Positions 1-55,304 of a stretch of 55,304 nucleotides of DNA are shown piece after piece. The position numbers were made by a program, and so were the translations under genes. The stretch spans positions 1 through 55,304 of the forward strand of contig JAKLKD010000018.1 in the NCBI GenBank assembly GCA_023150845.1. Direction: 5' to 3'. How positions within the stretch are numbered: position 1 is the first letter of the stretch; each line of letters starts with the position of its first letter. Below the pieces are notes generated by a model. It was given only the letters and a program-made list of their open reading frames with translations, searched no databases and was not told the DNA's origin. The stretch is from Myxococcota bacterium (GTDB taxonomy: Bacteria; Myxococcota_A; UBA796; CAJQPC01).

Positions 1-160
1 AGATCACCTCAGAGAGCGCCGCGGCGGCCTCGGCAGCGGGGGTGCCCGGGCGAGGCGGCGCGTCGACGCCGACGGCGCAGCCCCCGAGCCCCAAGGCGAG
101 GGCCACCCAAGCGAGGCGCCCCGGGGTAAACTGGGTCTGTCGTGAGGAGAGGTTCGTCAT
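1..160 (-). CDS. Secreted lipoprotein, N-terminus only (runs off the left edge)
   Basis: An open frame starts at an ATG whose complement lies at 158-160 and stays open to base 1, giving 53 codons. The product begins MTNLSSRQTQFTPG, followed by a hydrophobic stretch (LAWVALALGLGG) and a Cys, which is a lipoprotein signal peptide with an LGGC lipobox. A Pro/Ala-rich segment follows. A GAGGGG ribosome site lies just upstream of the ATG. The start codon overlaps the start codon of the divergent zinc-ribbon gene (shared CATG). The function cannot be told from so little sequence. The alternative is that only the divergent gene is real, but the lipobox argues against that. Confidence 0.6.
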   Translation of the reverse strand, partial: MTNLSSRQTQFTPGRLAWVALALGLGGCAVGVDAPPRPGTPAAEAAAALSEVI

Positions 161-416
161 GCCCCTCGTAGAGTACTCCTGCGCGCGGTGCGGCGCGGTG
201 ATTGAGGTGATTCAGCGCCACGGTCAGGCGGACCAAGCCCGCTGCGGCGAGGACTGCGCCTTGGGGTATGACGGCGACGGCGCGATCACGCGGCGCCTCT
301 CGACCTTCGGCGGCCACATCGATGGCCAGGCGGCGCGAGCCCGCTCCAGCCTTGAGTCCACCCAGGCGGCCTCCTGCGGCACCTGCGGCGGCGCGCCGGG
401 CTCATGCGAAGGCTGA
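159..416 (+). CDS. FmdB-type zinc-ribbon protein
   Basis: The 85-residue product begins MPLVEYSCARCGAVIEV. This is the typical opening of the FmdB family of putative regulatory zinc-ribbon proteins: a beta strand leading into CxxC at residues 8-11. A second Cys pair follows at residues 29 and 33, and an extra CxxC sits near the C-terminus. I chose the ATG at 159 because GAGGAGAGG lies 6 bases upstream and because the family starts with MP-x-x-EY. An earlier in-frame ATG at 42 would add unrelated sequence. The gene overlaps the following lipoprotein gene by 13 bases, so the two are probably co-transcribed. The biochemical role of this family is not settled. Confidence 0.75.
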   Translation: MPLVEYSCARCGAVIEVIQRHGQADQARCGEDCALGYDGDGAITRRLSTFGGHIDGQAARARSSLESTQAASCGTCGGAPGSCEG

Positions 417-1141
417 GCGCCCCGCCCCTGGTCCTGGGGCTCCTCCTCACCCTCTGCGCCTGCGCCGACCCCAGCGAGGCCGCCCGGCTGCGCCAGGCCC
501 TCGACCCCACGACGCCGATCGCCCGGGGCCTCTCCTTGTGCCGCACCCTCTCCGACCCCACCCAGGCCGGTCAGTGTGGGGTGCAGGTCCTCGACCGCAA
601 GCCCGACATCGGCGAGGGCGACTGCGTGACCCTCGGCGCCGACGTCTGGGCCGACGAGTGCCGCTTCAACGTCGCCGAGCGCCTCGCGGCCCAAGGGGAG
701 GTCACCGCCGCCACGGAGATCTGCGATCGCATCCGCTTCTCCCGGCCCTGCAACTTCCACCTCGTCCGGGAGCAGGCGCGGCTCTCCGTCGATGAGCCCC
801 CCGCCACCGCCGAGGCCCGGATCGCGCTGTTCGCCCAGGCGACCATCGCCCCCGACGCCGCGCGGCTGTTCTGGGGGGAACGTTTCCGCTCCACCCAGCT
901 CTTGGGGCGCCCCGCCGACGCGGCGAGCTGTGAGGCCCTGGCGGCCCCCGCGCCCTGCCACGAGGCCTTCACCTCGATGTGGACCCGGGCCATCGAGGCC
1001 GTCAGCCGCCCCCAGGCCTGCGCTAGGCTCCAGGCGGGTCGGCCGCTCTTGACCATGGGCAACGGCGAGCCGAGCTTCGTGCCGACGCAGGAGGCCCTCA
1101 CGACGATGCTCAAGGCCTGCCCGCCCTCGTCCGCGCCCTGA
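404..1141 (+). CDS. Cys-rich lipoprotein of unknown function
   Basis: The 245-residue product starts MRRLSAPPLVLGLLLTLCAC. This is a short basic start and a hydrophobic core ending in a lipobox-like LTLC/LCAC, so it is probably a lipoprotein. The mature part is helical and contains many Cys in pairs (for example GQCGVQV, GDCVTL, DECRFN, EICDRI, RPCNFH, ASCEAL, APCHEA). That regular spacing suggests disulfide-linked helical hairpins of a Sel1/TPR-like kind, but I recognise no named family. It overlaps the end of the zinc-ribbon gene and sits directly upstream of argS. Confidence 0.6.
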   Translation: MRRLSAPPLVLGLLLTLCACADPSEAARLRQALDPTTPIARGLSLCRTLSDPTQAGQCGVQVLDRKPDIGEGDCVTLGADVWADECRFNVAERLAAQGEVTAATEICDRIRFSRPCNFHLVREQARLSVDEPPATAEARIALFAQATIAPDAARLFWGERFRSTQLLGRPADAASCEALAAPAPCHEAFTSMWTRAIEAVSRPQACARLQAGRPLLTMGNGEPSFVPTQEALTTMLKACPPSSAP

Positions 1142-1204
1142 GCGGCTGGCGAGGGTGAGGCGGCCCCGATAGGGAGGCGCCTTGACCAACCGCCGAGAGT
1201 CGCC

Positions 1205-2938
1205 ATGTCGCCCCAGAACGTGCCGCCGCAGAACGCGCCGTCGCTGATCACCCAGCTCGTCCGGGAGGCCGCCCTCGCCGCGGGCTACACCGCCGACGAG
1301 CTTGAGCCCGCCGCCCCCACCCGGGACGCCGCCCACGGCGACTACCAGTCGAACAGCGCCTTCCGCATCGCCAAGGCCAACAAGCTGAACCCCCGCGCCG
1401 TGGCCCAGGCCATCGTCGAGCGCCTGCCCGCCCACGAGGCCGTGCGCGCCGTGTCCATCGCCGGGCCGGGCTTCATCAACTTCACCTTGAACGACGCCTG
1501 GTTAGGCGCCCAGCTCGTCGCCCAGTGTGAGGACACCAAGCTCGGCCTCGCCCAGCGCCAGGGCCGGGTGGTGATCGACTACTCGAGCCCCAACGTCGCC
1601 AAACGGATGCACGTCGGGCACCTGCGCTCGACGGTGATCGGCGCGGCGCTGCACCAGCTCTACCGCTTCGCTGGCTACGAGGTGATCGCCGACAACCACA
1701 TCGGCGACTGGGGCACCCAGTTCGGCAAGCTCATCGTCGCCTGGCGCGGCTGGCTCGACGCCGCGGCGTATGAGGCGGACCCCATCGGCGAGCTGCAGCG
1801 CATCTACGCCGACTTTGAGGTCCGGGCCGAGGCCGACCCCAGCCTCGCCGACCAGGCGCGCCACGAGACCGCCTTGCTCCAGGCCGGGGATCCCGACAAC
1901 CGCGCGCTCTGGCGCCAGTTCATCGAGGTCTCGCTCCAGGAGTTCAACGAGCTCTACACCCGGCTCGGCATCCAGTTCGACGAGGTGCTCGGGGAGAGCG
2001 CCTACAACGACATGCTCCAGCCCATGGTGGACTCGCTCCTGGCCTCGGGCATAGCCCAGCTCAGCGACGGCGCCGTGGTGATCCCCTTCGTAGACGCCGA
2101 CGGCCCCGGCCTCGCCAAGGCGCCGATGCTCATCCGCAAGCGCGACGGCGCGGCGCTCTACGGCACCACGGACCTCGCCACGGCCCGTTACCGCCTCGAC
2201 CGCTGGTCCCCGTCCCGCATCATCTACGTCACCGACACCCGCCAGCAGTTCCATTTCCAGCAGCTCTTCGCGGCCTGCCGCAAGCTCGGCTGGACCCAAG
2301 CCGAGCTGGTGCACTGCTGGTTCGGGTTGTTGAGCCTGCCTGACGGCACGATGTCCTCCCGCAAGGGCAACGTGATCACCCTCAAGGACCTGCTCGATGA
2401 GGCCGCGCGCCACGCCCGGGCCTTGGTGGATGAGAAGTCGCCGAACCTCAGCGACGACGAGCGCGCCAAGATCGCCGAGGCCGTCGGCGTCGCCTCCGTG
2501 CGTTACGCCGATCTCTCCCAGAACCCCCAGTCCGACGTGACCTTCCGCTGGGAGAAGATGTTGACCTTGGACGGCAACACCGCGCCGTTCCTGATGTACA
2601 GCTACGCGCGCTGCCGGAGCCTCCAGGCCAAGGGCGGCATCACTGACTGGGCGCTCACGCCCTTCACCCCCGTCGAGCCCGTCGAGCGTGAGCTGACCGT
2701 CGCCTTGACCCGGCTCAACGAGGTGATCGTGAGCGCGATGGACGGCAGCCGCCCCAACACGCTCTGCGACTACCTCTTCAACGTCGCCGGGCTCATCAAC
2801 CGCTACTACCACGACCTCCCCGTGCTCACCGCCGCACCGGAGGATCGCGCCCGCCGCCTGAACGTGATCGAGGCGAGCGCCCGGGTGCTCGGCCAAGGGC
2901 TCAAGCTCCTTGGCATTCAGCCCTTGGATCGGATGTGA
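1205..2938 (+). CDS. argS: Arginyl-tRNA synthetase
   Basis: Class I aminoacyl-tRNA synthetase that charges tRNA-Arg. The 577-residue length is normal for ArgS. The N-terminal Arg-tRNA synthetase domain is followed by the nucleotide-binding signature SSPNVAKRMHVGHLRST near residue 130, with HVGH as the HIGH motif. The KMSKS-equivalent MSSRKGN lies near residue 380. A DALR anticodon-binding domain ends the protein (NVAGLINRYYHDLPVL ... GIQPLDRM). GAGAGT precedes the ATG by a few bases. The gene is followed closely by the kinase gene on the same strand. This is a core housekeeping gene with no anomaly. Confidence 0.97.
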   Translation: MSPQNVPPQNAPSLITQLVREAALAAGYTADELEPAAPTRDAAHGDYQSNSAFRIAKANKLNPRAVAQAIVERLPAHEAVRAVSIAGPGFINFTLNDAWLGAQLVAQCEDTKLGLAQRQGRVVIDYSSPNVAKRMHVGHLRSTVIGAALHQLYRFAGYEVIADNHIGDWGTQFGKLIVAWRGWLDAAAYEADPIGELQRIYADFEVRAEADPSLADQARHETALLQAGDPDNRALWRQFIEVSLQEFNELYTRLGIQFDEVLGESAYNDMLQPMVDSLLASGIAQLSDGAVVIPFVDADGPGLAKAPMLIRKRDGAALYGTTDLATARYRLDRWSPSRIIYVTDTRQQFHFQQLFAACRKLGWTQAELVHCWFGLLSLPDGTMSSRKGNVITLKDLLDEAARHARALVDEKSPNLSDDERAKIAEAVGVASVRYADLSQNPQSDVTFRWEKMLTLDGNTAPFLMYSYARCRSLQAKGGITDWALTPFTPVEPVERELTVALTRLNEVIVSAMDGSRPNTLCDYLFNVAGLINRYYHDLPVLTAAPEDRARRLNVIEASARVLGQGLKLLGIQPLDRM

Positions 2939-3046
2939 GCGGGGTGAGAGGTTGACTCCCTGGCTGGGTTGTGCGAGAGTTTGTGGATACGCCCTTCGCG
3001 TCCGCGTCTCCTGCTGTACGCCCGCTGAACGCTCTTGAGGATGGAG

Positions 3047-5056
3047 ATGAGCGCGCCCAACACCACGCCCAGCACCCAAGCCCCCGGCGCCCAATCCCCT
3101 GGCGGTGAGTCCATCGTCACGGATCGGCTGGGGCGCTACCGCCTGATCCGCTGCGTCTCGACGGGCGGCATGGCGCGGGTGTACGAGGCGCGTCGCGAGA
3201 GCCTCGCGGGCGTCGCCCCGAAGGTGGCGATCAAGGTCATCCTCCCCGAGCACGCCAACGACGCCAAGTTTCAGCAGCTCTTCCTGAACGAGGCGAAGAT
3301 CGGGTCGATGCTGCAGCACCAGAACGTGGTGCAGATCCAGGACTTCGACCGCGAAGGCGACGTCTTCTACATCGTGATGGACTACGTCGAGGGCCTCACC
3401 TTCCGGCGCGCCATCTCCCACTGCAAACGAAACGGCCTGCACATCCCGCTCGCCGTGATCGCCGAGCTCGGCCGCCAGATCTGCGAGGGCCTGCACTACG
3501 CCCACACCGTGCGCGACGAGCACGGCAACGCCCTGCACCTCGTCCACCGCGACGTGAAGCCCTCCAACCTCATCCTGAACCCCCAGGGCGTGGTGAAGGT
3601 GCTCGACTTCGGCATCTCCAAGGCGCTCATCGCCGCCGAGACCCGCGGCGCGGTGAAGGGCACCTGGGGCTACATGTCCCCGGAGCAGGCCAGCGGCGCC
3701 GAGGTGAGCGCCCGGGCCGACCAGTACGGCGTGGCCGCGGTGCTCTACGAGCTCGCGATGCTCCAGCCGCTCTTCCCCGAGAAGGAGCCCCGGGTGCTCC
3801 GCGCGCTCATGGAGCAGGACGAGGGCGCCCGCCGCGCCGCCCGGCTCATGGGTGTGCACGGCCCCTTGGCCCCGGTGCTCGTCCGGGCGCTCCAGCGGGA
3901 TCCTTACGCGCGCCACGAGACCTCGATGACCTTGGCCCAGGATCTCGCGCGCCTCGTGCCCGATCCTGTGCTCGCCCGCGATCAGGTGCTCCAGTTCCAG
4001 TCCTCACTCTTGGCCCTCGATCGCCTGCGGAAAGAGCGCCCGGGGAAAGACGTGGCGGCGGTGGTCATCGGCATCGGCCCGGCCCAGCCCCGCGGCGCGC
4101 CCCAGGCTCAGGCCGTGAGCATGGCGGCGGACGCGGGCGTCGACGTCTCCGAGGTCTCCGGGGTGTCCGAGCCCAGCGGCTTCGGCGGCCAGTACCACTC
4201 CAACGTGAGCAACGTCAGCCAGTCCCAGCCGACCTTCAACCCCGCGGTGCAGGCCCCTCCCCTGCGCGGGATGATGAACTCGCCCATGGCCTCCCAGGTG
4301 GTCATCGACCCCCGCGGCGGGCTCCCGGTCGCTGTTGGCGGTCAGTACGCGCCTTATCCCCACGACTACGCCCCGCCGCAGCTCCTCCAGCCGCAGGAGG
4401 AGGGCATCTCGACGGGCATGTTGGCGATGATCGGCCTCGCCGTGCTCGTGCTGACCTTCGTGTTCGCCAAGCTGGCGATGCGGCACCTCGACATCAACGG
4501 CCGCGGCGCGGTGACCGAGGAGGTCCTCACCGATCCCCTCGTGAACCCGGACGGCGCGACCACCGCCCCGCCGGTCAAGCCCGACGGCGCCACGACCACC
4601 CCGCCCACGAACCCCGACGGCGCCACCACCACGACCACCCCGCCGGTTCAGCCCGACGGCGGCGGCGCGACCACGGCCCCGCCGGTCAACCCCGACCGCC
4701 GCGACCAGGGCGGCGGCTCGCGGCGTGACCGTGACCGTGAGCCCGACGAGGGCGACGGGCTCATGCCAGGCGAGCGTGTCCCCGACCCGCCGGTCATCAC
4801 CTCCGGCGTCGGCAGCCTCGCCGTGGTCGCGACCAGCTCGGGCGAGACCTCACCGCCGATCTTTGTCGGCGGCGTCGAGAAGCGCGCCGGCCGCTACCGG
4901 GACGAGCTGCCCACGGGCACCTACCAGATCAAGGTCGTCTGCCCCCACGACTCGCCGAACCCGGGCTGGGCGCCGGTGAAGTCCCTCTCGATCGAGCCTG
5001 GGGCCGAGGTCGGGCTGCGGGTCGACTGCGACACCAAGGAGATCACCGGGCTCTGA
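3047..5056 (+). CDS. Receptor-like Ser/Thr protein kinase with PEGA-like C-terminus
   Basis: Hanks-type kinase. It has a glycine-loop region (TGGMARVYEA), the VAIKV lysine, the catalytic HRDVKPSN near residue 167, DFGISK near 186 and GTWGYMSPEQ of the activation segment. A low-complexity linker follows, then a single membrane helix (GMLAMIGLAVLVLTFVFAK) near residues 455-475. Next come about four repeats of a TTxPPVxPDGA kind. The C-terminal module (GSLAVVATSSGE ... LPTGTYQIKVVC) resembles a PEGA domain outside the membrane. The start is uncertain: the ATG at 3047 has GAGG six bases upstream, and the ATG at 3041 and the TTG at 3035 are in frame. The substrate is unknown. Confidence 0.9.
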   Translation: MSAPNTTPSTQAPGAQSPGGESIVTDRLGRYRLIRCVSTGGMARVYEARRESLAGVAPKVAIKVILPEHANDAKFQQLFLNEAKIGSMLQHQNVVQIQDFDREGDVFYIVMDYVEGLTFRRAISHCKRNGLHIPLAVIAELGRQICEGLHYAHTVRDEHGNALHLVHRDVKPSNLILNPQGVVKVLDFGISKALIAAETRGAVKGTWGYMSPEQASGAEVSARADQYGVAAVLYELAMLQPLFPEKEPRVLRALMEQDEGARRAARLMGVHGPLAPVLVRALQRDPYARHETSMTLAQDLARLVPDPVLARDQVLQFQSSLLALDRLRKERPGKDVAAVVIGIGPAQPRGAPQAQAVSMAADAGVDVSEVSGVSEPSGFGGQYHSNVSNVSQSQPTFNPAVQAPPLRGMMNSPMASQVVIDPRGGLPVAVGGQYAPYPHDYAPPQLLQPQEEGISTGMLAMIGLAVLVLTFVFAKLAMRHLDINGRGAVTEEVLTDPLVNPDGATTAPPVKPDGATTTPPTNPDGATTTTTPPVQPDGGGATTAPPVNPDRRDQGGGSRRDRDREPDEGDGLMPGERVPDPPVITSGVGSLAVVATSSGETSPPIFVGGVEKRAGRYRDELPTGTYQIKVVCPHDSPNPGWAPVKSLSIEPGAEVGLRVDCDTKEITGL

Positions 5057-5064
5057 TCCGCCGC

Positions 5065-5526
5065 TCAGCGCGGCGGCGGGAGCTGGTCGATGAAGCCCTC
5101 GACGCAGCGGCGGATGAGCTCGCGGCTGGTGCGGAAGGGTCGCTTCCAGAAGCCGATGGGGTCGGGGATCTCCAAGGTGCGGCCGAAGCTCCCCAACATC
5201 ATGATCTTGTCTTCGCTGCCCGGGTGGCGGTCCCGCAGGGCGCTGGCGTGGCCGAGCTCCATGACGAGGATGTAGTCGGCCCAGGCCACGAGCTCATCGG
5301 TGACGGGCTGGGCGCGGTGGCCGCTCACGTCGATGTCCACCTCCTTCATCACGGCGACGGTGTTTCGGTGGGCGGGCTGGCCGTTGAGGCCCATGACCGA
5401 GGCCGAGCGGACCTCCAGGGGGATGCCCCGGCGCGTGGCGTAGTCCCGGGCGAGGGCCTCGGCCATGGGGCTGCGGCAGAGGTTGCCCGTGCAGACCATG
5501 AGCGCGCGGGGCGGCGATGCGGGCAT
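5065..5526 (-). CDS. Low-molecular-weight protein-tyrosine phosphatase
   Basis: The P-loop C(X)5R signature is present as CTGNLCRSPMAEAL starting at residue 12. The family's catalytic aspartate region follows as IPDPIGF. The length of 153 residues is typical of LMW-PTP. The family includes tyrosine and arginine phosphatases and arsenate reductases, and the sequence alone does not separate them. The gene is convergent with the Ser/Thr kinase gene (only 8 bases between the ends) and divergent from the cyclophilin gene, with the promoters in the 67-base gap at 5527-5593. Confidence 0.9.
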   Translation of the reverse strand: MPASPPRALMVCTGNLCRSPMAEALARDYATRRGIPLEVRSASVMGLNGQPAHRNTVAVMKEVDIDVSGHRAQPVTDELVAWADYILVMELGHASALRDRHPGSEDKIMMLGSFGRTLEIPDPIGFWKRPFRTSRELIRRCVEGFIDQLPPPR

Positions 5527-5593
5527 CAGGACTCCAGGCGAGGCAGCTCAGACCTAAGCAGGATAAGGGCATCGGCCAACACGGAGGTACCCC

Positions 5594-6172
5594 ATGTCGT
5601 TCTTTTCTCGCAACGCGCCCGACTCTCCCGCCCCCAGCGTGCAGGAGATGATCCCCGGCACCGGCAAGCTCCACGCGAAGATCCGCACCACGAAGGGCGA
5701 CATGGTCGCCGAGCTCTACGAGGAGAAGACCCCTCGCACCGTCGCCAACTTCGTCGCCTTGGCCACGGGCGCCGTGGAGTGGACGACCCCGACCGGCGTG
5801 AAGTCGAAGGATCCCCTCTACAAGGACATCATCTTCCACCGCGTCATCAAGGACTTCATGGCCCAGGGCGGCGACCCCACGGGCACCGGCCGCGGCGGCC
5901 CGGGCTGGAAGTTTAAGGACGAGTTCGACCCCAGCCTGCGCCACACGGGCAAGGGCGTGCTGTCGATGGCGAACGCGGGCCCGAACACGAACGGCTCGCA
6001 GTTCTTCTTGTGCCAGGTGGCCACGCCTTGGCTCGACGGCAAACACAGCGTCTTCGGCAAGGTGATCCAGGGCCTGGAGGTGGTCGACGCCATCTGCAAC
6101 AGCCCCGTGGGCCCCGGCGACAAGCCCAAGACTGACATCGTGCTCCTGGGCATCGACGTCTACCGCGCCTGA
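5594..6172 (+). CDS. Cyclophilin-type peptidyl-prolyl cis-trans isomerase
   Basis: Folding enzyme that isomerises Xaa-Pro bonds. The 192-residue product carries the cyclophilin core: IIFHRVIKDFMAQGGDPTGTG, GVLSMANAGPNTNGSQFF and WLDGKHSVFGKVI, so the catalytic Arg (FHRVI), Gln (MAQGGD) and the NGSQFF segment are present. There is no signal peptide, so it is probably cytoplasmic. GGAGG lies 7 bases upstream of the ATG. It has its own promoter region divergent from the phosphatase gene. Confidence 0.95.
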   Translation: MSFFSRNAPDSPAPSVQEMIPGTGKLHAKIRTTKGDMVAELYEEKTPRTVANFVALATGAVEWTTPTGVKSKDPLYKDIIFHRVIKDFMAQGGDPTGTGRGGPGWKFKDEFDPSLRHTGKGVLSMANAGPNTNGSQFFLCQVATPWLDGKHSVFGKVIQGLEVVDAICNSPVGPGDKPKTDIVLLGIDVYRA

Positions 6173-6177
6173 TCCCT

Positions 6178-7170
6178 TCAGGCCCTCCGCCACACCGGCC
6201 GGAGGGCCTCGGCCTCGCCCGCGTAGGCCGCGACGACCCCGGGGCAGCGCGGCTTGAGCGCGCAGCCCTCACACACGGGCGGGTGCTCCCGCCGCTGGGT
6301 CATGAAGTAGAGCCGGGCCAAGAGCGAGGCCTCGTCCTCCTCGGCCCGCTCCGCCGTCCAGGCCGCGCTCAGGCAGCGCGGCGCCACGAGCGGCAGCGGC
6401 CCGTGGCCGGTCTTGGCCAGGGCCTCCCGCACGGCGTCTAGGCGCGGCGCCCGGGCGGCCCAGTCAAACACCGGCTTCTCCCGCAGGAGCCCCACGGCGA
6501 GGCGCGCGCCCCAACGATCCTGGCAGAGCTGGGCCAGCGCATCCAGGCCGTCCAGGGTCTCGGGCAAGGCCACGGTGTGGGGGCTCACCTTCACCCCGGC
6601 GCCGTCGGCGGCGTCGAGGCCCGCGATCACCCGGTCAAAGCACCGCACACCACACACGGCGTCGTGGACCGCGCGGTCGGCGGAGTACAGCGGCACGACC
6701 ACCTCGGCGAGGCCCAGGTGCCGCCAGGCGCTCGCCCCGGCGGCCAGGGTGGTGCCGCTCGTCATCAGCTCGACCCGGGTGTAGCCCAGGCGCCGCGCCG
6801 CCCGGAGCGCGCCCTCAAAGTCGGGGTGCAGCGTCGGCTCGTTGCCGCCGATGAGCAGGCGCCGCACGTCCGCCGGGCGCTGGCGCAGGTGCCGGAGGAT
6901 ACGCTCGGCGGGGGTGACGTCCTCGGGCCGCACGGTGATTGTGCCCGGCCCGGCGCAGAAGAAGCAGCGGTTGGCGCAGGCGTTCGTGAGCGACAGGAGC
7001 GTGACCGCCGGGAGCCCCCGGGCGCGCAGCCACTCCGCCTGGGCCGCCGGGTCCGCGGCGAGCAGGGTGTGCAGGGCGGCGTCTTCGTGCTCGGGGCGCA
7101 GAGGCGAGGCCGGGGCGAGGGTGAGCCGGGAGTGTAGCGCGGCGCGCCGGGCCTCGTCACGCGGGGCCAG
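6178..7170 (-). CDS. Radical SAM protein with C-terminal Cys cluster; non-canonical CTG start proposed
   Basis: Translating past the first conventional start (GTG at 6933) towards 5' recovers the radical SAM iron-sulfur motif NACANRCFFCAGPG (CxxxCxxC) at about 6960-6985. The SAM-binding GGNEPT follows. The C-terminus has CEGCALKPRCPG, resembling an auxiliary cluster or SPASM-type Cys set. Starting at 6933 would remove the catalytic motif. In the true frame there is no ATG, GTG or TTG between the upstream stop (TGA at 7186-7188) and the motif. The best candidate is CTG at 7168-7170, with GGAGG 10 bases upstream and directly abutting the stop of the preceding gene, which suggests translational coupling. 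The length from there is 330 residues. The substrate is unknown. A sequence error hiding a normal start remains possible. Confidence 0.75.
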   Translation of the reverse strand: MAPRDEARRAALHSRLTLAPASPLRPEHEDAALHTLLAADPAAQAEWLRARGLPAVTLLSLTNACANRCFFCAGPGTITVRPEDVTPAERILRHLRQRPADVRRLLIGGNEPTLHPDFEGALRAARRLGYTRVELMTSGTTLAAGASAWRHLGLAEVVVPLYSADRAVHDAVCGVRCFDRVIAGLDAADGAGVKVSPHTVALPETLDGLDALAQLCQDRWGARLAVGLLREKPVFDWAARAPRLDAVREALAKTGHGPLPLVAPRCLSAAWTAERAEEDEASLLARLYFMTQRREHPPVCEGCALKPRCPGVVAAYAGEAEALRPVWRRA

Positions 7171-7185
7171 CGCGCGGCGGCCTCC

Positions 7186-7581
7186 TCACTCTACGACTGT
7201 GGGCCGCGCTCGGTCGTTCGACCAGGCAAACACGCAGCCCGAGCCCGAGCCCGCCGTGCCGTCGCAGCCGAGCACGATCTGGCCATCGGCCCCCTCGGGG
7301 GGCACCGTCCACATACAGAAGCCGCCGGCCGTGGCCGTGCAGAGGTCCTTGGTGATGCCGTCCTTCACCAGGGTGACGTGGGCGGCGGTGCCCGGGCCGC
7401 AGTCGCAGGCCTCCATGGTGAAGAAGCCGGTCTGGCCCGCCGTGGCCTTCTCCTCGAAGGTCTCCGATTGCCCGCAGGCGACCAAGCGGTTCTGCGTCGC
7501 GGCGGAGCTGGGCTCATCGGCCCCCAGGGTGAACACCAGCCCGATCCCCAGGATCAACCTGGGCTGCCAACCGTTGAACAT
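7186..7581 (-). CDS. Small Cys-rich secreted protein of unknown function
   Basis: The 131-residue product starts MFNGWQPRLILGIGLVFTLGA, a signal peptide. The mature part holds several Cys (CGQSE, EACDCGPG, DLCTATAGGFC, LGCDGT, GCVFAW), which points to a disulfide-rich beta domain. I chose the ATG at 7581 because GGAGG stands 5 bases upstream; a start 6 codons earlier is possible. Its stop lies just before the proposed start of the radical SAM gene, so the pair is likely an operon. The small Cys-rich product could be a substrate or partner of the radical SAM enzyme, but that is speculation. Confidence 0.6.
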   Translation of the reverse strand: MFNGWQPRLILGIGLVFTLGADEPSSAATQNRLVACGQSETFEEKATAGQTGFFTMEACDCGPGTAAHVTLVKDGITKDLCTATAGGFCMWTVPPEGADGQIVLGCDGTAGSGSGCVFAWSNDRARPTVVE

Positions 7582-7662
7582 GAACACCTCCGGGGGCATG
7601 GTACCTCAACGGGCCTTCGGCGGATAGGCGGGGGGTGGGTGAATTGGGGGGCACCGCGTTGA

Positions 7663-7811
7663 GGGTAACCGGCGGTGAGCGTCGGGGCGGCGCGAGGGTG
7701 TGGGGGTCGGACCCTGGTCGTGCGGGGCGAACGGGGGCGGGCTCTCGGTGGGGGTGACCGGCGGTGAGCGTCGTGGCGGCGCGAACGCGTGGAGGCCGGA
7801 CCCTGATCGTG
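7663..7811. repeat. 60-bp imperfect direct repeat, two copies
   Basis: Two copies of a roughly 60-base unit occur at 7663-7722 and 7752-7811. Both contain the run CCGGCGGTGAGCGTCG and then a GGCGGCGCGA block and a CGGACCCTG block. They are 89 bases apart and match at most positions. A shorter related stretch in reverse orientation (the GGGTCCGACCCCC part) occurs near 7957-7969. No gene is visible in 7600-7990, so this is intergenic repeat DNA. Confidence 0.65.
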
Positions 7812-7821
7812 ATGGTGCTCG

Positions 7822-7941
7822 GGGTGTCTCTCGCGGGAACGCTCACTCCAGCCCGTCCGGGGCTGGAGCTCGCTGCGTCTCCGGCGACCTCTCGCGCGTC
7901 ACGCGCTTCGGTCGCCTCCGAAGCTCCCGCGAGAGTCACCC
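7822..7941. repeat. Nested inverted repeats forming a three-way-junction-like fold
   Basis: An outer stem pairs GGGTG-T-CTCTCGCGGGA (7822-7838) with TCCCGCGAGAG-T-CACCC (7925-7941): 16 pairs around one T-T mismatch. Inside it are two separate hairpins. CTCCAGCCC (7846-7854) pairs with GGGCTGGAG (7860-7868). GGCGACC (7883-7889) pairs with GGTCGCC (7910-7916), with GCGCG-TCA-CGCGC within that loop. It could be a structured RNA, a mobile-element end or a REP-like element. I cannot name it. Confidence 0.55.
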
Positions 7942-7992
7942 GCTCACCCCACACGCGGGTCCGACCCCCACGCTGGTCGTGGGGACTCGGGC

Positions 7993-8568
7993 TCAAGGCA
8001 GGGTGGGAGTGGGCCGACGTGGCGCTCGGGATTTGGGCTCTCGTCGCCGCCACGACCGTTCCCCTTCGTTGGGGGGGCCGCAAGTCGCCGACCTCATTGC
8101 ACTTGATCCCCACCAGATCCCGTCTTCTCGCCGCCTCATCGCCTCCTCAACCCAAGCGAGAACATGCTCAACCAGTTCGATCGTGCTGGGGTTGTGGACC
8201 TCAGCCACCTGGGCGGCGTCCCCCGCGAGCGCGAACACCTGAGCCAGCTCGGCGAGCCCGTCGGACTGCCCGAGCCGGGAGCCGGTCTGCTCATCGAGCG
8301 AGAGCGCCGAGAGGTAAGGTCCGTGCGCCTCCAACAAGCGGCCTGCGGCCCGCTCCAGGTCACCGTGGGCCTGAAACACTTTGGCCTGACCCACACGGTC
8401 GCCCACCACCTCGAACAACGCCAGGGACGCCGCGTAGTCGGCCGCTGCTCCCGCGAGGCCGGACTCGGTCCGACGAAGGTCACCGTGGGCCTGAAGCACG
8501 TTGACCTGACCCACGCGGTCGCCCACCACCTCGAACAACGCCAGGGCCGCCGCGTAGGCGACCGCCAC
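7993..8568 (-). pseudogene. TPR-repeat protein remnant
   Basis: The readable frame holds two nearly identical 40-residue tetratricopeptide units (YAASLALFEVVGDRVGQ followed by ...VFQAHGDLERA) and one more divergent unit ending in LAELAQVFALAGDAAQVAE. The DNA of the first two units is almost identical over 120 bases (about 8420-8440 and 8540-8560 mark the same words). The 5' end runs without a proper start into the IS66 remnant, and the C-terminal tail is Arg-rich and unlike a protein end. I read it as the 3' part of a larger TPR gene broken by the insertion. Confidence 0.5.
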
Positions 8569-8612
8569 GCCGTACCCCCGGCGCTCCCCTCTTCCCGTCG
8601 CTCCCGCGCCGT

Positions 8613-8906
8613 GTGAAGCGGGCGCTCATGCCACACCACGTCACCATCACCGAGCGCCAAGCCCTCGTCGCCCAATGGCGCGCGTCCGGCCTCACCATGT
8701 TCGCCAGGGAGCACGGCGTCCCGTTCACGAGCCTTCGCCGCTGGCACCTCAAGTACCCCCCGCCCACCTTCTCCCACGTCGAGCTCTCCGATTCGCCCTC
8801 CAGCCCCACCCTCATCGTCGAGCTGGCCCATACCGGCCACCGCATCCACGTCCCACTAGGCTTCGACGCTACTTTGCTGCGCCGTCTCATGGAGGCGTCG
8901 TGCTGA
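8613..8906 (+). CDS. tnpA: IS66 accessory protein TnpA
   Basis: A 97-residue product from GTG, or 92 residues from the ATG at 8628 (MPHHVTITERQALVAQWRAS). The segment GLTMFAREHGVPFTSLRRWH is the helix-turn-helix usual for IS66 TnpA, and the tail with LRRLMEAS is typical. Its last codons overlap the GTG of tnpB, as in complete IS66 elements. It is likely inactive in transposition because the partner genes are broken. Confidence 0.75.
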   Translation: MKRALMPHHVTITERQALVAQWRASGLTMFAREHGVPFTSLRRWHLKYPPPTFSHVELSDSPSSPTLIVELAHTGHRIHVPLGFDATLLRRLMEASC

Positions 8907-9226
8907 TAACACACAGACTCCAGATCCACATCGCCCTTGAGCCCTTGAGCCTGCGCAAGTCCATCGACGGTCTGTGCGCCGAGGTCCAGCGCCGCTTCGG
9001 CGACAACCCCATAGGGGGCCATCTGTTCGTGTTCTTCAACCGCGACCGCACCGGACTGAAGGCGCTCATTTGAGACAACGGCGGCTTCATCGTCGTCTAC
9101 AAACGCCTGGAGCGCAGCCGTTTCGTGCTGCCGCCCGTTCGCGGCGACCGCGTGATGATGGACCACGCCGAGCTCGCGGCGCTCTCGGACGGCATCGACC
9201 TCACCCGCGCACGAAAAACTCCCTAA
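8900..9226 (+). pseudogene. tnpB: IS66 TnpB with in-frame stop
   Basis: From GTG at 8900 the frame reads the IS66 Orf2 core: LEPLSLRKSIDGLCAEVQ, then GGHLFVFFNRDRTGLKALI. A TGA follows at 9071-9073 where the family has a Trp codon. The frame then continues as DNGGFIVVYKRLERSRFVLP to a TAA at 9224-9226. A single TGG-to-TGA change explains the break. The family role of TnpB in transposition is accessory. Confidence 0.8.
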
Positions 9227-9227
9227 C

Positions 9228-9509
9228 ACCTCCGAGCTGCGCCTGAGGCAGACCGTCACCGGGCGAACGAACGTCCTCTTCGTGGGCTCCGAGGGCGACG
9301 CGGCCTCGGCGGCGAGCCTATGCTCCCCCGTGGCGAGCTGCAGGCTGCACAGGCTTGACCCGTGGGTGTACTTGTATGACGTGCTGGGGTGGATCAACGA
9401 CTTCCCCGCGACGCGGGTGATTGAGCTGTCTCCGTCCTACGTCGCGGGGGCGTGGCGGGACGATGGGTGTTACCACCGGACTAAACAACACTCCCCATCC
9501 CAAGCGTAG
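9228..9509 (+). pseudogene. tnpC: IS66 transposase TnpC, C-terminal fragment
   Basis: The frame reads GRTNVLFVGSEGDAASAASL, then SCRLHRLDPWVYLYDVLGWI and DFPATRVIELSP. These correspond to the last roughly 75 residues of IS66 transposases (GRKNWLFAGS, then a DPxxYLxDVLxRI block). The catalytic DDE region and everything N-terminal to it are absent, so there is a large internal deletion between tnpB and this tail. Confidence 0.8.
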
Positions 9510-9637
9510 ACCTGTGACCTTTCGTGTCACGGCAGTAACGGGAGTCGTCACAGTCCGCGCCGAAACTGCCCATGAGAAGGTCATTCCCAGCACGGCATAA
9601 CTCTTGCATGAATTTGTATACCTAGCTCGGAGTGCTC

Positions 9638-10021
9638 ATGTCCTCTCGCCTGATCCTCGTGTTCACCCTCGCGCTCACCGGCTGTAGTGGCGCTAGTCCT
9701 GAGTCCAAAGACGTCGCCGTTGAGGAGGAGGACACCACGCAGAGCTGCGCCTCCGTGCCATCGGGAACGGTCGAGACCTCCGGCTCCTGCTTCGGGATGC
9801 GAATGACCGCGACCCTCACCGCCGATGCGGCGAGCTGCACATTCTCCCTCGCCGATTGGAGCATGAGCCACGGCAACCTCCCCGAAGGCGGCGCGGTAGC
9901 AGGAGCCACCGTCACGCTCAGCGGCGGCGACTTTGAGGGCTGTACGGGGAGCGTCGAAGCGGCGGCCATCTCCGGCGTATGCGAGGACGGCTGCGCTTGG
10001 GAGCTGGCCTATGTTCAGTAA
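9638..10021 (+). CDS. Small Cys-containing lipoprotein upstream of the multicopper oxidase
   Basis: The 127-residue product starts MSSRLILVFTLALTGCSGAS, a lipoprotein signal with LTGC lipobox. An acidic linker (VEEEDTTQ) and a small domain with six Cys follow (SCASVPSG, GSCFGMRM, ASCTFSL, GCTGSV, GVCEDGCAW). The ATG at 9638 is preceded by GGAG; a GTG two codons earlier is also possible. Its end overlaps the start of the multicopper oxidase gene by 11 bases, so the two are an operon. The composition is visibly less GC-rich than the flanking genes. A copper-related role is suggested only by the neighbour. Confidence 0.65.
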   Translation: MSSRLILVFTLALTGCSGASPESKDVAVEEEDTTQSCASVPSGTVETSGSCFGMRMTATLTADAASCTFSLADWSMSHGNLPEGGAVAGATVTLSGGDFEGCTGSVEAAAISGVCEDGCAWELAYVQ

Positions 10022-11747
10022 ACTCTCGCCGAGCGCGTCATCATCGCCTGCGCGGGTCTCGCTGGTGATGTTGGTGTTTGTGTACGCCTGTCAATGTCGC
10101 CCCGCGACGACGCCGGAGGTGCGGTCGTTCATCGAGCCAGCGCTCCTCGCGGACGAAGACAGCACCGAGGGGCGATTTGTGGGGACGCTCCAGGCGTCGG
10201 CGACCACGCTGGACCGAACGGGGACCCCTACCGAGTTCTTGACCTTCAACGGCGGGATCCCAGGGCCGCAGATTCGTGTGCGTCAAGGGGATGAGGTCAG
10301 CATCCGCTTTTTGAACGGGCTGCCCGATGGCCATGACTGGTCGAGCGGCGTTCATTGGCACGGGATCGAGGGCTACAACGCCTCGGACGGAACGCCGATC
10401 ACCGAGCGCGGGATCATGCCCGGCGCAGAGAAGACCTATGAGTTCCGCGCGACCCGGCCCGGCGTGTACTGGTATCACCCCCACATCCGGGGGGCGCAGG
10501 CCATCTTCTCCGGCCTCTATGGGCCGCTGATTGTTGTCGATCCAGCAGAGGACGAGCTGATCGCGCGCGGCGTGCTTCCAAAGGACGATCGTGTGCTCGT
10601 GCTCTCCGACACCTGGACATCTCAAGGGATCGTCACCTCCGCCGAGTCCACAAACGCGATGGAGATTATGAACGGTACGGAGGGCCGCGAGCTTCTCGTC
10701 AACGGCCACCTGCTGCCTACGCTTGATGTCGTGGCGGGCTCAGCGGTGCGGCTTCGGCTCATCAACAGCTCCATCACGCGGTTCTGGCGGGTGTCTGTGC
10801 CAGGCCACACGCTGATTCGGGTGGGCGGCGAAGGTGGGCTGCTCAACCACGCCCGCGTCGAGGGTGGGTCCGTCACTGGCGAACGATTTGATGTTGAGAC
10901 CGGCGCCTCGTTGGGCCCCGCGGAGGTCGCGTTGGGCTATGAGCGCGGCGAGGTGCTCCTCGCCCCTGGTGAGCGCGCCGATGTTGTCCTCATCACGGAT
11001 GGAGTCGTAGGGGACGAGTGGCCGCTTCGTTGGGAGGACAGCCCGCGAGGACGACACGAGATGTGGATGGAGGACGGTGAGATGGTCATGGGGGACGCCG
11101 CGGATGACGGGACCCGTCCTGGGGTTGAGGTCGCGAGATTTCGATTGGTCGCTGGTGAACAGTCACCCATCACGCTCGCGGACGGCACACCGCTGCTCGC
11201 CGCCGTGGGGCGCTCGATTGAGCCGGTCGCTACCCCCGCGAACGCGCAGTGGTTTGACGAGGCGGGCACCACATTAGACGAAGAGATGACCCACGAAGAA
11301 GACGAGAGCGGCGAGCTGGTGATGACGACCTGGTTCGGCATGAACGGCGTCTCATGGCACCCCGACCACATGGCGGGGCCAGAGCAGCCGCTGGCGCCGA
11401 GCGCAAAATCAGCGCGGATCGGCGACACGATCGAGTGGGAGGTGCGCAATAACTCCATGATGGCGCATCCCTACCACCTGCACGGCTTCAGCTACCAGCC
11501 TTACGCGCTCGTGTTCTGGCCCGACCCCGAACACGCCACGGAGGACAACAGCGCGGTGCGTGTGCCGTGGAGTCATGATGAGTTTGAGGACACCACGCTC
11601 ATTCCACCGTTCGCGTCGTTGTACTTTCGTGTACAGCTCTCCGATCCTGCGGGTGACGGATCCGCAGCCGGACGTTGGGTGCAGCATTGTCATATTCTGC
11701 AGCATGGCGAGAATGGCATGATGTCCGAGCTTGTGGTGAGCCCGTAG
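10011..11747 (+). CDS. Multicopper oxidase, lipoprotein-type
   Basis: A 578-residue oxidase with all copper-ligand motifs: HWHG near residue 115, YHPH near 155, HPYHLHG near 485 and HCHILQHGENGMM near 560. The last two supply the type 1 and trinuclear sites, and the Met at the end is the usual axial ligand. The start at 10011 (MFSKLSPSAS) gives a signal peptide ending in VFVYAC, so it is probably anchored in a membrane facing the periplasm. A Met-rich and acidic loop (MWMEDGEMVMGD) may bind copper, as in CueO-like enzymes. Codons use more A/T at third positions than neighbouring genes, which fits horizontal acquisition. The substrate (Cu(I), Mn or phenols) cannot be decided. Confidence 0.92.
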   Translation: MFSKLSPSASSSPARVSLVMLVFVYACQCRPATTPEVRSFIEPALLADEDSTEGRFVGTLQASATTLDRTGTPTEFLTFNGGIPGPQIRVRQGDEVSIRFLNGLPDGHDWSSGVHWHGIEGYNASDGTPITERGIMPGAEKTYEFRATRPGVYWYHPHIRGAQAIFSGLYGPLIVVDPAEDELIARGVLPKDDRVLVLSDTWTSQGIVTSAESTNAMEIMNGTEGRELLVNGHLLPTLDVVAGSAVRLRLINSSITRFWRVSVPGHTLIRVGGEGGLLNHARVEGGSVTGERFDVETGASLGPAEVALGYERGEVLLAPGERADVVLITDGVVGDEWPLRWEDSPRGRHEMWMEDGEMVMGDAADDGTRPGVEVARFRLVAGEQSPITLADGTPLLAAVGRSIEPVATPANAQWFDEAGTTLDEEMTHEEDESGELVMTTWFGMNGVSWHPDHMAGPEQPLAPSAKSARIGDTIEWEVRNNSMMAHPYHLHGFSYQPYALVFWPDPEHATEDNSAVRVPWSHDEFEDTTLIPPFASLYFRVQLSDPAGDGSAAGRWVQHCHILQHGENGMMSELVVSP

Positions 11748-11946
11748 CGGTGAGGGTCTGAAGACGCAGCTCGTCCATTCTGGGAGCGCCACACAGCACG
11801 ATCGTTCAATGGGCCACCTCAGCCAACGTCGGGGCCCGCACACCGCGCTCTTGACCAGCGACACGGCCTCAAGCGGCGGCGTCGTCTTGGCTTCGGTCTA
11901 CTCGTCGTCTTTGGGGCGATACGACCAAGCACCCGCGCGGCCCCCA

Positions 11947-13311
11947 TCAGCCCGGCGCCACCAGCACCGCCGCGAAGAAGCCGTCGGTGCCGTGCCGGTG
12001 CGGCGTGAGCACCAGGCTCTCCCCGTCGCCGAGCGCGGCGGCCCGGGCCTCGCCCCAGAGCTCCCGCAGGGGCAGGAGCCGCCAGCCGGGGTGGTCGGCC
12101 AAGAAGGCCTCGACCACGCCCTGGTTCTCGGCGCGCAGCAAGGAGCAGGTCGCGTAGACCACACGGGCCCCCGGCGCGGCCAAGGTGGCGGCGCGGGAGA
12201 GGATCTGGAGCTGCTCGGCGCGGCGGGCGGCGCGGTCCTCGTCGGCGAGGAGCTGGCGCAGGCTGGGGTGGCGGCGCAGGGTGCCCGTGCCGGAGCACGG
12301 CGCGTCGACGAGCACACGGACGGCGCTGGCCGGGGCCACGGGCAAGGGGCCGTCGGCGGGGATCACGTCGAAACGCACGAACTTCGCCCCCGCCCGGGCG
12401 GCGCGCTGGCGGGCGCGACGGATGGCGTCCGCGCGCACGTCAAAGGCCCAGAGGCGCTGGCGGCCGCGGAGGTCGGGGGCGATGGCCAAGGATTTGCCCC
12501 CAGCCCCGGCGCAGAAGTCCACGATGAGGCCCTTCGGCGGGGGCTCCACCATGGCGGCGATGAGCTGGCTGCCCTCGTCTTGGATCTCGACGAGGCCCTC
12601 GCGGAAGGCCCGGCCCCCGGCGACGTTCGCCGTCTCCCGCACGAGCAGGGCGTCAGGGGCGAAGGTGCCCAGCTCCGAGGGGATGCCCTCGGCGGCCAAG
12701 GCGGCCTGGGCCCCGGCGCGGTCGGTCTTCAGGCGGTTCGCCCGCACCCCGATGGGCGCGCGCTCGGCCAAGGCCGAGACCAGGCGGGCGGCCTCGACGG
12801 GGCCCAGCTCGTCGAGCCAGGCCTCCGCCAGCCAGCGCGGCAAGGAGCCCATGACGCTCAGCAAGGTCACGTCGTCGGGCTGGGTGGACTCGGCCCAGGC
12901 CCGCAGGCTCGCCCGGTCGTCCCGCAGAGGCTCAAACACCGCCGACCCGAAGGTCTCCGCGGCGAGCTCCGGGGGCAGACCGCCCTCCCGCACGAGCTGC
13001 GCTAACCACAGCGCCAAGGGCGCCCGGTCGCCACCCCAGCCGCCGAGGCGCAGGAGCAAGGCCGCGCTCTGATGGCGGCGCAGGGTGGCGTAGATGCCGT
13101 CCTTGAGGATCGCCCGGTCCTTGCTGCCCAGGCGGTGATCCTCGCGGAAGCGCCGCCTCAGGAGGGTCTCGGCGTGGGCGCCCTCGGCGAAGCAGCGCTC
13201 CAGAAGCTCCGTCGCGACGGTCAGGAGCAGCCCCGGCCGCCCGGCGCGCACCAAGAGCGGCGGCGCCTCGGCGGGCGGGCGGGGCAGAGCCTCAAGCAAG
13301 GAGTGGAGCAT
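11947..13311 (-). CDS. rsmB: 16S rRNA (cytosine-5) methyltransferase, RsmB/Sun family
   Basis: A 454-residue NOL1/NOP2/Sun-family enzyme. The N-terminal NusB-like RNA-binding part contains GSKDRAILKDGIYATLRR. The SAM site is VDFCAGAGGKSLAIA. The two catalytic cysteines are in DAPCSGTGTLRRHP near residue 335 and in ATCSLLRAENQ near residue 390. These features match RsmB, which methylates C967 of 16S rRNA in E. coli; the exact site here is inferred. The 199-base stretch between this gene and the oxidase gene holds nothing I can identify. Confidence 0.88.
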   Translation of the reverse strand: MLHSLLEALPRPPAEAPPLLVRAGRPGLLLTVATELLERCFAEGAHAETLLRRRFREDHRLGSKDRAILKDGIYATLRRHQSAALLLRLGGWGGDRAPLALWLAQLVREGGLPPELAAETFGSAVFEPLRDDRASLRAWAESTQPDDVTLLSVMGSLPRWLAEAWLDELGPVEAARLVSALAERAPIGVRANRLKTDRAGAQAALAAEGIPSELGTFAPDALLVRETANVAGGRAFREGLVEIQDEGSQLIAAMVEPPPKGLIVDFCAGAGGKSLAIAPDLRGRQRLWAFDVRADAIRRARQRAARAGAKFVRFDVIPADGPLPVAPASAVRVLVDAPCSGTGTLRRHPSLRQLLADEDRAARRAEQLQILSRAATLAAPGARVVYATCSLLRAENQGVVEAFLADHPGWRLLPLRELWGEARAAALGDGESLVLTPHRHGTDGFFAAVLVAPG

Positions 13312-13338
13312 TCGATCCGTCAGGGGCCGCCGAGGGGC

Positions 13339-14013
13339 TTACTGGAACGCGGCCTTGACCTGACCGAAGGTGGTCATGGTGAGGTCGGTCACCGCGGCGA
13401 GGCGCTCGGGGGTGGCGTTGATCGCCTTGATGTTGCTGTTGATCTGCTTGGTGACCTTGGGGATGTCCGCCGCGGCCACGCCGTTGCGCTTGAAGATGTC
13501 GGGGTTGATCATGCCCGGGAAGGCCGCGACCTCGGCGACGAGGCCCTTGACCTCGGGGGCGAGCTTCTCGACGTCCTGGAAGGTCTTGTCGAGGTCCGCC
13601 AAGGAGGTGTTCAGGGTGTCGATGGCGGTCTGGATCTCAGGGACGACGGCGTCCTCGGGGGTCACCTTGGGCACGCGGCCGCGCTCCAGCGACACGGTGA
13701 GCTTCTTGCCGGCCTTGGTCTTGAGCTCGGCGAGGGCCTTGTCCAAGGAGGTGGTCTGGTCGAGCTTGAGCGACGCCGCCAAGGAGGTGTTCACCTTGGT
13801 GAGGTTGTTCTCCGTGGCCTGGAGCGTGTCGTGGATCGCCTTGGCCTTGAGGAACGCGGGGTTGAAGTCCTCCACCGCCGTGGTCTTGATCTCGGGGTAC
13901 TTGCTCTCGGCGGCCTCGCCGGACTTGTCCTTCTCTTTGCCAGCGAAGGCGTCCACGGCGGGCAAGGCGACGGCGGTGAGGGCGGCGAGGAGGATGAGCG
14001 GGCGGAAGTTCAT
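13339..14013 (-). CDS. Exported helical protein of unknown function
   Basis: The 224-residue product has a signal peptide (MNFRPLILLAALTAVALP, cleavage near AFA-GKE) followed by a Lys/Glu-rich, mostly helical mature part. Repeated patterns such as LQATENNLTKVNTSLA and TAIDTLNTSLADLDKTFQDVE suggest a coiled-coil bundle. I recognise no family. It lies downstream of nothing on its strand and upstream of rsmB with 27 bases between, so it may share a transcript with rsmB. Confidence 0.65.
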   Translation of the reverse strand: MNFRPLILLAALTAVALPAVDAFAGKEKDKSGEAAESKYPEIKTTAVEDFNPAFLKAKAIHDTLQATENNLTKVNTSLAASLKLDQTTSLDKALAELKTKAGKKLTVSLERGRVPKVTPEDAVVPEIQTAIDTLNTSLADLDKTFQDVEKLAPEVKGLVAEVAAFPGMINPDIFKRNGVAAADIPKVTKQINSNIKAINATPERLAAVTDLTMTTFGQVKAAFQ

Positions 14014-14150
14014 CGGTGGCTCCAGTGGATTCGTCTTGGGGACAGCGGGTTTCGCGGCGGCCTATAACCCGCCGGTGACGCCCGTGTTCCTTTTGTCAGG
14101 AGTGGCGCGTGAGGCGGCCCCTCACGGCGCGCGGGTTAAGGGGACGGGCG

Positions 14151-16187
14151 ATGGAGCTGAGCCCGACCCACCGCCCGACGCCTGGCCGCGTCCGACGCCA
14201 TGATGAGCTGGGCGGGCTGCGGGGCGCGTTGTGGTCCATCGCCGCGGCCTGCCCCCTCGCGCTGTTCTTGGATCCGTTCCCGCCCCTGACCGACCGCACC
14301 GTCGTCACCGTGGGGGCCTTGGGGCTGGGCGCGCTGCTCGTGCTGGTGGGGGCCCTGCGCCTCACGCGCTCCCCCCGACAAGGCCGCAACCTCGCTGGGC
14401 TGGGCGTGGTGCTCGTCGCCGGGGTGACCACGTCGGGGCTGTTGATGTCGCCCGGCGCGGCGTTCGTGACGTTGCTCGCCGCCGGGGCCGCGCTCACCCG
14501 CATCTACCCCCGCGCGCCGCAGACCGTCTGGGCGGATGCCCCTCGGGATGAGGCCCGGGGCGCCGCCTTCGCCGCCTTGACCTGCGTGGTGCTGGGCCTC
14601 GGCGTGCAGCGGAGCGTCACCTCGGCGGCGGTGGCCCTGATCGCGCCGTCCCTCGCCGTGGGGTTGGCCCTGCGGTACAGCTTCTCGGCGAACAACCCTG
14701 ACCTCACCCGCCGCGCCCCCGCCGTGCTCGGGGCGCTGAGCATCCTCATCGCCGCCGCCTTGGCCAGCCGCAGCCCCGCCGGGGCCATCGCCGTGAGCAC
14801 CCTCGCCCCCTTGGGCGCCCTGCTCTCCACCCGACGCGCCGAGGGCGCCGCCCCGGCCTTGCCCGGCGTGTGGGAGGTCATCCTCGGCGACCCGGCCCGG
14901 GTGCTCGTCGCCACCTTCGCCGCGATCTGCGTCGTCGGGGGTGTGCTGCTGAGCTCGGGGCCCGCGGCGGCCGGGGCGGAGGTGCCCTTCATCGACGCGC
15001 TGTTCATGGCCGTGAGCGCCACCTGCGTCACCGGCCTCGGCGTCATCGACATCACGACGGCGTTCTCGGGGCTCGGGCGGGTGATCCTGCTCCTGCTCAT
15101 CCAGGTCGGCGGCCTGGGGATCATGACCTTCTCGGCGGCGGCGCTCACGCTCCTGGGCCAGCGCCTCAGCGTGCGCCACGAGCGCACCATGACGGGGCTC
15201 TTGGGCGCTGAGGGCCCCGGGCACCTCCAGGCCGAGCTCAAGCGGGTCTTGGGCGTCACCTTCGCCATCGAGGGCGTCGGGGCCGCGGCGCTCACGGCGC
15301 TGTTTATGCAGGCGGGCGACTCCCCGGGCGACGCCTTGTGGCGGGCGGTGTTCACCTCGATCTCCGCGTTCTGCAACGCCGGGTTCGCGCTCCAGAGCGA
15401 CAACCTCGTGGGTTACCAGACCAACCCCGGCGTGCTGCACGTCGTCGGCCTGCTCATCATCTGCGGCGGCCTGGGCCCGGCGGTGATCCTCGCCGCGCCG
15501 CGGCTCGTGCGCGGCGGCTACATGAGCCTCCACGCCCGGCTCTCTTGGGTGACCACGGCGGCGCTCCTCGCGTTCCCGGCGCTGTTCATCGCCGGGGCGG
15601 AGTGGGGGAACAGCCTCGCCAGCCTCTCGACGGCGGATCGCCTGCACAACGCCTGGTTTCAGTCGGTGACCCTACGCACCGCGGGGTTCAACTCCATCGA
15701 CCTCACCGCGCTCAACCCGGCGACGGTCGTGCTGATGATCCTGATGATGTTCATCGGCGGCGGGCCGGGCTCGACGGCGGGCGGCATCAAGACGACGACG
15801 GCGGCGGTGCTCTTCCTCGCCGTGCTCGCCGCGGTGCAGGGCCGGGAGCACGCCCAGGCCTTCGGGCGGCGGATCCCCGTGGCCGTGGTCTACCGGGCGG
15901 TCGCCATCACCACCGTCGGCGCCCTCGTCGCGTTTGTCGCCGCCTTGGGCGTGCTGCTCACCCAGGCGATGCCGCCGCTCACCGCCTTGTTTGAGGTGGT
16001 CTCCGCCTTGGGCACCGTCGGGCTCACGATCGGGGCCACCCCCCTGCTCGATGAGGTGGGCAAGGTGCTCATCATCGTCTGCATGTTTATGGGCCGCGTG
16101 GGCCCCCTCACCCTCTTCTTGCTGCTCCACGAGGCCCGCGCCACGGCGGGTCCGGGGCTGCCCGAAGAGAACGTCCCCGTCGGCTAA
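14151..16187 (+). CDS. trkH: TrkH/KtrB-type potassium uptake subunit with long N-terminal membrane extension
   Basis: Membrane pore subunit for K+ uptake. The four selectivity-filter loops are visible: SATCVTGLGV near residue 290, SAFCNAGFAL, TLRTAGFNSI and SALGTVGLTI. The GGGPGSTAGGIKTTT segment is also present. The length of 678 residues exceeds the usual 450-500 because about 250 residues with roughly seven hydrophobic segments precede the canonical domain. I chose the ATG at 14151 because AAGGGG stands just upstream; a GTG 14 codons earlier is in frame. The RCK-domain partner gene follows after 30 bases, so this is a trkH-trkA operon. Confidence 0.9.
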   Translation: MELSPTHRPTPGRVRRHDELGGLRGALWSIAAACPLALFLDPFPPLTDRTVVTVGALGLGALLVLVGALRLTRSPRQGRNLAGLGVVLVAGVTTSGLLMSPGAAFVTLLAAGAALTRIYPRAPQTVWADAPRDEARGAAFAALTCVVLGLGVQRSVTSAAVALIAPSLAVGLALRYSFSANNPDLTRRAPAVLGALSILIAAALASRSPAGAIAVSTLAPLGALLSTRRAEGAAPALPGVWEVILGDPARVLVATFAAICVVGGVLLSSGPAAAGAEVPFIDALFMAVSATCVTGLGVIDITTAFSGLGRVILLLLIQVGGLGIMTFSAAALTLLGQRLSVRHERTMTGLLGAEGPGHLQAELKRVLGVTFAIEGVGAAALTALFMQAGDSPGDALWRAVFTSISAFCNAGFALQSDNLVGYQTNPGVLHVVGLLIICGGLGPAVILAAPRLVRGGYMSLHARLSWVTTAALLAFPALFIAGAEWGNSLASLSTADRLHNAWFQSVTLRTAGFNSIDLTALNPATVVLMILMMFIGGGPGSTAGGIKTTTAAVLFLAVLAAVQGREHAQAFGRRIPVAVVYRAVAITTVGALVAFVAALGVLLTQAMPPLTALFEVVSALGTVGLTIGATPLLDEVGKVLIIVCMFMGRVGPLTLFLLLHEARATAGPGLPEENVPVG

Positions 16188-16217
16188 CCCCAGCTTTAGA
16201 GCGAGAGAGAGGCGCAG

Positions 16218-16889
16218 ATGGCCCAGAAACAAGCCCTCGTGATCGGTCTCGGCCAGTTCGGCAGCGCGCTGGCGCGGTCCTTGGTGGCCCAGCACGTCGA
16301 GGTCGTCGGCGTCGACACCCGCATGGAGCGGGTGCAGGCCGCGGCGCCCTACCTCACCGACGTCGTGTGCCTCAACGCCACCGACGAGGCCGCCTTGGCC
16401 GGGCTCGCCCCGGCGCGGCGTGACCTCTGCGCGGTGTCTCTGGGTGAGCACGCCCGAGAGGGCTCGATCCTCGTCACGGCCCTGCTGCGGCAGATGGGCG
16501 CCCCGAAGATCATCTCCCGGGCCACGGACGACCTGCACGAGCGGGTGCTGCGCCTGGTCGGCGCCCACGAGGTCGTGAACCCTGAGCGGGCCTACGGTGA
16601 GCGCCTCGCCACCCGCCTCGCGCACCAAGGTGTGGCCGACATCATCCCTTTGGGCGACGGGCTCAGCCTCACCGAGCTCATCACCCCGCCGAGCTTCGTG
16701 GGCCGCAGCCTCATCGAGCTGACCTTGCCCAAACGCCACGGCGTCACCGTCGTCGCGATCCGCATGAAGGACCGCGAGGGCGCCACCCACCTGCTCCTGC
16801 CCGACCCCCGCCGCCCCCTCCGTGAAGACGACGTGCTGCTGCTCGTCTCTCAGACCGGCGCGGCGCTCTCCCTCGCCGACCGGAGCTGA
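16218..16889 (+). CDS. trkA: TrkA/KtrA-type RCK regulatory subunit
   Basis: A cytoplasmic gating subunit of 223 residues. The Rossmann motif GLGQFGSALARSL and the acidic residue of VVGVD near the second strand mark an RCK-N (NAD(H)/nucleotide-binding) domain. The C-terminal RCK-C part contains FVGRSLIELTLPKRHGVTVVAI and DDVLLLVS. It is a single-RCK KtrA-like form rather than the doubled E. coli TrkA. It stands 30 bases after trkH and 3 bases before the sensor gene. Confidence 0.92.
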   Translation: MAQKQALVIGLGQFGSALARSLVAQHVEVVGVDTRMERVQAAAPYLTDVVCLNATDEAALAGLAPARRDLCAVSLGEHAREGSILVTALLRQMGAPKIISRATDDLHERVLRLVGAHEVVNPERAYGERLATRLAHQGVADIIPLGDGLSLTELITPPSFVGRSLIELTLPKRHGVTVVAIRMKDREGATHLLLPDPRRPLREDDVLLLVSQTGAALSLADRS

Positions 16890-16892
16890 GCC

Positions 16893-17810
16893 ATGCGCCT
16901 ACGCACCGAGCTGCGCCTGGGGATCGGCGCGCTGTTGGCCGTGCAGGCGCTCACGACCCTCGCCGCCGTGAGCCTGCTCGGGCGCATGGGCCCCGCCGTC
17001 GACGTCGTGATGCAAGAGAACGTCGTCTCCATCGAGGCGGCGGAGGACATGCTCGCCGCCATCGCCGACCCCGGCCCGGAGAGCACCCAGCGCTACATCG
17101 ACGGCCTCGCCCGGGCGCGCGCCAACGTCACCGAAGACGCCGAGCCCGCGCTCCTGGACGTGCTGGAGGCCCGGGGCCCCGACGCGCTCAACGGCGACGC
17201 CGAGGCCCGCCGGGACACGGTGAAGGCCGCCCGGGCCCTCGCGGAGGTGAACCGCGACGGCATGGCCAAAGCGAGCGTCGCCGCGCGCTGGCGCGCCTTC
17301 GCCGGGGCCTGGAGCGCCGTGCTCCTGGGCCTCACGAGCTTCGGCCTGAGCCTCGTGCTCACCCGCCGCCTGCGCGCCCGCATCGACGACCCGCTCCAAG
17401 AGCTCGCCTCCGCCCTGGAGGGCGTGCAGGAGGGCTGCGCCGTGCGCCGGGTGGAGGTGTTTGAGGGCCCCGAGGAGGTGCGCCGGGTGAGCGCGCTGGT
17501 GAACCAGCTCCTCGACGACCGCCACAGGCCCCTCGACGCCCGGGCCACGCCGACGCACGACCCCGACGCCCGCGCCGCCCTCCGGATCGCCCTCGACACG
17601 ATGCCGGGGCCCGCGGTGCTGCTCTCCGCCGACGGCCGCCCCCAGGTGGCGAACCTCGCGGCCTTGGCCTTAAACGCCGCTGAGCTCGACCTCGCCCGGG
17701 CCGGTGCGCCGCCCTGGACCGTGATCCCCGTGGGGGAGACCGGGGCGCGCCTCGCCCGGATCCTGCCCGCCGAGCCCGCTACTCCGGGGGAGCAAAGCGC
17801 GGATCCGTGA
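16893..17810 (+). CDS. HAMP/PAS-like membrane sensor lacking a kinase domain
   Basis: A 305-residue protein with a membrane helix at residues 9-30, an extracytoplasmic helical segment of about 110 residues, and a second membrane helix (AWSAVLLGLTSFGLSLVL). A HAMP-like linker follows (DPLQELASALEGVQEG), then a truncated PAS-like module (ALRIALDTMPGPAVLLSADG). The architecture matches the N-terminal half of KinB/NtrY-like sensor kinases, but no His-box or ATPase domain follows. It is 3 bases downstream of trkA, so it is presumably in the potassium operon. Its 3' end overlaps the MauG gene end by 32 bases. Confidence 0.65.
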   Translation: MRLRTELRLGIGALLAVQALTTLAAVSLLGRMGPAVDVVMQENVVSIEAAEDMLAAIADPGPESTQRYIDGLARARANVTEDAEPALLDVLEARGPDALNGDAEARRDTVKAARALAEVNRDGMAKASVAARWRAFAGAWSAVLLGLTSFGLSLVLTRRLRARIDDPLQELASALEGVQEGCAVRRVEVFEGPEEVRRVSALVNQLLDDRHRPLDARATPTHDPDARAALRIALDTMPGPAVLLSADGRPQVANLAALALNAAELDLARAGAPPWTVIPVGETGARLARILPAEPATPGEQSADP

Positions 17811-18900
17811 GCAGCGTCTCGTCGGTGAGGCTCTCCAAGAACGCCCGGAGCTGCCGCCGCTCGTCGTCGCTGATCACGAAGCCCGTCACGAGGGGGCTCT
17901 GGTACGGACCGCCCTCGCCGCCCCGGGCGTAGTGATCGATGACGTCGTCGAGGGTGGCGAGGTGGCCGTCGTGCATGTAGGGCGCGGTGACCGCGACGTT
18001 CCTTAGGCTCGGCGCCCGGAAGCGCCCCATGTCGGCGTAGTCCCCGGTCTCTTCGATGAGGCCCTGGTCGCCCTCGGGGTAAGCGCCGTAGCCGTCGAGG
18101 TTGTAGAGCCCGTTGTTGTGGAAGGTCGGCGTGGCGAGGGGCGTCTCGGCGTCGATGGCGGCGTCGCTCAAGAGGTAGCCGCCGTGGCAACGTGAGCAGG
18201 ACATCTGGCCCGAGAAGAACAGGCTCATCCCCGCCCGGGCGTCGTCCGACAAGGCGCCGAGGTCGGTCTTGTTGATGAAGCGGTCGTAGGGGCTGTCCGC
18301 GGAGACGATGGCGCGCTGGAAGGCCGCCAGGGCCCGGGTGAGCCCGCTCAAGGTCACGCCTTCGCCGGGGAAGGCCGCCTCAAACATCGCCGCCCGGGCG
18401 GCGTCGTCCGTCTGGCGGCGCAACAGCTCGTCCTCTTGGCCCCCAAAGCCCAGCTCTACGGGATCTTCGCCGAAGATCGGCACGAGGGCCTGGTCCTCCA
18501 GGCGCCGCGTCTCGCTCGACGCCCAGGTGAGCGCCGAGGCGTAGACCACGTTCACCAGGGGCATCGACGCCCGGCGGTGGGCCTCCCCCGTCGAGCCGAC
18601 CGCCGTCGGGAGGCCGTCGGTGAAGGCGAGGCGCTGGAGGTGGCAGTCCCCGCAGGACATCGTCTCGTTCAGCGAGAGCCGCCGGTCGTAGAACAGCGCC
18701 CGGCCGAGCGCCACCTTCGCCTCGGTCATGGGGTTGTCCTCGGGCACCCAAGGCTCGGGGAAGCCCTCGGGCAGCGCCCAGCTCCAGCCCTCCGCCGCCC
18801 CCGAGTCCTCCGCGGGCGCCTCCCCTTTGCAGCCCATCCCCGCCAACGAGACGAGCCCAAACGCCGCCCAGCGCGCCCGAAGGGTCATGGGGCCCACCAT
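17779..18900 (-). CDS. Di-haem cytochrome c peroxidase / MauG family lipoprotein
   Basis: A 373-residue protein with two haem c sites, CGDCH near residue 82 and CSRCH near 233, and the family elements LGRALFYDRRLS, FTDGLPTAVG and FRAPSLRNVAVTAPYMHDG. The N-terminus has a lipobox (SLAGMGC). The start at 18900 overlaps the stop of the upstream barrel gene (TGATG). The third gene of a three-gene operon (lipoprotein, beta-barrel, peroxidase). It could be a periplasmic peroxidase or a MauG-like maturation enzyme. The operon partners suggest a metal or cofactor-linked role. Confidence 0.88.
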   Translation of the reverse strand: MVGPMTLRARWAAFGLVSLAGMGCKGEAPAEDSGAAEGWSWALPEGFPEPWVPEDNPMTEAKVALGRALFYDRRLSLNETMSCGDCHLQRLAFTDGLPTAVGSTGEAHRRASMPLVNVVYASALTWASSETRRLEDQALVPIFGEDPVELGFGGQEDELLRRQTDDAARAAMFEAAFPGEGVTLSGLTRALAAFQRAIVSADSPYDRFINKTDLGALSDDARAGMSLFFSGQMSCSRCHGGYLLSDAAIDAETPLATPTFHNNGLYNLDGYGAYPEGDQGLIEETGDYADMGRFRAPSLRNVAVTAPYMHDGHLATLDDVIDHYARGGEGGPYQSPLVTGFVISDDERRQLRAFLESLTDETLLTDPRFAPPE

Positions 18901-19733
18901 CACGCGCCCCCGCTCCACCGCCTCGTGAGCGACGCGCCGCCCGCGACGGTGAGGGGGACGTTGTGGCCGAGCCCCGGCAGCGGCACGCTCGCGCTGAGGC
19001 CGAGGTCGAGTCGGGTGAGCGGCGTGAGGGACCAGCCGAGGCCCGCCGACGCGCTGAGGTCCGCCCGCCCGGCGCCGACGACGAGGCCGTTCACCGCCCC
19101 AGGACGGGTGGTCAACCAGGCGAAGGACGCCGTGGTCACCAAGGTCGGGCGCAGGCGCACAACACCCCCGAGGCTCAGCTCCGCGCCGAGGCCCGGGGCG
19201 CTCTCGGCGTCCGTGGCGTAGGGGATGAGCCCCGTGCCCGCCGCGCGCACCCCGAGCACGTCCCCGGCGTAGCCCAGGCTCAGCCCCGCCCGCGCCATGC
19301 CGTAGCCGAGCCCGGTGGCCGCGCCGTTCGCCACGGCGCTCAGGGGCGCGTCTACGCCGAGGCGTAAGGCCGGGGAGAGGCGGCGATCGGCGCTCCAGGG
19401 CTCGACGATGGCCCAGGCCCGGGCGTCTCCGGGCCCGACCGCGCCCACCTCCCCGCCGAGCCGCACGACGAGGGGCAGCTCCGCCCCGAGCTGCACATGC
19501 CGCCCGAAGCGCCGGGCGCCGCGCACCGCGACGCGCAGGTCGAGGCCCTCAGCGCCGTCGAGGCGCAGGTCTCCGCCCAAAGAGCGCGCCCCGTAGAAGC
19601 TCGCGCCGCTCAGCCCGGCGCCCACGGCGGCGACCTCCCCGCCAAGCAGCCACAGCGGATCCCCGTTGGCGCCCGCCACACAGCAGGAGCCCGCGAGCGC
19701 CGCGCCGCCGAGGGTGAGGGCCGCGAGGATCAC
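18900..19733 (-). CDS. Predicted outer-membrane beta-barrel protein
   Basis: The 277-residue product has a short exported start (MILAALTLGGAALAGSCC). A Gly-rich sequence follows with alternating polar and hydrophobic residues (for example LDLRVAVRGARRFGRHVQLG, PALRLGVDAPLS, LDLGLSASVPLP), typical of transmembrane beta strands. GTG start at 19733 overlaps the stop of the upstream lipoprotein gene by four bases, and its own stop overlaps the start of the MauG gene, so the three genes are translationally coupled. It is probably a small channel or scaffold for the peroxidase. No family name is assigned. Confidence 0.6.
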   Translation of the reverse strand: MILAALTLGGAALAGSCCVAGANGDPLWLLGGEVAAVGAGLSGASFYGARSLGGDLRLDGAEGLDLRVAVRGARRFGRHVQLGAELPLVVRLGGEVGAVGPGDARAWAIVEPWSADRRLSPALRLGVDAPLSAVANGAATGLGYGMARAGLSLGYAGDVLGVRAAGTGLIPYATDAESAPGLGAELSLGGVVRLRPTLVTTASFAWLTTRPGAVNGLVVGAGRADLSASAGLGWSLTPLTRLDLGLSASVPLPGLGHNVPLTVAGGASLTRRWSGGA

Positions 19734-20113
19734 CAGGCCTCCACCGCCAACAAGAACGGGTCGTCCGCCTCGCCGATGATCACGCCGTCGAGCACCCAGA
19801 GCCCCGTCATGTCCAGGTCCGTCGTGAGCAGGTAGTCGCCCTCCCCGACCTCGGCGATCTGAAGCTCCCCCTCGCTGTGGCCCATGTCGGGCATCGAGAT
19901 CTCGATACGCATCGTGAGGCCCGTGAGCCCCGCCCCGCTCGGGTCTTCAGCGGTCAAGGTCAAGGAGTCTTGGCCCAAGCTCACCGAGTCCGACGACAGG
20001 CTGAGCCTCACCGCCCCCGACGCGCTCCAGGCCGTGGTCACCGTCGGCGGCGCCTCGGGCCCGCAGCCGACGCACAGGGCGAAGGCCAGGGGCGCCAGCC
20101 GCGCGGCGCTCAT
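19730..20113 (-). CDS. Lipoprotein with FixH/YtkA-like domain
   Basis: The 127-residue product begins MSAARLAPLAFALCVGC, a lipoprotein signal. The mature domain reads SLSSDSVSLGQDSLTLTAED and later MRIEISMPDMGHSEGELQ and GEGDYLLTTDLDMTGLWVL. This is the immunoglobulin-like YtkA/FixH pattern with the characteristic MPxMGH motif, a possible metal ligand set. I chose the ATG at 20113; an ATG 14 codons earlier would bury the signal peptide. First gene of the operon with the barrel and MauG genes. Confidence 0.7.
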   Translation of the reverse strand: MSAARLAPLAFALCVGCGPEAPPTVTTAWSASGAVRLSLSSDSVSLGQDSLTLTAEDPSGAGLTGLTMRIEISMPDMGHSEGELQIAEVGEGDYLLTTDLDMTGLWVLDGVIIGEADDPFLLAVEAW

Positions 20114-20212
20114 TTCAGTCGAGGTGAACAAGGGCGCTCCAGGAGCTCTCATCATGGACTATCCCCGAGGGCCCGAGGCGCGACGCGGCGAGATGTCGCG
20201 CGCCCGCGCCGC

Positions 20213-20944
20213 TCAGGCCCGCTGCTTCGCCGCGGCCTCAAACTTGAGCATGTTCTCCGGCAACGAGCGCTGGGAGACCTGGGAGGCCACGCTGTCCGAG
20301 ATGTTGCCGCCGGGGTGGGAGAAGATCCGGTAGATGAGCACGGAGTCGTTCGCCGTCGCCCCAGGCTGGACCTCCCAAGAGCCGCTGTTCAGCGTGACCT
20401 GCACCGCGTCGGGGAAGCGACTGACCACGGCGCTATGCGCCTGGGCGTACTTCGTGGCGTCCAGTGGGTTCCAGGCGCGCTTGTGGTGCCCGGCTCGGCC
20501 GCCGATGTCCCGGCGGATCGACGACTGCAAGAACCAGTAGCGGTCGGAGATCGGCATCCAGGAGGGGCTCTGCATCACCTGGTAGTAGTGCAGAGCGCTC
20601 TCGGACTTGTGCAGCACCACGCTCTCGGCGAGCACCCCGCCGGAGATCGCCTTGTGAGCGGGCACGTCGCAGATCGTGTCAAAGAGGGCCTGGGGCCGCA
20701 CCGCCACGGGGCGCACCCCCTTGTAGGCGAGCACGCCGTAGCCCGTCACGGACTTCTGGTAGAGCTTCACCCCGTCGGCGTCGGCGTCGAGCAGGGTCCA
20801 GCCCCCGTCGGCGTCGAGCATCGCCTGAATCTGGCCCGTGCTCAGAGTGGACGCCGAGGCGACCCCGGGCAAGGCGCTCGCGGCGGCCGCGGCGGCGGCG
20901 CCGAAGAGCAGGGCGCGGCGGCTGAGCTCCATCGACCCGGCCAT
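20213..20944 (-). CDS. Exported START-domain lipid-binding protein, copy 2
   Basis: A START-like helix-grip protein of 243 residues. The family end pattern is clear: LIYRIFSHPGGNISDSVASQ followed by LPENMLKF. Earlier conserved blocks are HYYQVMQSPSWMPISDRYWF and SGSWEVQP. The N-terminus has a twin-Arg motif (SRRALLFGAAAAAAA), so it may use the Tat pathway. Its start lies 2 bases after the stop of the paralogue upstream. The two share the same layout and many identical residues, so they arose by tandem duplication. The ligand is unknown; lipids or hydrophobic metabolites are usual for the family. Confidence 0.85.
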   Translation of the reverse strand: MAGSMELSRRALLFGAAAAAAASALPGVASASTLSTGQIQAMLDADGGWTLLDADADGVKLYQKSVTGYGVLAYKGVRPVAVRPQALFDTICDVPAHKAISGGVLAESVVLHKSESALHYYQVMQSPSWMPISDRYWFLQSSIRRDIGGRAGHHKRAWNPLDATKYAQAHSAVVSRFPDAVQVTLNSGSWEVQPGATANDSVLIYRIFSHPGGNISDSVASQVSQRSLPENMLKFEAAAKQRA

Positions 20945-20946
20945 GC

Positions 20947-21672
20947 TCAGCCCCCCATCTTCGCGCGGGTCACGCGCTCAAAGTTGAGGATGTTGTCGGG
21001 CAAGGTCTGCCCGGTGACGGCCTCGGCGATGCTGTCGGAGAGGCTCCCGCCGGGGTGGCTCACGATGCGGTAGATGACGCGCACCTTGCCCGGCCCGAGC
21101 GGCAGCACCTCCCAAGAGCCGTGGTTGAGCGGGGTGATCACCGCGTCGCTGAACCGCCGCTGCACCGAGGCGTAGGCCTCGGGGTAGAGCGTCGGGTCGA
21201 GCATGTCCCAGGTCTGCTTGTGGTGCCCGTCTTGGCCGCCGACGTCCCAGGTGTTCTGGGCCTTGAGGAACCAGTACCGATCCGACACGAAGGGGACCGG
21301 CGAGGCGAGCACCTGATAAAAATGCACCCGCCCCGTCGTGTCCGACCACAAGACCTTGGCCTCGGCGAGCAGGTCCGTGAGCCCGGCCTGGTTCCCGATG
21401 TCAGCGATGAGGCCAAACAGCAGATCCCCGTCCAGGGCGCAGTCCTTCACGCCCTTAAACGCCGGGACCGGCAGCCCCGGCACGTCCTTTCGGGTGACCG
21501 TCACGCCGTCCTTTGTGGCGTGGCTGACCCAGCCGGTCTCGTTGTCGAGGGCCGACTGAATCGCCTTCGGCGTCAGCGTCGTGAGGGTGGGGAGGGGCTC
21601 AGCGGCGAGGCCGACGGGGGCGGCGACACAGAGGCTCAAGGCGACGCAAAGGATCAGCGAGGCGAGGCGCAT
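20947..21672 (-). CDS. Exported START-domain lipid-binding protein, copy 1
   Basis: A START-like protein of 241 residues, paralogous to the downstream gene: HFYQVLASPVPFVSDRYWF, HGSWEVLPLG, VIYRIVSHPGGSLSDSIAEA and LPDNILNFE. The N-terminus is an ordinary Sec signal peptide (MRLASLILCVALSLCVAAPV), unlike the twin-Arg start of its partner. I chose the ATG at 21672 because of this signal peptide and a GGAG upstream. Together the genes form a two-gene operon with 2 bases between coding regions. Confidence 0.85.
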   Translation of the reverse strand: MRLASLILCVALSLCVAAPVGLAAEPLPTLTTLTPKAIQSALDNETGWVSHATKDGVTVTRKDVPGLPVPAFKGVKDCALDGDLLFGLIADIGNQAGLTDLLAEAKVLWSDTTGRVHFYQVLASPVPFVSDRYWFLKAQNTWDVGGQDGHHKQTWDMLDPTLYPEAYASVQRRFSDAVITPLNHGSWEVLPLGPGKVRVIYRIVSHPGGSLSDSIAEAVTGQTLPDNILNFERVTRAKMGG

Positions 21673-21763
21673 GCGGGCTCCAGGGCGAAGGCTCAGGATA
21701 CACCCAGCTCTGCGGATCGGCGACAGGGCGAAGGAAAACCCTCGCCCTGACGCGTCAGGACGC

Positions 21764-23170
21764 TCACTCGCCGCCGCTGTCCGAGGGCGTGGGAGGCGCC
21801 GCGAGCACCAAGGAGATGCCGCTCGCCCCGCTGCTGCCCGTCGGCAGGCGGCCGCTGGACTCGCCGCCGCCCGCGGCCACGGGCTCGCCGGGCTCGTTGA
21901 GCACGCCGTCACCGTCGGTGTCCGCGAAGGACCAGAGGTACACGATGGTCTCCGCGGGCACGTTCAGGGTGTAGGCCTTGGAGGTGTCCGTCGCGATGTC
22001 GGCGAGCTCCCAGGAGTCATAGTCGTAGGCGTAGGTCTTGAAGCTCGAGACGTAGATCTCGCTCGACGGCCGGTACTTGAGCGCGACGCTGTAGACCTTC
22101 GTGCCCGCGGGGAGCCCGTCGGTGGCGTCGCCAAAGGCCACACCCGAGGCCAAGGACACGTCGCCGCTCAGCCGGGTGAAGGGCACCAAGGAGAAGCCGT
22201 CGCTGCCGCCGAGCGGGATCTGCACGTCGTAGCCGGTGAGGCTCGTGCTGCCGATGGTGATGGGCCCGCCGTCGGTGTCCGGGGCGGAGATGTAGCCGCC
22301 CCAGCGGTCCGTGGCGTCGATGATGTTGTTGCCGTTCGTGTCCCATGCGCCGCGCAGTTTCACCTCGCCGACCCCGGCGCAGGAGGTGTTGGAGAAGGCG
22401 CCCGAGGCGCCGCCGCCGTCCGCGCTCACCGTCGTCCACGCGCCGTAGTACGGGCCCTGGCCGTCGGTGGTCTGGTAGAAGGTCGCCACGTCGCCGCCCG
22501 CGTACGAGACGGTGATGATGACGTCGCCGCTGACGCTCACCGTGTCACAAGACCCGCCGCCGCCGGAGTACGGGATCGGCGCGAGGATGGTGATGTCGAT
22601 GGAGGTGACCTCCGCGCCCTCGACGATGGGCACGACGTCGCCGTAGTGCTCCTGGGGCTCCCAAGAGCCGAGGATGCGGTCCTGGTACCAGTCGACGTGG
22701 GCGTAGACGTACACGTCGCCGGGCCCGTCGTTCTTCCGCAGGTCCATGCTGTAGTCGTCGCCGCCGATGCTCGGCGTGTCGATGGTGGTGTCGCCGTGGA
22801 ACTGCTTCGCCCCGACCTCATCGGTGGAGTACGCCGCGACGAAGACCTTTCCGAAGGGGAAGACGCTGAGGTCGTAGTCCGTGAGCGCGTCGGCGTCGGT
22901 GTACGAGATGTACTCCCGCTCCCCGTCGGCGCCCTCGGTGTACAGCACGACCTCGACACGCCCGGAGATCTTGGCCTCGACGGGATCAGGATCAGAGGAG
23001 TCGTCGCCGCCCGTGCTGTCGTCACCCCCGGTGCTGTCCTCACCGCCGCTCTCGCCGGTCTCTTCGCTGCCCTCCGAGTCGACCTTGTCGTCCTCCTCAT
23101 CAAAACACGCCGGGACCACGACGAGGAGAGAGAGGAGCGTGAGGGAGAACATCTTGTTTTGGGCCATCAT
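21764..23170 (-). CDS. Large acidic lipoprotein of unknown function
   Basis: The 468-residue product starts MMAQNKMFSLTLLSLLVVVPACF, a lipoprotein signal. A low-complexity Ser/Gly/Asp/Glu linker rich in STGGDD repeats follows (residues about 24-60), then beta-rich domains. One part reads WDTNGNNIIDATDRWGGY and another FADTDGDGVLNEPGEPV, both resembling calcium-binding Asp loops of dockerin or thrombospondin-3 type. GAGG stands 7 bases upstream of the ATG. This type of linker is common in myxobacterial surface lipoproteins. No enzymatic motif is visible. Confidence 0.7.
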   Translation of the reverse strand: MMAQNKMFSLTLLSLLVVVPACFDEEDDKVDSEGSEETGESGGEDSTGGDDSTGGDDSSDPDPVEAKISGRVEVVLYTEGADGEREYISYTDADALTDYDLSVFPFGKVFVAAYSTDEVGAKQFHGDTTIDTPSIGGDDYSMDLRKNDGPGDVYVYAHVDWYQDRILGSWEPQEHYGDVVPIVEGAEVTSIDITILAPIPYSGGGGSCDTVSVSGDVIITVSYAGGDVATFYQTTDGQGPYYGAWTTVSADGGGASGAFSNTSCAGVGEVKLRGAWDTNGNNIIDATDRWGGYISAPDTDGGPITIGSTSLTGYDVQIPLGGSDGFSLVPFTRLSGDVSLASGVAFGDATDGLPAGTKVYSVALKYRPSSEIYVSSFKTYAYDYDSWELADIATDTSKAYTLNVPAETIVYLWSFADTDGDGVLNEPGEPVAAGGGESSGRLPTGSSGASGISLVLAAPPTPSDSGGE

Positions 23171-23307
23171 GGCGACACCTCATTCATTGGGGGTGCGGGT
23201 ATCTTAGCGTAAGTACGAAGTAAGTTTTTGTTTTTGGGCCAGCGGTTTTTTCAACGCGGCGGAGAAGGGCGTCACGGGATACTCGCGGCTCGGGAGCGAC
23301 CTCCGCC

Positions 23308-24906
23308 GTGGCCAAAGACGTCGTCATTCTCGGTATGCTGGGCAGCAACCTCGACCGTATGCCCCGCAGAGAGCGCTGGGAGCGCTGGAGGCCCACCATC
23401 TCGCTGTTTCAGCAGGAAGACCTGCTCGTCTCACGCTTTCACCTGCTCCACGCGCCTGAGCACAGCCGACTCTGCGAAGAGATCGTCGCCGACATCCAGC
23501 TCGTGTCCCCAGAGACCACGGTGTTCCCGCGCGCCCTCAAGATCGCGGATCCCTGGGATTTTGAGGAGGTCTACGGCGCGCTTCACGACGTGGCGCGCTC
23601 CACGCCGTTCAACCCCGAGACCGAAGACATCCTCGTCCACATCACGACGGGCACCCACGTCGTGCAGATCTGCCTGTTCTTGCTCGTCGAGTCCCGGCAC
23701 ATCCCCGGGCGCCTGGTGCAGACCTCACCGCCGCGCCGCAAAGACAGCCGCGGCGACCTGAGCGTCATCGACCTCGACCTCGGCCGCTACGACCGCCTCG
23801 CCGCCCGCTTCGCCTCGGAGCGCGCCGAGGGCGCGTCCTTGCTCAAGTCGGGCATCCCCACACGAAACACCGCCTTCAACGACATGATGGACGAGATCGG
23901 CCTCGTCGCCGTGTCCTCGGACGCGCCGATCCTGCTCCTCGGGCCGACGGGCTCGGGCAAGAGCCAGCTCGCCGCGCAGATCGTCGCGCTCAAACGCGCC
24001 CGGCGCCGGGTCCAGGGCCGCTTCGTCGAGGTGAACTGCGCCACGCTCCGGGGGGACGCGGCGATGTCGGCCTTGTTCGGCCACGTCAAGGGCGCCTACA
24101 CCGGGGCCGTGTCCGCCCGGGAGGGCCTCCTGCGCGCGGCGAACGGCGGGGTGCTCTTCTTGGACGAGGTGGGGGAGCTGGGCCTCGACGAGCAAGCCAC
24201 GCTCCTGCGGGCCATCGAGCAGGGCCGCTTCGCCCCGGTCGGCGCCGACCAGGAGGTCGAGAGCCGCTTCCAGCTCATCGCCGGGACCAACCGCGACCTC
24301 AGCGTCGAGGTCCAAGAGGGCCGCTTCCGCGCCGACCTCCTCGCCCGCATCAACCTCTGGAGCTTCACCCTGCCCGCCCTGCGGGAGCGCCCTGAAGACG
24401 TCGAGCCCAACCTCGACTACGAGCTGGAGCTCGTCCGCCGCCGCTCGGGGGTCGCCGTCACCTTCTCCGCCGAGGCCCGCGCCCGGTTCTTGGACTTCGC
24501 CACGGGGCCCGAGGGCCTCTGGCCCGGCAACTTCCGCGATCTGAGCGCCGCGGTCACCCGCCTCACCACCTTGGCCCCCGGCGGGCGGGTGCGCCTGGAG
24601 GACGTCGAGCGGGAGCTGGTCCGCCTGCGCCGGGCCTGGTCCCCCGCGGCCGCCGAGACGAGCGCCGGGGAGCGCCTCGGCCGCGAGGCCCTCGGCGACG
24701 CGGCCTGGGACAGCCTCGACCGCTTCGACCAGGTGCAGCTCGCCGAGGTCCTGCGGGTGGTCGCCGAGTCCCCGAGCCTCGCCGCGGCGGGTCGTGTGCT
24801 GTTCGCCCAGAGCCGCGCCCGCCGGGGCAGCCCCAATGACAGCGACCGCCTGCGCAAGTACCTCGCCGGGTTCGGGCTCAACGGCGCCGAGCTGCTGCGC
24901 CGCTGA
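23308..24906 (+). CDS. rtcR: RtcR, CARF-domain sigma-54 activator of RNA repair
   Basis: A 532-residue enhancer-binding protein, collinear with E. coli RtcR as I know it. The N-terminal CARF domain (residues 1-180) contains RWERWRPTISLFQQEDLLV, DPWDFEEVYGALHD and the ligand loop HITTGTHVVQICLFLL ending RLVQTSPPR. The AAA+ domain has Walker A GPTGSGKS near residue 211, the sigma-54 contact loop as GAYTGA (usually GAFTGA) and Walker B GGVLFLDEVGE. The C-terminal DNA-binding part has SLAAAGRVLF and NDSDRLRKYLAGFGL. Start is GTG at 23308. The family senses RNA ends, reportedly 2',3'-cyclic-phosphate RNA, through CARF. It lies upstream of a sigma-54 promoter on the same strand and converges on rtcA. 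Confidence 0.95.
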   Translation: MAKDVVILGMLGSNLDRMPRRERWERWRPTISLFQQEDLLVSRFHLLHAPEHSRLCEEIVADIQLVSPETTVFPRALKIADPWDFEEVYGALHDVARSTPFNPETEDILVHITTGTHVVQICLFLLVESRHIPGRLVQTSPPRRKDSRGDLSVIDLDLGRYDRLAARFASERAEGASLLKSGIPTRNTAFNDMMDEIGLVAVSSDAPILLLGPTGSGKSQLAAQIVALKRARRRVQGRFVEVNCATLRGDAAMSALFGHVKGAYTGAVSAREGLLRAANGGVLFLDEVGELGLDEQATLLRAIEQGRFAPVGADQEVESRFQLIAGTNRDLSVEVQEGRFRADLLARINLWSFTLPALRERPEDVEPNLDYELELVRRRSGVAVTFSAEARARFLDFATGPEGLWPGNFRDLSAAVTRLTTLAPGGRVRLEDVERELVRLRRAWSPAAAETSAGERLGREALGDAAWDSLDRFDQVQLAEVLRVVAESPSLAAAGRVLFAQSRARRGSPNDSDRLRKYLAGFGLNGAELLRR

Positions 24907-24910
24907 CCCT

Positions 24911-24980
24911 TGTCCTCTGCCCCGCCCGTGTCACACGGGACACGGTGATCTCACGGCGTGACACTCCTCCGCAGAGGACA
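24911..24980. promoter_or_regulatory. Nested inverted repeats, candidate RtcR enhancer site
   Basis: A perfect 10-bp inverted repeat, TGTCCTCTGC (24911-24920) and GCAGAGGACA (24971-24980), encloses a second one, GTGTCAC (24928-24934) and GTGACAC (24958-24964). The two share a centre near 24946. A third small hairpin, CCCGTG-TCA-CACGGG, starts at 24925. The block ends 47 bases before the sigma-54 promoter, at the usual distance for an upstream activating sequence. Binding by RtcR is inferred from position. Confidence 0.65.
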
Positions 24981-25027
24981 CCCGCGCCCAGGGGCGGTCT
25001 GAGGCCGATCTGGCTCTGCGCATGGGC

Positions 25028-25043
25028 TGGCACAGCCCTTGCA
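25028..25043 (+). promoter_or_regulatory. Sigma-54 promoter (-24/-12) for the intergenic RNA
   Basis: TGGCACAGCCCTTGCA matches the sigma-54 consensus (TGGCACG, four bases, TTGCA) at all but one position, with GG and GC at the required 10-base separation. It points to the right, away from rtcR and towards the end of rtcA. The predicted start of transcription is near 25053-25055. No plausible protein-coding gene follows. Confidence 0.85.
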
Positions 25044-25053
25044 TTTCGTCTTC

Positions 25054-25233
25054 CCGACAAGACCGACGGCGGCGCGGGACGACGCAGGGGTGCACCGGGG
25101 GACGCCGCCGTTGAGTCTTGGACCTGAGAAGGTCCTCACTTGGATGCACGGGGGTGCTCCTGAGAACGAGGGGCCCCTCATGTGAACGGATCAGCCAAAA
25201 CTGATCTCTTCACATGAGGGGCCTCTCCCTTTT
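25054..25233 (+). ncRNA. Candidate structured RNA, sigma-54/RtcR-controlled
   Basis: Between the sigma-54 promoter and a strong terminator lies about 180 bases without a credible reading frame but with nested structure. Stem 1 pairs 25058-25074 (CAAGAC, then CGACGGCGGCG) with 25103-25120 (CGCCGCCGTTG, bulged A, GTCTTG): 17 pairs, one G-U and one bulge. Its loop of 28 bases includes GGTGCACC. Hairpin 2 is GGACCT-GAGA-AGGTCC (25120-25135), capped by a GNRA tetraloop. Hairpin 3 is GCAC-GGGG-GTGC (25146-25157). Stem 4 is the 26-bp terminator. It is not a tRNA, and I do not recognise it as a Y RNA. It could be a substrate, sensor or regulator in RNA repair. Expression is predicted, not shown. Confidence 0.65.
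25169..25233 (+). terminator. 26-bp terminator stem at the end of the structured RNA
   Basis: The arm at 25169-25194 pairs with 25201-25226 over 26 positions with one C-C mismatch and two G-U pairs. The loop is CCAAAA, followed by CCCTTTT. The T run lies only on the rightward side, so it ends the plus-strand RNA before it reaches the 3' end of rtcA at 25257. The stem is much longer than an ordinary terminator and would be a long double-stranded RNA. Confidence 0.8.
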
Positions 25234-25256
25234 CCTTGCGCCCGGCGAGGCACCCG

Positions 25257-26279
25257 TCAGCGGCCCTTCGCCTCGACCACGACCCGCACCCCCTCGGGCT
25301 CCTCCACAAAACGGAACGACGCCCCGAGCAGCCGCGTCAACACCTCGGCGTTGGTGCGGGTGTGTGAGGACACCGTCGTCACACGGATCTCCCCGCCGCC
25401 CGCCATCACCAAGGGCAGCAGGAGCTGATCCGCGAGGTGCTCGCCGACCGGGGCGTCATGCCGCAAGAAGTCCTGGGCCTCCCGGACGAGCTGCCCCATG
25501 ATCATCTCGACCCGCACGCCCTTCTCACCGAAGGCCGTGATCACCTCGACGCCAGACTCGCTGGTGAGCCGCAGCATGAGCACGAGGCCCGGGCCCGGGC
25601 TCGCCGGGCAAGGAACGAGGTGGCGGTCCTCGGCGGCGATGTCGAGCGCACGGCCCGCGACCTCCAAGGCCCGCATCCCGACCTCGGGCGGCACCTTGGC
25701 GCTGAGCACGACACACTCCGTCTTGAGGAGCGCCCCGCGCCGCAGCCAGCGGGTCGGGTGCAGCGCCGACGGCGTGATCTCCGCGGAGAAGCGCCCGCCG
25801 CCCGCCGGGAAGAAGCCGTGCCGGGACAGACGTAGGCTGACCTGCCCGCCGAGGCGGGCCATGGCCGGGACAAACACGTCGTTGAGGGCCTCAAACGGCG
25901 GCGCCGCGGAGTTGTGGGTGCCGCCCTCCAAGACCAAGGACGAGGCCTCCGGCGCCTTGAGCAAGGCCGGGAGCACGGTCTGGAGCACGAGCCCAGCGCT
26001 CCCCGCCGTGCCGACGGCGAAGCGCCGCTCACCGCCCCGGAGAGTCCGGGGGGTGAAGCGGAGCTCGGTGGAGCCCAGGTGCGCGCCCTCGACCTGCGCC
26101 TCCCCCACCTCAGCCGCGGCGAGCGTCGCGGTGAGGTGCTGGCGGAGGAGGCCCGGCTTTGCCCGGCCAGCGCGGATCCGTCGAATGTGCAGCGGCTCCC
26201 CGGTGAGGAGGGAGCAGGCCAAGGCCGTGCGGAGGATCTGCCCGCCGCCTTCGCCTTCGCCGCCGTCAAGGGTGAACAT
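25257..26279 (-). CDS. rtcA: RNA 3'-terminal phosphate cyclase
   Basis: The enzyme converts RNA 3'-phosphate to 2',3'-cyclic phosphate with ATP through an AMP-enzyme intermediate. Signatures: GGEGEGGGQILRTALA at the start, RAKPGLLRQHL, GGTHNSAAPPFEAL, HGFFPAGGGR and the nucleotidyl His region in GEHLADQLLLPL. The length of 340 residues is normal. I chose the ATG at 26279 (MFTLDGG) because GGAG stands 6 bases upstream; a start four codons earlier is possible. It follows rtcB by 37 bases on the same strand, forming the classic rtcBA operon. Confidence 0.95.
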   Translation of the reverse strand: MFTLDGGEGEGGGQILRTALACSLLTGEPLHIRRIRAGRAKPGLLRQHLTATLAAAEVGEAQVEGAHLGSTELRFTPRTLRGGERRFAVGTAGSAGLVLQTVLPALLKAPEASSLVLEGGTHNSAAPPFEALNDVFVPAMARLGGQVSLRLSRHGFFPAGGGRFSAEITPSALHPTRWLRRGALLKTECVVLSAKVPPEVGMRALEVAGRALDIAAEDRHLVPCPASPGPGLVLMLRLTSESGVEVITAFGEKGVRVEMIMGQLVREAQDFLRHDAPVGEHLADQLLLPLVMAGGGEIRVTTVSSHTRTNAEVLTRLLGASFRFVEEPEGVRVVVEAKGR

Positions 26280-26316
26280 CGGTGTCTCCAAGGCCCCCCA
26301 GAGGGGGGGCGGCTTC

Positions 26317-27543
26317 TCAGCCCTTCACACACACAACCTGGCGGAGCGTCGCGACGACCTCCACGAGATCCGACTGCGCGGCCATCACGTCGTCGATCGG
26401 CTTGTAGGCCATCGGGATCTCGTCGATCACGTCCGCGTCCTTACGGCACTCCACCCCTTCGGTGGCGCGGATCTGGTCGGCGACGGTGAACATCTTCTTG
26501 GCCTTGGTGCGGGACATCGAGCGGCCCGCGCCGTGGCTGCAGGAGCAGAAGCTCTCCGGGTTGCCCTTGCCGCGGACGATGAAGCTCTTGGCGCCCATGC
26601 TGCCCGGGATGATGCCCAGCTCCCCCGCGCCAGCGCGCACGGCGCCTTTGCGGGTCACCCAAACCTCCTCACCGAAGTGCGTCTCCCGGGCGATGTAGTT
26701 GTGGTGGCAGTTCACGGCGACGTCCGTGAGCTCAAACGGCGGCAAGGTGGCCCGGGCCGCGTTCACGACGGCCTCCATCATGATCGCCCGGTTCATCGCG
26801 GCGTAGGACTGGGCCCAAGACACGGCCTCGACGTAGTCGTCGAAGGACTCCGTGCCCTCGCGCAGGTAGCCGAGGTCGCGGTCCGGCAGGTGGACGTCGA
26901 GCTTCAACATCTCCTCCCGGGCCTTCTCGATGAAGTAGGTGCCGATCTTGTTGCCGACGCCCCGGGAGCCGGAGTGCAGCATGAACCAGACGCCGCCCTC
27001 GGTGTCGAGGCAGACCTCGATGAAGTGGTTGCCGGTGCCTAAGGTGCCGAGCTGGTTCGCGTTGTTGGAGTGGCCGACCTTCGGGTGCTTCTCGACGATA
27101 CGCTTGAAGCCCGGGGCGAGCTCACCCCACGCGGCGCGGATGCGCTCCCGCGGGTCATGCCAAGCGCCGCGGTCGTTTCGGCCGCCGTTGTCGGTGCGGC
27201 CGTGCGGCACGGCGTGCTCGATCTTGAGGCGGAGCGCGCGGAGGTCGTCCGGCAGGTGCTCCGCGCGTAAGGTGGTGCGCTGGGCGATCATGCCGCAGCC
27301 GAGGTCCACGCCGACGGCGGCCGGGATGATGGCCTCGGTGGTCGGGATGACGCTGCCGACCGTGGCGCCTTTGCCGAGGTGCACGTCCGGCATGACGGCG
27401 ACGTGCTTGTAGATGAACGGCAACGACGCGATGTTCTCAAGCTGCTTCCGGGCCTCAGCCTCCACGGCCACGCCGCGAACCCAGGCCTTGATCGGGTGAC
27501 CCTTGCTGGTCAGGGTCTCGTACTGCGGGGTCTCAGTGGACAT
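26317..27543 (-). CDS. rtcB: RNA-splicing ligase RtcB (locus 1)
   Basis: GTP- and Mn-dependent ligase joining 2',3'-cyclic-phosphate or 3'-phosphate RNA to 5'-OH RNA. All motif residues are visible: MPDVHLGKG, GVDLGCGM near residue 80 with the metal-binding Cys, GTLGTGNHFIEV, HSGSRGVGN, NCHHNY and the guanylylated His in SHGAGRSMSR near 335. The C-terminal KPIDDVMAAQ is typical. The 408-residue length matches E. coli RtcB. A sigma-54 promoter 36 bases upstream makes it RtcR-dependent by inference. Confidence 0.97.
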   Translation of the reverse strand: MSTETPQYETLTSKGHPIKAWVRGVAVEAEARKQLENIASLPFIYKHVAVMPDVHLGKGATVGSVIPTTEAIIPAAVGVDLGCGMIAQRTTLRAEHLPDDLRALRLKIEHAVPHGRTDNGGRNDRGAWHDPRERIRAAWGELAPGFKRIVEKHPKVGHSNNANQLGTLGTGNHFIEVCLDTEGGVWFMLHSGSRGVGNKIGTYFIEKAREEMLKLDVHLPDRDLGYLREGTESFDDYVEAVSWAQSYAAMNRAIMMEAVVNAARATLPPFELTDVAVNCHHNYIARETHFGEEVWVTRKGAVRAGAGELGIIPGSMGAKSFIVRGKGNPESFCSCSHGAGRSMSRTKAKKMFTVADQIRATEGVECRKDADVIDEIPMAYKPIDDVMAAQSDLVEVVATLRQVVCVKG

Positions 27544-27578
27544 CGTTCGCTCCGTTCGGTGGTGTCGCCGCCCCTAAG

Positions 27579-27594
27579 AGCAAGGAGCGTGCCG
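27579..27594 (-). promoter_or_regulatory. Sigma-54 promoter of rtcBA
   Basis: Read on the minus strand the site is CGGCACGCTCCTTGCT, matching the -24/-12 consensus at all positions except the first. The predicted start is near 27568, leaving a leader of about 25 bases before the rtcB ATG. The same 15-base core occurs before the second rtcB gene at 47779-47794. The upstream sequence has only a weak inverted repeat (AGCGCT ... GGCGCT at 27595-27612) and lacks the nested repeats found near the structured RNA. Confidence 0.85.
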
Positions 27595-27656
27595 AGCGCT
27601 GACGTAGGCGCTAGGCGGGTTTGACCGCCGAGCACCATCGCCAGATAGATAGAGTG

Positions 27657-28781
27657 CTATCCATTTGGATAGCCCGACTCAGCGGTCGGCAGCGGCGCGA
27701 GGCTATAGGCGGTGCTGCGTCCTCCAGCGGCGCTCTTGATCAGGAGCCCCAGCTTCACCAAGGCGTCGAGGTCACGCCCGGCGGTGTCCTGAGAGCAGCC
27801 GGTGAGCTTGGCCCACTTCGACGAGGTGAGCTTGCCGATGAAGGATCCGTCGAGGAGGTCGTTGAGCATCAGCCGCTGGCGGGGGTTCAGGGGCTTGTCG
27901 TGGTGCTCGGCCCAGAAGCGCGCCTTGTGGAGCACGTCGGCGAGGAGCTCCTCAGCGCTCAAGAGGGCACGATCGAGGCAGCCCATGAACCACAGGAGCC
28001 AGGGGGTGATGTCGAGCCCGCCGCGCTGGGCGGCCTCCAGGGCCTTGTAGTAGTCGCGGCGCTCGGCGCGGATCTGCGAGGAGAGGCTGTAGCAGCGCCA
28101 AGGCCGCGCCTCGGCCCGAGCCAAGGAGAGCTCGGTGATCGCCCGGGCGACGCGCCCGTTGCCGTCGTCAAAGGGGTGGATCGTGATGAACCAGAGGTGG
28201 GCGATGGCGGCCTTGAGCACGCCGTTCTGCGAGTCCTGGGTGTTGAACCAGCGGAAGAAGCGCGCGCACTCACGCTCCAGGCGCTTGGCGTCCGGCGCGA
28301 TGAAGTGGACCTTCACCCGGTCGACGTGCCCCGAGATCACCCGCATCGGCCCGGTGCGCCAAGCGCCGACCGTGAGCACGCCGTCATCATCCACGCCGTC
28401 CGGGAACAGCAGGCGGTGCCAGGTGAAGAGGCGCTCGGCGCTCAGCGGCGCGTCATACCGCTGGGTGGCGTCGAGGATCACGTCCACGAGGCCCTCCACA
28501 TGGCGGTCGGCCGGGGTCAAGACGCCGATGTTCAGGTTGAGCCGCCGCGCGAAGGAGGAGCGCACCTGGTCGAGGTCGAGGAGCTCCCCCTCAATCTCGC
28601 TCGTCATCAGGGCCTCGGCGGTCAGCGAGCGCAGGTTGGCCTCGCCCTGCACGCTGCGCCCAAAGGCCGCCATGCGGCCCAAGAGCCGGTCCTGGTGGCG
28701 CTGGAGCGGCGCCAAGACCTCGGCGACGACAGCTTCGTCCCAGGTGAAGTGGGGCCAGCCCTGGAGCTCATGGATGAACAT
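27657..28781 (-). CDS. Fic-domain protein (DUF4172-Fic-winged helix)
   Basis: A 374-residue protein. The N-terminus (WPHFTWDEAVVAEVLAPL) matches the DUF4172 module. An inhibitory helix motif TSEIEGE (T-xxx-E-G) near residue 60 marks a class II autoinhibited Fic protein. The active site HPFDDGNGR lies near residue 200. The C-terminal winged helix (GSFIGKLTSSKWAKLTGCSQ) probably binds DNA. Fic enzymes usually transfer AMP to protein hydroxyls. I chose the ATG at 28781 because CGGAG precedes it. Its upstream region carries two TCTCCGC/GCGGAGA palindromes, so autoregulation through its own winged helix is likely. The stop codon lies within the palindrome GCTATCCAAATGGATAGC. Confidence 0.88.
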   Translation of the reverse strand: MFIHELQGWPHFTWDEAVVAEVLAPLQRHQDRLLGRMAAFGRSVQGEANLRSLTAEALMTSEIEGELLDLDQVRSSFARRLNLNIGVLTPADRHVEGLVDVILDATQRYDAPLSAERLFTWHRLLFPDGVDDDGVLTVGAWRTGPMRVISGHVDRVKVHFIAPDAKRLERECARFFRWFNTQDSQNGVLKAAIAHLWFITIHPFDDGNGRVARAITELSLARAEARPWRCYSLSSQIRAERRDYYKALEAAQRGGLDITPWLLWFMGCLDRALLSAEELLADVLHKARFWAEHHDKPLNPRQRLMLNDLLDGSFIGKLTSSKWAKLTGCSQDTAGRDLDALVKLGLLIKSAAGGRSTAYSLAPLPTAESGYPNG

Positions 28782-28787
28782 CGACAA

Positions 28788-28808
28788 TCTCCGCGCTTGA
28801 TGCGGAGA
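28788..28808. promoter_or_regulatory. Inverted repeat 1 upstream of the Fic gene
   Basis: Arms TCTCCGC (28788-28794) and GCGGAGA (28802-28808), spaced by 7 bases, begin 7 bases before the Fic start codon. The site overlaps the ribosome-binding region, so bound protein would block expression. It has the same half-sites as the repeats at 28839 and 28988. Confidence 0.65.
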
Positions 28809-28838
28809 ATAGCACGGCGCGAGTCGAATGCCTTGATC

Positions 28839-28865
28839 TAATCTCCGCAAGATTTGCGGAGATTA
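28839..28865. promoter_or_regulatory. Perfect palindromic operator upstream of the Fic gene
   Basis: Arms TAATCTCCGCAA (28839-28850) and TTGCGGAGATTA (28854-28865) are perfectly complementary around the centre GAT. A 12-bp perfect inverted repeat of this length in GC-rich DNA is a strong operator candidate. It lies about 60 bases upstream of the Fic ATG, where a promoter is expected. Confidence 0.75.
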
Positions 28866-29041
28866 TGGATCAAACCGCTTGAAACTCACGTCGGGATAGG
28901 GTTCGATCCGAACGTTAATACGATAGGATTAACCGTTGTTTTTGATCCACATTCAAATCGACGACACACCCCCACCGCGGCGTTTCATGCGGAGAATAGG
29001 CCCCACGGCGCGCCCCGATTCTCCGCACGGCGCCCCGGGGC
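28866..29041. other. AT-richer intergenic segment with a third operator-like repeat
   Basis: This 176-base stretch between the Fic and trmB-like genes holds no gene. Its left part (28880-28970) is clearly richer in A/T than the rest of the window. At 28988-28997 and 29018-29027 stand TGCGGAGAAT and ATTCTCCGCA, a perfect 10-bp inverted repeat with the same half-sites as the Fic operators but with a 20-base spacer. Confidence 0.5.
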
Positions 29042-29674
29042 TCAGCCTTGAGGGGGCGGCGAGACGCAGCGCCGGTAGACGGGCAGCTCGTCCCGGCGGC
29101 AGACCCGCTCGCGGCGGCTCAGCACCCCGGCGGGGGGCGGCTCCTCGGCCTCGGTCCAGCCCGCTAGCAGCGCGCCGATGTGCTGGTGCAGGCCCTCGAC
29201 GTCGGTCACCACGACGAGACGCCCGTCTGGCGCCAAAGACCGGGCCACGGCGTCGACGAAGCTCTGGGTCCACAGGAGGTGCCGCGGGTTGTCCGTCGGG
29301 GTCGGGAAGTAGACCTCCACCAAGCTCACCCGGCCCGGCGGCATGAGCGCGGCGAAGACCGCCCGGGCGTCGGCGCGCCACAAGAGCGTGTTGGTGGGGG
29401 CGTGGGGCGCGGCGGCGTCTACCCGCGCCCGGCGGATCTCCAGGCCGAGCCAGCGCCAGTCGGGCTGGCGGCGGGCGCGCTCCAAGATGCGCATCCCGTG
29501 GTCAAAGCCGACCTCGACGCCCAGGGGCTCCGGCCCCGCGACGAAAGCCTCAAACCGGGCGCGGTCGGCGGCCAACGCGGGCTGCTCAAAGAGCAAGCTC
29601 CCGCCCAAGGCGCCGCGCACACGCTCCGGGGCGGAGGGCGGCAGGGGCGGCGGCGCTCGCCAGTCGGCGCTCAT
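29042..29674 (-). CDS. tRNA (guanine-N7)-methyltransferase-like protein
   Basis: The 210-residue product fits the TrmB fold: the SAM-binding EVGFDHGMRILERARRQPDW region followed by WLGLEIRRARV, and the later VEVYFPTPTDNPRHLL which corresponds to the FPDPWPKxRH block. That block is divergent, so I give no gene symbol. The start at 29674 (MSADWRAPP) lies right after the stop of the agmatinase-family gene, so the two are probably co-transcribed. TrmB makes m7G46 in tRNA; the activity here is inferred. Confidence 0.7.
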   Translation of the reverse strand: MSADWRAPPPLPPSAPERVRGALGGSLLFEQPALAADRARFEAFVAGPEPLGVEVGFDHGMRILERARRQPDWRWLGLEIRRARVDAAAPHAPTNTLLWRADARAVFAALMPPGRVSLVEVYFPTPTDNPRHLLWTQSFVDAVARSLAPDGRLVVVTDVEGLHQHIGALLAGWTEAEEPPPAGVLSRRERVCRRDELPVYRRCVSPPPQG

Positions 29675-29678
29675 CGGC

Positions 29679-30728
29679 TCAGCGTAAGGAGGCTTTGCCC
29701 TGGCTGGCGAGGGTCCAGGCGCAGAGCTTGTAGAGCGCGCGGGCGCCGACGTTGGCGTCCCACTCATCACGACCGTCCGCGGCCGGGGCGACCTCGTTGA
29801 GGTCAAAGCCGAGGATCGTCCGGCCTGAGCGCACGACCTCACCCAACAAGAAGTTCGCCTCGGCGAGCTCCAAGCCGCCGGGGACCGGCGTGCCGGTGTT
29901 GGGGCAGAGCTTGGGGTCGAGGCCGTCGATGTCGAAGGTCACCCAGACCTGCTCGGGCAAGGCGTCGACGATGAGCCGGGCCACACGCACCCAGGGCTCA
30001 CCGACGAAGCGGCGACGGGCGAGCTCGCGGTCAAAGAAGACCCGCACCCGCTCCCCTTGGCTGCCCGCGAAGCGCACCTCGTCCTCGCCGACGTCCCGCA
30101 TCCCGACCTGCACGAGCCGGGTGATCGCCGGGACCTCGTTGAGCCCGTTCCGCAGGATCGAGGCGTGGGAGTACTGGAAGCCCTCGTAGGCGTCGCGCAG
30201 GTCGAGGTGGGCGTCGATGTGCAGCACGCCGAAGGACGGCACCCGCCGCGCCAAGGCCCGCCAGGCGCCCAGGGGCACGGAGTGGTCGCCGCCGAGCACC
30301 GCGGGGATCTTGCCCGCGTCGAGCACGCTCGACACCTCGTCGTCAACACGCTGGTTCACGCGCTCGGAGAGCTGGTTCACCTCGTCGAGGGCGAGGCGGA
30401 GGTCAGCGTCGTCGCCGATGTCGCCGCCGACGGCGATCACCCGCTGGGCCAGGGCCTTCGCCCGGTCGTTCAAGGCGAGGAGGTCGTCGGGGATCGGCCG
30501 CATGAACAGGCCCGGCTCGTAGGGGCGCAGCACGTCGAGGTCAAAGAGGTCGACCTGGCGGCTCGCGGCGAGGATCGCCGCCGGGCCCTGGGCCGCGCCG
30601 CCGCCGTAAGAGGTCGTCGCCTCCCAAGGCACGGGCACGATGACCAAGGCGCTCTCTTCTTCACCGAAGGGGAGTCCGAACACCCCGGAGTCTTGGCCAG
30701 CGGCGGCGTTGGGGTCGAAGGTGGACAT
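29679..30728 (-). CDS. Agmatinase/arginase-family ureohydrolase
   Basis: A binuclear manganese hydrolase of 349 residues. Metal-binding motifs are present: GGDHSVPLG, HIDAHLDLRDA and FDIDGLDP. The late Glu region FDLNEVAP is also in place. Agmatinase, arginase and guanidinobutyrase cannot be told apart from these motifs. The ATG at 30728 (MSTFDPN) is preceded by GGAG; a GTG five codons earlier is in frame. It sits in a same-strand run of genes (BtuF-like, this gene, TrmB-like). Confidence 0.9.
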   Translation of the reverse strand: MSTFDPNAAAGQDSGVFGLPFGEEESALVIVPVPWEATTSYGGGAAQGPAAILAASRQVDLFDLDVLRPYEPGLFMRPIPDDLLALNDRAKALAQRVIAVGGDIGDDADLRLALDEVNQLSERVNQRVDDEVSSVLDAGKIPAVLGGDHSVPLGAWRALARRVPSFGVLHIDAHLDLRDAYEGFQYSHASILRNGLNEVPAITRLVQVGMRDVGEDEVRFAGSQGERVRVFFDRELARRRFVGEPWVRVARLIVDALPEQVWVTFDIDGLDPKLCPNTGTPVPGGLELAEANFLLGEVVRSGRTILGFDLNEVAPAADGRDEWDANVGARALYKLCAWTLASQGKASLR

Positions 30729-30761
30729 CAGCGGGCGCTCCACGACGAGAGGACGCGACGC

Positions 30762-31574
30762 TTATCTCGCTGGCCACCGCGCGGCCCACACCGGCGCCAT
30801 TCCGCGCAGCGCGGGCAGGGCCTCGACGAGCCGGGCGCCGTGCCAAGAGCACAGCTCCCCGTCGATGAAGAAGATCTGGTCCGCGCGCACCCCGCGGCGG
30901 ACGAGCTCCTCCCGGTGGCGCTCCTTGAAGGGGTAGGGCTCAGAGCTGAGCAGGATTACCCCGCCGTCGGCCAGCTCCTCAGGCAAGAGCGCCGGGTAGC
31001 GGGGGGTCCGGCCAGCCAAGGCGTTCACGCCGCCGGCCTCGGCGAGCAGGGCGGAGATGAAGGTGTCGTCGGTGACGCCCATCCAGGGGTCACGCCAGAT
31101 GATGTAGGTGTAGCGGAAGCCCGGCCCGGCCTCGACGACGGCGCGCAGCGCGGCGCGCTCGGCGGTGATGCGCTCAATGAGGGCGGCGGCCTCGGCCTCA
31201 CGCCCCATGACCACGCCCAGGCGGCGGACGTCGTCGAGGGCGCCGTCGACGGCCTTGGGGAAGGCGACGAGCAGCGGCGCGATGGGCTCGATCTCGGCGA
31301 AGATCTCCCGAGTGTTCTCCTCGGCGTTGCCGATCACCAGGTCGGGCTCCAGGGCCACGAGCCGGTCCATGAGCAGGTCCTTCGTGCCGCCGACCCGGGT
31401 GACGCCCTCCAGGCGCCCCGCCGGGTGCACGCAGTAGCGGGTGACGCCGACCACGGCCTCCCCGGCGCCCAAAGCGAAGAGGGTCTCCGTGGTGCTCGGC
31501 ACGAGGGAGACCACCCGCCGCGGCGGCGCCTCCAGGGTGAGCTCCACCCCCCGGTCATCCACGACGGTGATCAC
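30762..31574 (-). CDS. BtuF-like helical-backbone metal/cobalamin-binding protein
   Basis: The 270-residue product matches the periplasmic-binding fold of BtuF/FecB proteins: PPRRVVSLVPSTTETLFALG, VVGVTRYCVHP, LEPDLVIGNAEENTREIF and VFIS-like WMGVTDDTFISALLAEAGG. There is no signal peptide, so the protein would stay in the cytoplasm. That is seen in stand-alone cobalamin-binding homologues. The GTG start at 31574 overlaps the stop of the DUF309 gene by four bases (GTGA), so the two are coupled. Confidence 0.78.
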   Translation of the reverse strand: MITVVDDRGVELTLEAPPRRVVSLVPSTTETLFALGAGEAVVGVTRYCVHPAGRLEGVTRVGGTKDLLMDRLVALEPDLVIGNAEENTREIFAEIEPIAPLLVAFPKAVDGALDDVRRLGVVMGREAEAAALIERITAERAALRAVVEAGPGFRYTYIIWRDPWMGVTDDTFISALLAEAGGVNALAGRTPRYPALLPEELADGGVILLSSEPYPFKERHREELVRRGVRADQIFFIDGELCSWHGARLVEALPALRGMAPVWAARWPAR

Positions 31575-32071
31575 GTCGCCTCGCCCCGGCTGTGCGGCCA
31601 CACGGGCTCCCCGGCGCCAAAACGTACGAGCGCCGCACGCAAGGCGGGCAGGTCGAGTCCCCCCGGACGGCCATCGGCGGCGCTCGCCGCCTCGTCGAGC
31701 CGGGCCAAGGCCGCGCGGGTGAGGCTCGCCGAGGCGGTGCGGTCCCCTTGCTGGCGCTTCACGATGGCGGCGGCGGCCTGGATGAGGCCCTGGATGAGCC
31801 GCGCCGGGGCCTCCGTCCGGGGGAGCTCCAGCCACAGCCCCTCCCAGACCTCGTGGGCCTCCCAGTAGTACTGCGCGTCGAAGAGGTCGAGCCCCCGCAA
31901 GAAGCGCGCGTCATCCCACCAGGCCGAGGCCGCGGGCAGCTCCGGCGTGGGCTCCGGGGGCAAGGTCTTGGGGTGCGGTGACCGCCCTGGGATGTAGCGC
32001 ACGGCGGGCAGCGGCCACTGGGGCAGCCGCGCCGCCATCTCTGGCGCTCCGGACGACGAGGGGGTGCTCAT
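31571..32071 (-). CDS. DUF309 family protein
   Basis: The product (166 residues from the ATG at 32071, 178 from the start at 32107) carries the DUF309 signature GLDLFDAQYYWEAHEVWEGLW. The helix LIQGLIQAAAAIVKRQQGD follows, which completes the small helical fold. The function of the family is unknown. It is coupled by overlap to the BtuF-like gene. The N-terminal Pro/Ser-rich segment is not part of the conserved domain. Confidence 0.82.
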   Translation of the reverse strand: MSTPSSSGAPEMAARLPQWPLPAVRYIPGRSPHPKTLPPEPTPELPAASAWWDDARFLRGLDLFDAQYYWEAHEVWEGLWLELPRTEAPARLIQGLIQAAAAIVKRQQGDRTASASLTRAALARLDEAASAADGRPGGLDLPALRAALVRFGAGEPVWPHSRGEAT

Positions 32072-32125
32072 GGGCTCAGCATGACGGCAGGAGGTGGGGG
32101 CCGTCAAGCGGCGTCGCGCGATGGC

Positions 32126-33274
32126 TCAGCCGCAGATCTGCTTGGTGAGGTCCTTCGTGATGTTCTTCTGATGCGACTCCAAGGTGCCGCCGCCGATCTC
32201 GAGGAGCTTCGCGTCGCGCAAGAGGCGCTCGACGGGGTACTCCCGGCAATACCCCGAGCCGCCCATCACCTGCATGCAGTGGTCGGCGACCTGCTTGCCG
32301 ACGGGCGCGGCGTAGAGCTTCGCGGCGTCGGAGCCGAGGCGGTTGCGCTGCTCGGCGCCGACAGAGCGCGCGACGCTGTAGATGAGCGCCCGGGCGGCCT
32401 CGGTCATGGCGTAGGACTCGCCGATGTAGCGCTGAATCTGCCCGAAGCGGTTGATCGGCTGGCCGAAGGCGACGCGCTCGTTGGCGTGCCGCACCATGAT
32501 GTCGAGGCAGCGGTCGGCGATGCCGAGGCTCATCGCGGCCAAGGTGAGGCGCTCGATCTCCAGGTTCCGCATCATGTGGCTGAGCCCGCCGCCCACGGCG
32601 CCGAGCACGTTGCCGACGGGCACCCGGCAGTCATCAAAGATGAGCTCGCTCATCGAGCTGGCGCGCATGCCCATCTTGGGGATGTGGTTCGAGGTGGAGA
32701 AGCCGGGGCAGTCCCGGTCCACGACGAAGGAGGTCACCCGGCCGTCCACCTTGGCGTAGACCAAGAACACGAAGGCCTCGGGGCCGTTCGTGATGTAGGT
32801 CTTGGTGCCGTTGAGCACGTACTCGTCGCCGTCACGCACCGCCGTGGTGGTCATGCCCAAGACGTCGGTGCCGTAGCCGGGCTCGGTCATGCCCATGGCG
32901 CCGATCCACTCGCCGCTGAGGCTCTTCGGCAGGTACTTCGCCCGCTGCTCGGCGTTGGAGCAGTGGTAGAAGTTGTTCACGAAGAGCATGGCGTGGGCGA
33001 GGTACGCGAGGCAGAAGCCCGGGTCGGACTTCGAGAGCTCGTGGTGGACGATGACGGCCGCGGTGGAGTCGAGGCCGGCGCCGCCGTCCTCCTCGGGGAT
33101 GGTCACGCCGAGCACGCCCAGCTCACCGAGCTTCTGGAAGAGCGGGATGTTGAGCTGCTCCCGCCGATCAAACTCCTCGGCCTGGGGCTCGACCTCCTTC
33201 TTCGTGAACTCCGCGACGCTCTCCCGGAGCATCTGGTGGACTTCGGTGGGGTTGTAGAGGTCGTCGTTCGCCAT
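32126..33274 (-). CDS. Acyl-CoA dehydrogenase, isovaleryl-CoA dehydrogenase-like
   Basis: FAD enzyme of 382 residues. FAD and substrate motifs: GAMGMTEPGYGTDVLGM, NGTKTYITNGPEA and QVMGGSGYCREYPVERLLRDAKLLEI. The Glu in NLEIERLTLA corresponds to the catalytic base position of isovaleryl-CoA dehydrogenase. The C-terminal position used by short-chain enzymes reads EIGGGT. It therefore fits the isovaleryl-CoA or long-chain type. It stands alone, with a promoter region to its right shared with the divergent glycosyltransferase gene. Confidence 0.92.
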   Translation of the reverse strand: MANDDLYNPTEVHQMLRESVAEFTKKEVEPQAEEFDRREQLNIPLFQKLGELGVLGVTIPEEDGGAGLDSTAAVIVHHELSKSDPGFCLAYLAHAMLFVNNFYHCSNAEQRAKYLPKSLSGEWIGAMGMTEPGYGTDVLGMTTTAVRDGDEYVLNGTKTYITNGPEAFVFLVYAKVDGRVTSFVVDRDCPGFSTSNHIPKMGMRASSMSELIFDDCRVPVGNVLGAVGGGLSHMMRNLEIERLTLAAMSLGIADRCLDIMVRHANERVAFGQPINRFGQIQRYIGESYAMTEAARALIYSVARSVGAEQRNRLGSDAAKLYAAPVGKQVADHCMQVMGGSGYCREYPVERLLRDAKLLEIGGGTLESHQKNITKDLTKQICG

Positions 33275-33388
33275 GTGTCCTCCGAGGGGTCCGCGCGCTC
33301 ACCCGTTGTAGCCCGCCCAACGCCGATAGGACAGATCCCCGGCGACGGCGCGCGACGGCGCTGAGCGTGGATGCGGTAGGATGCGGCC

Positions 33389-34885
33389 ATGCCAAGACGG
33401 TCCGCGCCCCTCGCCTTGGGGCTCATCTTCGCCGCGCTGATCGCGCACGCGCTCTCCTACGGCCTGAACGTCCAGGACGACGCCTTCATCAGCTACCGCT
33501 ACGCCCAGAACCTCGCGGGGGGCCACGGCCTCGTCTTCAACCCGGGCGAGCGTGTTGAGGGCATCACGAACCTCTTGTGGACCGTAGGCCTCGCCGGGGT
33601 GATCCGCCTCGGCGGGGATCCCCTGCTCGCCTCGGTGCTCGGCGGGGTGCTCGGCGCCTTGGGCCTCGCCTGGGTCACCTGGGCCCTCGGCGCCCGCCGA
33701 GAGGGGGAGACCCGGGCGCTGGTGGCCCCGGCGCTCATCGCCGCGAGCCCCTACTTGATGGTCGAGGCCGTTCAAGGCCTGGAGTCGAGCACCTTCGCGG
33801 CGGTGGCCGGCCTGGCCGCGCTCCTCGCCTTAGACGAGGACGAGGGCCGCCGCGCCTGGCCCGCCGCCGGGCTGTGCTGCGCCGCGCTCTCCTTGCTGCG
33901 CCCCGAGGGGGTCGGGGTCTACGGGCTCCTGCTCCTCGGCCTCACCCTCGGCGCCGCCGCCGAGCGTGGGCTCCCGGCCGCCTTCAGCCCGCCGCGTCGG
34001 GTCCTCTGGTGGGGCCTCGGCCTGCTCTTCGCCGCGCTCCTGGCCCAGACCGCCGCGCGGCTGGCTTACTACGGCCAGCCCCTCCCCAACACCTTCTACG
34101 TGAAGACCGGCGGCGGAGTAGACCAGTGGTCTAGGGGCGTGCTCTACCTCGTCGCCTGCGCCAAGGCCCACCCCGTCGAGACCCTGCTCTTGAGCGTCGG
34201 CGTGGTGGCGGCGGCCCGGGAGGCGAAGACGAGCCCCTGGGCCCGGGCGATGCTCACCTTGGGCCTCGGCTACCTCGCCTACATCGTCGCCGTCGGCGGC
34301 GACTTTAAGGTGACCTTCCGCTTCGTCGGCCTCGTCGCCGCGCCCTTGGCCTTGCTCGTCCAGCGCGGGCTGTGGTGGGCCATCGACGCTCTGCCCGCCG
34401 CCGCGCCCCGGGTGGCCCTCGGCGCCGCCGTCGCGCTCGGGACCATCGCCCTGGACCTCGCCCCCAGCCAGGCGAGGATGGCGCAGGAGGCGCGTTTTCG
34501 GGCCCAGGTGATGGAGGATCGCCTCGCCGTCGGCCGAGCCCTGCGTGAGCTCGTCCCCCCTGACGCCGTGCTCGCGATCCACTCCGCCGGGGCCATCCCC
34601 TACGCCGCGGGCCTGTCCACCATCGACATGTGGGGCCTCTCCGACCTGCACATCGCCCACCGGGAGATGCCCCAGATGGGCAGCGGCATGGCGGGCCACG
34701 AGAAGTCCGACTACGCCTACGTCTTCGGCCGGGCGCCGACGATCTTCATCCCCGAGGAGGGTTTTTTGGTTGATCAACCAACCAAACTACCTGTGCCCGG
34801 GGTGCCCGAGTTCACCGAGCACTACGCCCAGCGCGCCGTGCCCCTGGGCGACCGCACGCTCCAGCTCTTCGTGCGGGTTCGCTGA
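33389..34885 (+). CDS. GT-C type membrane glycosyltransferase-like protein
   Basis: A 498-residue polytopic membrane protein. The first periplasmic loop has the Asp pair and motif [18 protein letters not shown] followed by [13 protein letters not shown], typical of the GT-C, lipid-linked-sugar-using proteins of the arabinosyl/mannosyl transferase kind. About ten membrane helices follow and then a soluble C-terminal domain with [20 protein letters not shown]. Codons near 34761-34795 are unusually A/T-rich and contain a perfect palindrome TTGGTTGATCAACCAA. The sugar and acceptor are unknown. Confidence 0.8.
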
Positions 34886-34936
34886 TCCCCTCCGTCCTCG
34901 CCGCGCGCGGGTTAGGGGGGAGGGCTCGGAGGTCCA

Positions 34937-37660
34937 ATGCCCAACAAGATCTTGCTCATCGACGGCAGCAACCACGCCTTTCGGATGTTCCACGCTATGC
35001 CGAAGATGACGGCGGCGGGCAAACACACCGGGGCGCTCTTGGGCTTCGCCAACCTGCTCAAGAAGCTGGAGAACGACCACAAGCCTGAGCTGATGGTCGT
35101 CGTCTTTGATGAGGGCGCGTCCTTCCGGGTGGAGCTCTACCCCGAGTACAAGGGCCACCGCCCCGAGATGCCGCCTGAGCTGCGCGAGCAGTGGCCCCGC
35201 TTCCGTGAGCTCGTCGAGGCCTGGGGCCACCCCTTCTTGGCCATCCCCGGCGTCGAGGCCGACGACGTCATCGGCACCTTGGCCCAGCGCTTCGCCTCGC
35301 CGGAGCGTGAGGTGCTCATGGTCACCGGGGACAAGGACTACTACCAGCTCGTGCGTGACGGCGTCTACGTCCTCGACCTCAAGGAGGACAAGGTCGTCGA
35401 TGAGGCGGCGGTGAAGGCCTACTTCGGCGTCGGCCCCGCCCAGGTCATCGACATCCTCGGCCTCGCCGGGGACGCCTCGGACAACGTGCCCGGCGTCAAA
35501 GGTGTCGGCGAGAAGACCGCCGCGGGCTGGGTGATGAAGTACGGCGACCTAGAGGGCGTGATCGCCAACGCCGACGCCATCGGCGGCAAACGTGGCGAGT
35601 CCGTCAAGGCTGAGGCCGCCATGGCCCGGCTCTCCCGGGTGCTCGTCACCATCAAGATCGACTGCGAGCTGCCGCTCACCGACGAGCAGCTCCTCGCCCA
35701 CACCCGCGACGCCGAGAAGCTCCGGGTGCTGTTCATGGAGTGGCAGTTCCGCAGCCTGCTCAAGCAGCTCGGCGAGGAGGCCCCCGTCGCGGGCGCCGCG
35801 GGCGTCGCGGGCGCCGTCGGCGAGGCCCCGGCCAAGACCTCGGCCATCGACCGCAGCCGCTACCGCACCATCGACACCATCGAGGCCCTGGACCGCACCA
35901 TCGGCGAGCTGCGCCGGGCGGTGAAGGCCGGGGCGCGCCTCGCCATCGACACCGAGACCACCTCCTTAGACCCCCTCGACGCCAAGCTCGTGGGCCTCTG
36001 CCTCGCCTGGGCCGAAGACGCCGCGGTCTACGTGCCGATGAACCACAGCGCCGGGACCCAGCTCTCTGAAGACCTCGTGATGTCGCGCCTCGCGGGCGTG
36101 CTCGCGGACCCGGGCGTGCCCAAGGTCGGCCAGAACCTCAAGTACGACCTCCGGGTGCTCCTGCAGAACGGCTACCGCGTCGAGGGCCTGGTGAACGACA
36201 CCATGCTCGCCGACTACCTCCTGGAGCCCGACCGCAGCCGCCACAACCTCGACGACCTCGCGCTGCGCCACCTCGGCCACACGATGATCCCCTACAGCGC
36301 GGCCACGGCGGGCCTCCCGGCGGGCTCGACCTTCGCGGACGTGCCCATCCCCAAGGCCACGGAGTACGGCGCTGAAGACGCCCACGTCACCTGGCTCCTC
36401 GACCGCACGCTGAACACCGAGCTCATCGACCGTGGCCTCGACCGGGTGATGCGGGAGATCGAGCTGCCCATCGTGCCCGTGCTCGCCGCGATGGAGCACG
36501 AGGGCATCGGCCTGGACACCGAGCGCCTCGCGGCCCTGGGCGTAGAGCTCACCGCGCGGCTGGCCGCCATCGAGGAGGAGATCTACACCCACGCCGGGCG
36601 CCGCTTCACGATCAACTCGCCGAAGCAGCTCGGCGAGATCCTCTTCGTCGAGCTGGGCCTGCCGCCGATCAAGAAGCTCAAGACCGGCTTCTCCACCGAC
36701 GCCGACGTGCTCGACCAGCTCCAGCACATGCACCCCTTGCCCCGGTCGATCCTCGATTTTCGCGGCTTAGACAAGCTGCGCTCCACCTACGTCGAGGCCC
36801 TGCCCAAGTGTGTCCACCCGCGCACCCGCCGGGTCCACACCTCCTACCACCAGGCCGTCGCCGCCACGGGCCGCCTCTCCTCGAACGACCCGAACCTCCA
36901 GAACATCCCCGTGCGCACCGACGAGGGCCGCCGCATCCGGGGCTGCTTCATCCCCAAAGAGGGCCACCTCTTCGTCTCCTGCGACTACTCCCAGGTCGAG
37001 CTGCGCCTCTTGGCGCACTACTGCGGCGAGGGCAGCGCCATGGCGGAGGCCTTCCGCCGGGGCGAAGACATCCACCGCCGCACGGCGTCCGAGGTGCTCG
37101 GTGTGCCGCTCGACCAGGTGACCCCGGCCCAGCGCAGCGCGGCCAAGGCGATCAACTTCGGCATCGTCTACGGCATGAGCGCCTTCCGCCTCGCGAACGA
37201 CCTGCGCATCCCGCAGTCTGAGGCGAAGGCCTACATGGACGGCTACTTCGCGCGGTACCCCGAGGTGCGCCGCACCATGGACGCCGCCATCGAGTCCGCC
37301 CGCAGCTCGGGCTACGCCCAGACCTTGTACGGCCGCCGCCGCCCCATCGCCGACCTCAGCTCTCGCAACCCCCGCGACCGCATGGCCGCCGAGCGTGTGG
37401 CGATCAACACGCCGATCCAGGGCTCCGCCGCCGACATCATCAAGCTCGCCATGGCCCGGGTCTTCCACCGCCTGCGCGCCGAGGCCCCGACCTCCAAGCT
37501 GCTCCTGCAGGTCCACGACGAGCTCCTGCTGGAGGTGCCCGAGGCCGACGTGGCGCGTGTGGCCGCCTTGGTGAAGGCCGAGATGGAGGGCGCCGTAGCG
37601 CTCTCCGTCCCGCTCAAGGTCGACACCGGCTGGGCCCGCACTTGGGCCGAGGCGCATTAG
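34937..37660 (+). CDS. polA: DNA polymerase I
   Basis: Full-length enzyme of 907 residues. The 5' nuclease part (residues 1-290) has KILLIDGSNHAFRMFHA, VVVFDEG and GDASDNVPGVKGVGEKTA. The proofreading domain keeps its carboxylates: AIDTETTSLD, GQNLKYDLRVL and YGAEDAHVTW, so it is probably active. The polymerase part has SCDYSQVELRLLAHY, AAKAINFGIVYGMS and LLLQVHDELLLEVPE. An Ala/Gly-rich linker separates the nuclease and exonuclease parts. No anomaly. Confidence 0.97.
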   Translation: MPNKILLIDGSNHAFRMFHAMPKMTAAGKHTGALLGFANLLKKLENDHKPELMVVVFDEGASFRVELYPEYKGHRPEMPPELREQWPRFRELVEAWGHPFLAIPGVEADDVIGTLAQRFASPEREVLMVTGDKDYYQLVRDGVYVLDLKEDKVVDEAAVKAYFGVGPAQVIDILGLAGDASDNVPGVKGVGEKTAAGWVMKYGDLEGVIANADAIGGKRGESVKAEAAMARLSRVLVTIKIDCELPLTDEQLLAHTRDAEKLRVLFMEWQFRSLLKQLGEEAPVAGAAGVAGAVGEAPAKTSAIDRSRYRTIDTIEALDRTIGELRRAVKAGARLAIDTETTSLDPLDAKLVGLCLAWAEDAAVYVPMNHSAGTQLSEDLVMSRLAGVLADPGVPKVGQNLKYDLRVLLQNGYRVEGLVNDTMLADYLLEPDRSRHNLDDLALRHLGHTMIPYSAATAGLPAGSTFADVPIPKATEYGAEDAHVTWLLDRTLNTELIDRGLDRVMREIELPIVPVLAAMEHEGIGLDTERLAALGVELTARLAAIEEEIYTHAGRRFTINSPKQLGEILFVELGLPPIKKLKTGFSTDADVLDQLQHMHPLPRSILDFRGLDKLRSTYVEALPKCVHPRTRRVHTSYHQAVAATGRLSSNDPNLQNIPVRTDEGRRIRGCFIPKEGHLFVSCDYSQVELRLLAHYCGEGSAMAEAFRRGEDIHRRTASEVLGVPLDQVTPAQRSAAKAINFGIVYGMSAFRLANDLRIPQSEAKAYMDGYFARYPEVRRTMDAAIESARSSGYAQTLYGRRRPIADLSSRNPRDRMAAERVAINTPIQGSAADIIKLAMARVFHRLRAEAPTSKLLLQVHDELLLEVPEADVARVAALVKAEMEGAVALSVPLKVDTGWARTWAEAH

Positions 37661-37703
37661 TCGTTACGAGAGTCCCCTCGCCTGCACCCCTTTGGAGTCA
37701 CGG

Positions 37704-38318
37704 ATGGCCCCCCCAGACCCACGCGCAGAGGATCGAGAGGTCGTCGAGGCCGTGCTCGCCGGTGACGCCGCGGCGTACCGGTTCCTCGTCGAGCGATACC
37801 AGTCCCGGGTCTACGCCATGGTCTGCGGCATGATCCGCGACCGTGAAGAAGCCCGGGATCTCACCCAGGAGGCCTTCGTGAAGGCCTTCAACAACCTCGA
37901 CCGCTTCCGCCTGGAGTCCAGCTTCTACACCTGGATGTACCGGATCGCGATGAACGTCACGATCGATCACCTCCGGAAGCACAACAAGCGGCGCACGTCG
38001 GAGTTCAACGAGGACGTCGCCGCCCGGGACGACGACGGCGTGCTCGACCCCGGACACACCTCCATGGACCCCCGGAAGATCCTGGAGCGGAAGCGCCTGC
38101 ACAAGAAGATCCACGACGCCTTGGAGACCTTGAGCCCCGATCACCGGCAGATCATCCTGCTCCGTGAGGTCGAGGGCATGGCCTACAAGGAGATCGCCGA
38201 CACCCTGGAGATCGCCGAGGGCACGGTGATGAGCCGCCTGTTCTACGCCCGCCGGAAGCTCCAGCAGGCCCTCAAGGACGAGGCCCCCGAGGGTCTCCCC
38301 CCGATCACGGGCGCCTGA
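37704..38318 (+). CDS. ECF/RpoE-type RNA polymerase sigma factor
   Basis: A 204-residue sigma-70 family member. Region 2 reads LTQEAFVKAFNNLDRFR followed by FYTWMYRIAMNVTIDHLRK. Region 4 reads LSPDHRQIILLREVEGMAYKEIADTLEIAEGTV and MSRLFYARRKL. The ATG at 37704 has GGAG upstream. The following gene encodes a membrane protein with anti-sigma features, so this is a sigma/anti-sigma operon. Regulation is probably by release from the anti-sigma factor under envelope stress, which is inference. Confidence 0.93.
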   Translation: MAPPDPRAEDREVVEAVLAGDAAAYRFLVERYQSRVYAMVCGMIRDREEARDLTQEAFVKAFNNLDRFRLESSFYTWMYRIAMNVTIDHLRKHNKRRTSEFNEDVAARDDDGVLDPGHTSMDPRKILERKRLHKKIHDALETLSPDHRQIILLREVEGMAYKEIADTLEIAEGTVMSRLFYARRKLQQALKDEAPEGLPPITGA

Positions 38319-38428
38319 GGTCTCAAGGGGTCGTGACTTGAATGTCGCAGTTTGTCGTGATCCTCATGAATGAACCTCCCGCCGCCTCGTCACTGACCAC
38401 GATTCCCCCCTCAACCTGCGGAGAGCGA

Positions 38429-39481
38429 ATGCGCCAAGGCCACGACAGCGAGCTGACTCGCGCCGACGCGCTCTTGATGCTTGTCCTCGACGGAGAGGCG
38501 AGCGAGGCCGAGCGCGCTGAGCTCCTCGCCCTCTCCGAGAGCGACGCGCGCCTCGCCGAGCTGGGTGAGCTGCGGGAGGCGCTCCGCGACGCGCTGACCG
38601 ACTGGCGTGACGACTCCGTAGACGTCGTCGCCGCCGTGCTCATGGCCATCGGCGCCGAGGACGACTGGTCCCCGGTGTCTAGCGCGCTCCGGGAGTCCGT
38701 GGCCTTTGAGGCGCCCTTCGACGTGAGCGACCTCGTCATGGCCGCGATCACCCCGCCGCCAGAGCCCGAGCCCGACATGCTGCTCTCGGCGCTCGTGGAC
38801 GGCGAGCTCTCCCTCGACCAGCGCCGCCTCGTCACCGAGCGCCTCCGGGTGGACCGCGACGCCCTCGACACCCTCAACGCCTTCGCCGAGCAGGGCCGGG
38901 TGGTGCGTGAGGGCCTCACCGAGCGTGTGGCCGACGTGGACCTCAGCGGCCTGTGGCCGGCCGTCGCCGCCGAGATCGGCGTCACCGACCCCGAGCACGT
39001 CCCCGGCTGGGAGCACACCAGCGCCCTCGTCAAGGAGGCCGTGCTCGCCCAAGGCGCGCTCAGCGCCGAGGAGGAGGTCGCGCTCACCGCGGCGATCCTC
39101 AACAGCCTGCCGCGGCCCAAGCCCATCGTGGTCGAGATCCCGCCGCCGCCCGCGCCGGTGCCGCTCTGGAAGATGCTGCTCACGAACCCGACGCTCATCG
39201 CGGCGGTGTTCGCGGCGGTGATGATGACCGTCATCCAGCTCCAGAGCCAGCGCACCTCGATCCTCGACCAGCCCGCGACCTCCCCCGCCAAGCCGGAGCT
39301 CGTCGCCCAGGTCGTCACCGAGCCTTTCGCCGACCTCACCATTCAGGGCGACAACGAGGTGGAGGTCACCTCGCTGGAGTACGCTCCCGACGTGGTCGTG
39401 CAGGTCATTCAGCTAGAAGACGGCGCGCCGGTCCTCCTCATGTTTGATGAGGGCGAAGGCGACGAAGGAGCCACGTTATGA
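38429..39481 (+). CDS. Membrane-bound anti-sigma factor-like protein
   Basis: A 350-residue protein with two copies of an anti-sigma-like helical segment (ADALLMLVLDGEASEAERAE near the start and DMLLSALVDGELSLDQRRL near residue 115). I see no Zn-binding HxxxCxxC. One membrane helix (LLTNPTLIAAVFAAVMMTVI) lies near residue 250, and a short acidic periplasmic part follows. The ATG at 38429 has GGAGAG upstream; the longer reading from 38342 is not needed. The gene overlaps the next one by four bases. It most likely holds the sigma factor at the membrane. Confidence 0.75.
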   Translation: MRQGHDSELTRADALLMLVLDGEASEAERAELLALSESDARLAELGELREALRDALTDWRDDSVDVVAAVLMAIGAEDDWSPVSSALRESVAFEAPFDVSDLVMAAITPPPEPEPDMLLSALVDGELSLDQRRLVTERLRVDRDALDTLNAFAEQGRVVREGLTERVADVDLSGLWPAVAAEIGVTDPEHVPGWEHTSALVKEAVLAQGALSAEEEVALTAAILNSLPRPKPIVVEIPPPPAPVPLWKMLLTNPTLIAAVFAAVMMTVIQLQSQRTSILDQPATSPAKPELVAQVVTEPFADLTIQGDNEVEVTSLEYAPDVVVQVIQLEDGAPVLLMFDEGEGDEGATL

Positions 39482-40008
39482 ACCACCTCTCCCGCCTGCT
39501 GCTGCCCCTCGCGCTCCTGCTCGGCCTCGCCGCGCCCTCCGCCGCGCTCGCCCAGACCAAGCCGCCGCAGCCCCGCCCGCCGGCCACCGCCCAGCCGCGC
39601 CCCCAAGGCGCGCCCCAGCAGGCCGCCGCCACGGCGCCGGAGACGGTGAACCTCCAGCTCATGGTCGTGCACGCCAAGGCCGGGGAGACCTTCCTCGACC
39701 CCCGCCTCAAGGGCATCGAGCGCCACCTCAAGCTCCTGCCCTACGACAGCTTTAAGGTGCTCTCCACAGACAAGGCCGTGCTGCGCCCGGGCAAGGCCGC
39801 GGAGTTCCCCGTCGAGGGGGGCCGCCAGGTGAAGGCCACCCTGCTCTCCGCCGACGAGGCGAAGGCCCAGGTGCGCGTCGAGGTCTACAAGGGCGGCGAG
39901 AAGCTCGTGGACACCACGGTCTCGGTGAACCGCGGCAGCACCTTCATGGTGGGCGGCCCGCGCCACGACGGCGGCATCCTGCTCTTGCCGATCACGGCGA
40001 ACTACTGA
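39478..40008 (+). CDS. Exported protein of the sigma/anti-sigma operon
   Basis: A 176-residue product with a signal peptide (MNHLSRLLLPLALLLGLAAP, cleavage after ALA). A Pro/Gln-rich linker follows, then a beta domain (LMVVHAKAGETFLDPRLKGI ... FKVLSTDKAVLRPGKAAEFP). Start overlaps the stop of the anti-sigma gene (ATGA), so translation is coupled. A small periplasmic partner or signal receptor for the anti-sigma protein is possible; no family is recognised. Confidence 0.65.
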   Translation: MNHLSRLLLPLALLLGLAAPSAALAQTKPPQPRPPATAQPRPQGAPQQAAATAPETVNLQLMVVHAKAGETFLDPRLKGIERHLKLLPYDSFKVLSTDKAVLRPGKAAEFPVEGGRQVKATLLSADEAKAQVRVEVYKGGEKLVDTTVSVNRGSTFMVGGPRHDGGILLLPITANY

Positions 40009-40062
40009 CCGCCTCGTCTTGAAGAGGTTATTGGAGCGGGCCCCTGCGCCGTGAGGCCCCCA

Positions 40063-40401
40063 ATGACGATCTTCGAGCGGATTATCCGGCGGGAGATCCC
40101 CGCCGACATCGTGTACGAGGACGACCACTGCGTCGCCTTTCGTGACGTGTCACCCCAAGCGCCTGTGCACGTGCTCATCGTGCCGCGCCTCCCGCTGGTG
40201 AACGTCGCCGCCGCTGGCCCGGAGCACGGCGAGCTGCTCGGGCGGGTGCTGCTCGCCGCCGGTGAGGTCGCGCGCCGCCTGGGCGTCGCGGGCTCTGGAT
40301 ATCGCCTCGTCTTCAACAACGGTGAGGACGCCGGGCAGTCCGTTCACCACCTGCACTGTCACCTCCTGGCGGGTCGTCCGCTGGGCTGGCCCCCGGGCTG
40401 A
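40063..40401 (+). CDS. HIT-family nucleotide-binding protein
   Basis: The 112-residue product has the histidine triad as HHLHCHLLAG preceded by NNGEDAGQSV, and the N-terminal TIFERIIRREIPADIVYEDD and PQAPVHVLIVPR blocks typical of the HinT branch. HinT-type enzymes hydrolyse adenosine phosphoramidates and acyl-AMP. The ATG at 40063 fits the family start (MTIFxRI). Confidence 0.92.
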   Translation: MTIFERIIRREIPADIVYEDDHCVAFRDVSPQAPVHVLIVPRLPLVNVAAAGPEHGELLGRVLLAAGEVARRLGVAGSGYRLVFNNGEDAGQSVHHLHCHLLAGRPLGWPPG

Positions 40402-40514
40402 GCCTCACCCGAGCCTCAGCCGCGGGCTGAGGCTGGGCGCGCGCGCGCGTCGCGTGCTAAGTGTGGACTGAACCCGGAACAAGCCTGTGTTCGCAACGCG
40501 CTGAAGGAATCGAT

Positions 40515-40856
40515 TTGGCCACGTTCGACGCCACCCTCCACATCCAGGCCTTCGAGAGCATGGAGCGTGGGCTCAAGACGGTCTACACCGTCATCGCCAA
40601 TGACGAGTACAGCATGATCTCTTCGGGAGATCGGCTGGAGTTCGGCAGCTATGGCTCGATCACCGTCGGCACGGTTCGGCGTTACCCCGACCTGGAGTCC
40701 CTCGCCACGGCGGAGGGCTGGCGGAACGTCGTCCCCGAGGCCGACACCGAGGACCGCGCCATCTCGCTCATCCGGGCCACCGACGGCTGGGAGGAGACCG
40801 AGGAGCGCGCTCGCGGCGTGATGGCCTTGCGTGTGCGTGAGACCCGGCGGAAGTGA
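40515..40856 (+). CDS. ASCH-domain protein
   Basis: The 113-residue product starts at TTG 40515 with GAAGGAAT upstream. It reads TVIANDEYSMISSGDRLEFG, SITVGTVRRYPDLESLATAE and GWRNVVPEADTEDRAISLI. This matches the ASCH superfamily (PUA-like beta barrel, possible RNA or nucleoside binding). An in-frame ATG further upstream would add unrelated residues. The adjacent bases 40402-40514 contain only GC-rich spacer. Confidence 0.72.
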   Translation: MATFDATLHIQAFESMERGLKTVYTVIANDEYSMISSGDRLEFGSYGSITVGTVRRYPDLESLATAEGWRNVVPEADTEDRAISLIRATDGWEETEERARGVMALRVRETRRK

Positions 40857-40871
40857 GCCCCCGCCGAGCGC

Positions 40872-41735
40872 TCAGAGCGTCTGCTCGGGCGGCGGCAGGC
40901 TGAGCGCGCGGTTGCAGGTGCGCCGCTCGTTCGCCTGGCGGATCTCGTCCTCGCTGTAGGGGTGCGGCGAGGTCTGCACCTCGTAGGCCATGAACAGCTC
41001 GACGGCCTCGCGGACGGCGTCGCCGTAGCGGTTGTCCGCCCGGCTCATCCAGAACTCCAAGAGCGCCGCCCGGCGGGCGTCGAAGGTCGGCAAGGCCTGG
41101 CCCGTGCGCGGGTCGATGCCGTCGTACCAGATGCTCTGGAGGAGCGCGGGGATCTCGCCGCTGAGGCGGTCGGCGAGGGACTCGTCGGAGATCGCGTCGG
41201 CCCAGACACGCATGGGCTCCTCGGTGGCCTGCACGACGAGCTCCTTCTGGCGCTCAAAACGCGCCGGGGAGACGACGAGACCCCCGGCCTGCACACACAA
41301 GGTCGGGATGATGAGGCAGGGCCACCACTTCACGACGGGGCGGTCGTTCGCTGGGCTGTTGCCGAGCTCCGGCGCGCGCACCCGGGGCGGCTGGCGGCGG
41401 AGGACCATGAAGCCCTCGTCGTACACGACCACCCGGGGCTTCCAGTGGACCGGGTGCTTGTAGACGACCTTGTCGCCCCGGCGCACCCCGTCCTCGTACC
41501 CGGCGGCCTCAAGGCGGGCCTCGACCTCGGCCCGGGCCTGCTCGGCCTGGCGCTCGCCGAGGATGAGCAGCTCCATCGACGGGGCCTCTTGGCCGACGAT
41601 CCGCTCGACCTCGGGCTCATCACCGACCCGCGCGGCGTCCTCCTCATCGACGGGGGCCACGTCGTCGTAGATCCCCCCGGTGTCCTCTTGGGCGAGGGCG
41701 AAGGAGGCGACGATGAGCCAGACGGCGGGGATCAC
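40872..41735 (-). CDS. Exported protein of unknown function
   Basis: The 287-residue product starts MIPAVWLIVASFALA, a short signal peptide with cleavage near ALA-QED. An acidic linker and a mixed domain follow. A hydrophobic stretch KWWPCLIIPTLCVQAGGLVV near residues 135-155 may insert in a membrane. The rest is helical and charged (RFERQKELVVQATEEPM). I do not recognise it. It lies tail to tail with the ASCH gene (15 bases apart). Confidence 0.6.
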   Translation of the reverse strand: MIPAVWLIVASFALAQEDTGGIYDDVAPVDEEDAARVGDEPEVERIVGQEAPSMELLILGERQAEQARAEVEARLEAAGYEDGVRRGDKVVYKHPVHWKPRVVVYDEGFMVLRRQPPRVRAPELGNSPANDRPVVKWWPCLIIPTLCVQAGGLVVSPARFERQKELVVQATEEPMRVWADAISDESLADRLSGEIPALLQSIWYDGIDPRTGQALPTFDARRAALLEFWMSRADNRYGDAVREAVELFMAYEVQTSPHPYSEDEIRQANERRTCNRALSLPPPEQTL

Positions 41736-41773
41736 AGCTTCAGGTTACCGCGAGTTCGGCTCCGTGGCGAGCT

Positions 41774-42097
41774 TCAGCCCGCGGGCGGCGTGTCTCCGCC
41801 GCTGAGCAGACGGCGCACGATCGCCGCTCGACGGGGAAGTGGCAGGCGGCGCAAGGCACGCACGAGCTGAAACAGGGGCTCGGGGGTGAGGAGCAGCAGC
41901 GACATCGGCAAGGTGAGGCCCGTGGCGAGGCGCTGGAGCTGGAGCAGGTGCGGCGAGCGGTGCCCACGCTCGTAGCGGCAGACCTCGGCGGCGGTCATGC
42001 CGCAGCGGCGCCCGAGCTCGGCTTGGGTGAGCCCGTCATCGGCCCGGAGCGCCAGGAGGCGCTCGCCGAGGAGCTGGTTGAGCGCGGCGCGTTCCAT
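41774..42097 (-). CDS. XRE-family transcriptional regulator, small
   Basis: A 107-residue product with a Cro/C1-type helix-turn-helix: LLALRADDGLTQAELGRRCG and MTAAEVCRYERGHRSPHLLQ. A hydrophobic Leu/Arg-rich C-terminal half follows. The ATG at 42097 has GGAGG upstream. Target unknown. The neighbouring gene on the same strand is a second XRE regulator. Confidence 0.8.
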   Translation of the reverse strand: MERAALNQLLGERLLALRADDGLTQAELGRRCGMTAAEVCRYERGHRSPHLLQLQRLATGLTLPMSLLLLTPEPLFQLVRALRRLPLPRRAAIVRRLLSGGDTPPAG

Positions 42098-42232
42098 TGG
42101 GCCTCCTCCAGCTCGGCCTTGTGCCGAGGGGAGAGATGTACCTCCAGATGGATAAGAGCGCAAGCGCTAAGTCACGGGAGGGGCGTCTAGGCCGTGTGAA
42201 GCCCGGGAGCGCCCACTCCAGACGTGCTCTGC

Positions 42233-42646
42233 TCAGGGCTCGGGGAGCTCAAGGTCCTCGACGGCATTGGCGGTTCCGCCAATGGCCAAGGCGTCGGAGC
42301 CCCGGGCCCGCGGCGCGGCGTCGGGGTGGCGCTTGAGCAGCTCGATGAGGTCACCCACGAGGCGTAGGGTGGCGGAGGACTCGCCGTTGATGAGGGCGCG
42401 CACCCGCTCGGCCTCAGCGCTCGCCTCGTCCTCGCCGATGGCCGTGAGCTCGGCCAAGGTGACGCCGAGGCCCGTGGCGACGCGGGCCAAGGTCTCGATG
42501 CTGGGGACGCGGCTGCAGCTCTCAAAGCGGCTGATCTCTTGAGCGTTGATCCCTCCCGCGCGCTCGCCGAGCTGGGCTTGGGTCAGCCCGGCGCGCTTTC
42601 GCAGCGACCGGATGCGCTCGGCGATCTTGGGGTAAACATCGCTCAT
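42233..42646 (-). CDS. XRE-family transcriptional regulator
   Basis: A 137-residue product. The N-terminal helix-turn-helix reads RIRSLRKRAGLTQAQLGERA and INAQEISRFESCSRVPSIET. The C-terminal half (residues 70-137) is helical and of unknown role. GAGG precedes the ATG. The bases 42647-42827 beside it hold no gene. Confidence 0.82.
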   Translation of the reverse strand: MSDVYPKIAERIRSLRKRAGLTQAQLGERAGGINAQEISRFESCSRVPSIETLARVATGLGVTLAELTAIGEDEASAEAERVRALINGESSATLRLVGDLIELLKRHPDAAPRARGSDALAIGGTANAVEDLELPEP

Positions 42647-42827
42647 CTGGGCGCCCTCACAAGATTCGTCCCCGACGCCACCGCGCCGCGGACAGCTACT
42701 TTAGTCCAGGCGGCGCGCTTGTGCATGACTTCAAGCGGACGGCGGCGTCACTCGCCGATCCGGCGATCCTCCCCGCCGCTGGGCGGGCGAGGAGGCGTTG
42801 GCTCACGATCCCGTCGAGCGCGTCAGC

Positions 42828-43745
42828 CTAGCCGTGCTCGATCTCGACGAGATCCACCCCCACCCGAAGCTGCTGGCTGAGCGGGCGGCGCTGGATCAAG
42901 GTGGCGCCGTTGGGCACCCCGGCGTCGGCGAGCTGGGCGCGCAGGCGGCAGATGTAGACGTTGAGGGTCTTGCGGTTGAGGTTGAGCATCCGGGCGAGGC
43001 GGTCGACGTGGAGCCAGCCGCGCTCGTGCTCGGCGAGGTGGGACTCGGCGAGGCGCTGCCGGGCCAAGGTGAGGAGGAGGTAGTGCGGGGCGCGGGGCTC
43101 CCAGCGGCGCTCCCCGGCGGCGGAGAGCACGGTCAAGGAGACGTTGAGCTCGTCGCGGCTCACCACGAAGCGCAGGCGCATCCCAGCGTCGTCGGCGCCG
43201 CCGGGGCCGTGCTCGCTCGTGAGGGTGTCGTCCCGGGGCTCGGGGAGGTGCAGGCGCCAGAGCTGGTCGCCGATGCGCAGCTCTTGGTGGTCGTGGACGG
43301 CCTGCTCGCCTTGCTCGTCCTCAAGGATCCAGCGCCCGCGGCCCTGGTAGACGACCGAGGCCAGGGGCTCCTCCGCCGAGGGCAGGCTGAGCACGTCGGC
43401 GACGGCGAGCACGAGGTGCCCGTCGGTGAGGCTGCGGGCGCTGGCGATGGGCGGGGCGTCGTCGTCGAGCACCCAGGGGTTGTCGCGGTCGCCGAACCAG
43501 AGCTCGTCCCCGGCGCTGAGCTCGTGATCGACGCCGGGCTCGACGCGGCGGCCGTTGATCCAGGTGCCGTTGCGGCTCGCGAGATCGCGCAGGCGCCAAC
43601 CGTCGCTCCCCCAGAACACCGTGGCGTGCTCCGATGAGGTGCGGCGGTCGAGCAGCGGCACGGCGGAGGTGGGCCCACGCCCCACCATCGCCCGGGCGGG
43701 GAGCGTGAGCACGAGCAGGGTCTTGGGGTTTCGCAGGGCGCCCAT
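42828..43745 (-). CDS. FHA-domain protein with C-terminal winged-helix domain
   Basis: A 305-residue cytoplasmic protein. The FHA fold has MVGRGPTSAVPLLDRRTSSE, HATVFWGSDGW and RLRDLASRNGTWINGRRVE, so the phosphothreonine-binding residues (GR, S/H, NG) are present. The C-terminal segment (LHVDRLARMLNLNRKTLNVY followed by ICRLRAQLADAG) looks like an OmpR-type winged helix. It is a plausible phospho-dependent DNA-binding regulator acting downstream of the Ser/Thr kinases in this genome. The ATG at 43745 is the only Met before the FHA domain. Confidence 0.82.
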   Translation of the reverse strand: MGALRNPKTLLVLTLPARAMVGRGPTSAVPLLDRRTSSEHATVFWGSDGWRLRDLASRNGTWINGRRVEPGVDHELSAGDELWFGDRDNPWVLDDDAPPIASARSLTDGHLVLAVADVLSLPSAEEPLASVVYQGRGRWILEDEQGEQAVHDHQELRIGDQLWRLHLPEPRDDTLTSEHGPGGADDAGMRLRFVVSRDELNVSLTVLSAAGERRWEPRAPHYLLLTLARQRLAESHLAEHERGWLHVDRLARMLNLNRKTLNVYICRLRAQLADAGVPNGATLIQRRPLSQQLRVGVDLVEIEHG

Positions 43746-43841
43746 AGCGGAGAGGCTACCGATGATGAGCGCGCACCACAAGGGCGCCAACGGCGCGGCG
43801 CAGAGATAGACTACGATGAGCCCGCCTCTTCCCGAGCCCCC

Positions 43842-45386
43842 ATGACCCGCGTCAACGGTCATCCCGCCGCGCCTCGCCTTCGCGCCCTGCTCGGGTGCGC
43901 GCTCGGCGTCGTCATGGGCTGCGCGGATCCGACCCCGGCGCCGGAGTCGGGTGGCGGGGACGACCCCACCCTCGGCGCGGTCCAGATCGAGTCCCTCCAG
44001 AAGCGTGGCTGGGGCGACTACGCCTTGACCACCTGGGAGCTGGGCCAGACCCTCGACCCGCCCCTGCGCACCAAGGACGGCGGCGCGCCCCGGGCCCACC
44101 TCTTCGGCCCCGCGGACCCGCCCCCGGGCCCACCTCGGCCGACCCTGCTCTGGCTCCACGGCGGCAGCCTCGACTTCGACGACGAGGAGCACCCCGAGGG
44201 CCGCCTGGGCTACTGCGGCGACGAGCACGCCGAGCGCTCGATGCGGGACGCCTTGGGGTCGAGCCCGCTGCTCGTGTTGGCGGCGATGCGCGGCTGGGTG
44301 CTCGTGCTCCCGGAGAACACCGTCTGCGACGGCTGGGCGGGAGAGGCCGCCCTCGACCCCATCGACACGACCCACCACGGGGCGGTGCTCGCCCGGGCGG
44401 CGATGGCCTTGGGGCAGAGCGGCCAGCTCCCGTGGGAGCCCGGCGCGCGCTACATCGCGGGGACGAGCCTCGGCGCCCCGGCCGCCGTCGAGCTGGCCCG
44501 TAGCGGGGAGTACGCCGGGCTCGTCGTCGACAGCGGCTCCACCGACGAGCTCTGCTTCTTCGCCGATGAGTCCTGCAGCCCCTTGGCCCTGGTGATCCGC
44601 CACGAGTGGGGCGAGCACGTCTTCGGCGGCCTGCCCTACGCGCTCAACGACAGCGCCACGCCGGGGGAGCACCAGGACCGTTACCTCCGCCGCAGCCTGG
44701 TCCCGATGTTGACCGCCGGGGAGATCAACACCCCCGTCGTTCACATCTGGTCGTCCGGGGACAACACCTCAATCCCCGCCCAGCACGAGGGCGTCGAGGA
44801 GGCCCTCGCGGCGAGCGCCCCCGGCGGGCGCTGGCTCAGCGTTGACATGATGACCGCCGCCCACAGCTTCTTGCACCGGGGGCCAGCGCCAGGCGCGGCC
44901 TGGATGACCCTGCGGTTCTTGGAGGGCGCCCAGGTCAGCCGCTTTGAGCTGGAGGACTACGAGGGCGAGGGCTGGGTCGGCGACGTGCAGACCCGCGGCG
45001 AAGATCGGCCCGACGCGAGCGGCGGGGCGGTGCGGCGGGCCTCGGCGGACGACGGCGCGGGCACCTTACTCGTCGTTGAGGGCCTGCCGGAGTGCCCGGA
45101 GGGCGCGCCGTTGGAGTGGCTGCTCTTGCTGCGAAGCGCGGGCGGCCAACGCGCCGACGCGGTCGCCGCGACGGCCACGATCAGCCAGGGCGGCGAGGAG
45201 CGCTGGAGCCACGGCTTCACGGTGAAGGACATCAGCGGATCGACGAACGAGTACGCCTCCCTCCGGCGCTGGATGGAGGTCTCAAGCGGGGGGCTCATCT
45301 CGAAGGGCGGCGAAGGGCGCCTGGAGATCGAGGTCAGCGGCGTAGGAGAGGTCCGCGCCGACGTGCTGTACTGGAGCTGCGGCTGA
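43842..45386 (+). CDS. Lipoprotein alpha/beta-hydrolase
   Basis: A 514-residue protein with a lipoprotein signal (LLGCALGVVMGC). The alpha/beta-hydrolase core has the oxyanion strand TLLWLHGGS, the nucleophile elbow AGTSLGAPAAVE (G-x-S-x-G) and a late His candidate in TAAHSFLHRG. A beta-rich C-terminal domain of about 150 residues follows. It probably acts as a secreted esterase or peptidase of unknown substrate. The gene converges on the small basic protein of RNA-repair locus 2. Confidence 0.75.
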   Translation: MTRVNGHPAAPRLRALLGCALGVVMGCADPTPAPESGGGDDPTLGAVQIESLQKRGWGDYALTTWELGQTLDPPLRTKDGGAPRAHLFGPADPPPGPPRPTLLWLHGGSLDFDDEEHPEGRLGYCGDEHAERSMRDALGSSPLLVLAAMRGWVLVLPENTVCDGWAGEAALDPIDTTHHGAVLARAAMALGQSGQLPWEPGARYIAGTSLGAPAAVELARSGEYAGLVVDSGSTDELCFFADESCSPLALVIRHEWGEHVFGGLPYALNDSATPGEHQDRYLRRSLVPMLTAGEINTPVVHIWSSGDNTSIPAQHEGVEEALAASAPGGRWLSVDMMTAAHSFLHRGPAPGAAWMTLRFLEGAQVSRFELEDYEGEGWVGDVQTRGEDRPDASGGAVRRASADDGAGTLLVVEGLPECPEGAPLEWLLLLRSAGGQRADAVAATATISQGGEERWSHGFTVKDISGSTNEYASLRRWMEVSSGGLISKGGEGRLEIEVSGVGEVRADVLYWSCG

Positions 45387-45397
45387 GCGCCTGAACG

Positions 45398-45417
45398 TTG
45401 ATTGGTTGACCAATTAA
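45398..45417. repeat. Palindrome between convergent genes
   Basis: TTGATTGGT and ACCAATTAA face each other around TG; the arms pair completely with one G-U. It spans the stop codon of the small basic protein gene and lies 11 bases after the hydrolase stop. The sequence is A/T-rich in a GC-rich region. No T run follows on either strand, so it is not a classical terminator. A related palindrome, TTGGTTGATCAACCAA, occurs inside the glycosyltransferase gene near 34769. Confidence 0.5.
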
Positions 45418-45869
45418 CCCTTCTGCTTCGCCTTCTTCCGCTTCAAGGCCGGGGCGAGGCGCAGCAGCCCGTCCCGGGGGTCCACGAAGAAGCTGTGGTG
45501 GTTGGTGTCCGTCAGCGGCCGGGACTTGCCCCAGGACTGGGTCCAGGGCGCGCCGTCGATGAGCACCACGTCGGTGTGCACCATGCGCGTGAGGTGCTCC
45601 AGGACGTGTAGGTGGAGCGTCGAGCGCGGCTTGAGCCCGGCCCGAAGCTCGCTGTACACCGCGTCCCAGGGGGAGCCGCAGCGGCGCACCAAGAGGCGGC
45701 GCAGGGGGCCGAGGAGGTCGCTCAGGGCGCGGCTCCCGCCTCGGCGGCTCACCGGGGCCATCCGCGGGCTGTCCTCGTCGAAGCGGCGCTGGCGGCGGCG
45801 CTGGGGGTGGCGGCGGTGGCTGTCGTAGCGGGGGCGCTCGATGAGCACCCGGTCCATGTCGTCACGCAT
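45414..45869 (-). CDS. Small basic protein of RNA-repair locus 2, unknown function
   Basis: A 151-residue product. The N-terminus is strongly basic (RHPQRRRQRRFDEDSPRMA), the middle reads LSDLLGPLRRLLVRRCGSPW, DAVYSELRAG and HLHVLEHLTRMVHTDVVLID. The C-terminus is NHHSFFVDPRDGLLRLAP with a Lys tail. These blocks look conserved and RNA- or ribosome-binding, but I cannot name a family. The start overlaps the prfH stop (ATGCGTGA), so it belongs to the rtcB2-prfH operon. By position it is a third component of ribosome repair. Confidence 0.65.
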   Translation of the reverse strand: MRDDMDRVLIERPRYDSHRRHPQRRRQRRFDEDSPRMAPVSRRGGSRALSDLLGPLRRLLVRRCGSPWDAVYSELRAGLKPRSTLHLHVLEHLTRMVHTDVVLIDGAPWTQSWGKSRPLTDTNHHSFFVDPRDGLLRLAPALKRKKAKQKG

Positions 45870-46519
45870 CGGCGGATCCTCCGCGCAGCGCACCGTTGAG
45901 GTCGAGGGTCCACGAACGAACGGGGGCCCCGCGGGTGAGCTGGTGGTGGCCCAGGCGCATCTGGGCTTGGGTGAGCTGGGTCTGGGTCTCGTGGGCCTCC
46001 CGCTGGAGCGCGCTCAGGCGTGCGAGGGCCTCCCGGCGGTTGTCCTTCTGGCGGCGGGAGGCGGCGGCGCGAACCTGCAGGCCGGTCGGGGTGTGGATCG
46101 CCCGCACGGCGCTCGCGGTCTTGTTGACGTGCTGACCGCCGGGGCCCCCCGCGCGGCTCGCGGTGAAGGTCACCTCCTCGGGGCGAAGCTCCTTCGGCGT
46201 CGGCGGAGGCGCGGGGCGGAGGCTCACCCCCGGCGAACCAGCGGCGGCGGGCCCGGGGGCCGCGCGCGGCGTGGATCAAGAGGTGGGTGCCGCACCAGCC
46301 GCCGAGCGCCGTCGGGGCGTCCCCGGTGAGGGTGAAGGTGACGGAGCGGGGGCGGGCGGGGTGACCCTCGATGTGGGTGTTGAGGACGCTGAGACCGGCG
46401 GTCTGGGCGGCCTCGGCGAGCCGCTCGGCGAGCTTAGCGACGAAGGCGCGGACCTCCTCGGGGCCGTCTCCGGCGCTCACGACGAGGGACCAGCGGGGGT
46501 TTGGGTTGGTGGCGCTCAT
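45862..46519 (-). pseudogene. prfH: PrfH release-factor homologue, split by a one-base frameshift
   Basis: The N-terminal half (46519 leftwards: WSLVVSAGDGPEEVRAFVAK ... GGWCGTHLLIHAARGPRARR-RWFAG) and the C-terminal half (from about 46227: PEEVTFTASRAGGPGGQHVN then KTASAVRAIHTPTGLQV) together make a standard RF-H. It has the GGQ motif near residue 128 and lacks the codon-recognition domain. The halves lie in different frames. The shift is at a run of five G (plus-strand C at 46227-46231); removing one G restores a continuous WFAGVSLRP. Whether it is a dead gene, a sequencing error or programmed frameshifting is open. The start overlaps the rtcB2 stop (ATGA). PrfH with RtcB2 is known to rescue and repair decoding-centre-damaged ribosomes. 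Confidence 0.85.
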
Positions 46520-47733
46520 CGTTTCACCGTGATGACGGGGCTCAAGGTGGCGACGCGGCGGGCGGCCCCAGCGGCCTCCAGGGCGTCGATGACGGGGTCT
46601 ACGTCTTTGTAGGCGTCGGGGTGCTCGGCGTAGAGCAGCTCGGGGTCGTCGCAGATGACGCGGCCGCCCAAGGCGGTGCGGGTCAGCTCGGCGCGGCGGT
46701 GGCGGTCCTTGAAGCGGGCGATGGCGTCGGAGCGCTTGAGGCGGCGACCGGCCCCGTGCGCCACGCAGCAGAGGCTCTCCTCGTCCCCGGCGCCCATCAT
46801 CACCGCGCTCACCGTGCCCCGGGTGCCGAGGACGACGGTGGGCTGATCCCGCTCGGCGGGGGCGGCGCCTTTGCGGTGCAAGAACACCTCGCGGCCGTCG
46901 AGGACTCGGCGGGTGACGTCGTTGTGCACGAGGTCGAAGGTGTGGGTCCAGCGGCCGGGGCGAGCGATCCCGGCGGCGCTGAGCAGGCGCCAGGCCAGCA
47001 CCAGGCGGTTCGTGCGGGCGAACCGAACGGCGCCCTCCAGCTCCACGAGGTACTGCTCGGCGGTCTCGGCGCTGAGCACGACGTCGCCCCAGCGCCCGAT
47101 GAGCGCCCGGCCCAGGCCCCGGCTGCCGGAGTGGGCCAAGACGACGGCCCCACCCCGGCGCAGGCCCAGGGCCTCGGCGGCGGCGCGGTCGGAGATCGCC
47201 GTCACCTCGCTGAGCTCGACGAAGTGGTTGCCGCCGCCGACGCTGCCCAAGGCGAGGCCCAGCTCGGGGTCGTCGGGGGGCTCGGGGAGCGTGAGGGCGG
47301 GCTCGGCGGGGCAGGCCGCGGCGAGCTCAGCGAGGGACTCGGGCACGCCGGGCAAGGTGGCGAGGCCCCGGGGGCCCTGGCTCCAGGCGGCGCGTAAGGC
47401 GAGGCCGGGATCTACGTCGGGCAAGGCCGGGCCGTCGGTGGCCTCGCGCACCCGGCGCTCCAAGGCGTCGCCGCTGGCCTTCACCCGCGGGGCGGCGAAG
47501 AGGCGCACGCCGCAGCCCGCGTCGCCGCCGACGAGCAGGGGGCGGACCTCACCGTCCAGCGCGAAGGCCGCGCCGATGGGGATCCCCGGGCCGGGGTGCA
47601 GGTCGGGCAGGCCCACGGCGCGAACGCAGCGGGGCAGGCGGCTCACCGTGGCGAGCTGGTCGAGGGCTTCAGGCTCAAAGTGGACCTTGGCGCCGCCGAG
47701 CAGGCGGGTGTGGTCGGGGAGCGGCGTGAACAT
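46516..47733 (-). CDS. rtcB2: RtcB-type RNA ligase, locus 2 (RtcB2)
   Basis: A 405-residue RtcB paralogue, quite different from the locus 1 protein but with all catalytic motifs: GLPDLHPGPG, GGDAGCGVR near residue 70, SVGGGNHFVEL, LAHSGSRGLG, LVHNDV and the guanylylation site VAHGAGRRLKR near 326. The start at 47733 has AGGAGG six bases upstream. It is the first gene of an operon with prfH and the basic protein, and a sigma-54 promoter lies about 45 bases upstream. Partnership with PrfH suggests 16S rRNA as substrate. Confidence 0.93.
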   Translation of the reverse strand: MFTPLPDHTRLLGGAKVHFEPEALDQLATVSRLPRCVRAVGLPDLHPGPGIPIGAAFALDGEVRPLLVGGDAGCGVRLFAAPRVKASGDALERRVREATDGPALPDVDPGLALRAAWSQGPRGLATLPGVPESLAELAAACPAEPALTLPEPPDDPELGLALGSVGGGNHFVELSEVTAISDRAAAEALGLRRGGAVVLAHSGSRGLGRALIGRWGDVVLSAETAEQYLVELEGAVRFARTNRLVLAWRLLSAAGIARPGRWTHTFDLVHNDVTRRVLDGREVFLHRKGAAPAERDQPTVVLGTRGTVSAVMMGAGDEESLCCVAHGAGRRLKRSDAIARFKDRHRRAELTRTALGGRVICDDPELLYAEHPDAYKDVDPVIDALEAAGAARRVATLSPVITVKR

Positions 47734-47778
47734 CGGGGCCTCCTGGGCGGCAGACCGCCCGGCGATGCCAGCCCTCTT

Positions 47779-47794
47779 CGCAAGGAGCGTGCCG
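47779..47794 (-). promoter_or_regulatory. Sigma-54 promoter of rtcB2-prfH
   Basis: On the minus strand the site reads CGGCACGCTCCTTGCG. It shares the whole 15-base core CGGCACGCTCCTTGC with the rtcBA promoter at 27579-27594. The predicted start is near 47768, 35 bases before the rtcB2 ATG. The divergent activator gene begins 70 bases away. Confidence 0.83.
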
Positions 47795-47865
47795 GGCCTC
47801 AGCGTGGGCCTGGGGCGCGGAGGTGGTGCGCCGCTCATCAGACAAGCTGGTGTATGCTTCACCAC

Positions 47866-49327
<1,462 letters not shown>

Positions 49328-49347
<20 letters not shown>

Positions 49348-49972
49348 AGGCGTGGCCCCACTGGCCGTGAATCGCCCCGCGCAGCACCCAGAGCAGGCAG
49401 AGGCCCTCCAGGTAGCGGCTGGAGCGGATGTCGCCGGAGTCCTCGACCTCCCAGCCGAAGTCGCCCAAGAGCGCCGTCACCTGGGCCTTGGCCGCGGCGT
49501 CGTTCCCGCAGATGAACATCGTGGGCGGGCCGCCGGGCAGGTTGGGCCGGAACATGAGCGGGGAGCCCACGGAGTTGAACGCCTTCACCACCCGGGCCTC
49601 GGGGGCGAGTCGCTGGACCTGCTCACCGCCGGAGTCTTGACCGGCGACGGCCAAGGTCGGGGGGAAGCCCCGGGAGAAGTCCAGGGGGTTCGTGGTGTCG
49701 ATGAGCACCTTGCCCGCGAGGTTCTCCGCCCCGGCGGCGGTCAACACGGCGGGGTTCGCCGCGCCTAAGGTGGAGAGGATGAGCAGCTCCCCGAAGGCCG
49801 CGGCCTCGGCGAAGGTGCCGACGCTGGCGCGCGCCCCTTGGCTCGCCGCCCACTCCAGGGCCTTGGGGTTCTGGGCCTCCCGGGCGCCCATCATGACCTC
49901 GTGGCCCAAGGTGATGAGCGCGCTGCCGAGGGTCTTTCCGACATCACCAGTTCCGAACACGCCGACTCGCAT
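49328..49972 (-). CDS. NADP(H)/F420 reductase-like dinucleotide-binding protein
   Basis: A 214-residue oxidoreductase. The Rossmann start VGVFGTGDVGKTLGSALITL and GHEVMMGAREAQ match the NADPH-dependent F420 reductase-like family, as do LIDTTNPLDFSRGFPP, VVKAFNSVGSPLM and TMFICGND. The ATG at 49972 has AGGAG upstream. It overlaps the 3' end of the rtcR2-like gene tail to tail by 20 bases. The true electron partner is unknown. Confidence 0.85.
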
Positions 49973-50049
49973 GAGGGGCTCCTGAGCGGGGTTGAGCTGC
50001 TTGTCGCGGCGGATCATACCTCGGCGTTGACAAAAGCATGACCGCTGGG

Positions 50050-50112
50050 CGCGCGCTCTCCGTGATCCACCTCCGCGCCGCGCTTGTCTGTCTTGGTCAC
50101 GGAGGGCGCGCG
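50050..50112. repeat. Long inverted repeat upstream of a lipoprotein gene
   Basis: CGCGCGCTCTCCGTGA (50050-50065) pairs with TCACGGAGGGCGCGCG (50097-50112) over 16 positions with one G-U, enclosing a 31-base loop. It ends 28 bases before the start codon of the following gene. It could be a leader RNA hairpin or a protein-binding site; no T run follows it. Confidence 0.55.
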
Positions 50113-50140
50113 ACGAGCGACGCCCCCAGCGGGAGAAAGA

Positions 50141-51130
50141 ATGACCGACGTTCAGGTTGGGCTCGCGAAGAGCCTCATGGCCTTGCTCTGCCTCACGACC
50201 GGGGGCCTCTCGGCGGGCTGCGCCCGGTCAGACGCCGAGCGTGGGTTCATCGAGCGCGTGAAGGGCAGCGAGCGGGTGGCGAGCTTCGGCCTCTTCCCCG
50301 CCGACGGCGCCTCAGCCCTGCGCGGGGAGCAGCTCATCGTCGTGGCCCTCGATGACGCGGCGCGGGGGCAGCTCCCCGAGGTGAGCGTGCGGGGCGTCGA
50401 CCCGGACTCCGGCGCGCAGACCCGCTGGGACGCGGAGTGCGCGCTGTCCTCCGACGGCGCCGTGGCCACCTGCGGGCTCAGCGAGGAGCTCCCGTACTAC
50501 CAAGACTTTGACCTCGACGTGCGCTCCGGCGACATGGCTCTGGTGCACGGCCTCAGCTCCCACGAGCCCGAGCGCGGCGCGGCCTGGGCGCTCCACGAGG
50601 ACGTCACCGTCGAGCGCTTCGGCGCGGGGGACGCCCTGGGCGGGATCATCGAGGACAGCTTCACCGCCGACGAGGGCGCCCTCGTGCTCGCGGACTGGAA
50701 CGGCGAGGCGGGCCCGACGCAGCTCACCAGCGGGCGCACGGACGAGCTCGGCGACGGCCTCATCCGGATCGACTCCCCGGGGCTCACGATGGCGATGGAC
50801 GTCGAGGTCACCCCAGACGGCGGCCTCCACGGCGAGCCCGCCGACATGTTTATGCCCGTGCGCCAGGGGGACGAGACCGCCTTCCTCATCATCTACGACG
50901 CGGTGCTCAACGGCGAGATCACCGAGGATGGCCTGCGCTGGACCCTTGAGGGCGCCGTAGACCTCGCGTCTGTGGTGCGTGTCACGGCGCTGTATGGGTT
51001 CTCCGAGCAGGCCACGCTGAGCGTGGTCCGCGCCGACGTCGATCGGGATGAGAACGGCATCGACGACGCGCTCACCTTTCGCGCCGTGGGCCTCGCCCCG
51101 CCGCGGGAGCTCGTCACCTGGACGCGCTGA
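50141..51130 (+). CDS. Lipoprotein of unknown function
   Basis: A 329-residue product starting MTDVQVGLAKSLMALLCLTT and reaching a lipobox at LSAGC. The mature part is acidic and beta-rich, and ends with DVDRDENGIDDALTF, a calcium-loop-like motif. GGGAGAAAG stands upstream of the ATG at 50141. It converges on the MopE/olfactomedin gene, 30 bases apart. Confidence 0.65.
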   Translation: MTDVQVGLAKSLMALLCLTTGGLSAGCARSDAERGFIERVKGSERVASFGLFPADGASALRGEQLIVVALDDAARGQLPEVSVRGVDPDSGAQTRWDAECALSSDGAVATCGLSEELPYYQDFDLDVRSGDMALVHGLSSHEPERGAAWALHEDVTVERFGAGDALGGIIEDSFTADEGALVLADWNGEAGPTQLTSGRTDELGDGLIRIDSPGLTMAMDVEVTPDGGLHGEPADMFMPVRQGDETAFLIIYDAVLNGEITEDGLRWTLEGAVDLASVVRVTALYGFSEQATLSVVRADVDRDENGIDDALTFRAVGLAPPRELVTWTR

Positions 51131-51160
51131 GCGGCGCGCCCAGGGGACGGCCCACGACGT

Positions 51161-53473
51161 TTAGTAGACCGTCACCGCGTAGCTCTGAAGACGCCCCGAG
51201 TCCCAGGAGTAAAGCTTCCCGTCGTTGGGGTTGTAGCTGATGTGGGAGTTGTAGGAGTAGGGGTTCGTGAACGCGATGCTGAGCGCCTTGCCCGTGGACG
51301 TGTTCGTGTCGTAGGCGTAGTTGATCGTCGTCGAGGCGCTGGAGTAGCTCGCCGTGGTGTACATCACGCCACAGATCACGAAGGCGTTGCCGACGCTCGT
51401 CTTGGTGTTGCTGCCGGTGTTCCAGGTCTTCGTGATCGTGAAGCTTGTCTCGTCGATCCTGCTGATCACCATCTTGCCGCCGTTCGCGGCGGTGGCGTAC
51501 ATCACCCACAAGCCGTTCTCATCGACGGCGAGGTCGATGTCGCTCCAGCCACCCCACTGGTAGTGGTAGGTGTTGTGGTATCCCGCGTCGGGGACGGTGA
51601 GCGTGCCGACCGAGCTCTTGGTCTTCAGATCAAACTTCACGACGGTGTTTGAGTTATAGTTCACATAGTACAGATAGCCGCCGTAGACGACGTGGCCCGT
51701 GCCCTCGAACCCCGAGCCCGGAAGGGTGATCGTCGTGCCGCCTGACCCTGACGCCAAGGCGCTCGCCGACGGCCACTGCACAAAAGACGTCCCGGTGTAG
51801 CTGTTCATCGTCCACACAAGGCCCGTGCCCAGGGTCTCCAGGGGATCGGCGAGGTAGCTCCCGTAGGTGCTGCCGTAGGTCGTGGTGAGCACAGGGGTCG
51901 CCACGCTCGACAAGGTGCACTTGCAGTCGGCGCTGGTGGCGTCGGTGTCGTCACAGTCATCGCCGTTGTCGGTGTAGCCCGCGGGCTCATCGCAGGCCTC
52001 CAGCGTGATAGAGGCGTCGCCGTACCCGTCGCCGTCGGCGTCGGCGTACCAGGTGGACAGGTCCGCGGCGTCGCTGCCGTCGGTGCTCCCGTCACAGTCG
52101 TTGTCGTCGCCGTCGCAGACCTCGGTGGCGGCGGGGTTGATCCCGCTGTCCGTGTCGTCACAGTCGGTGCCCGTGGAGATGCTGCCCGAGGGCTGGGTGC
52201 AGGCGCGGCTGGAGCTGCTGGACGAGCCGTAGCCGTCCTTGTCGGCGTCGGCGTACCAGGTCTTCGCGTCGCTGGAGTCGCTGCCGTCGGTCTTGCCATC
52301 GCAGTTGTTGTCGTCGCCGTCACAGACCTCGGTGGCGCCAGGGTTGATGGCCTTGTCGGCGTCGTCGCAGTCCGTGCTCGTCGAGACGCTGCCCGAGGGC
52401 TGGGTGCAGGCGCGGCTGGAGCTGCTGGTTGAGCCGTAGCCGTCCTTGTCAGCGTCGGCGTACCAGGTCTTCGCGTCGCTGGCGTCGCTGCCGTCGGCGC
52501 TCCCGTCACAGTCGTTGTCTAGGCCGTCACAGACCTCGGTGGCGTCGGGGTTGACGCCGAAGGCGCCGTCGTCGCAGTCGAGGGAGTTCTCGGCGTAGCC
52601 GCTCGGCGCGGAGCAGCTCAGGGTGGTGAAGTCGGGGTCGCCGAAGCCGTCGAGGTCGGCGTCTTGATACCAGATCTCCGCGTCGGTGGCGCTCGCCTCG
52701 TCCACGACGCCGTCACAGTTGTTGTCGAGCTCATCGCAGATCTCGGTGCCGTCGGGGCTCGCCGCCGCCGTCGAGTCGTCGCAGTCGTCGGCGTTCCCGA
52801 CGTAGCCCTCCGGCGCGAAGCAGCTCACCTCGACGAAGCGGTCCGAGCCGTAGGAGTCGCCGTCGTAATCGATGTACCAGGAGGTCTGATCGGCGACGTC
52901 GTTGTCGTCGTCATCGGTCAACCCATCACAGTCGTTGTCAGCGCCGTCGCAGAGCTCCGCGGCGCCGGGGGAGGTGCCGCCGTCCTGGTCATCACAGTCG
53001 CCGCTCTCGACGGCGTAACCCGCGGGGGCGTCACAGCTCCGCGTGCTGTCGCTGGTGACGCCATAGCCGTCGCCGTCATCGTCTCGGTACCAGTCCACGG
53101 CGCCGGTGTTGTCCTCGTCGTCGCCGTCGAGGAGGCCGTCACAGTCGTTGTCGAGGCCGTCGCAGGCCTCCGCGGCGCCGGGATAAACCGCCGTCGAGGC
53201 GTCGTCGCAGTCGCCGCCGACCGTGACCGCCTCGGCGGGCGCGCAGCCCTCAGCGGCCGTCGTGTCGTCACCGTAGCCGTCGCCGTCCTCGTCGAGCAGG
53301 TAGCTCGTCGGCCCGCCGACGCCCGCGTCGCCGTCGTCGCAGTCAAAGTCGCTCGTGACGCCGTCACCGTCGGCGTCGGTGAGCCCAGCGCCGCTGTCCT
53401 CCCCGGAGCCGTCGTCTTTACAGGCGGCGAAGGTGAGCAGCGGGAGGAGGAGCAGGAGATGGGAGGCCTTCAT
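51161..53473 (-). CDS. Lipoprotein with MopE-type Asp/Cys repeats and a C-terminal olfactomedin domain
   Basis: A 770-residue lipoprotein (signal LLLLPLLTFAAC). Residues 30-515 hold MopE-like metal-binding repeats, each with DADGDGYG, a C-x-x-P-x-GY block, DCDD and CDGxDNDCDG; six copies of the last motif are visible. Two units share a nearly identical 69-residue (207-base) repeat, starting at DNA positions 52181 and 52388, a recent duplication. Residues from about 516 on match the olfactomedin domain: GTGHVVYGGYLYYVNYNSNT, AGYHNTYHYQWGGWSDIDLA, VDENGLWVMYATAANGG, VGNAFVICGVMYTTASY and YNPNDGKLYSWDSG. The two Cys that form its disulfide in animals (a leading CKC and ICGV) are present. The role is probably surface adhesion or calcium/copper binding. 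Confidence 0.88.
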   Translation of the reverse strand: MKASHLLLLLPLLTFAACKDDGSGEDSGAGLTDADGDGVTSDFDCDDGDAGVGGPTSYLLDEDGDGYGDDTTAAEGCAPAEAVTVGGDCDDASTAVYPGAAEACDGLDNDCDGLLDGDDEDNTGAVDWYRDDDGDGYGVTSDSTRSCDAPAGYAVESGDCDDQDGGTSPGAAELCDGADNDCDGLTDDDDNDVADQTSWYIDYDGDSYGSDRFVEVSCFAPEGYVGNADDCDDSTAAASPDGTEICDELDNNCDGVVDEASATDAEIWYQDADLDGFGDPDFTTLSCSAPSGYAENSLDCDDGAFGVNPDATEVCDGLDNDCDGSADGSDASDAKTWYADADKDGYGSTSSSSRACTQPSGSVSTSTDCDDADKAINPGATEVCDGDDNNCDGKTDGSDSSDAKTWYADADKDGYGSSSSSSRACTQPSGSISTGTDCDDTDSGINPAATEVCDGDDNDCDGSTDGSDAADLSTWYADADGDGYGDASITLEACDEPAGYTDNGDDCDDTDATSADCKCTLSSVATPVLTTTYGSTYGSYLADPLETLGTGLVWTMNSYTGTSFVQWPSASALASGSGGTTITLPGSGFEGTGHVVYGGYLYYVNYNSNTVVKFDLKTKSSVGTLTVPDAGYHNTYHYQWGGWSDIDLAVDENGLWVMYATAANGGKMVISRIDETSFTITKTWNTGSNTKTSVGNAFVICGVMYTTASYSSASTTINYAYDTNTSTGKALSIAFTNPYSYNSHISYNPNDGKLYSWDSGRLQSYAVTVY

Positions 53474-53537
53474 CGGCGTACCTCGTGGGGCGGGGGACGC
53501 ACAGCTTAGCCCCAAGAGTGGGCGTTTTCAGGTGAAA

Positions 53538-54146
53538 TCAGACCAGAGGGCGTCGAAGCCGCGGCGCGAGCGCGCCGACGAGGGCCCCGAGGACGGCCCC
53601 GAGGCCGAGCCAAGACCAGGACCAGGGCGGCGGCGCGGCGGCCTCGGGGAGCGGCGCGCGGCGCGCGGCGGCGAGGCGAGGCAGGGCCTCGACCAAGGCG
53701 CGCTCGCCCCGAAGGTCCAGGCCGTCCGCGGTGATCGACGCCTTGAGGCCCTCCCGCTCCGCGAGGCTCAGCGGGACGCCGTCGTCCCGGGTCACCCACA
53801 GGGCCAGCTCAGGCGGGGAGCGGAGCCAGAGGAGGATCACCCCCGACGTGGGGATCGACCAGCGCGCCGCGAGCTCCTTGGCGCAGGCCTCGGCGTCTTG
53901 GGGGGAGGATCGCGCCGTGAGGATCCGCGGGCTCAGGCCCTCGGCCCGGGCGAGGTCTACGGTGGCGAGGTGCAGCTCCGCCTCGATGTGCTCGGGGATG
54001 AGCCCGTCGGGATCGGCGATGAACAGGCCGCGGGAGGCCGGATCGACCAGATCCACGAAGCAGCGGCCCTCGGCGATCGGGGGATCTTGCGCGTAGGCCA
54101 AGCGAGGGGCGCCGAGCAGCATCAGGGGGAGCAGGGGAGAGTTCAT
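53538..54146 (-). CDS. TPM-domain-like exported protein
   Basis: A 202-residue product with a signal peptide (MNSPLLPLMLLGAPRLAYA). The soluble part (HIEAELHLATVDLARAEGLS, then SGVILLWLRSPPELALWVTR) matches the TPM fold, and a C-terminal membrane helix follows (WSWLGLGAVLGALVGALAP). TPM proteins include thylakoid phosphatase-like and photosystem repair proteins. The exact catalytic role is uncertain. The start at 54146 is chosen for the signal peptide. Confidence 0.68.
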   Translation of the reverse strand: MNSPLLPLMLLGAPRLAYAQDPPIAEGRCFVDLVDPASRGLFIADPDGLIPEHIEAELHLATVDLARAEGLSPRILTARSSPQDAEACAKELAARWSIPTSGVILLWLRSPPELALWVTRDDGVPLSLAEREGLKASITADGLDLRGERALVEALPRLAAARRAPLPEAAAPPPWSWSWLGLGAVLGALVGALAPRLRRPLV

Positions 54147-54272
54147 GACAGCGATCTTGCCACTTCGCCTGTTCAACGGGGCGCGGGTGGTTTATCCTCT
54201 TTGGGGCTCTGCGCTGACGACGCCCCCACCCCTGGAACCCGTCAGCAAGTAAGAAGTGAGGACCGAGGCTCC

Positions 54273-55304
54273 GTGAAGGTCGCAGGCGATCGGATTGGCC
54301 GCTTCCGCGTGGAGCGGTTTCTGGGGGCGGGCGGTATCGCCGAGGTCTACCAGGTGCGGCATGAGCTGCTGGACACCTCCCATGCCCTCAAGCTCTTGCC
54401 GATCGCCCGGCGTGGCCTCGCCAAGCGCCTGATCCAAGAGGGCCGCATCCAGGCCCAGCTCCAGCACCCGAACGTCGTGAGCGTCACCGACGTGGTCGAG
54501 GAGCGCGGGCAGATCGGCCTCGTCATGGAGTACGTCGAGGGCACGAGCCTCGAGGAGCTGCTGCGTGAAGGCGGCGCCATGGACTTCGACGAGGCGATGG
54601 ACCTCTTCGGCCAGATCCTCTCCGGCGTCGCCGCGGCGCACATGGCCGGGGTGCTCCACCGCGACCTCAAGCCCTCAAACGTGCTCCTCGCCGCCGACGG
54701 CGACGCGGTCATCGCCAAGGTCGCCGACTTCGGCATCGCCAAGCTCGCCAGCGAGGAGGCCACGCTCAAGGCCACCCAAGGCGGCACGCCGATGGGCACG
54801 CCGGGCTACATGGCGCCGGAGCAGATCACCGACTCCGCCATCGCCGACCAGCGCAGCGACGTCTTCGCCCTGGGCGCGATCCTCTACGAGATGCTCAGCG
54901 GCCAGCGCGCCTTCCGCGGCGGCAACCTGCGGGAGCTCCTGGAGAACACCCTCACCGGCCGCTACATCCCGCTGCGCCGCCTCAACCCCAAGGTGGCCGA
55001 GTACCTGGAGCAGGTGACCGCCCGGGCGATGATGGTCTCGCCGGACGACCGCTTCCAGACCTGCATCGAGATGGCCCGGGCGCTGCACATCGAGTCGGAG
55101 ATCGTCCCGCCCAAGGCCCTGCCCTCGCAGGTGGGTGAGGCCCCGGTGCTGCCGCCCCCGGTGAGCCGCGCCGAGCTCAGCCGCTCCAGCGGCGGCACCA
55201 TCCCGCCCACCGACCGCCGCGGCGACCTCAGCCGCTCCAGCGGCGGCACCGTCCCGCCCACCGACCGACGCGCCGCGGCCGCTCCTCCGCCCCCGCCGCC
55301 CCAG
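54273..55304 (+). CDS. Ser/Thr protein kinase, C-terminus beyond the window
   Basis: From GTG at 54273 the frame is open to the window end (344 codons). Kinase motifs: GAGGIAEVYQVRHE, ALKLLP, VLHRDLKPSNVLL, VADFGIAKLAS and GTPMGTPGYMAPEQ, then ALGAILYEMLSGQRAFRGG. After residue 290 a Pro/Ser-rich linker carries two copies of LSRSSGGT(I/V)PPTDRR. The catalytic Lys and Asp are intact. GAGG lies upstream of the GTG. A receptor-like C-terminus probably follows outside the window. Confidence 0.9.
   Translation, partial: MKVAGDRIGRFRVERFLGAGGIAEVYQVRHELLDTSHALKLLPIARRGLAKRLIQEGRIQAQLQHPNVVSVTDVVEERGQIGLVMEYVEGTSLEELLREGGAMDFDEAMDLFGQILSGVAAAHMAGVLHRDLKPSNVLLAADGDAVIAKVADFGIAKLASEEATLKATQGGTPMGTPGYMAPEQITDSAIADQRSDVFALGAILYEMLSGQRAFRGGNLRELLENTLTGRYIPLRRLNPKVAEYLEQVTARAMMVSPDDRFQTCIEMARALHIESEIVPPKALPSQVGEAPVLPPPVSRAELSRSSGGTIPPTDRRGDLSRSSGGTVPPTDRRAAAAPPPPPPQ

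Follow-up and report, generated by a model that had tools for sequence, protein, structure and literature searches.

A predicted sigma-54-dependent small RNA gene between rtcR and rtcA in a Myxococcota bacterium, and a second RNA under a matching control region

INTRODUCTION

Several sets of bacterial small RNAs (sRNAs), such as GlmY/GlmZ (QseF/GlrR) and Qrr (LuxO), have sigma-54 promoters and dedicated enhancer-binding proteins (bEBPs). To our knowledge very few sRNAs are known from myxobacteria, and the best studied of them is Pxr. In Myxococcus xanthus, Pxr is a multi-stem-loop sRNA which has its own predicted sigma-54 promoter and lies downstream of the bEBP gene nla19; its host lacks Hfq, and paralogs of Pxr are present in Cystobacter (PMC5568312, PMC5684412). 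In Pseudomonas, CrcZ and CrcY are two unlinked sigma-54 sRNAs with one activator, CbrB, which has the upstream subsites TGTTAC/GTAACA (PMC6296734). A noncoding RNA near rtcBA and rtcR is also found in the rsr-yrlBA-rtcBA operon, where it is a Y RNA.

Here we describe RNA1, a predicted sRNA encoded between rtcR and rtcA in the window (the whole 55,304-nt stretch of DNA that was analysed), together with RNA2, an unlinked RNA under a matching control region. Like Pxr, RNA1 lies downstream of a bEBP gene (rtcR), has its own sigma-54 promoter and forms several stem-loops, and a search of the genome (assembly ~96% complete) found one CsrA and no Hfq. However, the 108-nt Pxr is flanked by Mxan_1078/nla19 and an NADH dehydrogenase gene and conserved within its family, whereas RNA1 is ~180 nt long and sits beside rtcR/rtcA without a match in Rfam; the two are set apart by synteny and description. 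From GlmY/GlmZ and Qrr, too, RNA1 differs in having no match in Rfam, and its upstream motif is another one. RNA1 and RNA2 resemble CrcZ/CrcY in being an unlinked pair with sigma-54 promoters and shared, repeated upstream half-sites, but the CbrB subsites are unlike the GTGTCAC of RNA1/RNA2, and CrcZ works on Hfq/Crc (PMC4063720). The Y RNAs of rsr-yrlBA-rtcBA are tRNA-like and encoded within the RtcR-driven operon, whereas RNA1 runs convergently from a promoter of its own and showed no tRNA-like fold. The kind of RNA is known (Pxr, CrcZ/CrcY, Qrr, GlmY/GlmZ), and the RNA1 family itself is new.

RESULTS

The RNA1 interval is bounded on one side by rtcR (23308-24906, plus strand), which encodes a CARF-type enhancer-binding protein (PF06956, 2e-74; NCBIfam RtcR equivalog, 743 bits against a cut-off of 650), and on the other by rtcA (25257-26291; PF01137, 8e-72) and then rtcB (26317-27543; PF01139, 7e-130), both on the minus strand. 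RNA1 is convergent with rtcA, and rtcB has a sigma-54-like site of its own, two points absent from the initial annotation of this DNA. The one congener compared, sister genome G001 (Myxococcota bacterium MAG.430), has the same locus with the same gene order. The -24/-12 site TGGCACAGCCCTTGCA (25028-25043, plus strand), which had been described as near-consensus, is in fact perfect, with 0 mismatches to TGGCACN5TTGCW; it is identical in the sister and is the only perfect site in the whole window, where ~0.03 would be expected from composition. The nested inverted repeats noticed earlier upstream of this promoter (24911-24980, plus strand) hold as well: the outer 10-bp arms TGTCCTCTGC/GCAGAGGACA (24911-24920/24971-24980) pair at 10 of 10 positions, and both these and the inner GTGTCAC/GTGACAC half-sites (24928-24934/24958-24964) are kept in the sister species. 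Within this region lie the palindrome GTGTC-N6-GACAC GTGTCACACGGGACAC (24928-24943, plus strand), whose RNA2 counterpart is GTGTCACAGGGTGACAC, and a promoter-proximal element GTGACAC-N5-CGCAGAG (24958-24976, plus strand), which recurs in the RNA2 promoter at almost equal spacing from the -24 element. Elsewhere in the sister genome, a promoter 82% similar to the -24/-12 region of RNA1 precedes an apparent type IV pilin gene (L008 1300-1540).

With its predicted ends, RNA1 spans about 180 nt on the plus strand (25054-25233) and folds at -107.1 kcal/mol (z -7.6), a value that none of 200 shuffles reached. Because the opposite strand folds equally well (z -7.7), the direction of RNA1 rests on the promoter. 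The stems claimed for this segment were all recovered in the plus-strand fold. P1 (25058-25120) is a 17-bp stem with one bulge and a 28-nt apical region, in which 25058-25074 pair with 25103-25113 and 25115-25120, and its paired positions carry no substitution between the two species. P2 (25121-25134) is the hairpin GACCU-GAGA-AGGUC with a GNRA loop (GAGA), and P3 (25142-25160) is a 7-bp GC hairpin, GGA-U-GCAC-GGGG-GUGC-UCC, which contains TGCACGGGGGTGC (25145-25157), an element common to RNA2. The terminal 26-bp hairpin (25168-25227) had been taken for a terminator with a T run; the hairpin is strong, but the T run (25230-25233) is weak (CCCTTTTCC in the window, CCGCTTTCC in the sister) and a terminator scan made no call there. 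As had been stated, no plausible protein lies in the interval, the longest ATG-initiated frame within RNA1 being 13 codons. Searches of RNA1 for tRNAs and against Rfam, at gathering and at permissive thresholds, returned nothing credible; a TPP-like resemblance (GGGGUGC/CUGAGA) was dropped for want of an Rfam match, and a CsrA sponge of the CsrB/RsmZ type was dropped since the folds of both RNAs, by inspection, have no ANGGA in hairpin loops. The segment between rtcR and rtcA very likely encodes a strongly folded sigma-54 small regulatory RNA, as judged from these sequence features.

Over its 180 nt, RNA1 of the window is 95.6% identical to that of the sister (8 differences). In the same comparison the spacer between array and promoter reaches 63%, the stretch past the terminator 80%, rtcR 89%, rtcA 87% and rtcB 92%; because segments of coding sequence nearby reach an identity similar to that of RNA1, its conservation is supportive and not unique. 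In the consensus fold of the two sequences, all 8 differences fall at unpaired positions. A consensus fold of this kind favours unpaired differences by construction, and therefore single-sequence folds were also used, with which the differences still avoid paired positions (binomial p 0.007 with the fold of the window, 1e-4 with that of the sister). Compensatory changes were absent between the two known sequences (n=2, window and sister). In blastn searches of 58 relatives, plasmids and phages, the sister was the only hit retained for RNA1; the 30-nt matches in two genomes (G005 and G034) were rejected as apparent chance similarity between GC-rich stretches, that in G005 covering the GC-rich P1 segment alone. 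An RNA1 21-mer was absent from viral contigs. The covariance search that the initial annotation had proposed for rtcR-linked RNAs in other Myxococcota, made with model R1 over 379 genomes, gave chance-level scores only beyond the two congeners, and so did 22 further rtcR loci from the same order. In the data searched, the RNA1 family thus appears confined to a single genus.

The motif GTGTCACN10-40GTGACAC was searched by itself in both congeneric genomes (G000 and G001). Two places are conserved in both: RNA1, and a place on contig 273 of G000 and contig 222 of G001, where a second perfect sigma-54 site follows the motif at a distance of 71 bp. This second place holds RNA2, a predicted RNA of ~195 nt, conserved and structured (z -3.8), with a strong terminator (L055, about 1424/1410-1210, minus strand; L052, 1591-1830). 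The ~125 nt at the 3′-end of RNA2 are identical in both species, and its substitutions show no significant avoidance of paired positions with single-sequence folds. The promoters of RNA1 and RNA2 have GTGACAC-N3-5-CGCAGAG in common, ~50 bp upstream of the -24 element. Moreover, both RNAs contain TGCAYGGGGGTGC, which 54 of 1000 shuffles matched as well; taken alone, this shared hairpin is no more than suggestive. The other places with TGCAYGGGGGTGC in both genomes were set aside, the promoter being absent from them. RNA2 lies near XRE-type regulators and a phosphoesterase-like frame, with no rtc genes nearby and no bEBP in the ~17-20 kb examined on each side.

When the joint motif GTGTC-N6/7-GACAC-N60-90-TGGCACN5TTGC was searched over 379 Myxococcota genomes, it was found at exactly the RNA1 and RNA2 loci in each congener and at four other promoters from a single distant family (three genomes), and the reversed control gave 0 matches. 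With a stricter motif, a search of 84,980 species genomes recovered the two loci of the sister MAG, along with eight further matches that appear unrelated. The distant-family matches (GTGTC-N7-GACAC with sigma-54 sites, in G208, G228 and G240) are not RNAs, since open frames for proteins follow them, several with secretion-like N-termini, and open frames also follow the paired sigma-54 sites at which GACAC occurs once (L100, L101). As a separate observation, GTGTC-N6/7-GACAC with sigma-54 sites stands before several secreted-looking protein frames in that distant family (L081, L082, L083, L086), which suggests a regulon whose bEBP recognises a similar operator.

In most of the rtcR loci fetched from the order, rtcR and rtcB are divergently oriented and a sigma-54 site lies in the intergenic region. 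Of 20 such regions, 11 contained a perfect TATC-N6-GATA and 4 more a copy with a single mismatch, and shuffles rarely matched it; the recurrence of this element makes it likely to be the RtcR box. In the window, a perfect candidate box, CTATCCAAATGGATAG (27657-27672, minus strand), lies upstream of rtcB (CTATCCAATCAGATAG in the sister), together with the sigma-54-like site of rtcBA, CGGCACGCTCCTTGCT (27579-27594, minus strand), which is the same in the sister. A gene for a DUF4172-Fic domain protein (27657-28850, minus strand) ends right at this candidate box. Further along, the window holds a second RtcB-family protein (46516-47874, minus strand) of the NCBIfam PRK09588/TIGR03073 type, under both cut-offs, and divergent from it a second enhancer-binding protein (47866-49347, plus strand) with a Fis-type HTH, whose alignment with RtcR, at 35% identity, reaches into the CARF region. 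A sigma-54-like site, CGGCACGCTCCTTGCG, lies between these two genes at 47794-47779, and the window has two rtc-like switches ~20 kb apart.

DISCUSSION

The initial annotation had read this locus as a sigma-54-controlled structured RNA that RtcR induces together with rtcBA and that serves as a repair substrate, a decoy or a scaffold. The structured RNA and its sigma-54 control are well supported by the present analysis; the co-induction and the role in RNA repair are not, and we consider them unlikely. RNA1 does lie directly 3′ of rtcR, and Y RNAs are present in some rtc operons (PMC7790460), but RNA1 matches neither a Y RNA nor a tRNA-like RNA and is absent from the 22 other rtcR loci searched in the order. 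Whereas the candidate box before rtcB is perfect, TATC-N6-GATA is missing upstream of RNA1; the closest sequence there departs from it at 2 positions and is equalled in 9% of shuffles. This best match is TGTC-N6-GACA, in which one symmetric base differs per half-site, and because its spacing is that of the candidate RtcR box, RtcR control is kept at low probability. The motif of RNA1 recurs, moreover, before RNA2, at a locus without rtc genes. RNA1 is probably not a target of RtcR, as far as its control region can tell, and it probably adjoins the repair genes by coincidence, because that control region matches the one of unlinked RNA2 and not that of the rtc operon.

A different reading takes the interval for a 3′-end element of rtcBA, in which a convergent transcript with a long hairpin would terminate or antagonise rtcBA in cis only. 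RNA1 is indeed convergent to rtcA, its hairpin lies ~30 nt past the rtcA stop codon, and this hairpin could form in both strands. We nevertheless regard such a cis element as quite improbable, for the 5′ two thirds of RNA1, the promoter and the enhancer array are conserved as much as the terminal hairpin, the minus-strand hairpin has no T run, and RNA2, under the same kind of promoter, lies away from any rtc locus. Least of all do we expect a small mRNA or dual-function RNA: the 13-codon frame MHGGAPENEGPLM (25144-25185), with a weak AAGG ahead, is preserved unchanged in the sister, but it spans P3 and the terminator arm, where nucleotides are constrained anyway, it has no synonymous change between the two species, and RNA2 has no counterpart peptide.

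We favour, with moderate confidence, the explanation that RNA1 is a stand-alone sigma-54 sRNA gene co-regulated with RNA2 by a bEBP other than RtcR, and that both RNAs are trans-acting riboregulators. The GTGTCAC/GTGACAC (+CGCAGAG) array at 24911-24980 would be the binding site of a signal-responsive bEBP, probably one other than RtcR, and sigma-54 RNA polymerase would then transcribe RNA1 from ~25054 to 25233 on the plus strand; the same activator would switch on the unlinked RNA2. By analogy, RNA1 and RNA2 may then act in trans, by pairing with targets or by sequestering a protein, and exposed elements, for instance the GCAY-GGGG-GUGC hairpin common to both, would serve such sequestration. 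The promoter, the upstream array, the fold, the conservation and the second locus are the parts of this model that the sequence supports, whereas transcription, the identity of the activator and everything downstream of it (targets, partner and signal) are what we infer. A more specific and rather doubtful version is a two-RNA circuit, of effector and decoy or of additive paralogs, which would bind an RNA-binding protein through the GCAY-GGGG-GUGC hairpin without Hfq and would be switched by a GTGTCAC-reading enhancer-binding protein.

The present analysis corrects an attractive but unsupported tie between RNA1 and RtcR-controlled RNA repair, and provides concrete targets for finding the activator and the RNA-binding partner of RNA1 and RNA2. 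Starting from nothing but a promoter motif, it predicts two co-regulated, strongly structured sRNAs for a Myxococcota genus in which no Hfq was found.
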